This document shows positions 1 through 32,400 of a stretch of 32,400 nt of DNA, one piece after another. The translations under genes were made by a program, and so were the position numbers. How positions within the stretch are numbered: position 1 is the stretch's first letter; the number at the start of each line of letters is the position of its first letter. The DNA comes from Actinomycetota bacterium (GTDB taxonomy: Bacteria > Actinomycetota > Actinomycetes > Nanopelagicales > Nanopelagicaceae). The DNA lies in assembly GCA_016870835.1 (NCBI GenBank), contig VGAG01000013.1:1-32400 (forward strand), read 5' to 3'. The notes under the pieces are model-generated. The model saw only the letters and a program-made list of their open reading frames with translations. It did no database searches and had not been told where the DNA came from.

Positions 1-608
1 AGGCGCGTTATGCCCTTGAAGGTTCAGTCGCTGTTACCGGCTCGGCTGTCCAATGGTTGAGAGATCAATTAGGAATTATTAATAGCGCTCCTGAGATAGA
101 GAGCCTGGCAGCGAGTGTTCCTGATAACGGCGGGGTCTATTTTGTTCCAGCTTTCTCAGGACTATTTGCTCCATATTGGAGAAATGATGCTCGAGGCGTT
201 GTCGTTGGCTTGACTCGCGCTGCTACAAAAGCACACCTTGCGCGCGCTGCCCTTGAGGCGATTTGTTATCAAACGCGCGATGTTTTAGATGCTATGTCGG
301 CCGATAGTGGCGATAAATTGCCAGAGATGCGAGTTGATGGCGGAATAACTGCAAATGAGTTATGCATGCAGATGCAGGCCGACATAATGCAGATTGATGT
401 TGTACGCCCGAAGGTAATTGAGACCACAGCACTTGGCGCGGCCTATGCCGCAGGACTCGCGGTTGGTTTCTACAAAGATACTGCGCAACTCAAAGCGAAT
501 TGGAAAGAGGCTAAAAGGTGGAAACCAAATAGCAATTCACGCCTTGCAACTTCGGGATTAAAGGATTGGAAGCGCGCGATTGAGCGGACTTTAGATTGGG
601 CTAAATAG
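1..608 (+). CDS. glpK: glycerol kinase, C-terminal part (5' end outside window)
   Basis: The open frame enters from the left edge (first full codon at 3) and ends at TAG 606-608, giving about 201 residues of a family that is usually near 500. It starts with [19 protein letters not shown], followed by [17 protein letters not shown] and [10 protein letters not shown], the classic C-terminal FGGY-kinase segment. A second signature, [19 protein letters not shown], and then [17 protein letters not shown] complete the ATP-binding lobe. The enzyme phosphorylates glycerol to glycerol 3-phosphate in the cytosol. A TTG at 57 would be a false start because homology continues upstream. The end overlaps the convergent alpha-galactosidase gene by 8 bases. 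The ATPase half of the fold is intact; the glycerol-binding N-terminal lobe cannot be judged. Confidence 0.95.
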
Positions 609-2688
609 CCTTTACTTCGATTAGTAAAGCTTCAGCTGGTTGAAGAATTGGCGCCGGAAGGCCAATCTCTTCGAGAATCGCACCGGTTGTTGTAACGCCA
701 TCTTTTAGCCACGTAGGTGGCTTAATCAACATCATCCCTGGTTTGCCAGCTGGATAAACAGGTTCAACTCTGTAACTCCTCTTTGGATCAAGAGCGCGAA
801 AACGGAGATTTGGTGAATGGGATGTAGTTGTTGGACGTAATTGGGCAAAGGCAAAGAGGGCCTCATCTTTGCCAACAACCCCATACAAGTAGTGGTCATC
901 ATTTGAATAATCAACTCTTACAACCTCACCGCTATGAAGTAATGAGCGCTTTGCTTTATAGAAGTCAATCCAGTTACGTAAAGTATCAAGTTCGGCCGAA
1001 CTCAATTTAGAGATATCCCACTCGATGCCGGCATGTCCAAAGAGCGCGGTGGTAGCTCTAAAACTAAGTGAGAGTTGGCGACCTGTTTGGTGAGAAGGAG
1101 TCGGACCAACATGAGTTCCTAAGAGTTCCGGCGGGATGAATTGCGTAGTCCAGCGCTGAATTTCTTGGCGAGCTAGAGCATCATTGTTATCACTTACCCA
1201 GAAGCGATCTACATAATCAATAACACCAAGATCTATTCGCCCACCTCCCGATGCGCATGACTCAATTTCAAGGCCCGGACAGTTTCTCTTTAGCTCTCTA
1301 AAGAGTTGATAGATAGCTTTAGTTTGATTATGAATTGCAGCTTTTCCGAGGTATCCAGCATCTACCAGGACTCGATTGTGATCCCATTTGATGTACTTAA
1401 CTTTGTTCTCTTTGATTACTTTAGTTACTGAATTTAAGACATGATCAAATGCAGCTTTATTCGAGAGGTTTAGAACTAACTCATGGCGCCATGTTGGTGG
1501 AACGCGGCCCGCTTCACTTAAAATCCAATTAGGATGCTCCCGGTACAAGTCCGAGTCAGCATTCAACATCTCGCCTTCAAACCAGAGCCCAAATTCCATA
1601 CCTTTGCTGGCGATGTAGTCAGAGAGCGCGCTAAGCCCGGATGGCCATACATCTTTACTTACCTGCCAATCCCCTAGCCCACTTCGATCATTTCTCCTTG
1701 AACCGAACCAACCATCATCAAGTACTACTCGCTCAACGCCAACTTGAGCAGCAACATCGACTAACGCTTTTACCCGCTCCTCGTTATGTTCAAAGTAGAT
1801 TGCTTCCCACATATTTAAAGTAACTGGACGCGCCTTTTTCGGGTGATGGGTACGTGAACGGAGATGTCTATGAAATACCTTAGCTACACCATCTAGCCCC
1901 TGATTTGAATAACAGGCAATTAGTTCTGGGGATGTGTAACTCTCATTTCGTTCCAAAATCATTTCGCCAGGAGCAAGTACCTCACTCGCGCCAATTGACT
2001 TAACTCCCTCATAATTCTTCTCAATGTAATACCGGGTGTCCCCGCTCCATGCCAAAGCGACCGACCAAGCTTCTCCAGATCCAAAATTCGTCTCATGCGT
2101 GAGCGCAATCTCACCAATCGTAAAGTTATGACCACTTCTTCCTTCATTAGATTCACGGACCCAGCGCCCAATATCTATTGATTTGCGTTGCGGGGTCCGT
2201 TCTTTCGACCAGCGACCAACAAAATCTAAGCTTTCTACCGCTTTATCACTTAGAGGAAGCCAATAAGCGAGTTCATTTAGCGTGTATCGCTCTCCTAGAT
2301 TTGTAAGTTGATAACCAATTCTTGCCGCACCATATTGATCGAGTCTTAGCGATATCGATAACTGCAAACTTGCTGAGTCATCTTTTAGAGTTGCCGTAAA
2401 CGACTCTTTGCTCGATTTCAATTCCTTAACTTCAAATTTTGTAGACCAGGATTTTCCGTCACGATGTCCTGCAATTGTTGGATAACCCAACCAACCGCGT
2501 GAGTGCTCGCGCATAACTCCGGGAGTGGCTATCTCGTCAAAATCACTATTTGGAATCGAACGCGCAAATGAGATCTTTGATGGGTCGCCGTGAACGCTCT
2601 TTCCCCAATAACGAATTGCGAGTGCGCCATCGATTACCTCGAGATAGATATCAACCCCGCCATTAGATAAGTGCGCATGAGATGACAT
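601..2688 (-). CDS. galA: alpha-galactosidase, GH36 family
   Basis: A 695-residue protein, close to the usual ~720 of GH36 enzymes. An N-terminal beta-sandwich (about 1-290) is followed by the TIM barrel. [12 protein letters not shown] lies at 323-334, IKWDHNR at 433-439 holds the expected nucleophile D436, [13 protein letters not shown] is at 476-488, and FWVSDNND at 496-503 holds the expected acid/base D500. No signal peptide is seen, so it should act in the cytosol on imported alpha-galactosides such as melibiose, raffinose-type sugars or galactosylglycerol. The released galactose can pass to the divergent galT-galK pair. ATG 2686-2688 is six bases after a TACTCT -10, which predicts a leaderless mRNA. 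Family and reaction are firm; the exact substrate is not. Confidence 0.95.
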
Positions 2689-2693
2689 GCCGG

Positions 2694-2700
2694 TAGAGTA
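2694..2700. promoter_or_regulatory. shared bidirectional -10 element between galA and galT
   Basis: The galA and galT starts are only 12 bases apart (21 if galT starts at 2710). The seven bases TAGAGTA read as -10 TAGAGT on the plus strand (2694-2699) and TACTCT on the minus strand (2695-2700). On the minus strand the hexamer is six bases from the galA ATG, the same sequence and spacing as at nadE. On the plus strand it is ten bases from the galT ATG at 2710. No convincing -35 is seen on either side. Confidence 0.55.
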
Positions 2701-2709
2701 ATGGTCATC

Positions 2710-3819
2710 ATGTCGGGCAAGAAACTAGGCGCAGGGGTTGTAAGAACCGACCGTCTGTTAATGGATGGCCGAACGATTCGCTATTACGACACCCAAGGTC
2801 AAGAACGTAATGCAGTAGATCAGCGCGAACCCGAGACACAACCAAAAATCGGTGAGATGCGACTTGATCCACTTAATAATGAATGGGTTGTTATGGCCGC
2901 TCACCGCCAAACCCGAATTTTCTTACCGCCTAAAGAGTTAAATCCGCTCGCCCCAAGTCGCCCCGGATTCCTAACTGAGATTCCTGAAAGTGATTATGAA
3001 GTTGTGGTCTTTGATAATCGCTCACCCTCACTTCGCGATACTGATGCACCCGAAAAGATCCCTTCCGAACTAACTCTTGAAACTCCGCCGGTTCCAGCTG
3101 CCGGCAAATGTGAAGTTGTCTGCTTTACCTCTAGTTACGATGCCTCTTTTAAAGATCTTTCCCCAAACCAAATCCGTACTGTTCTTGAAGCGTGGCGCGA
3201 TCGCGTTGCAGAGTTATCCAAGGTGGATTACATCGAGCATATTGCGCCCTTTGAAAATCGTGGCGAAGAAGTTGGCGTAACTCTTGCACATCCTCACGGC
3301 CAGATATACGCCTATCCAAATCTTCCGGTTAAGACCACACAGATGCTGGCAGTAGCAACTGCACATAAAAAGCGCACCGGGCGCGTACTTCTAGATGATG
3401 TCGTAGCGCGGGAGTTAAGCGACAAGGTGCGAATCGTTGCTGAAAATAAAGAGTGGGTCGCCTATGTTCCTTATGCCGCTAGGTATCCATTTGAGATTCA
3501 TGTCGCACCAAAGCGCTCTGTAACCGATCTCGCCGAGCTTGACGAACAGGCCTGTGAAGCCTTTCCAACTATTGCCAAGGAAGTATTACAGAGACTCGAT
3601 GGTGTCTTTGATATGAAGATGGCTTACATCGCGGCTTGGCACCAAGCACCAGTTCGAGTTGGGCGAGATGTAATGCGCCTACATTGGCAGATCACAAGTG
3701 TGCGCCGAGCACCCGGCAAACTTAAGTATCTAGCTGGCTCAGAATCAGCATTTGGTGCATTCATGATGGATGTCTGGCCGGAGCAATCCGCCCAACAACT
3801 TCGTGATGTTCGGATCTAA
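2710..3819 (+). CDS. galT: galactose-1-phosphate uridylyltransferase
   Basis: About 369 residues, normal for GalT. The active-site HPHGQIYAYP places the uridylylated histidine in HPH (residues 197-199 counted from the upstream ATG at 2701). FENRG, VPYAARYPFEIHV and KLKYLAGSESAFGAFM are also family blocks. It transfers UMP from UDP-glucose to galactose 1-phosphate in the Leloir pathway. I prefer ATG 2710 because ATG 2701 would lie upstream of the transcript start predicted from the -10 at 2694. Oddly, the CxxC that holds structural zinc in many bacterial GalTs reads NPLA (81-84), and the third ligand region reads SSYDASF with Tyr where other actinobacterial enzymes have His. galK follows after 13 bases in the same operon; galE is not in this window. 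Confidence 0.93.
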   Translation: MSGKKLGAGVVRTDRLLMDGRTIRYYDTQGQERNAVDQREPETQPKIGEMRLDPLNNEWVVMAAHRQTRIFLPPKELNPLAPSRPGFLTEIPESDYEVVVFDNRSPSLRDTDAPEKIPSELTLETPPVPAAGKCEVVCFTSSYDASFKDLSPNQIRTVLEAWRDRVAELSKVDYIEHIAPFENRGEEVGVTLAHPHGQIYAYPNLPVKTTQMLAVATAHKKRTGRVLLDDVVARELSDKVRIVAENKEWVAYVPYAARYPFEIHVAPKRSVTDLAELDEQACEAFPTIAKEVLQRLDGVFDMKMAYIAAWHQAPVRVGRDVMRLHWQITSVRRAPGKLKYLAGSESAFGAFMMDVWPEQSAQQLRDVRI

Positions 3820-3832
3820 GTTGCAATAGAAA

Positions 3833-4960
3833 ATGTCACTCCGCAATGCATTTAGCGAACTCTTTGGACTTGTTCCCGATTTAGTAACCGCCGCTCCCGG
3901 GCGAGTTAATCTCATCGGTGAGCATGTCGATTACAACGATGGTTTTGTCCTTCCGTTTGCAATAGATGCTCGTACTTATTGCGCCCTTAGAGTTCGTGAG
4001 GATTCTCGGGTTCGAATCGCCTCGAAACAAGCTGGTGGGGAAATCTACGAGACTGAACTCGCTGAATTAAAGCCACTAACTGGCCCAAATTGGGCGCGCT
4101 ATATCCTCGGCGTCATCTGGGCTCTTGAAGTTAAAAACGGAGTTGAAATACTCATTGATAGCGAAGTTCCCTCGGGGGCTGGCCTTTCTTCATCTGCTGC
4201 GCTCGAATGCTCCGTTGCCATTGCTTTAAATGAAATCTTTACGCTAAATAAATCTCTTCCGCAGCTTGCTCGATTAACGCAGCGCGCCGAGAACGAGTAT
4301 GTCGGAGTTCCCTGCGGAATTATGGATCAATCCATCTCTTTGATGGGCAAGAGCGGTCACGCACTTCTCCTTGATTGTCGAGATCTCTCAACTCGCCAAA
4401 TCAGAGTTGACTTTGCAAACCTTGGTTTGAAACTACTAATTATTGATACCAGGGCTCATCACGCACTCGTAGATGGCGGTTATGCCGAACGACGCAGCCA
4501 ATGTGAAGCGGTAGCTCAAACACTTGGGGTTAAGGCGCTTCGTGATGTAACGATTGGTGAGTTAGAAATTGCACGTATGAAGTTGCCCGAAGTTAATTTC
4601 AAGCGAGCACGGCATGTGGTGACCGAGATTGAACGAGTATCACTTGCTGTTAAGGCGCTAGAAGCCGATAGTTTCGAAGAGTTTGGCAAACTCCTCAACC
4701 AGTCACACATTTCCTTACGTGATGATTACAACGTCTCTTGCGCTGAGCTAGACCTCACAGTCGATGCCGCACTTAATTGCGGTGCGCTGGGATCACGGAT
4801 GGTGGGCGGAGGTTTTGGTGGAAGCGCAATTGCTCTTATCCGAGAGGGCGATGCTGGAAAAGTTGCGTCAAATATTGAACGCGCATTTCAAAGCGCGGGT
4901 TTTACAACTCCAAGATTCTTCGATTCGCTACCGAGTGACGGAGCGCAGGTCCTAAATTAA
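3833..4960 (+). CDS. galK: galactokinase
   Basis: A full-length 375-residue GHMP kinase. The galactokinase signature GRVNLIGEHVDYNDG is at 23-37, the ATP-binding loop PSGAGLSSSAAL at 113-124, the catalytic aspartate in CGIMDQ is D165, and the C-terminal GGGFGGSAIALI motif is near 328. It phosphorylates galactose to galactose 1-phosphate, the substrate of GalT encoded just upstream. No clear Shine-Dalgarno precedes ATG 3833; translation probably depends on galT read-through. Its stop overlaps the convergent ACT-domain gene by four bases. Confidence 0.96.
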   Translation: MSLRNAFSELFGLVPDLVTAAPGRVNLIGEHVDYNDGFVLPFAIDARTYCALRVREDSRVRIASKQAGGEIYETELAELKPLTGPNWARYILGVIWALEVKNGVEILIDSEVPSGAGLSSSAALECSVAIALNEIFTLNKSLPQLARLTQRAENEYVGVPCGIMDQSISLMGKSGHALLLDCRDLSTRQIRVDFANLGLKLLIIDTRAHHALVDGGYAERRSQCEAVAQTLGVKALRDVTIGELEIARMKLPEVNFKRARHVVTEIERVSLAVKALEADSFEEFGKLLNQSHISLRDDYNVSCAELDLTVDAALNCGALGSRMVGGGFGGSAIALIREGDAGKVASNIERAFQSAGFTTPRFFDSLPSDGAQVLN

Positions 4961-5196
4961 CTGACTGGGGTTACAGATATAACTTCAACTCCGCCAATCG
5001 CATTAAGAACATTAATCAGATCGGCTGGATCATTTCCGGGGAATGCAACAGTAATGTCATCGATGCCGCGTCCGCCTTCGGAAGAGAGAACGACTAAGCC
5101 TCGGATATCGCCACCGGCAAAACCGATTGCAGAAGCGACGGCGCCAAGAGAACCTGGGCGATCAGGAAGAGCTACGCGAATACGGACCATTGCCAT
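4957..5196 (-). CDS. stand-alone ACT-domain protein
   Basis: A 79-residue protein that is almost entirely one ACT domain: RIRVALPDRPGSLGAVASAIG at the N-terminus is the typical beta-loop-helix ligand site, and the rest gives the second strand and helix (ADLINVLNAIGGVEVISV). ACT domains usually bind amino acids and regulate enzymes; a free one may act in trans, but its partner is unknown here. ATG 5194-5196 is supported over the ATG two codons later by a TAGACT -10 seven bases upstream. It is transcribed away from tRNA-Asn on the same strand and ends against galK. Confidence 0.8.
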   Translation of the reverse strand: MAMVRIRVALPDRPGSLGAVASAIGFAGGDIRGLVVLSSEGGRGIDDITVAFPGNDPADLINVLNAIGGVEVISVTPVS

Positions 5197-5203
5197 AGAG
5201 GTG

Positions 5204-5209
5204 AGTCTA
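5204..5209 (-). promoter_or_regulatory. -10 element of the ACT-domain gene
   Basis: TAGACT on the minus strand, seven bases before the ATG at 5196. No Shine-Dalgarno lies between, so a leaderless transcript is predicted. The same hexamer and spacing precede the MFS gene at 21985. Confidence 0.45.
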
Positions 5210-5218
5210 AATGAAAAG

Positions 5219-5291
5219 CTCCCCGACTTGGACTCGAACCAAGAACCTGCCGGTTAACAGCCGGCTGCTCTGCCGATTGAGCTATCGGGGA
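5219..5291 (-). tRNA. tRNA-Asn (anticodon GTT)
   Basis: A 73-base cloverleaf. The acceptor stem TCCCCGA pairs with TCGGGGA, the D arm is GCTC/GAGC, the anticodon stem GCCGG/CCGGC encloses loop CTGTTAA, and the T arm CTTGG/CCAAG encloses TTCGAGT. The discriminator base is G, as expected for tRNA-Asn. CCA is not encoded; the 3' end runs straight into GCTTTTCATTT, whose T-run may help termination. Confidence 0.96.
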
Positions 5292-5314
5292 TCGGCTTTT
5301 AAAAACTTCGGCAG

Positions 5315-5344
5315 ACTCTACGACAAGCCTTCGCCGAACGCCAA
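5315..5344 (-). promoter_or_regulatory. likely promoter of tRNA-Asn
   Basis: TAGAGT (5315-5320), using the dnaG stop codon TAG as its first half, stands about 23 bases before the mature tRNA 5' end. TTGGCG (5339-5344) lies 18 bases further upstream as a weak -35. The hexamer equals the plus-strand -10 proposed at galT. Confidence 0.35.
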
Positions 5345-7150
5345 TTCCCGAAGCGAGCGACGTTTACTCTCCATCTCGACCAATCTGGCAAAAATCTCGC
5401 CATATTCCTTCTCGTTTTCAACTGGGTTGAGTCTTTGTAGCGAAGATTTAATTTCAGCAATCGAGCGTGAGAGCGCGACTTCATTTAGCCGAGCGGTGAT
5501 GCTGGAAACATATTTATCTGTGATTGCACCCTCGGTTCGTACCGGCTCCACCAGCAATTCCGTGACAAATGAACGAAGTTCTTCCGATTCTATTTTCTCT
5601 ATATCAATGGCCTCAAAATCCCTTTGGGTATCGATATAAGAACGCAATCTCTCATAAGCCGGATGAGAAAAAGCGTTTAGCTCAATCTCTCGCCAGTTTC
5701 GCGCCAGCGCCGGCATTTGAAGGCGTACCTTTAATACTTCACGTTCCAAAGCGAGACGCGGTTCATTCGGATCAGGTCGCCAATTACTAACAGGAGCATC
5801 TTCCACTTTCAGTGGCGAAGATTTTGTGGCAACTTTTTTAACTGCAGAGTTCACTACCTCTACATCCATACCAAGCCAACCAGCTAATGTGCGGACATAC
5901 TCAGGCCTTAATGAAGCATCACGAATCTTTCCAATGAGTGGCGCCGTTGCATTTAATGCTGCAACTCGACCCTCAGGAATAGTTAAATCAAAATTCTTAA
6001 GTTGGGTGCGAATTGCAAATTCAAAGAGTGGGACTCTCCTTGCAATCAAATCTCGTACCGCGGCATCACCGCTCTTTTGACGAAGTTCGCAAGGATCAAG
6101 ACCATTTGCCTCTACTGCTACAAAAGTCTGGGTGACAAATTTCTGATCATCATCAAATGCTCGAAGTGCAGCTTTCTGTCCAGCAGCATCACCATCAAAG
6201 GTAAAGATAACTTCGCCTCTAAACGAATCATCATCCATCAACAAACGTCTAAGGATTCGAATGTGGTCATCGCCAAATGCGGTCCCACAGGTAGCAACGG
6301 CCGTAGTGACACCGGCGAGGTGAGCTGCCATCACATCGGTATAGCCCTCTACAACTACGACCTGGCGCTGTTTTGCAATCTCTTTCTTAGCTCGATCTAA
6401 CCCATAGAGAAGTTGACTCTTCTTATAGATGGGGGTTTCCGGAGTATTTAGATACTTCGGACCGTTATCTTCCTCATCACTTGCAAGTTTTCGGGCGCCA
6501 AAGCCAACAACATCTCCCGTTATGTCACGAATCGGCCAAATCAATCGATTTCTAAATCTATCTATCGGGCCTCTTTGGCCTTCCTTTGAGAGCCCCACAA
6601 TTGTTAACTCTTCTAAAGTAAATCCCTCTGCACGTAGCGCCTTGGTCAAGCTATCCCACTCTTTTGGCGCGTAACCAACTTCAAAACTCTTTATTGCTTC
6701 TCCGTTGAAGCCGCGCTTTTCTAGAAAATCCCTGCCGATAATGGCATCTTGACTCTTAAGTTGCTCTTGAAAGAATTTGGCTGCAGAAGCATTTGCGGCA
6801 ACTAAACGAGAGCGCTTACCAGCAGGTTGCGCGGAAGCACTTCCAGCTTCATAGCTAAGTTGATATCCAATTCGATCAGCTAACTTCTCTACCGTCTCAG
6901 TAAAGGTTAAATGATCAATCTTCATTACAAATGCGATTACATCCCCACCGGTCTGACAGCCAAAACAGTGGAAGAAGCCTTTGCTTGGGGTTACATGAAA
7001 TGAAGGCGTCTTCTCATCATGAAATGGGCATAAGCCTTTTCGTTGTCCCCCACCTGCATTCTTAAGTTGAACATACTCGCCCACAACTTCATCGATGGGC
7101 GAGCGATCGCGCACGTGAGCCACATCTACATCTCGTATGCGACCTGACAT
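5318..7150 (-). CDS. dnaG: DNA primase
   Basis: A 610-residue primase with standard architecture. The CHC2-type zinc finger has C41, H44, C62 and C65 (CPFH ... HCFGC). The TOPRIM catalytic core has EGYTD at 268-272 and FDGD at 318-321. The C-terminal ~150 residues form the helicase-binding region. It makes RNA primers for replication. ATG 7148-7150 sits six bases after a TAGGAT -10 that overlaps the end of dgt, so dnaG can be transcribed independently of dgt despite a nine-base gap. Confidence 0.97.
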   Translation of the reverse strand: MSGRIRDVDVAHVRDRSPIDEVVGEYVQLKNAGGGQRKGLCPFHDEKTPSFHVTPSKGFFHCFGCQTGGDVIAFVMKIDHLTFTETVEKLADRIGYQLSYEAGSASAQPAGKRSRLVAANASAAKFFQEQLKSQDAIIGRDFLEKRGFNGEAIKSFEVGYAPKEWDSLTKALRAEGFTLEELTIVGLSKEGQRGPIDRFRNRLIWPIRDITGDVVGFGARKLASDEEDNGPKYLNTPETPIYKKSQLLYGLDRAKKEIAKQRQVVVVEGYTDVMAAHLAGVTTAVATCGTAFGDDHIRILRRLLMDDDSFRGEVIFTFDGDAAGQKAALRAFDDDQKFVTQTFVAVEANGLDPCELRQKSGDAAVRDLIARRVPLFEFAIRTQLKNFDLTIPEGRVAALNATAPLIGKIRDASLRPEYVRTLAGWLGMDVEVVNSAVKKVATKSSPLKVEDAPVSNWRPDPNEPRLALEREVLKVRLQMPALARNWREIELNAFSHPAYERLRSYIDTQRDFEAIDIEKIESEELRSFVTELLVEPVRTEGAITDKYVSSITARLNEVALSRSIAEIKSSLQRLNPVENEKEYGEIFARLVEMESKRRSLRELAFGEGLS

Positions 7151-7156
7151 ATTGGA

Positions 7157-7162
7157 ATCCTA
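7157..7162 (-). promoter_or_regulatory. -10 element of dnaG
   Basis: TAGGAT on the minus strand, six bases before the dnaG ATG; its first three bases are the dgt stop codon TAG. This predicts a leaderless dnaG mRNA starting near 7150. Confidence 0.45.
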
Positions 7163-8428
7163 GGCCTCTAGGTAATTGGTCTCTAGGTTCTTGCCAGTAA
7201 GTTCACGGTGTAGCGCATAGGCACCTGGGTCAGTTAAGGATGCGACCTGGTCAATGACTACACGTAATTTCTCACTTTCGGTACTTGCTCGATACCACTC
7301 TTGCAAGAAGAAACTCTCTAGCGATTCAGGCGCGCGCTGCCTTACTGCGGCCACTAATTCGGCCAACAACTCTCGCTGTCGCAGGTACAACTCTTGGGAC
7401 TTCTCAGCCAGGATGATGTAGTAACCGGGCATCGCTTTAAGCATCGCAACTTCAACGCGTTGTGCGCGTGGGACTAAGAGGTCGGCCGCGTATCTGGTGA
7501 GGTTGCCATCGCCAAAGTGAGCGCGCGTTTCACGCTCGGCTGCAAGTGCAAATCGACCTATTAATTGGCTAGTTAGATCCTTTAGTTGCGCCAGTTGTCT
7601 ATGGCTTCGGTCAAATTCCTTTGGCCAACATGAAAGCGTTCGTAGAGATTTAAGTGCAGCGCGCGCCTCACTCTCAGTCAAATCAGATAAATACTCAGAC
7701 TTTGCAACTCTATATAAATTAGGAAGGTCACTCTCTAGCGATTCGAGTTTCAAGTGCCCGGTTACTAACGCATCTTCTAGATCATGAACTGAATATGCAA
7801 CATCATCAGACCAATCCATAATTTGAGCTTCCATCGAAGCCCGCTTGAAAGGTGAACCTTCTCGGACCCAATTGAAAATCTCTTCATCATCACTATAAAC
7901 ACCAAACTTTTTTGAGTTCTCTCGCGAGCTCCAGGGATACTTTGTTGCAGCATCAAGTGATGCGCGGGTGAGATTTAATCCAACCGAAATTCCCTTTTCA
8001 TCAACTGTCTTGGCTTCAATTCTTGTTAATAATCTAAAGCTCTGAGCATTTCCCTCAAAACCTCCGCAAGGTTCGGCTAACTTTGCAAGTGCATTCTCGC
8101 CGTTATGTCCAAAAGGCGGATGACCTAGATCATGAGCAAGGCAAGCGCCCTCCATTAAATCCGGATCTGCGCCAAGTGCTTCGCCTAACTCTCTTCCAAC
8201 TTGGGCGCATTCAAGTGAGTGTGAAAGTCGTGTTCTAGGAAAGTCACTTGCCCAAGGGACTGCGACTTGAGTCTTTGCTGCCAATCTTCTTAGAGCAAAG
8301 GAATGAATGATTCGAGCTCGGTCGCGCGCGAATTCAGTACGGCCTTTTCGTTTCGCAGGTTCATCAAGAAAGCGCTCTCTATCGCTACCCGAATATCCTT
8401 CGTGCTCTTTCGCCTCTCGAAGCGCCAT
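7160..8428 (-). CDS. dgt: dNTP triphosphohydrolase (dGTPase-like, HD domain)
   Basis: About 422 residues with the HD-superfamily metal site: RTRLSHSLECAQVGREL, then CLAHDLGHPPFGHNGE, and MDWSDDVAYSVHDLED further on. FEGNAQSFRLLTRIE and GLNLTRASLDAATKYPW are typical of bacterial Dgt-like proteins. These enzymes hydrolyse dNTPs to nucleoside and triphosphate. The frame is open up to a GTG at 8452, but ATG 8426-8428 is favoured because TAGCCT (8437-8442) lies eight bases before it and no ribosome site precedes the GTG. The gene sits between a DUF218 gene and dnaG. The reaction is assigned from the family; which dNTP it prefers is unknown. Confidence 0.9.
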   Translation of the reverse strand: MALREAKEHEGYSGSDRERFLDEPAKRKGRTEFARDRARIIHSFALRRLAAKTQVAVPWASDFPRTRLSHSLECAQVGRELGEALGADPDLMEGACLAHDLGHPPFGHNGENALAKLAEPCGGFEGNAQSFRLLTRIEAKTVDEKGISVGLNLTRASLDAATKYPWSSRENSKKFGVYSDDEEIFNWVREGSPFKRASMEAQIMDWSDDVAYSVHDLEDALVTGHLKLESLESDLPNLYRVAKSEYLSDLTESEARAALKSLRTLSCWPKEFDRSHRQLAQLKDLTSQLIGRFALAAERETRAHFGDGNLTRYAADLLVPRAQRVEVAMLKAMPGYYIILAEKSQELYLRQRELLAELVAAVRQRAPESLESFFLQEWYRASTESEKLRVVIDQVASLTDPGAYALHRELTGKNLETNYLEA

Positions 8429-8436
8429 AGTTCGTA

Positions 8437-8442
8437 AGGCTA
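8437..8442 (-). promoter_or_regulatory. possible -10 element of dgt
   Basis: TAGCCT on the minus strand begins with the stop codon of the upstream DUF218 gene and lies eight bases before ATG 8428. It favours that start over the upstream GTG. Confidence 0.35.
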
Positions 8443-9072
8443 CAGTTTCCACGCGACATGGTCGCTAATGTGAATTCCCCGTCGCCCTAAGGTGATGTAA
8501 GCGAGATAGGCACCAGTTTCCCGTAAAAGATAGCGAAAACCAGCCTTATCAAGGCTTGCAATCCCAGTTCTCACCGGCGAGCAAGTTGCATCAAAACCAA
8601 AGTCCCTTGCAATAGTTACTGAGCGAAAGCAGTGATAAGGATCTGTAACAATAATTATCGATTTGTATTCATCCTTATCAATATTCTTTGCGAGCGCTTC
8701 AATGCTCGTATAACTATCGCGGCCAATTTTAATTGCTGTTACTGATTTCCAACCCAACCCGTTTCGCGCTAGCCACTCGCGCGAAGTTCCCGCCTCGGTA
8801 AATCTATCTCCAGGGGCGCCCTCTCCTAATGTGAATACTTGATCTGCAAAATCTTTTTCATATATCCGCAAGACTTCCTTTAGCCTTGCTTCGAGGACTT
8901 GCCCAGGTTTGCCATCTAGTTGCGCTGCCCCCATAAGAACAATCGCATCAGCTTTTCTAATCGTTTCATTGTTGGCCGAATACCAGACTCGCGCAAGGGC
9001 AAAGGTGGGTATGGCTAAAGCGAGTACAAGGAGAAATGTTAGAAATTTGAAAAAGAAGCGAAAGAGAAACAT
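8440..9072 (-). CDS. DUF218 (SanA/YdcF/ElyC-type) membrane-anchored protein
   Basis: A 210-residue protein with one N-terminal hydrophobic helix (about 5-27) following FLFRFFFK, and a soluble DUF218 domain outside. Family signs are ADAIVLMGAAQLDGKPGQVLEARL, GEGAPGDRFTEAGTSREWL, RDSYTSIEAL and IIIVTDPYHCFRSVTIARDFGFDA. Relatives in Gram-negatives affect envelope integrity and vancomycin sensitivity, but the reaction is unclear. The ATG overlaps the stop of dusB by one base (TGATG), so it is translationally coupled to dusB. Confidence 0.85.
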   Translation of the reverse strand: MFLFRFFFKFLTFLLVLALAIPTFALARVWYSANNETIRKADAIVLMGAAQLDGKPGQVLEARLKEVLRIYEKDFADQVFTLGEGAPGDRFTEAGTSREWLARNGLGWKSVTAIKIGRDSYTSIEALAKNIDKDEYKSIIIVTDPYHCFRSVTIARDFGFDATCSPVRTGIASLDKAGFRYLLRETGAYLAYITLGRRGIHISDHVAWKL

Positions 9073-10244
9073 CAGCCACCCGAGCCAGAATCGCGACCAT
9101 CAACGCTCACCAGTTCTTCTGGATCATCGAGCCAGCCTTGTGGAAGCGATACCGAGCGACCATGCGAACGTCGACCCCTTGGAGCATCTCCAACTTCTTC
9201 CGGATATGGCTGATCGACTAATTGATCAAGTAGTCCTCTCAATTCTTTTAACGATCCAACCATTCCAAGTTTTGGTCGAATTTCCCCTTCAACTCTAAAA
9301 CCTTTTAAGTACCAAGCCATATGTTTGCGCAGATCTCTACATGCCCGATCCTCGCTATCGAAGTAATTGACTAGAAGTTGGGCATGACGCCACATAACTT
9401 CACGGACTTCAAAGAGAGTCGGTAGTGGTCGCTCGCTTTCGCCATTAAAGACTCGAACCAAATCAGCAAATAACCATGGTCTTCCAAGACAACCACGGCC
9501 TACAACAACCCCTGCGCAATTCGTCTCGCGCATCATTCGCAACCCATCATTTCCTGACCAAATATCGCCATTTCCAAGGACTGGAACGCCCGTAGGGGCG
9601 AGATGCTCTACCAAATTTGAGATCTTGCTCCAATCGGCTTTTCCTTCATAAAACTGTTCTGCGGTTCGTGCATGAAGTGCAACCCAAGCAACTCCTAAAT
9701 TTGCTGCAATCATCGCTGCATCGAAATAAGTCTCGTGAGCGCTATCAATTCCAACTCGCATCTTCACTGTTACCGGAATCTTGTATTTCGCTGCACCATC
9801 AACTGCAGCCCTAACTAATTCTGCGAACAGCCTTCTCTTGTAAGGAAGTGCCGCTCCTCCCCCTTTGCGAGTTACTTTTGGAACGGGACAACCAAAATTC
9901 AAATCAATGTGCTCTGCAAGATCTTCTTTGCCAATCATCTCAACAGCTCGGGCAAGATCATTTGGCTGCGTTGCGTAGAGCTGAACGGATCTTGGGCTCT
10001 CGCCCTCGCCTGGAATAATCATTCGAAGCGTTTCTTCATTTCTTTCAACAAGTGCTCTAGCGGTGACCATCTCAGAGACAAAGAGTCCAGCCCCTTGCTC
10101 TCTACATAGAAGCCGGAAGGCGGCGTTGGTGATACCGGCCATCGGTGCAAGTACGACCGGAGTAGTTAGGTCCAGCCCACCATCTCGAATCGGCAGATGT
10201 AGCGGTTTAGTTTTTAACAACCCAATAGCCGTGGCGCTAGCCAT
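9072..10244 (-). CDS. dusB: tRNA-dihydrouridine synthase
   Basis: A 390-residue Dus-family flavoenzyme. [18 protein letters not shown] opens the FMN barrel, [20 protein letters not shown] carries the catalytic cysteine (C119), and [10 protein letters not shown] and [14 protein letters not shown] complete the flavin site. It reduces uridines in tRNA D-loops using NADPH. The last ~45 residues, rich in Arg, Gly and Asp, look unstructured. The ATG lies 31 bases inside the end of glyQS; the first homologous block begins around residue 28, so a slightly later start cannot be excluded. Confidence 0.93.
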
Positions 10245-11593
10245 GCTTCAACCTGGTCTATAGAAATTCGTTCTTGTTTCATCGAATCACGCTCTCTTAT
10301 CGTGACTGCTTGATCGTTTAATGAATCAAAGTCAACGGTGATACAAAACGGAGTTCCCACTTCATCTTGTCTGCGATAGCGCCGTCCGATAGCTCCAGCA
10401 TCATCAAAATCAACGCTCCAGATCTTACGTAACTTTGTGGCCAAGTCGCGCGCCTTTGGTGAGAGATCTGCATTTCTCGAAAGTGGCAAGACCGCAATCT
10501 TGATTGGGGCAAGGCGATGATCAAGACGGAGCACAGTGCGCTTCTCCATCTCCCCCTTCGAATTTGGAGCCTCATCCTCGGTATAGGCATCCATCAAGAA
10601 GGTCAGAGTGCAGCGATCTACGCCGGCCGCAGGCTCAATTACGTAGGGGAACCAGCGCTCATTGGCCTCTTGATCAAACCAGGTTAGATCCTTGCCCGAT
10701 TTCTCGGAGTGAGCCTTCAAATCAAAATCAGTCCGGTTAGCAATACCTTCCAACTCGCCCCATTCAGTTCCAGTAAATTCAAACTTATATTCAATATCGA
10801 CTGTGCGCTTTGAATAATGCGACAACTTCTCTTTTGGATGTTCAAAGAGACGCAAACGATCGGGATTAATTCCTAGGTTCTTATACCAAGCAAGTCTCGT
10901 ATCAATCCATGTTTGATGCCATTCTTCATCGGTTCCTGGGACTACAAAGAACTCCATCTCCATCTGCTCAAACTCACGCGTCCTAAAGATGAAATTGCCA
11001 GGAGTAATTTCATTTCTAAAAGATTTACCAATCTGACCAATACCAAAAGGTGGTTTCTTTCGAGCAGTAGTTGCAACATTTTGAAAATTAATAAAAATTC
11101 CTTGCGCAGTTTCTGGACGCATGTAAGCAAGGCCAGACTCATCTTCAACAGGTCCAAGATAAGTTTTTAATAGCCCTGAGAATTGGCGTGGCGCTGTGAA
11201 CTTTCCCTTATTGCCACAGTTCGGGCAATTCACTTCTTCCAGGCTTGCCGGCTTGCGATTATGTTTCGCTTCAAATGCTTCCTCTAAGTGATCGGCGCGA
11301 AATCTCTTATGGCAAGAGGTGCACTCAGTTAATGGATCAGTAAAGGTTTCGACGTGACCGGATGCTTCCCAAACTTCACGCGCCAGAATCACACAGGAGT
11401 CGAGACCCACAACATCTTCTCGCTCCATCACCATTGATTTCCACCATTGGCGTTTGACATTGTTTTTTAGTTCTACTCCGAGTGGGCCGTAATCCCAAGA
11501 GGCGCGAAGACCGCCATAAATTTCAGATGAGGGATAAACAAATCCGCGTCGCTTTGCGAGGCTAACAATTGTGTCGAGTCGATCTTGGGCCAT
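10214..11593 (-). CDS. glyQS: glycyl-tRNA synthetase (single-chain type)
   Basis: A 459-residue class II synthetase of the homodimeric type. It opens with [21 protein letters not shown] zinc site is formed by C91/C94 and C123/C126. [12 protein letters not shown], motif 2 ([24 protein letters not shown] region) and motif 3 ([16 protein letters not shown]) are intact, and the anticodon-binding domain ends the chain. It charges tRNA-Gly. ATG 11591-11593 is preceded by GGTGG 10 bases upstream. Its place beside a zur relic, uppS and recO is a recognised actinobacterial arrangement. Confidence 0.97.
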
Positions 11594-11700
11594 TTACTTT
11601 TCCACCTGGCGTTCTCCATCCGGCTGGCTGTCGGCGGTGCGCACCGTTCGCAGCTCTTTGAGCTGGGCGCAGGGGTAAATTTTAGATTGAGACACGCTCA
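11594..11700 (-). promoter_or_regulatory. glyQS promoter and structured 5' leader
   Basis: TAAAAT on the minus strand (11679-11684) is a good -10, giving a leader of about 80 bases before glyQS. The leader contains a perfect hairpin CAGCTC-AAA-GAGCTG (11651-11665) and the 12-base palindrome CGGTGCGCACCG (11635-11646). TGAG-N5-CTCA (11688-11700) lies just upstream. No T-box specifier or T-box motif is recognisable, and no leader peptide was found. Confidence 0.35.
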
Positions 11701-11721
11701 AAACCACCCTCCCTAAGAAAA

Positions 11722-11736
11722 TGAAAATCATTCTCA
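11722..11736. promoter_or_regulatory. Fur/Zur-family operator
   Basis: TGAAAATCATTCTCA is a 7-1-7 inverted repeat; outward extension to 11719-11739 gives 9 of 10 matched pairs. The register 11717-11735 matches 16 of 19 bases of the E. coli Fur box consensus, and the core resembles actinobacterial Zur boxes. It covers the expected -35 region of the promoter whose -10 is TACGGT at 11744, and is also upstream of the divergent glyQS promoter. A metal-dependent repressor of the Fur family is the likely binder. Zur is favoured because a zur relic and zinc-ribbon gene follow directly. Confidence 0.7.
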
Positions 11737-11743
11737 TTTGTGC

Positions 11744-11749
11744 TACGGT
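11744..11749 (+). promoter_or_regulatory. -10 element of the zur relic
   Basis: TACGGT, six bases before ATG 11756. The -35 position (about 11721-11726) lies inside the Fur/Zur palindrome, so a bound repressor would block RNA polymerase. A leaderless mRNA is predicted. Confidence 0.45.
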
Positions 11750-11755
11750 CCTGCC

Positions 11756-11896
11756 ATGGATACAGCCATTATCCTCTCCGCAATCACCGCCGTAGCCACC
11801 GCACTTGAAAAGTGGGCGAAAGCTATGGCCGAGGAGCATGGCTACCGAGAAGTTGGACATCTCGCAGAAGTCTTTGGAATCTGTCCAAGCTGCTAA
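11756..11896 (+). pseudogene. zur remnant: C-terminal Fur-family fragment (46 residues)
   Basis: ATG 11756 to TAA 11896 encodes 46 residues. The last ~34 (ALEKWAKAMAEEHGY, then HLAEVFGICPSC) match the very C-terminus of actinobacterial Zur proteins, including the terminal CxxC of the structural zinc site. The winged-helix DNA-binding part and the His-rich metal site are missing; the frame upstream is closed by TAA at 11714-11716. The gene lies where zur lies in other actinobacteria (divergent from glyQS, facing uppS), in the same orientation. A clean start, a promoter and an operator remain, so it may still be made as a small zinc-binding protein. Decay after a deletion is the simpler reading. 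Confidence 0.7.
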
Positions 11897-11898
11897 CC

Positions 11899-12084
11899 AT
11901 GGGTGACATTCGCGGACTTCCAACCCCAATCTGCCCTTTCTGCCACTCAGATTTGATAACTATTACAGTGAAATTTGATCCAGATTCATACGAGATATCG
12001 ATGTATCTTCTTGATAACGCAACTTGCTCCGAATGCGGCGCGCTTTTGACCGCGCCTACTCCGGAAGATTTACCTGCGGCCTAG
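11899..12084 (+). CDS. small double-CxxC (zinc-ribbon-like) protein
   Basis: ATG 11899 follows the preceding stop by two bases (TAACCATGG), so it is probably co-translated with the zur relic. It encodes 61 residues with two knuckles, CPFC and CSEC, separated by about 30 residues of alternating hydrophobic sequence (LITITVKFDPDSYEISMYLL), a typical four-cysteine zinc-ribbon layout. I do not recognise a named family. A longer frame from 11812 exists but runs over the zur relic and is not favoured. Its end overlaps the convergent gene at 12056 by 29 bases. Control by the upstream Fur/Zur box is expected. Confidence 0.7.
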   Translation: MGDIRGLPTPICPFCHSDLITITVKFDPDSYEISMYLLDNATCSECGALLTAPTPEDLPAA

Positions 12085-12418
12085 CGCCCTTCAAGACCTC
12101 TAAATTCTCTTTTGTATCTGGAATTACCCAGCGCTTGAACCCAGGTCCATTAAATTCAAGAATCAATACGGGCTTTCGTTTGTAAACCACGCAGAAATCT
12201 CTACCGCGTCTATGCCACATAGTTCCAAGCATTATTAGAAATGGGAAGCCAGTACCAGGGGCACGGATTCCACGGAGCACCTCGACGGTCCAGGGATTTT
12301 GATGTCTAGTTACTGACTGCAAACTTGAGATTCTTGCCTTGGGATCGCGGCTAAACGCGCCAACATTCTCAAGCCAGTTCATATCATAGCGAAGAAAGTC
12401 GCCTTCAAGTTTTAACAT
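12056..12418 (-). CDS. hypothetical protein, last gene of the recO-uppS operon
   Basis: About 120 residues, not recognised. The sequence looks like a compact soluble beta-rich domain: TGFPFLIMLGTMWHRRGRDFCVVYKR and PVLILEFNGPGFKRWVI suggest several strands, and there is no signal peptide or membrane segment. ATG 12416-12418 overlaps the stop of the DsbA-fold gene by one base (TGATG), so I use it rather than the TTG at 12421. It is the fourth gene behind recO, uppS and the DsbA-fold gene. M. tuberculosis also has a small conserved gene of unknown role between zur and uppS; whether this is its counterpart is not established. Confidence 0.75.
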   Translation of the reverse strand: MLKLEGDFLRYDMNWLENVGAFSRDPKARISSLQSVTRHQNPWTVEVLRGIRAPGTGFPFLIMLGTMWHRRGRDFCVVYKRKPVLILEFNGPGFKRWVIPDTKENLEVLKGARPQVNLPE

Positions 12419-13023
12419 CAATCAAAAATTGGGCCGACGTTGCGAGAACGTTTGATCTCAAAGAATCCCTCATAGCTGGCAACACCAATTACTCCATCCC
12501 AAAGCTTTCCAGCTTCCTCACCCTTTGGTGCAGGTGAGATAACGGGACCGAAAAATGCGATATCGCCCACCGAGATAATCGGCGTTCCTACATCATTTCC
12601 AACCATCTTTAAGCCGCTTTCATGACTTTCAATAATTACAGCATCAAGTGATTCATCGTTCATTGAACTTGATAAATCAGGGGAAAGTCCAACTTCGGCT
12701 AAAGCCTCTTTAAATAGCGCTTCACCAACCTCCATCTTCTTTAGATGGATTCGCGAGCTAATTGCGGTGTAGAGCGGGAGAGTTATAGAGGTGCCCTTTA
12801 CCTTTTGGGCGGCCGCGATAACGCGAGTGCAAGACCAAGAGCGGATTAACTTCTCTTTATACTCAGCAGAAACATCTTTATCGCGATTTAAGTGAGCCAG
12901 CGAGAAGAGGTTCCACTCAATTTCAACATCACGCACCTTCTCTACTTCCAAGATCCAGCGCGATGTCATCCACGCCCAGGGACATAAAGGATCAAACCAG
13001 AAACCAGCCTTCTGCTTAGCCAT
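12418..13023 (-). CDS. DsbA-family protein, mycothiol-dependent reductase-like (Rv2466c type)
   Basis: A 201-residue thioredoxin-fold protein. FWFDPLCPWAWMTSRWILE opens the domain, and VGTPIISVGDIAFFGPVISPAPKGEEAG carries the cis-Pro region and the typical C-terminal half of the Rv2466c group, which reduces substrates with mycothiol. The active-site motif is CPWA (C14, A17) instead of CPWC, so the second cysteine is gone. There is no signal peptide; it should be cytosolic. It lies two bases downstream of uppS and is coupled to the next gene. The assignment to the group is strong; activity with a single cysteine is an open point. Confidence 0.85.
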   Translation of the reverse strand: MAKQKAGFWFDPLCPWAWMTSRWILEVEKVRDVEIEWNLFSLAHLNRDKDVSAEYKEKLIRSWSCTRVIAAAQKVKGTSITLPLYTAISSRIHLKKMEVGEALFKEALAEVGLSPDLSSSMNDESLDAVIIESHESGLKMVGNDVGTPIISVGDIAFFGPVISPAPKGEEAGKLWDGVIGVASYEGFFEIKRSRNVGPIFD

Positions 13024-13025
13024 GA

Positions 13026-13748
13026 TTAAGCCTTTCCAAAGCGTCGTTCGCGCTCAGCGTAGATTTCAATTGCTTTCCAGAGCGTCTCTCTCGTCACGTC
13101 TGGCCACAATACATCTAGAAATACCATCTCTGCATATGCAGATTGCCAGATCAAGAAGTTAGAAGTTCGTTGCTCACCAGAGGAGCGAAGAAAGAGATCT
13201 ACATCGCTCATCTTCGGTTCATCTAAATACTTTGCAAAGACTTTCTCGTTAATCGCATCAGGCTTGATTTTCTTGCGTACTGCATCGCGAGCGATTTGCG
13301 CGGCAGCATCGGCGATTTCGGCTCGTCCGCCATAGTTGACGCACATATTCAATGTAAGGACCTTGTTCTTCTTAGTCATCTCTTCGGCAATTTCTAACTC
13401 TTGCATGACAGATTTCCAGAGCTTCTGTGGCCGGCCGACCCAGCGGACTCGTACTCCCATTTCATTCATCTCATCGCGCCGTCTTCTAATCACATCACGG
13501 TTAAAACCCATCAAGAATTTCACTTCATCTGGTGAGCGCCGCCAATTCTCGGTGGAGAATGCATAAGCAGATAACTCCTTTACGCCAACTTCAATTGCGC
13601 CTTGGACAACATCAAATAGAGCCTTCTCCCCTGCTTCATGCCCTTTTGTTCTAGGCAGACCGCGCTTCTTTGCCCAGCGACCATTTCCATCCATAACCAA
13701 TGCAACGTGATGCGGAACTCGATCCTTGGAAATATTGGGCGGTTTCAC
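13026..13748 (-). CDS. uppS: polyprenyl diphosphate synthase (cis-prenyltransferase)
   Basis: A 240-residue cis-prenyltransferase. [20 protein letters not shown] carries the catalytic aspartate D20, [11 protein letters not shown] follows, and the C-terminal [20 protein letters not shown] and LDVLWPDV motifs are intact. It elongates prenyl diphosphate with isopentenyl diphosphate to the lipid carrier for cell-wall synthesis. The start is GTG 13746-13748, overlapping the recO stop by four bases (GTGA). Confidence 0.96.
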
Positions 13749-14482
13749 TTTGCAGTTCGCTCCACCATAGGAAGACTTCTAAGTTCACGCTCAAGATGCC
13801 ATTGCAGATATGCAGCGACTAAGCCGGAGGCCTCTCGTCGATGTTTCGGTTCGCTTGCATCAGCGCTCTCCCAATCTCCGGTCAGTAAATCAGACATTAA
13901 TTGCAAAGTTTCTTGTGAAGGGGTTGCAGATGCAGATGGTCGACACTCGACACATACCGAGCCACCGCCCACTAATGAGAAATATTTATGTGGCCCAGGA
14001 GCTTGGCAATTTGAACAAATCGTCATTGAGGGTGCGTAGCCCGCAATGGAGAGTGAACGTAAAAGGTAGGCATCAAGAACAAGGGATGGCTCATGGGATT
14101 CATAAGCGAGGGCTTTTAGCGCACCGATAAGAAGTAGAAATTGTTGGAGCGCCGGCTCACCCTCATTATTTGTAAAACGCTCTGCTGCTTCAAGAATTGC
14201 GGAGGCTATTGTCCACTTTTGATAATCGGCAGCGAGCGCATCACCGAAGTTCTCCAAGCTTTCTACCTGGGTTACTACATCGAAAGTTTTTCCCACATAA
14301 AGCTGGATATCGACCAAGCTCCCCGGTTCAAGGCGAGCGCCAAATTTCGATTTTGTCCGGCGCACACCTTTTGCGACCGCTCGAACGCGACCATGTTCTC
14401 TTGTAAATAGCGTGATGATGCGATCCGCCTCCCCCAATTTCTGGGTACGGATAACAACCGCCTCGTCCCGATACAACGCCAC
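13745..14482 (-). CDS. recO: DNA repair protein RecO
   Basis: A 245-residue RecO. The N-terminal OB-fold opens with [20 protein letters not shown] and contains [20 protein letters not shown]. The C-terminal domain has a four-cysteine zinc site, CSNC and CVEC, around residues 159-180. RecO loads RecA with RecR during recombinational repair. The start is GTG 14480-14482, six bases after TACCTT, so recO heads its own leaderless transcript followed by uppS and two more genes. Confidence 0.95.
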
Positions 14483-14488
14483 GGGTCA

Positions 14489-14494
14489 AAGGTA
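14489..14494 (-). promoter_or_regulatory. -10 element of the recO operon
   Basis: TACCTT on the minus strand, six bases before the recO GTG, in the 19-base gap after leuA. No Shine-Dalgarno is present. Confidence 0.45.
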
Positions 14495-14501
14495 GTGATT
14501 A

Positions 14502-16289
<1,788 letters not shown>

Positions 16290-16308
<19 letters not shown>

Positions 16309-16367
16309 CAGCGAAGAAGGAGCGCACCCAGAAGCAGCACGAGAGTTGAGTTTTCGCTGCGCAACAT
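16290..16367 (-). CDS. leucine leader peptide of leuA
   Basis: ATG 16365-16367 to TAG 16290-16292 encodes 25 residues. The core LVLLLGALLLR holds seven of the peptide's eight leucines (the other is residue 2), as expected for ribosome-stalling attenuation of leuA. Its 3' end overlaps the 5' arm of the large hairpin, so ribosome position can decide which stem forms. TAACCT seven bases before the ATG predicts a leaderless mRNA. Attenuation of leuA by such peptides is known in actinobacteria; this peptide is too short for routine gene finders. Confidence 0.8.
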
Positions 16368-16374
16368 GAGTGAA

Positions 16375-16403
16375 AGGTTAGCCCGGCCTTAAAGGACTGG
16401 CAA
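16375..16403 (-). promoter_or_regulatory. leuA leader promoter
   Basis: -35 TTGCCA (16398-16403), a 17-base spacer, and -10 TAACCT (16375-16380), seven bases before the leader ATG. The -35 lies in the last codons of glnA. This is the best-formed -35/-10 pair in the window. Confidence 0.65.
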
Positions 16404-17711
16404 ATACCGATCTAGTTCGTATGCGGTGACCTGGCGGCGATAGTCCTCCCACTCGGCCCGCTTGTTACGGAGGAAGTATTCAAAGACATGCTCACCGAGA
16501 ATCTCTCGGACTAACTCACTTTTTTCCATCGCAGATATCGCCTCATTTAAATCGCGTGGCAGCGCCGTATTTGAGCCCTTCTCCAACTTGTACCCACGCT
16601 CAATTCCGCGCAGCCCCGCCGCAATAGTTACTGCAAAAGCTAGGTATGGATTACATGCCGAATCTGGGGCGCGAAATTCAATACGTGTTGAATTCTCTTT
16701 CTTTGGCTTGTACATCGGTATGCGAATTAGAGCGTCACGATTCTCTTTACCCCAATTGATTCGAGCGGGCGCTTCTCCGCCACCATGAAGTCGTTTATAA
16801 GAATTAACCCACTGATTTGTGACCGCTACCAATTCAGGTGCATGTGTAATTACGCCGGCGATAAAGGATCTCGCTACATCAGAAAGTTGATCTTCGCGCC
16901 CTGCTTCATAGAAGGCATTCGCTTCACCCTTAAAGAGCGAGAAGTGGGTATGCATTCCAGAACCCGGAAACTCTGTGAAGGGTTTGGGCATAAATGATGC
17001 AAAGACACCTTGATCAAGTGCCACCTCTTTAATGATGTGGCGGAAAGTCATGATGTTATCTGCAGTGCTTAGCGCATCGGCATAACGAAGATCAATCTCT
17101 TGTTGGCCAGGTGCGCCTTCATGATGGCTAAATTCAACCGATACCCCAGTCGCTTCTAGCAGAGTAATTGCCTGGCGCCGAAAATCATGGCCAAGTGCTG
17201 CTGGGGTCTGATCAAAATAACCGCCGGAATCAATTGGGATTGGTTTTACTCCTGGGACTGGCGCCTCTTTAAAGAGGAAGAACTCAATTTCGGGGTGGGT
17301 GTAACAAGTGAAACCCAAATCAGCAGCTCGCTTTAAAACACGCTTTAGAACATTTCTTGGATCTGATGGCGAAGGTGTTCCATCTGGAAGGACGATGTCA
17401 CAAAAAATTCGGGCAGCTCCCGGTTTTGCAGTTCGCCAAGGAAGTACTGAAAAAGTTGAAGGGTCTGGCTTTGCCAACATATCTGATTCAGTTCCGCGAG
17501 CGAAGCCTTCAATTGCTGAACCATCAAAACCAATTCCTTCTGCAAAAGCATTTTCAAGTTCAGGTGGGGCAATAGCAACAGATTTCAAATAGCCAAGGAC
17601 ATCTGTGAACCAGAGCCGTACAAACCTTATGTCGCGCTCTTCCAAGGTGCGAAGGACGAACTCTTCTTGTTTATTGAGCGCTGCACCGCTTGAGGAATCT
17701 TGGGGAACCAT
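16389..17711 (-). CDS. glnA2: glutamine synthetase type I, GlnA2 subgroup
   Basis: A 440-residue enzyme. EEFVLRTLEERDIRFVRLWF, GFDGSAIEGFARG and SVLPWR mark the N-terminal beta-grasp; HPEIEFFLF, EFSHHEGAPGQQEIDLRYADAL, GSGMHTHFSL and IEFRAPDSACNPYLAFA are active-site blocks. It joins ammonia to glutamate with ATP. It matches the shorter GlnA2 class of actinobacteria and lacks the NLYDLP-type adenylylation loop of GlnA1, so GlnE control is unlikely. It follows cysE by 35 bases, with a small inverted repeat just before ATG 17711. Confidence 0.93.
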   Translation of the reverse strand: MVPQDSSSGAALNKQEEFVLRTLEERDIRFVRLWFTDVLGYLKSVAIAPPELENAFAEGIGFDGSAIEGFARGTESDMLAKPDPSTFSVLPWRTAKPGAARIFCDIVLPDGTPSPSDPRNVLKRVLKRAADLGFTCYTHPEIEFFLFKEAPVPGVKPIPIDSGGYFDQTPAALGHDFRRQAITLLEATGVSVEFSHHEGAPGQQEIDLRYADALSTADNIMTFRHIIKEVALDQGVFASFMPKPFTEFPGSGMHTHFSLFKGEANAFYEAGREDQLSDVARSFIAGVITHAPELVAVTNQWVNSYKRLHGGGEAPARINWGKENRDALIRIPMYKPKKENSTRIEFRAPDSACNPYLAFAVTIAAGLRGIERGYKLEKGSNTALPRDLNEAISAMEKSELVREILGEHVFEYFLRNKRAEWEDYRRQVTAYELDRYLPVL

Positions 17712-17726
17712 GGCAGAGATACTGCC
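17712..17726 (-). repeat. inverted repeat touching the glnA2 start codon
   Basis: GGCAG-N5-CTGCC, a perfect five-base-pair inverted repeat immediately before the ATG. As RNA it could fold over the start; as DNA it could be an operator. No clear -10 fits the leaderless spacing here. Confidence 0.3.
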
Positions 17727-17746
17727 CTAGCCTCGTTACGGCGATG

Positions 17747-18250
17747 TTAAATCGCGAAGAGCTCACCCTCATCCTGGTTAGTACGGGCCGGAATATCGCG
17801 CGTTACAACGCTATTAGCGCTAATTCTTGCGCCCTCGCCAACAGTGATTGGACCAAGAACTCGCGCGCCCGCTCCAATCACAACGGAATTTTGGATGGTG
17901 GGGTGGCGCTTTCCATGCATGAAGCGGGTCGAACCAAGAGTTACATCGTGATAGATCATCACATCATCGCCCACGATTGCGGTCTCGCCAATCACAACTC
18001 CCATGCCGTGATCGATAAAGAATCTTCTTCCGATCTTTGCGGCGGGATGGATCTCGATACCGGTCACAGTTCGAACCCAGTTCGCATAAAGTCGCGCCAA
18101 GAGTTTTAACCTAACTCGCCAAATGAAGTGTGCGATTCGGTAACCCCAGACCGCGTGGACGCCGGGATAGCTGAGCGCGACCTCTAGTCGACTGCGCGCT
18201 GACGGATCTCTCTGCAACGCGGTATCGAGATCTTCAATTATTCTTCTCAT
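17747..18250 (-). CDS. cysE: serine O-acetyltransferase
   Basis: A 167-residue left-handed beta-helix acyltransferase of the short EpsC/CysE type. An N-terminal helical part ([20 protein letters not shown]) precedes hexapeptide repeats [23 protein letters not shown] and [12 protein letters not shown], which carry the expected catalytic His residues. It acetylates serine for cysteine synthesis. ATG 18248-18250 is chosen; a GTG directly before it is also possible. It begins three bases after the cysK stop, so both are in one operon and the products probably meet in a cysteine synthase complex. Confidence 0.94.
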
Positions 18251-18253
18251 CAC

Positions 18254-19183
18254 TTAAGCATCCATTAAATCTTTATAGAGAATTGTTGAGAGATAGCGCT
18301 CTCCAAACGAAGGAATGATTACAACTATGTTCTTGCCTTCGAATTCACTTCGCTTCGCAACTTGCGAGGCAGCCCAGAGCGCGGCTCCGGCTGAGATTCC
18401 AGCGAGAATTCCCTCTTCAGCCCCAGCGCGTCTTGCATACTTAACTGCATCATCAGCTTCGACATCTATCACTTCGTCATAGACGCTGCGATCTAAAATC
18501 GGAGGAACAAAGTTTGGGCCAATTCCTTGGATTGGATGTCCACCGGGTTTGCCACCGTTGAGTATTGGAGATGCTGCGGGTTCAACCGCGAAAATCTTTA
18601 ACGATGGTTTGCGCGCCTTTAGAACCTGTCCGATACCGGTAATCGTTCCGCCAGTACCAATCCCAGCCACAATCGCATCAACGTTTCCATCGGTATCGCG
18701 CCAGATTTCCTCGGCGGTAGTCTTGCGATGAATCTCAGGGTTGGCTTCATTTTCAAATTGGCGCACCAAGACAGCGCCACTTGCCCCCAACTCTTCAGCT
18801 TTGGCAATCGCACCTTTCATGCCTTCTGCGGCTGGAGTTAAAACTAGCTCGGCGCCAAATGCTCGAAGTAAGGTCCGACGTTCTTTAGACATGGAATCTG
18901 GCATCGTGAGAATGGTCTTGTAGCCGCGCGCTGCTCCAACCATGGCAAGAGCAATTCCGGTATTCCCTGAAGTCGCCTCAACAATCGTGCCACCCGGCTT
19001 TAATTGCCCGCTCTTTTCAGCCGCATTAACCATCGCGATACCGATTCGATCTTTAACGGTGCTAGTTGGGTTATAGAACTCAAGCTTTGCTAGAACATTT
19101 GCCTTTGCCCCATCGGTAATTCGATTTATCTTCACCAGCGGGGTGTTTCCAAATACCTCTGTTATATCGTTGTAAATCTTCAC
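18254..19183 (-). CDS. cysK: cysteine synthase A (O-acetylserine sulfhydrylase)
   Basis: A 309-residue PLP enzyme. K44 in [11 protein letters not shown] is the cofactor lysine, [10 protein letters not shown] (71-80) binds substrate, and [12 protein letters not shown] binds the PLP phosphate. It makes cysteine from O-acetylserine and sulfide. GTG 19181-19183 has AGGAG six bases upstream (19190-19194). The 206-base region before it holds a cysteine leader peptide, so expression probably answers to cysteine supply. cysE follows directly. Confidence 0.96.
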
Positions 19184-19253
19184 TTTAATCTCCTAAAAAT
19201 TGAATTTGGGCATGGGTAAAAACGGGAGGCGTATTGCGCGAATTAGCGCGGGA

Positions 19254-19337
19254 TTACTTACAGCAGCCGCAAGAATTTGCGCGGCCAAAGTCGATTACGC
19301 GACGGCGAGTGAAGTGCCAATTCGGAATCGAAAACAT
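19254..19337 (-). CDS. cysteine-responsive leader peptide of cysK
   Basis: ATG 19335-19337 to TAA 19254-19256 encodes 27 residues. TRRRVIDFGR followed by SCGCCK matches the pattern of small leader peptides found upstream of sulfur and cysteine genes in actinobacteria (R-R-x-x-D-x-x-R, then a Cys-rich end). Three cysteines in four codons next to the stop would stall a ribosome when Cys-tRNA is scarce. Downstream, GCGC-TAATTC-GCGC can form a short stem before the cysK ribosome site. TAAAAT seven bases before ATG predicts a leaderless message. Confidence 0.82.
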   Translation of the reverse strand: MFSIPNWHFTRRRVIDFGRANSCGCCK

Positions 19338-19344
19338 GGTGCGA

Positions 19345-19350
19345 ATTTTA
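19345..19350 (-). promoter_or_regulatory. -10 element of the cysK leader
   Basis: TAAAAT on the minus strand, seven bases before the leader-peptide ATG. A -35 is poor (TTAGCG at the 17-base spacing). Confidence 0.5.
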
Positions 19351-19389
19351 CTCAACTGAAGAAAATGCGCTAATCGCAAATGATTTGCA

Positions 19390-21105
19390 CTAATTGCCCT
19401 CACGGAATGTGGATTCATTCCAACGAGATGTCATCGGTAGACGGCGATCCTTACCAAAGGCGATTGGCGTTACCTTCGGTCCAGGCGGGTATTGGCGCCG
19501 TTTATATTCGGCGCGGTCCACCAATCCAATAATCCGCTCAACAAGTGAGCGTTCAAATCCGGCTGCGATGATGGCGCTGGCATCTCCGCCCTTATCAACA
19601 TAAAGCTCAAGGATTTGATCAAGTTGATCGTACGGAGGAATTGAATCGCTATCTTTCTGGCTCGGGCGAAGCTCGGCGCTCGGTTCTTTCTCAATTGAAT
19701 TTACGGGAATAGGCGGAGTTGCTCCGGCTTTAGTTGCGCTCTCATTGCGCCACTTTGCTAATCGCCAGACATCAACTTTAAATACATCTTTGATCGGGGC
19801 GTATCCCCCGACCGCATCGCCATAAAGAGTCGAATAGCCAACGGCTAACTCAGATTTGTTTCCAGTCGCAAGAACTAGGTGCCCTTCTTGATTCGATAGC
19901 CCCATCAATAGCGAGCCCCTAACTCGGGCTTGGACATTCTCCTCAGCCAGACCCTTAAGCGTGGTCGCAGCTAGGAATCCTTGAACCACACTCTCAATTT
20001 CAATAGTCCGAAGTTGAATACCGAGGTTTTTTGCCAGCGCCTCGGCATCACTCTTTGAATGATCCGATGAGTACTTACTAGGAAGGCTTACTCCAAAAAC
20101 TCGATCCTTGCCGAGCGCATCTACCGCGATGGTTGCAACCAGCGCCGAATCGATTCCTCCCGATAAGCCCAGAACTACTGATTTAAAGCCATTTTTTCCG
20201 ACATAATCGCCGAGCCCTAAAACTAAAGCAGAATAAATCTCTTCGGTCTCAGCAAGCGGCGCAGCAATTTCTCTTTGGACTTGACCACTTGGCGCGCTCA
20301 ATTTTTCCGAAATCACTAAATCAGGTTTTGCAGTTGAAGCTTCGACTTCGATATCGACAATAAGTAGGTCTTCTTTAAATTGTGGCGATCTCGCTAGAAG
20401 CTCTCCCGATTTTGCGACCACCATCGAATCGCCATCAAAGACGAGGTCATCTTGACCACCGAACATATTGGTGTAGACAAGGGGCGCTCCGATTTGGGTG
20501 GCCCGCTTTCTAACTAATTCAAGCCTTAAATCATCTTTTGATCGCTCATATGGGCTGCCATTTGGGACAAGAACAAGTCCTGGGTTTCGCGCGGCGAGTT
20601 CTTGCATCGGCCCCTCATCGCGCCAGATGTCTTCACAGATTGCAATACCGATATCAAGTCCATTAAAGCGAACTACCAACGTTCCCTCACCCGCAACGAA
20701 GTTTCGGAACTCATCAAAGACCCCATAATTTGGAAGATGGCGCTTTACATATTTTGCCTTGACCTCACCGCCATGAAGAAAGGCAACCGAATTAAGTGGT
20801 CGTCCATCATCATCGAGAAATCCAATTACAACTAAAACATCCCCAAGGCCCAATGTAGAAAGCGTCTTTGCAAGTTCCTTAACCGCCTTCGTTGAGGCCG
20901 CCCGAAAGGCAGGGCGAAGGGCTAAGTCTTCGACTGGATAGCCAGTCACAACCATCTCTGGAAAGAGGACGACCTGGGCGCCTTTTGCTTTCGCGCCTTT
21001 AACTGAATTGATAACCAAATTGATATTGCCCTTGATATCTCCAACTACAGGGTTTACCTGCGCGCAAGCGAGGCGAATTGTTCCGCTCTCTTGCGACCTG
21101 GGCAT
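19390..21105 (-). CDS. nadE: NAD+ synthase, glutamine-hydrolysing
   Basis: A 571-residue two-domain enzyme. The N-terminal nitrilase-fold glutaminase has the triad E50 (LFPEM), K121 (KRHLPNYGVFDE) and C157 (AICEDIW). The C-terminal NAD synthase has the ATP loop LSGGIDSALVA at 314-324, and LATGNKSELAVGY with STLYGDAVGGYAPIKDV. It amidates deamido-NAD with ammonia taken from glutamine. ATG 21103-21105 is six bases after TACTCT, a leaderless arrangement identical to that of galA. panB is divergent. Confidence 0.96.
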   Translation of the reverse strand: MPRSQESGTIRLACAQVNPVVGDIKGNINLVINSVKGAKAKGAQVVLFPEMVVTGYPVEDLALRPAFRAASTKAVKELAKTLSTLGLGDVLVVIGFLDDDGRPLNSVAFLHGGEVKAKYVKRHLPNYGVFDEFRNFVAGEGTLVVRFNGLDIGIAICEDIWRDEGPMQELAARNPGLVLVPNGSPYERSKDDLRLELVRKRATQIGAPLVYTNMFGGQDDLVFDGDSMVVAKSGELLARSPQFKEDLLIVDIEVEASTAKPDLVISEKLSAPSGQVQREIAAPLAETEEIYSALVLGLGDYVGKNGFKSVVLGLSGGIDSALVATIAVDALGKDRVFGVSLPSKYSSDHSKSDAEALAKNLGIQLRTIEIESVVQGFLAATTLKGLAEENVQARVRGSLLMGLSNQEGHLVLATGNKSELAVGYSTLYGDAVGGYAPIKDVFKVDVWRLAKWRNESATKAGATPPIPVNSIEKEPSAELRPSQKDSDSIPPYDQLDQILELYVDKGGDASAIIAAGFERSLVERIIGLVDRAEYKRRQYPPGPKVTPIAFGKDRRLPMTSRWNESTFREGN

Positions 21106-21111
21106 GGTTCA

Positions 21112-21117
21112 AGAGTA
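21112..21117 (-). promoter_or_regulatory. -10 element of nadE
   Basis: TACTCT on the minus strand, six bases before the nadE ATG, in the 70-base divergent gap with panB. Confidence 0.5.
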
Positions 21118-21162
21118 CCTATAGACTTAATTCGAAGATCCCGGGGACCGTTATCGGCCTCG

Positions 21163-21170
21163 AGGAAAGG
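21163..21170 (+). promoter_or_regulatory. ribosome binding site of panB
   Basis: AGGAAAGG, five bases before ATG 21176. It is one of the few first genes in the window with a clear ribosome site, so panB has a true 5' leader. Confidence 0.6.
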
Positions 21171-21175
21171 AAAAG

Positions 21176-21970
21176 ATGAAGCGATTCACTATCGCAGACC
21201 TTGCTGCCTGGAAAAAGGCGGGCAAGCGCTTTGCCATGCTCACCTCTTATGACAGCGTTACAGCCTCGGTTTTTGATGGGGCGGGCGTGCCTGTTCTATT
21301 GGTTGGCGATAGCGCCGGAAACAACTTCCTCGGAGAAGAGAACACCATCCCGGTAACTCTCGATGAGATGGTCTCCTTAGCGCGGTCTGTAGTTAATGGC
21401 TCAAAGCAGGCTCTTGTAGTTGCTGACTTTCCCTTTGGATCCTATGAAATTAGTGAAGCCCAAGCCCTCGAAACTGGAATTAGATTTTTAAAGGAAGCGA
21501 AAGTCCAGGCAGTGAAATTAGAAGGTGGCGTTCGTGTAGTCGAACAAGTTCGAGCGCTCGTTAAATATGGAATCCCGGTGATGGGCCATCTCGGCATGAC
21601 CCCACAATCAGTAAATGCCTTTAGTGGCTTTAAAGTCCAAGGGCGAAATGAAAAGGGCGATGCAATTCTTGAAGATGCCAAAGCACTTGAGGCGGCCGGA
21701 TGCTTCGCGGTCGTTCTCGAACTCGTGCCGGCTGAATTAGCAGAGCGGATCACTAAGGAACTTTCGATTCCAACTATTGGCATTGGAGCCGGTGCGAATT
21801 GCGATGCCCAGGTTCTTGTCTGGACCGACTTGATGGGTCTAACCCCTAACCCGCCGAAATTTGCTCGGGCCTATCGCGACCTAAGAAGTGAGATTTCAGG
21901 TGGCGTAAAGGAATGGCTACATGATGTTGAATCTGGACGATTCCCAAGTGAGGCCGAGAGCTTTCACTAA
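21176..21970 (+). CDS. panB: 3-methyl-2-oxobutanoate hydroxymethyltransferase
   Basis: A 264-residue PanB of normal length. MLTSYDSVTASVFDGAGV and LLVGDSAGNNFLG form the metal/ketoacid site, VVADFPFGSYE and VKLEGG follow, and VMGHLGMTPQS and CFAVVLELVPAELA complete the barrel. It adds a hydroxymethyl group from methylene-tetrahydrofolate to 2-ketoisovalerate, the first committed step to pantothenate. panC and panD are not in the window. It is divergent from nadE; both serve cofactor synthesis. Confidence 0.96.
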   Translation: MKRFTIADLAAWKKAGKRFAMLTSYDSVTASVFDGAGVPVLLVGDSAGNNFLGEENTIPVTLDEMVSLARSVVNGSKQALVVADFPFGSYEISEAQALETGIRFLKEAKVQAVKLEGGVRVVEQVRALVKYGIPVMGHLGMTPQSVNAFSGFKVQGRNEKGDAILEDAKALEAAGCFAVVLELVPAELAERITKELSIPTIGIGAGANCDAQVLVWTDLMGLTPNPPKFARAYRDLRSEISGGVKEWLHDVESGRFPSEAESFH

Positions 21971-21971
21971 C

Positions 21972-21977
21972 TAGACT
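21972..21977 (+). promoter_or_regulatory. -10 element of the MFS gene
   Basis: TAGACT, seven bases before ATG 21985 and just after the panB stop. A leaderless transcript separate from panB is predicted. Confidence 0.4.
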
Positions 21978-21984
21978 CTCAACT

Positions 21985-23253
21985 ATGCGAAATCTGGCAA
22001 TTGATCTAACGCCGCTTCGCAAGTATCGAGATTTCCGCTTCATCTTCACCGCCGGGCTCTTCTCCTATTTCGGTTCGATGATCACCTTTGTGGCACTGCC
22101 CTTTCAAATCAAGGAGTTGACCGGCTCGTATTGGATGGTCGGTCTCATCGGAGTAGTCGAGATAATCCCGCTAATTATCTTTGGACTTTATGGCGGGGTT
22201 CTTGCCGATCACGTAGACCGTAAGAAGATGATCTGGGTGACTGAATTTGGGACTTTGATTGCCACCTTTATCCTCTTTTTAAATGCCCTCAGGGATAAGC
22301 CCAGCGTAATCTTGATCTTTGTAATCGCAGCGATTTTCGCTGCTTTAAGCGGGCTAAAGCGACCTAGCCAAGATGCAATTTTGCCCAGGCTCGTGAACCA
22401 TGCCGACCTTCCCAGTGCGAGCGCTCTGATGAGTCTGCGCTGGCAATTTGGTGGAATCGTGGGACCTGCCGTTGGCGGGTTATTAGTTGCAAGTTACGGC
22501 GCTTCCACCGGCTACCTTGTTGATTGCCTGACTTTCGTAATCTCACTTGCCTTGTTGGCAAGAATCAAAAGCGTCCCACCTTTAACTACTCGGACCGCAC
22601 CTTCGCTGCAGAGCTTGATGGAGGGACTTCGCTACGCCTTTGGACGTAAGGACTTACTTGGAACTTACGTCGTTGACCTTGCCGCCATGTTCCTTGCGAT
22701 GCCAATGGCGCTCTTCCCTTTTTGGGCGGATGCAATTGGTGCTCCATGGGCGCTTGGACTCTTCTACTCTTCAATCACCACCGGCGCTGTGATCGTTACC
22801 TTGTCGAGTGGTTGGATGCGTAACTACCCCCACCATGGAAAAGCCGTTGTTTTCGGGGCTTTTGGCTGGGGTGTGGCGATTGTGGTCGCTGGAACAACCG
22901 ATTCACTTTTCGTAGTAATTACCTGCTTAGTAATTGCGGGAGCATTCGATCAAGTCAGCGCCCTCTTTAGAGGATTTATCTGGAACCAATCCATACCCGA
23001 TGAGTTGAGGGGAAGGTTGGCTGGAATTGAGATGCTCTCCTATCTTCTCGGTCCTCTAGGGGGCCAAGCCCGGGCTGGTGGAATGGCTGCTATGACATCG
23101 CTTCGAACTTCCATAGTTGGCGGCGGGTTACTCTGTATTGGCTTTGTTTTTGCTATCGCATCGCTAATGCCGCAATTTCGTAACTACGATGTCAGAACTA
23201 ATGAATTCGCAGTCAAAGAGGCAGAAATCCGCAAAAAACGCGAAAAATCTTAA
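21985..23253 (+). CDS. major facilitator superfamily transporter (MFS_3/EntS-like)
   Basis: A 422-residue integral membrane protein with about 12 hydrophobic segments. The cytoplasmic loop 2-3 motif appears as GGVLADHVDRKKMIW, and FAALSGLKRPSQDAILPRLV with DLPSASALMSLRWQFGGIVGPAVGGLL are typical of the EntS-like branch, whose members export siderophores or drugs. The substrate is unknown. It follows panB by 14 bases but has its own TAGACT -10. The C-terminus ends in a lysine/arginine-rich tail. Confidence 0.88.
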   Translation: MRNLAIDLTPLRKYRDFRFIFTAGLFSYFGSMITFVALPFQIKELTGSYWMVGLIGVVEIIPLIIFGLYGGVLADHVDRKKMIWVTEFGTLIATFILFLNALRDKPSVILIFVIAAIFAALSGLKRPSQDAILPRLVNHADLPSASALMSLRWQFGGIVGPAVGGLLVASYGASTGYLVDCLTFVISLALLARIKSVPPLTTRTAPSLQSLMEGLRYAFGRKDLLGTYVVDLAAMFLAMPMALFPFWADAIGAPWALGLFYSSITTGAVIVTLSSGWMRNYPHHGKAVVFGAFGWGVAIVVAGTTDSLFVVITCLVIAGAFDQVSALFRGFIWNQSIPDELRGRLAGIEMLSYLLGPLGGQARAGGMAAMTSLRTSIVGGGLLCIGFVFAIASLMPQFRNYDVRTNEFAVKEAEIRKKREKS

Positions 23254-23267
23254 AAAATCTTTTTTCG
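23241..23267 (+). terminator. possible AT-rich terminator of the MFS gene
   Basis: CGAAAAA (23241-23247) pairs with TTTTTCG (23261-23267) across the MFS stop codon, with an inner A6-TC-T6 hairpin. The stem is weak because it is nearly all A-T. Confidence 0.3.
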
Positions 23268-23518
23268 CTACTCAAGTTAACTTGCGAGTAACTTAGAGCA
23301 AGAATTTCGGTAACTTATTGAAAAAGCAGTTTTTTATGCGTAAAAATGGCGTCTTTTGAGATGTTAACAATTCAAAAAAGTTAATAAATGAGTAATTTTT
23401 TCCGCGACACGCAGGCCTAACATTTGTATGAAAATAGTGGAAAGTTATTGAAATAAGTGTCACGATTTGCCTCGAAGCGGTTCGGTGACGGATCGAACCA
23501 TTCTGAAAGGAACACTAC
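23254..23518. other. AT-rich intergenic region upstream of the basic microprotein
   Basis: The 265 bases are markedly AT-rich and hold no gene I can support. They contain the inverted repeat ACTC-AAGTTAACTT-GC-GAGT (23270-23289), two copies of TTATTGAAA (23315-23323 and 23445-23453), several A/T runs, and a final GAAAGGAA ribosome site (about 23503-23513). The repressor or nucleoid protein binding these, and the promoter, cannot be fixed from sequence alone. Confidence 0.5.
23270..23289. repeat. palindrome after the MFS gene
   Basis: The perfect 10-base palindrome AAGTTAACTT is flanked by ACTC and GAGT, giving a 20-base near-perfect inverted repeat. It may be an operator for the downstream basic protein gene or part of a terminator; no T-run follows. 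Confidence 0.4.
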
Positions 23519-23716
23519 GTGGCTGCAAAGCGTCGTAAGAAAGCTGCAAAGGCAGCACCAAAGCGTCGTCGTAAGAAGGCTGCTGCAAAGGCTGCCCCAA
23601 AGCGTCGTCGTCGTAAGAAGGCTGCTGCAAAGGCTGCCCCAAAGCGTCGTCGTCGTAAGAAGGCTGCTGCAAAGGCTGCCCCAAAGCGTCGTCGTCGTAA
23701 GAAGGCTGCTAAGTAA
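23519..23716 (+). CDS. highly basic Lys/Arg/Ala repeat protein (histone H1-like tail)
   Basis: GTG 23519 to TAA encodes 65 residues built only of M, A, K, R and P. After a short start (AAKRRKKAAKAAPKRRRKK) come three perfect copies of AAAKAAPKRRRRKK and a final AAK. GAAAGGAA lies six bases upstream. The composition resembles the lysine/alanine tails of actinobacterial HU proteins and histone H1-like proteins, so nucleoid or RNA binding is the best guess; no folded domain is present. Codon use is almost uniform (GCT, CGT, AAG), which suggests high expression. It has its own terminator. Confidence 0.8.
   Translation: MAAKRRKKAAKAAPKRRRKKAAAKAAPKRRRRKKAAAKAAPKRRRRKKAAAKAAPKRRRRKKAAK
23579..23704 (+). 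repeat. three perfect 42-bp tandem repeats inside the basic protein gene
   Basis: Copies at 23579-23620, 23621-23662 and 23663-23704 are identical at every base and each encodes 14 residues. Identity at third codon positions points to recent copy-number change or gene conversion. Copy number is a likely point of strain variation and assembly error. Confidence 0.95.
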
Positions 23717-23740
23717 TATAGCGCCAGAATTACAGAAAAA

Positions 23741-23767
23741 GCCCGGCTGCATATGCGCCGGGCTTTT
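23741..23767. terminator. strong bidirectional intrinsic terminator
   Basis: GCCCGGC (23741-23747), a nine-base loop, and GCCGGGC (23757-23763) form a seven-base-pair GC stem, with AAAAA before and TTTT after. It ends the basic protein mRNA on the plus strand and the marR mRNA on the minus strand. Confidence 0.9.
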
Positions 23768-23784
23768 CTCTTTAGTTTAAGACC

Positions 23785-24270
23785 CTAATCGCGCTCTTCA
23801 ATAAACTGGATTCGAAGTTCATCTGTGAGATGAGCAAAGGTCGAGGTGAGGCTCTCCTGCTCCTTGGCCGAGAGTTGATCTATAAAGCGCTTGCGCACAC
23901 TTGAAACATGATCTGGCGCTGCAGCCACAATCGCCCGCCGGCCCTTCTCAGTCATCACCGCCCAATTACCACGGCGGTCTTCGGCACACTCTTCTCGCTT
24001 AATCCAACCTGCTTTCTCCATCACCTTCATTCGGTGAGAGAGGCGAGATTTTGAGAGCATCGCAACCTCTGCAAGTTCGCTCATTCTCATGCGGCGGCCC
24101 GGGGCCTCTGAGAGCTGGGCCATGACTTCATAATCTGCCATCGAAAGATTATGTCCCACCAAATCTATTTCTAACGCTTCCAACAATCTGCGCGATGCGA
24201 TTATGTATGAGCGCCAGGCCTTCATCTCGCGGCTGTTTAACCAGCGAGTTTGGCTCTTTTTTGCAGGCAT
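23785..24270 (-). CDS. MarR-family transcriptional regulator
   Basis: A 161-residue winged-helix protein. LSMADYEVMAQLSEAPGRRMRMSELAEVAMLSKSRLSHRMKVMEKAGWIKREE is the DNA-binding domain, CAEDRRGNWAVMTEKGRRAI the wing, and the flanking helices form the dimer. The start is ATG 24268-24270, six bases after TACCCT; the open frame extends upstream to 24432, but that part crosses the promoter and shows no homology. It is divergent from the CPBP protease and pepO, which are its most likely targets along with itself. The ligand is unknown. Confidence 0.9.
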   Translation of the reverse strand: MPAKKSQTRWLNSREMKAWRSYIIASRRLLEALEIDLVGHNLSMADYEVMAQLSEAPGRRMRMSELAEVAMLSKSRLSHRMKVMEKAGWIKREECAEDRRGNWAVMTEKGRRAIVAAAPDHVSSVRKRFIDQLSAKEQESLTSTFAHLTDELRIQFIEERD

Positions 24271-24276
24271 AAGTGA

Positions 24277-24312
24277 AGGGTACGCGAAAAATGAAATAGT
24301 TGAAAGTTGAAC
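24277..24312 (-). promoter_or_regulatory. marR -10 and upstream direct repeat
   Basis: TACCCT (24277-24282) on the minus strand is six bases before the marR ATG. Just upstream, GTTGAAAGTTGAAC (24299-24312) is a direct repeat of GTTGAA, placed around the expected -35, and could bind MarR or polymerase. Confidence 0.4.
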
Positions 24313-24374
24313 CAATTTCACCGCGGAGTCAGCACTTTCTACTAACCTTTGCCAACAAGAGTTAAGGAGCATCG

Positions 24375-25289
24375 ATGAGTTTTGATGGCACGCCAACTTC
24401 GCCTTCCGAGGAATTTGTAGAGAAGCGCCCAAAGCTCTGGCGCTGGATACTTGGGACTTTTCTTATTCTGATTAGTTGGCTGGTCGCAGGAAACGCCCTG
24501 ACAATTCTTGCCGCCTCCCTCTTTAATCTGGACTTAGCTGCCCTCGCCGGCACCGATAAAGAGAGCCTCGCCATTGTCCGCAGCTACGCCCCGTGGCAGG
24601 CCGCCAGCGCCGTTCTAATCTCGTTTCTACCTCTGCTAGTTGCCCCCGTCTTGCTCCATCGCTATCTGCTTAAAGGAAAAGTAAAAGAGCTCTTTACTCG
24701 CTCAACCCGAAGCTTTAGAAGTGAGGTTCAAATTGGCGCGCTTGTAATGACCGCGCTGCTTCTAGCCACAGGAATCCCCGACTTCATCTTCAACAATTCG
24801 GACTATGAGTGGTCCTTTGACCTCTCAAAATTCTTGCCCTACTTACTTGTTGCCCTTCTACTTATACCGATGCAGACCACCGCAGAAGAAGTCTTCTACC
24901 GGGGTTGGATTCAGCAACGGCTTGAAAAGTCCGGCCGATCGATCTGGCTGGTTTCAACAATTGGCGGGCTCCTATTTGCTCTTCCCCACCTCGCAAACCC
25001 AGAGGTGAGCGGCTCCTTAATCCTTCCCGTAATTGGATACGGCTCAACCGGATTCATGTTGACCTGGGTAACTATGCGAGATAAGTCGATGGGACTTGCA
25101 GTAGGCGCTCATGCAGCAAATAACATCGTTGCTGGACTCTTGGTTTCTAGCGCCGATTCAGCCCTGCCTTCAGCGAGCCTCTATCTCACCCCCGAAGTTA
25201 GTTGGGGACCAGCTGCTAGCGTCTCGGTCTTATTGATTCCACTCTTTATTTGGCTCACCGGAAAGTTGAACGCTAAAGTCGCGGAATGA
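24375..25289 (+). CDS. CPBP-family intramembrane protease
   Basis: A 304-residue membrane protein with roughly eight hydrophobic segments from residue 22. The three CPBP motifs are present: EE171-172 with R176 (AEEVFYRGW), FALPH with H205, and HAANN with H246 and N250, which form the glutamate/metal site inside the membrane. The family includes CAAX prenyl proteases and bacteriocin-immunity proteins; the substrate here is unknown. AAGGAG (24364-24369) precedes ATG 24375, and TAACCT (24343-24348) may be its -10. Its end overlaps pepO by four bases (ATGA). Confidence 0.9.
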   Translation: MSFDGTPTSPSEEFVEKRPKLWRWILGTFLILISWLVAGNALTILAASLFNLDLAALAGTDKESLAIVRSYAPWQAASAVLISFLPLLVAPVLLHRYLLKGKVKELFTRSTRSFRSEVQIGALVMTALLLATGIPDFIFNNSDYEWSFDLSKFLPYLLVALLLIPMQTTAEEVFYRGWIQQRLEKSGRSIWLVSTIGGLLFALPHLANPEVSGSLILPVIGYGSTGFMLTWVTMRDKSMGLAVGAHAANNIVAGLLVSSADSALPSASLYLTPEVSWGPAASVSVLLIPLFIWLTGKLNAKVAE

Positions 25290-27244
25290 GCGAAAAAAGC
25301 GGCATTTTTAAAGGTAATTTCAAGGCAACGGTTCGTCCTCAAGATGATCTATATCGCTATGTAAATGGCGCTTGGCTGGAGAAAGCCGAGATCCCATCCG
25401 ATCGGGCTGCCGATGGCGCCTTCTATCAATTGCGAGATGACTCTGAAAAAAGCGTTCGGGCCATCATCGAAGAGCTCGCCAGCAATGGCGGCGCAAGTGA
25501 AAACGCGAGAAAAATCGCCGCTCTTTACAACGACTTCATGGATGAAACCAAGGTTGAGGAACTGGGCGTCTCACCAATTGCCAAGGAGATAGAGCGAGCC
25601 CAATCCATTTCCAACTTAGATGAATTCACTAAAGCCCTCGGTGAATTTGAAGGCCGTGGTCTCGGTGGATTTTTCAACGGTTGGGTAACCGCAGATGCCT
25701 CTGATCCAAATACAAACATTGGCTACATTTATCAAGGCGGATTGAGTCTTCCGGATGAGGCTTATTACCGGGAAGAGCAGCATTCGAAAGTCAGAACCGA
25801 ATTAATCTCTCATATCGAGCGGATGTTTAGCCATGCTGGAATCAAAGATGCCCCAGCTCATGCCCGTCGGGTTATGGAGTTAGAGAGTGAGATTGCTTCA
25901 CATCATTGGGACACGGTAAGAAGCCGTGATGCCGTTCTTACCTTTAACAAGAAGAGCTTTGCTGAGATTCAAACCTTGATTGGCCAATTCAATTGGCGGC
26001 TCTGGGCCGAGAACGCTGGGGTGCCGATGGTGGCTCTTGAGAGCGTTGTTATTGCCCAACCCGACTTCATCGAGAACCTTGGCAAGATGCTAACTCGCTT
26101 CGAAGTTGAGAAGTGGCGCTCTTGGTTGACCTGGCACTTACTCTCAAGTGCCGCTCCATACTTAAGTAGCAAATTTGTAAATGAAAACTTCGCCTTTTAT
26201 GGCACGACCTTGACTGGAATCCCAGTTCTTAAAGAGCGTTGGAAGCGCGGAGTCGCTCTAGTTGAAGGAGCCCTCGGAGAAGCAGTTGGCCAGTTCTATG
26301 TAGAACGTCACTTCCCTCCCGCGGCAAAGGCCCGGATGAGTGAGCTGGTCGCAAATCTCATTGAGGCATATCGCGTGAGCATTAATGAACTTACCTGGAT
26401 GGGTGATGAGACAAAGAAGAAAGCGCTTGAGAAGTTATCAAAGTTCACGCCCAAGATTGGTTATCCCGATAAGTGGCGTGACTATTCAAAACTAGAGATC
26501 AAACGCGGCGATCTAATTGGAAACTTAGCTCGCATCTCAAAGTTCCGCAGCGATTATGAGTACAACAAAGTTGGCAAGCAAGTAGATAAATCTGAGTGGT
26601 TAATGACGCCACAGACGGTTAATGCTTATTACCACCCCTTGCTAAATGAGATTGTTTTCCCGGCCGCAATCTTGCAACCACCATTCTTTGATCTAGGCGC
26701 AGATGGCGCCGTGAACTATGGCGGAATCGGAGCAGTGATTGGACATGAGATTGGACATGGCTTTGATGATCAAGGTTCTCGCTACGATGGCGATGGAAAT
26801 CTGAAGAATTGGTGGACTGATGAAGATCGCAAAGAATTCGAGAAGCGAACTTCAAGTTTGATAGCTCAATACAACGCACTTTCGCCAGAAGAAGCGCCAG
26901 ATGTGAATGTAAACGGCGCACTTACTATCGGTGAGAATATTGGAGACCTTGGCGGCGCAACTATCGCCTATAAGGCCTACAAGATTGCTCTTGGCGGCAG
27001 TAGCGCTCCCGTCATTGATGGACTAACAGGTGACCAACGATTCTTTATCGGTTACGCCCAAGTCTGGCGGGGCAAGATGCGCGGTGAAGCGATGAAAGTT
27101 CGTATTGCAACCGATCCACATTCACCAGGTGAATTTAGATGTAATCAGATCTTGAAGAACTTGCCCGAGTTTCATAACGCCTTCGGCGTAAAAGCAGGCG
27201 ATTCGCTATTTATGCCCAAAGAAGAGCAAGTAGCTATTTGGTAA
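25286..27244 (+). CDS. pepO: M13-family zinc endopeptidase (neprilysin/PepO type)
   Basis: A 652-residue metallopeptidase. HEIGH at 487-491 gives two zinc ligands and the catalytic Glu, E550 in GENIGDLGG is the third ligand, and NAYYHPLLNEIVFPAAILQPPFF precedes the active site. No signal peptide or anchor is present (it starts MSEKSGIFKGNFKATVRPQDD), so it should cleave short peptides in the cytosol. It overlaps the CPBP gene by four bases and, at its end, the convergent dioxygenase gene by 11. With the adjacent peptide importer it suggests peptide use. Confidence 0.95.
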   Translation: MSEKSGIFKGNFKATVRPQDDLYRYVNGAWLEKAEIPSDRAADGAFYQLRDDSEKSVRAIIEELASNGGASENARKIAALYNDFMDETKVEELGVSPIAKEIERAQSISNLDEFTKALGEFEGRGLGGFFNGWVTADASDPNTNIGYIYQGGLSLPDEAYYREEQHSKVRTELISHIERMFSHAGIKDAPAHARRVMELESEIASHHWDTVRSRDAVLTFNKKSFAEIQTLIGQFNWRLWAENAGVPMVALESVVIAQPDFIENLGKMLTRFEVEKWRSWLTWHLLSSAAPYLSSKFVNENFAFYGTTLTGIPVLKERWKRGVALVEGALGEAVGQFYVERHFPPAAKARMSELVANLIEAYRVSINELTWMGDETKKKALEKLSKFTPKIGYPDKWRDYSKLEIKRGDLIGNLARISKFRSDYEYNKVGKQVDKSEWLMTPQTVNAYYHPLLNEIVFPAAILQPPFFDLGADGAVNYGGIGAVIGHEIGHGFDDQGSRYDGDGNLKNWWTDEDRKEFEKRTSSLIAQYNALSPEEAPDVNVNGALTIGENIGDLGGATIAYKAYKIALGGSSAPVIDGLTGDQRFFIGYAQVWRGKMRGEAMKVRIATDPHSPGEFRCNQILKNLPEFHNAFGVKAGDSLFMPKEEQVAIW

Positions 27245-28403
27245 CTGTTTGTGCTCGAGTCTCATCTCGATGTTTGCGCAGATAAACCATAAAGGGTGTT
27301 CCACCGGTTCCCACAGCTGAGGGGTTTCCGGGCGCTTTTTGAGCCTGGGCATGTATGTATTGGCCAGCATATTCAAGATGCATAGCCCTGAAATCACCCA
27401 GTAGCTCAACCGATTGATTAAATAATTCGGAGGTTTTGGCTCTTGCAACCTTAGTTACAAAGTCCCGAACGCTTGGACCTTTCTCAACCGCTTCGATAAA
27501 TTTCACATGCTGCGGAGGCATGTATTCACGCATCTCCATTAGATACTCGCGCAGTTCATCTCTCTCGTGCTCAATCCCAAGCACGCCATCTAGTGCGGGA
27601 ACTATTGCGCTCTGGGCTCCGGTCTCGCCCCGATACTTCATACCTTTGCCACCTAAATCAGAAACTCCTTCGTATACGACACCGTTAGGTAGCGCTGGAT
27701 TATTGCGCCATCCAAAAATATAAGGACGTACGCGGTGGAAATAAACATAGGGATCACACTTCTCAGGCATGCGAGCTAAAACGTCGTACATAGACTTAAT
27801 TCCATCGCGTAATTGGGTCAGCGCAATATCGAGCGCATCGGCGTCATTTGCAACTACCGCTTTTTGAGCCAATTCGATTGCATGTAGCGCAATACCGGCT
27901 TTCTTCTCAATATCAATGTGAATAATTATGAACCACTCTTCATCTTGGCCGCCTAGAAAACATTGCAGAAGCGCGATATTTCCGCACTCAACACCATCAC
28001 TTGCGCGAAGCCGATACCAATTATCAATTGAGTAGGAGGCGTAACTGAGTATTGGGGGCCGACCAACCAACTTTCCTACTTCATACCAGGGTTTTGCTAA
28101 GACTGAAGGGATTGTCTGTGCCGCAACTTCTTCAGACCATTGGTATGCCATTCCTATATATGAGAGCGCGAGCATCGCTCTTCTTATCTCACCTTCAACC
28201 TTAAGTGAGGAAACTTGAAAAGGAGGTAGCTCCTCAACGCGCTTTCTAAAATTGGAAGCCATTAAGTACTTCGGCAAATTCCTTGCCATCTCATCCCATG
28301 CTTCATTTCCAGGTGAGAGAGACTTGATTGGATCTTGATGTTGCATGTATCCCCATTCAGGGGAAAGCCCAAATTCAGCTAGAGATACTGCTTTTGTAGC
28401 CAA
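27234..28403 (-). CDS. indoleamine 2,3-dioxygenase family protein
   Basis: 389 residues, similar in length to animal IDO1. Family blocks in order: RPPILSYASY (115-124), DGVECGNIALLQCFLGG, R226 in VRPYIFGWRNNPALPNGVVY (expected substrate-binding Arg), GETGAQSAIVPALDGVLGI, MPPQHVKFIEAVEKGPSVRDFV, H342 in FRAMHLEYAGQYI (expected haem ligand), and the GTGGTPFMVYL end. IDO opens the indole ring of tryptophan to N-formylkynurenine using haem and oxygen. The start is TTG 28401-28403 with GAGGT seven bases upstream, three bases after the dppDF stop, so it belongs to the transporter operon. Whether tryptophan is the true substrate is inferred. Confidence 0.85.
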   Translation of the reverse strand: MATKAVSLAEFGLSPEWGYMQHQDPIKSLSPGNEAWDEMARNLPKYLMASNFRKRVEELPPFQVSSLKVEGEIRRAMLALSYIGMAYQWSEEVAAQTIPSVLAKPWYEVGKLVGRPPILSYASYSIDNWYRLRASDGVECGNIALLQCFLGGQDEEWFIIIHIDIEKKAGIALHAIELAQKAVVANDADALDIALTQLRDGIKSMYDVLARMPEKCDPYVYFHRVRPYIFGWRNNPALPNGVVYEGVSDLGGKGMKYRGETGAQSAIVPALDGVLGIEHERDELREYLMEMREYMPPQHVKFIEAVEKGPSVRDFVTKVARAKTSELFNQSVELLGDFRAMHLEYAGQYIHAQAQKAPGNPSAVGTGGTPFMVYLRKHRDETRAQTVTK

Positions 28404-28406
28404 TTT

Positions 28407-30047
28407 TTACCTCGCTGCGAGTCTTGCCTCGCGCCGCTTTCGCTGCTCGGCTGGGTCTGGGACAGGAACGGCTGCGATGAGGCGCTGGGTATAAGGGTCT
28501 TTCGCGCTCTTCAAGATCGCATCGCGGTCACCGACTTCTACCAATCTTCCATCCTGCATAACCGCAATCCGGTGCGCCAAGATATCTACGACTGCAAGGT
28601 CGTGAGAGATAAAGAGGCAGGCGAACTTCAACTTATCTTGAAGCTCGAGCAAGAGATCTAAGAAACGTGCTTGAACTGAAACATCAAGAGCTGAAGTTGG
28701 TTCATCTGCAATCAGAAGGTCTGGGGTTAGTGCAAGGGCTCGGGCGATACCAACGCGCTGGCGCTGTCCACCAGAGAGCTCATGTGGGAATCTATTTCTA
28801 TATGAGCGCGGTAACTCAACCTGCTCAAGTAAATCTTCGACTTTGCGATTTAGCTCATCGCCTTTAGCCAGCTTGGCAAGGAAAATTGGCTCCCCGATTG
28901 ATTCACCAATTGGAAGTCTTGGATTTAGCGAAGAGGCCGGGTCTTGAAAGACGATTCCAGTGTGGCGGCGGATTGGGAAGAGTTCTTTTTGTGAGGCTTT
29001 AGTTATATCTTTGCTAACAATTTCTAGTCGGCCAGATTTGACTGGTAGCAATCCGATAGCTGCTCTACCAACAGTGGTCTTTCCAGAGCCTGATTCACCA
29101 ACAAGACCAACAATTTCGCCGGGGAAAATCTCAAGTGAGAAATCCTTGACCGCAGTAAATGCAGGAATACGACCACGCTTTGGATACTCAATAGTGACGT
29201 TCTCCATCTTCATAACTGGAGCCGCATCTCTCGCTACCTTCAATTCGCGCTTACGCGATGAACCTAACTTGGGAACTGCTGCAAGAAGTTCCTTTGTATA
29301 AGGGTGAGTTGGTCGATTAAAAACTTGATCAGAAGATCCATGTTCAACAGTGAATCCATCCTTCATAACCAAAATCTCATCAGCCATATCTGCAACAACG
29401 CCCATATCGTGAGTAATAAGCAGAATTGCTGAATTAAGGCGGGTCTTTAGGTTACGCATCAAATCAAGGATTTCAGCCTGAATGGTCACATCAAGTGCCG
29501 TTGTCGGCTCATCTGCAACAAGTAGCCCTGGGTCACATGCAAGTGCTTGGGCGATCATCGCACGCTGACGTTGTCCACCAGATAGTTGGTGTGGGTACTT
29601 ATCAAAAGATTGTTCTGGGTTAGGTATTTCAACCATTGTTAGAAGTTCAATTGCGCGGTCACGAGCAGTCTTAGGTCCCATATCGAAGTGATTACGGAGC
29701 GTCTCTACGACTTGGAAACCAATGGTGTAAACCGGATTTAGCGCAGTCATCGGCTCTTGGAAGATGTAGGCAACTTCCTTGCCGCGGAACTTACGAAGGA
29801 CTGAGCCCTTCGCTTTGATCATATCTTCATCTTTTACAAGAACGCTTCCGCTTCTACGAGCGTTTGTGGCCAGCAAGTCCATCAAGCCAAGGGCTGTGGT
29901 CGATTTTCCTGAACCTGATTCACCAACAATTGCTAGAACTTTTCCAGGATGAAGTTCGAAATTCATCTTTACTGCAGCTGGATACCAAACTCCATCGACC
30001 CAGAAGTCGACTGAGAAATCTTCTACCTTTAGGATCGGCTTACTCAT
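28407..30047 (-). CDS. dppDF: dipeptide/oligopeptide ABC transporter, fused DppD-DppF ATPase
   Basis: A 546-residue protein with two complete ABC domains. The first has Walker [10 protein letters not shown] (42-50), LSGGQRQR (155-162) and DEPTTALD (179-186). The second has GESGSGKTT (about 317-325), [17 protein letters not shown] and DEPTSALD. Each half ends with the peptide-transporter signature [12 protein letters not shown] or [12 protein letters not shown]. It powers the DppB/DppC permease encoded upstream on the same strand, separated by an opposite-strand gene. ATG 30045-30047 shares CATG with that gene's start. AGGGG lies ten bases upstream. Confidence 0.95.
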
Positions 30048-30672
30048 GAGCGATAACCCCTATCGAAGACTTCTTCAAAACGGTGGTAACCCGGAAGTCT
30101 TCCGCGCTCGAGGAGCTGTTGTTTACACCGTGCTCGGTTACATCTTCTGTGCTGGCATGCTCTACACCGCATTTGTAGATAGTAATTACTCCGCTAGCGC
30201 CAATATTGCTCTCGCCGCAATCATAGCTTTTTTGAGCTTCTCGGTTTTCGCTTGTATTCAAAGACCAAGCATTCTCTTTACTGATCTCGGAATCGGAATC
30301 AAGAATCCCTTCTCCACCATCGTTCTTGATTGGAGCGATGTGAATGATCTCGAGACGAAGTTCGTTCTCACTATCGATTCTAAGCATGGTCCGATCCGTT
30401 GCTGGGCTGCTGTAGGACCCTCTAGATCTCAACATCGAAGAATCCATCCCGGTGACCTTCGGGAAATGCAGCGCGGTTCCCTCGCAATCAAAGCTGCAGA
30501 CTCCCCCAAATCCGATTCGGGAGCTGCTGCTCATATTGCGCGGATCCGAATTGATGACAGAGCAAAAGTTCGAGGCGAGATTATCGAGCATAAGTGGGAA
30601 AGTCACAACATCTCGCTCATCGCGTACTCCATAACTGCTTTTGCGGCGCTTTTGGGTTTCTTTACCCTTTAA
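30046..30672 (+). CDS. PH-domain (bPH_6-like) membrane protein
   Basis: A 208-residue protein. Two membrane helices (about 24-44 and 50-72) are followed by RPSILFTDLGIGIKNPFSTIVLDWSDVNDLE, a pattern typical of small bacterial PH domains, then a polar region and a final hydrophobic segment (189-206). Function is not known for this family. Its ATG overlaps the start codon of divergent dppDF by two bases. TAGGAT ten bases upstream may be its -10. It lies inside the dpp cluster in reverse orientation and ends eight bases before the dppC stop. Confidence 0.82.
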   Translation: MSDNPYRRLLQNGGNPEVFRARGAVVYTVLGYIFCAGMLYTAFVDSNYSASANIALAAIIAFLSFSVFACIQRPSILFTDLGIGIKNPFSTIVLDWSDVNDLETKFVLTIDSKHGPIRCWAAVGPSRSQHRRIHPGDLREMQRGSLAIKAADSPKSDSGAAAHIARIRIDDRAKVRGEIIEHKWESHNISLIAYSITAFAALLGFFTL

Positions 30673-30680
30673 TTTCATGG

Positions 30681-31754
30681 TTAGACACTCTCTCGCTTCA
30701 TAACCTTTGCAGCCAACTTCTCTTTCTTTGTGATTCGCCGCTTCTGGCGTGGATCAAATGCATCGCGTAGTCCATCGCCAATAAAGTTAATACTTAGAGC
30801 GATCGAAATGATGAAGAATCCTGGGTACCAGAATAAGAATGGTCGCGTAGTAAATGCATCTTGGTATTGGTTGATCAATAGTCCAAGTGATACATCAGGA
30901 GGCACAACTCCGAAGCCAAGATAAGAGAGCGCCGTCTCGAGCAAGATTGCGCCAGAAAGAAGCAAGGTCACCGCAACAATAATTACACCAACGGCATTAG
31001 GCAGAATGTGCTTAAAGATAATCCGGCGAGTGGATGCGCCGGCCACACGGGCGGCATCGACGAACTCTCGCTCTCGTAATGTTAAGAACTCGCCTCGAAC
31101 AAGACGCGATAGCCCAGTCCATGCAAACAAACCAAGATAAACCGCGAGGACGATTGCGCCTAAATTTCCAAACTTAGATCCGATAACCGAGCCGACGATA
31201 ACGGCAGGAATTGTGATGATGAAATCAGTAAAGCGCATCAAAACATTGTCAATAACGCCACGGAAATAACCCGCTACGGCTCCTACTATCGTTCCGATTG
31301 TTGCTGCAAAGAATCCAATTACAAACATGACTTGGATGGAGCGTTGTGAGCCCTTCATTACAAGTGAGAAATAGTCGCGTCCAATGTCATCTTGTCCAAA
31401 GGGATGATCCCCAAGCCCAAAGCCATCTCCTCCTAAAAACTTCGGAACTACAGAGATAGTTGGGCAGCCAATGGTGTCATTTGGGCAATCGCCGAAGCGA
31501 AGTTCGGGAATATCGTCCGGATTCCACTTCCACCAACCATTTGTTCTTATCGGACCGAATTGCGAATCCACAGCCGAGAAAACCAAAATCATAATTGAGA
31601 AGAGAAAGAAAACTGAGAAGACGGCCGCTCGATGGCGAAGAAATCTACGTACGATTATCTGGCCCTGACTGAGACCCTCAACCTCTTTATTTGCAATTGC
31701 ATTCTCGCCTGAGGCAACAAGTGAATCCTCTACTTTCTTCTTTTGCTTAATCAT
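30681..31754 (-). CDS. dppC: peptide ABC transporter permease DppC
   Basis: A 357-residue permease. An N-terminal cytoplasmic part and first helix (AVFSVFFLFSIMILVFSAV) precede a periplasm-side loop of about 70 residues. The BPD_transp_1 domain follows, with the coupling loop FVDAARVAGASTRRIIFKHILPNAVGVIIV and the C-terminal SLGLLINQYQDAFTTRPFLFWYPG and INFIGDGLRDAFDPR typical of DppC/OppC. ATG 31752-31754 overlaps the dppB stop by four bases. Confidence 0.94.
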   Translation of the reverse strand: MIKQKKKVEDSLVASGENAIANKEVEGLSQGQIIVRRFLRHRAAVFSVFFLFSIMILVFSAVDSQFGPIRTNGWWKWNPDDIPELRFGDCPNDTIGCPTISVVPKFLGGDGFGLGDHPFGQDDIGRDYFSLVMKGSQRSIQVMFVIGFFAATIGTIVGAVAGYFRGVIDNVLMRFTDFIITIPAVIVGSVIGSKFGNLGAIVLAVYLGLFAWTGLSRLVRGEFLTLREREFVDAARVAGASTRRIIFKHILPNAVGVIIVAVTLLLSGAILLETALSYLGFGVVPPDVSLGLLINQYQDAFTTRPFLFWYPGFFIISIALSINFIGDGLRDAFDPRQKRRITKKEKLAAKVMKRESV

Positions 31755-32400
31755 TTACCAGTTCCTACTCTGATTCTAGGATCAAGTGCTGAATAGAGAA
31801 GGTCCGCAATCAAGTTAGCAATGACGGCGAGCGATGCGGTAATAAAAAAGACGCCCATCAGTAAGTTCAGATCCTGAGTGTTGATAGCCCGATTAAAGAG
31901 AGTTCCCATTCCGTACCAACCAAACACGCGCTCGGTGATAATGGCACCACCCACAATTCCTGCAAAATCAACTACCATGATTGTCGTCAGAGGAATCATG
32001 GTATTTCTAAAAGCATGGCGCATAATTACGGTTCGCTCATTCAATCCTTTAGCGCGCGCAGTTCTAATGTAATCCTGGTTAAGAACTTCAAGGAGGGTTC
32101 CGCGCGAATACCGGATGTAGCCAGCGAAGGAAATTAAAGTAAGGGCAATCGTTGGCAAGAAGAGATGAATCAAGATATCCAGAGTGCTAATCCAAAATTC
32201 ATTCTGTGGTAGAAGTTCTTTCGCCTGGCCGAGCGTTGGAATAGGGCGGAAGTTAACAGCGCCATCTTCCATGTAAGGCTTCCAGGTCTGCATGAACTTA
32301 TCCACGACTATCAAATGAGCAGAAAGTAAACCGGTCAAGATTGTTGTGCGGATGACTGGACCGCGATCAATACGAGCAAATAGGAATGAGACTGCGACCG
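31751..32400 (-). CDS. dppB: peptide ABC transporter permease DppB (5' end outside window)
   Basis: The frame is open to the right edge, so the start is missing; a TTG at 32338 is not the true start. About 216 residues are visible. LPTIALTLISFAGYIRYSRGTLLEVLNQDYIRTARAKGLNERTVIMRHAFRN is the DppB coupling-loop region, and GGAIITERVFGWYGMGTLF with the end LLYSALDPRIR are family marks. It forms the membrane channel with DppC. The peptide-binding protein gene is not in view. Confidence 0.94.
   Translation of the reverse strand, partial: VAVSFLFARIDRGPVIRTTILTGLLSAHLIVVDKFMQTWKPYMEDGAVNFRPIPTLGQAKELLPQNEFWISTLDILIHLFLPTIALTLISFAGYIRYSRGTLLEVLNQDYIRTARAKGLNERTVIMRHAFRNTMIPLTTIMVVDFAGIVGGAIITERVFGWYGMGTLFNRAINTQDLNLLMGVFFITASLAVIANLIADLLYSALDPRIRVGTGK

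Follow-up and report, generated by a model that had tools for sequence, protein, structure and literature searches.

A single deletion of about 1.08 kb probably fused the start of a zinc-importer gene of the ZIP family to the end of the zinc-regulator gene zur, leaving in place the box and promoter of their operon and a downstream ORF of 61 codons; we give this reading a probability of about 0.83. The window, by which we mean the whole analysed stretch of 32,400 nucleotides, is contig C13 of a 1.01 Mb genome in 49 contigs, 75.7% complete. The deletion is known from this one assembly, and the comparison covers one genome per species. If correctly read, the locus is a snapshot of the one-step loss of a regulated zinc importer and a zinc sensor in a streamlined lake bacterium, which leaves behind an orphan operator and a new ORF, that is, the fossil of a zinc operon and not a new zinc system.

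Intact operon in relatives and fusion ORF in the window

Two plus-strand ORFs follow each other in the window, one of 46 codons (11756-11896) and one of 61 codons (11899-12084), the second starting two bases past the stop of the first. On one side lies the divergent glyQS, coding for glycyl-tRNA synthetase (10214-11593, minus strand), which adjoins the locus in relatives too. Convergent minus-strand genes lie on the other side, namely a conserved 120-aa gene (12056-12418), which overlaps the 3' end of the 61-codon ORF and is arranged alike in G013, a DsbA-like gene, uppS and recO. Direct reading of the sequence agrees with a preliminary description of this DNA as to the flanks (glyQS divergent, uppS and recO on the other side) and the double-CxxC 61-residue ORF two bases on.

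When the locus was aligned across related genomes, a check proposed in the preliminary description, an intact operon was found at the same place. In the nearest relatives G013 and G016, both Candidatus Nanopelagicaceae, the interval from glyQS to the uppS/recO genes holds ZIP, zur and the 61-aa ORF in this order, pointing away from glyQS and towards the 120-aa gene, the DsbA-like gene and uppS; G005, too, has ZIP, zur and the 61-aa ORF. The relatives' ZIP transporters are about 294-306 aa long (PF02535 in G016, E 5.5e-20) and their Zur is 121 aa long (PF01475 in G016, E 3.1e-25), the latter having its closest solved structures in 3MWM (S. coelicolor Zur, E 1.1e-38) and 2O03 (M. tuberculosis FurB, E 2.9e-37). 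The window agrees with the operons of these three genomes in where the locus lies, in its box and promoter, in the start of ZIP and the end of Zur, and in the 61-aa ORF, but it lacks the roughly 1.08 kb that run from codon 17 of ZIP to codon ~91 of zur.

The 46-codon ORF, which reads MDTAIILSAITAVATA-LEKWAKAMAEEHGYREVGHLAEVFGICPSC, consists of two parts. Its start codon and first 16-17 codons (11756-11807, plus strand, certain to 11800, with 11801-11807 common to the Zur side) come from the ZIP-family zinc transporter of the genus, which begins MNTAIILAAITAIATALGG in G016, and about half of the first membrane helix of the PF02535 family is kept. Its last 30-31 codons, ALEKWAKAMAEEHGYREVGHLAEVFGICPSC to the stop (11801-11896, plus strand), come from zur; the encoded residues are identical, letter for letter, to the C-terminus of G016 Zur, which ends ...EGSALEKWAKAMAEEHGYREVGHLAEVFGICPSC, and are recognisable as a Zur C-terminus beside 3MWM and 2O03. 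The match to the end of Zur in the preliminary description is real (E 1.6e-18 to G016 Zur, E 8.9e-8 to residues 96-133 of 3MWM), whereas the ZIP origin of the first 16-17 residues, and the loss of the ZIP gene itself, had gone unnoticed there. Its picture of a collapsed zur holds in that a zur locus has lost its DNA-binding half, with operator, promoter and 61-aa ORF left, but the ORF is a ZIP::Zur fusion: judged by the relatives compared, one deletion took most of ZIP plus the 5' three quarters of zur. A C-terminal family match that ends a short ORF may be half a deletion join.

In blastn against the G016 operon, window 11360-11807 corresponds to one end and 11801-13100 to the other (11360-11807 aligns to 2663-3111 of locus L003 at 85%). 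About 1.08 kb is absent between the two segments, which have 7 bases in common, against G013 as well as G016. The overlap, GCACTTG (11801-11807, plus strand), marks the deletion junction. In G013 and G016, the segment missing here carries GCnCTTG at either end, which points firmly to a deletion with 4-7 bp of microhomology at the join. The missing part, its ends, the in-frame join and the retained box, promoter and 61-aa ORF are established by this comparison; since the nearest relatives are other species, with 85-88% DNA identity in the flanks, we infer the exact pre-deletion bases.

One deletion here joins parts of two genes that are intact and separate in relatives. We would place ZIP::Zur among the deletion-born fusions already described by Kaul et al. 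(PMC12803068), in which the 5' part of one gene and the 3' part of another form a new ORF and ancestral functional motifs are lost, with the difference that here both genes come from one operon. The junction is absent from the 23 other genomes of the genus, as is a looser pattern of the fusion from the 272 further family genomes searched (295 other genomes in all). The one other exact pattern match, in G229, is not the fusion, as it falls within an ORF of 416 aa or more that is unrelated, and a weak match in the window's own genome (C26:2253-2351) spans other genes, contains stops and is due to chance. No family was found for the 46-aa ORF in Pfam or NCBIfam.

Age of the deletion and state of the fusion peptide

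Within the Zur part, 14 of 30 codons differ between the window and G016, all of them synonymously. Four codon changes in this part are specific to the window, and none of them is non-synonymous, against an expectation of 77% in unconstrained sequence (P about 0.003). Because all four are synonymous, the deletion probably happened recently, after most of the window's divergence had built up under an intact zur; a fusion that is itself still under constraint would leave an identical trace, but we think this less likely. The ZIP leader carries two window-only protein changes, N2D and A8S, with Ala8 kept in 15 of 15 aligned relatives. These changes fit a loss of constraint on the leader but are too few to prove it.

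The lack of any sign of relaxed selection in the Zur part would also suit an artefact of assembly, or an allele carried by a minority in a mixed population whose organism keeps ZIP-zur, as would the fragmented state of the genome (49 contigs, 75.7% complete) and the absence of the deletion from every relative. We consider this unlikely. No more than 7 bases are common to both ends, too few to mislead an assembler whose words are 21 bases or longer, and reads spanning the join are therefore to be expected in the source data. The missing genes are on no contig of the genome, which has no second copy of the deleted ZIP, and N2D and A8S in the ZIP part are as expected if constraint is gone.

If a single deletion did occur, the ancestor would have carried a zinc-uptake operon read away from glyQS, in the order box and promoter, ZIP importer, zur and 61-aa protein, and its Zur would have repressed this operon at plentiful zinc. 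About 1.08 kb would then have been lost between the GCnCTTG stretches in the start of ZIP and the end of zur, recently and in the window's lineage or population, removing both functional genes and leaving the 46-aa peptide as a presumably non-functional by-product. The chance of an in-frame join is 1 in 3, and a frame in which translation still reaches the 61-aa ORF could reflect selection; the remaining role of the fusion, if any, may be to carry translation into that ORF, which starts two bases on. With Zur gone, the promoter is probably active at all times.

The Zur-derived part of the fusion starts at about residue 103 of 3MWM, so the winged-helix DNA-binding domain (PF01475) is missing, and neither PF01475 nor any other Pfam family matches the 46-aa ORF. 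From the Cys4 structural zinc site, which is built of two CxxC pairs, the FGICPSC pair is left, while the HLVCKSCG pair of the relatives' Zur falls in the deleted part; the C-terminal zinc knuckle which the preliminary description took to be kept is thus one of two pairs. In numbering by the 3MWM alignment, the zinc-site equivalents left are E105, H122 (which we take to be a zinc ligand of Zur), C130 and C133. Compared with the Zur of S. coelicolor and M. tuberculosis, the fusion is without C90, C93, the hinge site with its ligands and the DNA-binding domain. The regulatory sites, M with C79 and H87 and D with H84 and E105 (PMC11077047), have lost their ligands before residue ~103, and every Zur zinc site is short of half its ligands or more. 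Zur with the substitution C90S, which breaks the same Cys4 site, forms no dimers and does not bind DNA (PMC6103462). As this change by itself abolishes both, the fusion peptide cannot act as Zur, and it has no complete zinc site of its own. With the DNA-binding half and at least half of every site's ligands lost, the 46-aa fusion is most likely non-functional debris.

That ZIP::Zur is a newborn gene in use, with a membrane-seeking head, a Zur tail and a zinc-responsive promoter, and handles zinc together with the 61-aa protein, seems very improbable; it would mean that a cell which has given up its regulated importer as well as its zinc sensor still uses the fusion.

Zur box, promoter and third gene

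The putative operator of the former ZIP-zur operon lies at 11719-11739, where the palindrome reads AAATGAAAATCATTCTCATTT (core ATGAAAATCATTCTCAT, 11721-11737) with nine of ten pairs symmetric, and is recognised by its conservation 5' of ZIP. As the preliminary description had noted, it is a 21-base palindrome and agrees with the Fur consensus at 16 of 19 bases, counted at 11717-11735. The -10 element noted there six bases before the ATG is an extended one, TGcTACGGT (11741-11749, plus strand; ATG at 11756), so that a transcription start at or beside the ATG, of the leaderless type, is expected. The pattern TGnTAnnnT is aligned in all 15 relatives, followed 6-8 bases on by an ATG or GTG start. 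Box and promoter are conserved across the genus and belong to the ZIP gene that heads the operon; the promoter is intact, as the preliminary description held, but was assigned there to zur.

The box ATGAAAATSATTYTCAT or a near copy of it lies 5' of ZIP, over the -35/spacer region, in 13 of the 15 relatives with a readable ZIP locus (G003-G007, G013, G015-G019, G021 and G022), with one change in G003, one in G022 and two in G005. It was not found in the other two, G002 and G023, which have ZIP and no zur behind it, and in which no Zur-like gene was found. Because these ZIP-bearing genomes without Zur are also without the box, the palindrome, conserved 5' of zinc-uptake genes in Zur-bearing genomes, is best read as a putative operator of Zur for the whole ZIP operon. 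A search for further copies, as the preliminary description had advised, gave the window's copy as the single one in its genome at up to one mismatch, and a reversed control pattern gave 0 matches in 24 genomes. At 2-3 mismatches, candidate boxes were hardly commoner than in the control (49 against 40) and were rejected.

A second type of Zur was observed in G006 (C30:2000-7000, locus L103), where two such Zur-like genes lie on either side of a second ZIP gene. A perfect box, ATGATAATGATTATCAT, stands there just 5' of a CobW/COG0523-like GTPase gene, and the second Zur type therefore probably reads the same box as the first.

Homologues of the 61-aa ORF are found behind zur in G005, G013 and G016 and directly behind ZIP in G003, G006, G018 and G021. 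They are 73-89% identical, all four cysteines are invariant and most of the divergence is synonymous, which marks the ORF, as far as comparison tells, as the conserved third gene of the ancestral ZIP operon. Its zinc-ribbon Pfam matches are below cut-off and its AlphaFold model is poor (pLDDT 55); we regard the product as a putative zinc-ribbon-like protein, tied to the ZIP gene by association.

Zinc regulators in the genome and across the genus

The search for a full-length zur or fur advised in the preliminary description yielded a Nur-like gene and no Zur. With PF01475, the single Fur-family gene found in the genome is C14:67-492, closest to 3EYY (E 3.8e-45), an entry entitled 'putative iron uptake regulatory protein' which we take to be S. 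coelicolor Nur; the adjacent gene presumably resembles a folate-binding YgfZ-type protein. Being nearest to Nur, it was rejected as a second Zur, and neither another Zur nor a ZnuA importer was found in the 75.7%-complete genome. A ZIP paralogue, 28% identical, remains at C10:32989-33621, and COG0523/CobW gives one weak match (C16:8149-8616), with no box elsewhere at up to one mismatch.

These results bear on the view of the preliminary description, in which the fusion and the 61-aa protein form a buffer of two zinc-binding microproteins under another Fur-family repressor. The intact promoter and box, the in-frame join and the conservation of the 61-aa protein, with its four cysteines and mostly synonymous divergence, speak for it. 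We nevertheless find it hardly credible. The fusion occurs in one genome and is without C90, C93, the hinge ligands and the DNA-binding domain, which leaves no complete zinc site; the sole Fur-family gene found is Nur-like, and the ZIP-bearing relatives without Zur have also lost the box. The 61-aa gene was already conserved when the operon was intact, and its conservation is silent on a new role.

Among the genomes seen (G001-G023), zur at the glyQS locus (G005, G007, G013, G015, G016, G017, G019 and G022) and a second Zur-like gene elsewhere (G001, G003, G004, G006, G010, G014, G018 and G020) are mutually exclusive, which has the look of one zinc regulator having replaced another long ago. 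In a tree of the DsbA-like neighbour, the window groups with G013, G016 and G019 (support 89/92, moderate), all of the kind with zur at the glyQS locus. Owing to this placement and the mutual exclusion, the absent quarter of the genome is unlikely to hide a second Zur.

In G002 and G023 (loci L116 and L117), ZIP still adjoins glyQS, and zur, the 61-aa ORF and the box are all gone. These are further losses of the zinc regulator, zur having been lost or moved repeatedly within the genus, and the missing boxes offer a small natural experiment on operator decay after regulator loss. G002, the sister of G005 in the tree, kept ZIP and lost zur and box. This precedent, the ZIP paralogue left in the window's genome and the general model of Kaul et al. 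(PMC12803068) make it conceivable, as an addition to the single deletion, that a streamlined lake bacterium with no need of regulated ZIP uptake shed costly genes under selection, so that the deletion spread with the fusion hitch-hiking. We hold this addition to be doubtful, given that the deletion may be a drifting or deleterious variant.

Elsewhere in the window, a 65-codon ORF (23519-23716, plus strand) consists of a 42-bp tandem repeat (TRF, 4.1 copies, 96%), with a likely ribosome site 5' and a terminator-like hairpin 3'. Its product, rich in lysine, arginine and alanine with KRRRRKKAAAKAAP repeats, looks like a small histone-like DNA-binding protein.

Follow-up and report, generated by a model that had tools for sequence, protein, structure and literature searches.

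A probable cysteine-responsive leader peptide ahead of the cysK-cysE operon in freshwater Nanopelagicaceae

The DNA analysed here (the window, 32,400 nucleotides) belongs to the draft genome (1.0 Mb, 76% complete) of a freshwater member of the Nanopelagicaceae. On its minus strand, the intergenic gap of 206 bases between the end of an NAD synthase gene (19390) and cysK contains a short open reading frame (ORF) for a cysteine-bearing leader peptide, which is preceded by a promoter element and an operator-like site and followed by the genes for cysteine synthase A and serine O-acetyltransferase. The features of this region, read along the minus strand, are as follows.

19369 to 19388, minus strand: operator-like site of 20 bp, GCAAATCATTTGCGATTAGC, consisting of the palindromic GCAAATCATTTGC together with GATTAGC, 51 nt upstream of the leader start codon
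19345 to 19350, minus strand: -10 element TAAAAT, with a predicted transcription start within 0-2 bases of the leader ATG, judged by the TAnnnT spacing in relatives
19254 to 19337, minus strand: leader peptide ORF MFSIPNWHFTRRRVIDFGRANSCGCCK, 27 codons plus stop (ATG 19337-19335, TAA 19256-19254)
19281 to 19319, minus strand: peptide core W-x-F-T-R-R-R-V-I-D-F-G-R, codons 7-19, from the alignment (in-frame dN/dS 0.10)
19260 to 19271, minus strand: Cys codons TGC GGC TGC TGT (C23, C25, C26), for which a sensing role is proposed, one codon short of the stop
19184 to 19253, minus strand: spacer from leader to cysK, 70 nt, C-rich and G-poor (first 56 nt with 21 C versus 7 G)
19236 to 19249, minus strand: short stem GCGC-TAATTC-GCGC directly 3' of the leader stop, from the sequence
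19190 to 19194, minus strand: Shine-Dalgarno site AGGAG of cysK, kept in most relatives
18254 to 19183, minus strand: cysK, cysteine synthase A, GTG start (NCBIfam TIGR01139, 454 bits, cut-off 351)
17747 to 18253, minus strand: cysE, serine O-acetyltransferase, directly 3' of cysK (TIGR01172, 231 bits, cut-off 211)

This layout agrees with what an earlier note on the same DNA had described. The 27-codon ORF with its own -10 element inside the 206-base gap upstream of cysK, the string TRRRVIDFGR followed by three Cys codons in four positions (codons 23, 25 and 26), the cysK-cysE pair downstream, both genes of which exceed their NCBIfam cut-offs, and the distance of 35 bases from the end of cysE to a glutamine synthetase gene were all found as it had stated. 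The GCGC stem and the good ribosome site that it had reported are likewise present in this sequence, but the stem is not conserved as such: inspection by eye of 24 relatives revealed that some carry a stem of different sequence at this position and others carry none. Beyond that description, the present analysis adds the minus strand, the leaderless geometry, the operator-like site, a second leader and selection outside the Cys codons. The glutamine synthetase gene itself (16389-17711) scores 421 bits, slightly below the type I GlnA cut-off of 429. A longer in-frame reading of the leader (54 aa, from an ATG at 19418) was rejected; many relatives carry an in-frame stop a few codons 5' of the inner ATG, and the inner ATG was therefore taken as the leader start.

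For comparison of the leaders, 24 non-identical cysK loci of Nanopelagicaceae were retained. A core of the form W-x-F-T-R-R-R-V-[IV]-D-F-G-R followed by a Cys tail recurs upstream of cysK both within the genus and in several further Nanopelagicaceae genera, and the core motif was not found within 450 nt upstream of cysK in Microbacteriaceae, Dermacoccaceae, Chloroflexota and others. At E <= 1e-5, a leader profile (built from 22 leaders) matched 104 of the 201 family genomes and 57 of the 99 better genomes, counts that pool the cysK leaders with other leaders. Pairwise identity within the core was 0.90, 0.91 and 0.58 at codon positions 1, 2 and 3, respectively, and pooled dN/dS was 0.10 in frame compared with 1.6 and 2.0 in the shifted frames; the five codons preceding the core gave a value of 0.51. 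The presence of the same core ORF at the same place in relatives, with codon position 3 the most variable, puts the ORF far beyond chance. Together, the dN/dS values and the codon-position pattern show that the leader ORF is selected at the peptide level and, by inference, translated. The comparison of codon conservation across relatives, which the earlier note had proposed as a check, thus revealed a conserved core, and its claim of an actinobacterial Cys-leader pattern near sulfur genes is upheld by a conserved coding ORF whose Cys codons cluster close to its stop and which is located before cysK-cysE. The tail itself varies among relatives (CGCC, ICC, CCC, CSC, CAC and TSC) and always bears Cys, with a single Cys retained in the leaders of L019 and L024. 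In the alignment of relatives, residues W, F, T, R12, R13, V, D, F and G are conserved to a degree equal to or above that of the Cys residues.

A TAnnnT box ends 6-7 nt ahead of the leader start codon at 23 of 24 loci, and no Shine-Dalgarno site was found between this box and the leader start at the 24 loci. The mean distance from the -10 element to the transcription start in Streptomyces lividans is 6.3 nt (PMC8079986). Because the distance from the -10 element to the ATG matches this -10-to-start distance, with no Shine-Dalgarno site between them, the leader mRNA is predicted to be, and probably is, leaderless. Farther upstream, the operator-like site takes the form GCRA-N4-TTYGCRA-N-T-N-GC, the first base of which lies 50-51 nt ahead of the start codon in 24 of 24 relatives; at least 12 of its positions are nearly invariant among them and its distance is fixed. 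The loose palindrome GCRAWNNNWTYGC gave too many matches to be of use as a search pattern and, on account of this excess, was replaced by the longer pattern GCRANNNNTTYGCRANTNGC, which has only two matches in the source genome, both upstream of Cys leaders. The operator-like pattern also falls almost exclusively upstream of leaders in other genomes of the genus. The 20-bp site looks like a putative operator of a regulator.

The leader appears to have been gained and lost, as judged from the CysK tree, on which the leader label needs three changes, in a manner that fits one gain and two losses. Four loci (L026, L027, L039 and L041) have no leader, and in these the operator-like site lies 51 nt before the cysK ATG and the TAnnnT box 6 nt before it (spacing by eye), a geometry that predicts a leaderless cysK mRNA. 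These four loci form one well supported group within the leader-bearing clade. At another locus with no leader (L023), the operator-like site lies 73 nt ahead of cysK and a Shine-Dalgarno site is present. In a single case (locus L170, G003:C7:36245-36322), cysK is missing and the leader-operator unit precedes a shortened cysE, with both leader and operator altered at conserved positions, as if they were decaying after the loss of cysK.

Further leaders in the draft source genome were sought by profile. A second Cys leader, MCQGLFTKRRVIDFCRVTSQLCLL (G000:C45:623-676, minus strand, locus L131), precedes a gene for a DUF4395 membrane protein and has the operator-like site 52 nt ahead of its ATG. 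A degenerate core pattern applied to the source genome gave 20 matches, only two of which are real leaders. Against NF042933 (leader_Ms5788A), the cysK leader scores 17.0 bits (E = 0.0035), below the cut-off of 45, and 15.3 in the genome search. With a threshold of E <= 0.1, 84 of 98 class genomes contained members of this family, 19 of them above the cut-off, and the best members class-wide have rhodanese-type sulfurtransferase or DUF4395 genes downstream. The cysK leader and the Ms5788A type share the core [KR]RR-x-[VI]-D-[FL], with Cys codons between it and the nearby stop, and a position ahead of sulfur genes, and many Ms5788A members also carry a TAnnnT box just 5' of the ATG. They differ in that the family core reads LTKRRAVDLCR whereas that of the cysK leader reads FTRRRVIDFGR, and in that the cysK leader is located before cysK-cysE, unlike the sulfurtransferase/DUF4395 context of NF042933, into which the second leader fits. 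Leaders in Nanopelagicaceae precede cysK, DUF4395 or sulfurtransferase genes. Two leaders of the same family, L266 (G061) and L267 (G080), lie ahead of sulfurtransferase genes whose products start with a signal-peptide-like stretch. Given the shared core and the second leader in a DUF4395 context, the most fitting view of the cysK leader is that of a sibling to the Ms5788A type, below the family cut-off and in a new place. The Ms4527A family (NF042936) also matches weakly, along the core and the Cys tail (13.8 bits), but the cysK leader is far below its cut-off of 45.

Polycysteine leaderless short ORFs of mycobacteria have reportedly been described by Canestrari et al. in 2020, a study cited in PMC9094748 and PMC13236596. 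The leaders discussed here resemble such ORFs in their predicted leaderless geometry, in their Cys codons near the stop and in the cysteine genes downstream; however, Nanopelagicaceae belong to another branch of the phylum, and their leaders, known here from sequence, have fewer Cys codons and give no sign of Shine-Dalgarno masking. Cysteine leaders have also been predicted in cys operons of Mycobacterium and P. acnes and for cbs of B. longum (PMC1262725). These share with the cysK leader runs of Cys codons near the stop and the lack of a conserved terminator, but cysK-cysE is not among the operons described in the passages considered, and cysK is absent from the text. PMC9094748 and PMC13236596 cite experiments in which M. 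smegmatis responded to cysteine, as well as cysteine-responsive attenuation in mycobacteria.

We consider it quite probable that the ORF upstream of cysK encodes a cysteine-responsive leader peptide (attenuator) that controls the cysK-cysE operon. According to this model, the promoter with its operator-like site would give rise to an mRNA beginning at or beside the leader AUG, and because of this start, ribosomes would load onto the leader without a Shine-Dalgarno site. When charged Cys-tRNA is sufficient, the ribosome would pass the Cys codons and exit at the stop, and cysK-cysE would be kept low; when Cys-tRNA is scarce, the ribosome would halt on the Cys codons that closely precede the stop, covering the start of the spacer, and expression would rise. 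The paused ribosome might be read out by Rho-type termination in the C-rich spacer, which is slightly favoured, by access to the ribosome site of cysK, or by mRNA stability. We infer that the mRNA is leaderless, that the leader is translated, that ribosomes stall on its Cys codons and that cysteine is what the system responds to; such stalling is the natural reading given the mycobacterial relatives that have been studied experimentally. With respect to the ribosome-stalling control of cysK-cysE claimed in the earlier note, the conserved coding Cys leader speaks in its favour, but folding did not predict that the ribosome site is occluded in a conserved way, and nothing bearing on the tentative extension of this control to glnA2 emerged.

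Several observations count against this attenuator reading. The number of Cys codons varies and drops to one in a few relatives (L019 and L024), and the conserved core sits outside the Cys codons, although a pure counter of Cys codons would have no use for it. No conserved GC-rich hairpin followed by a T-run was seen by eye in the spacers of 24 relatives, and there was no Rfam match in the interval between leader and cysK; the intrinsic terminator between leader and gene that marks a classical attenuator of the trp type was thus not found.

A Rho-type read-out is allowed by these data. With the same sensor, release at the leader stop would bare the C-rich, G-poor spacer, upon which Rho could load and end transcription before or in cysK, a step that we propose only tentatively; conversely, a stalled ribosome may shield the spacer, as in the tna operon, and we regard this other half as conceivable with equal reserve. 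Rho is encoded, and the involvement of Rho in mycobacterial cys operons is raised in PMC1262725. The spacers contain 349 C to 173 G, a C excess above that of 36 control intergenic stretches (Mann-Whitney p = 1.8e-4), a statistic in which the related sequences are not independent and the controls derive from crude ORF calls. However, the spacers show no enrichment of the pyrimidine motifs CC and YC that belong to Rho sites (YC 0.115 versus 0.131 in controls), and the spacers are short (51-98 nt, with one of 133).

Alternatively, with the same sensor, a stalled ribosome could keep open an RNA fold that otherwise hides the AGGAG of cysK, a reading that we find possible but rather doubtful. For the cysteine leaders of mycobacteria (M. 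smegmatis), PMC13236596 cites Shine-Dalgarno access as the mechanism, and a good Shine-Dalgarno site is preserved in nearly all relatives. Folding of the 24 relatives nevertheless predicted a Shine-Dalgarno access of 0.33 with the leader free and 0.35 with it covered, the same as for shuffled spacers. Applied to 25 class-wide Ms5788A-type loci, for which control of this sort is plausible and of which some have doubtful downstream starts (gaps above 300 nt), the same folding test gave 0.26 versus 0.29 (p = 0.06). Since the known family shows next to nothing in this test, the negative result for Shine-Dalgarno masking is weak and of low power.

The conserved core may have a more active part, as an arrest peptide in the ribosome exit tunnel that sets the pause at the Cys codons, with the Cys codons or cysteine setting the arrest. 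Its residues are under strong selection at the amino-acid level and are conserved like the Cys residues or more so, and a KRR-V/I-D-F/L core is retained class-wide, but the core might instead serve codon context or a small protein, and we hold arrest to be somewhat unlikely. The measured selection outside the Cys codons does make pure codon counting look incomplete. It is very improbable that the ORF encodes an independently functioning small protein (e.g., for metal or thiol binding) whose place before cysK is secondary: peptide-level selection would fit such a role, but the arrangement of the Cys residues varies freely although the tail stays rich in Cys, homologous ORFs are always located at the head of sulfur genes, and the ORF appears to have been lost in two lineages that retained cysK.

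Returning to the cysteine-responsive attenuator, the leader very probably gauges the cysteine supply and would represent a new branch of a control device known from mycobacteria. Cysteine leader peptides were already known in mycobacteria and a few other Actinobacteria; what is new is that such a leader precedes cysK-cysE throughout Nanopelagicaceae, that it has its operator-like site in common with the second leader, that leader and enzyme replace one another at equal distance from the promoter, and that selection was measured outside the Cys codons. Cysteine leaders now extend to freshwater Actinobacteria that are abundant and have very small genomes, in which few regulators remain, and here the leader stands ahead of the last two steps of cysteine synthesis. 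Because, depending on the lineage, either the leader or cysK itself is placed at equal distance from the promoter that starts it, gain and loss of the leader constitute a natural experiment. Selection acting away from the Cys codons also raises the question of whether codon hunger is all that causes stalling in this family as a whole, Streptomyces and mycobacteria included.
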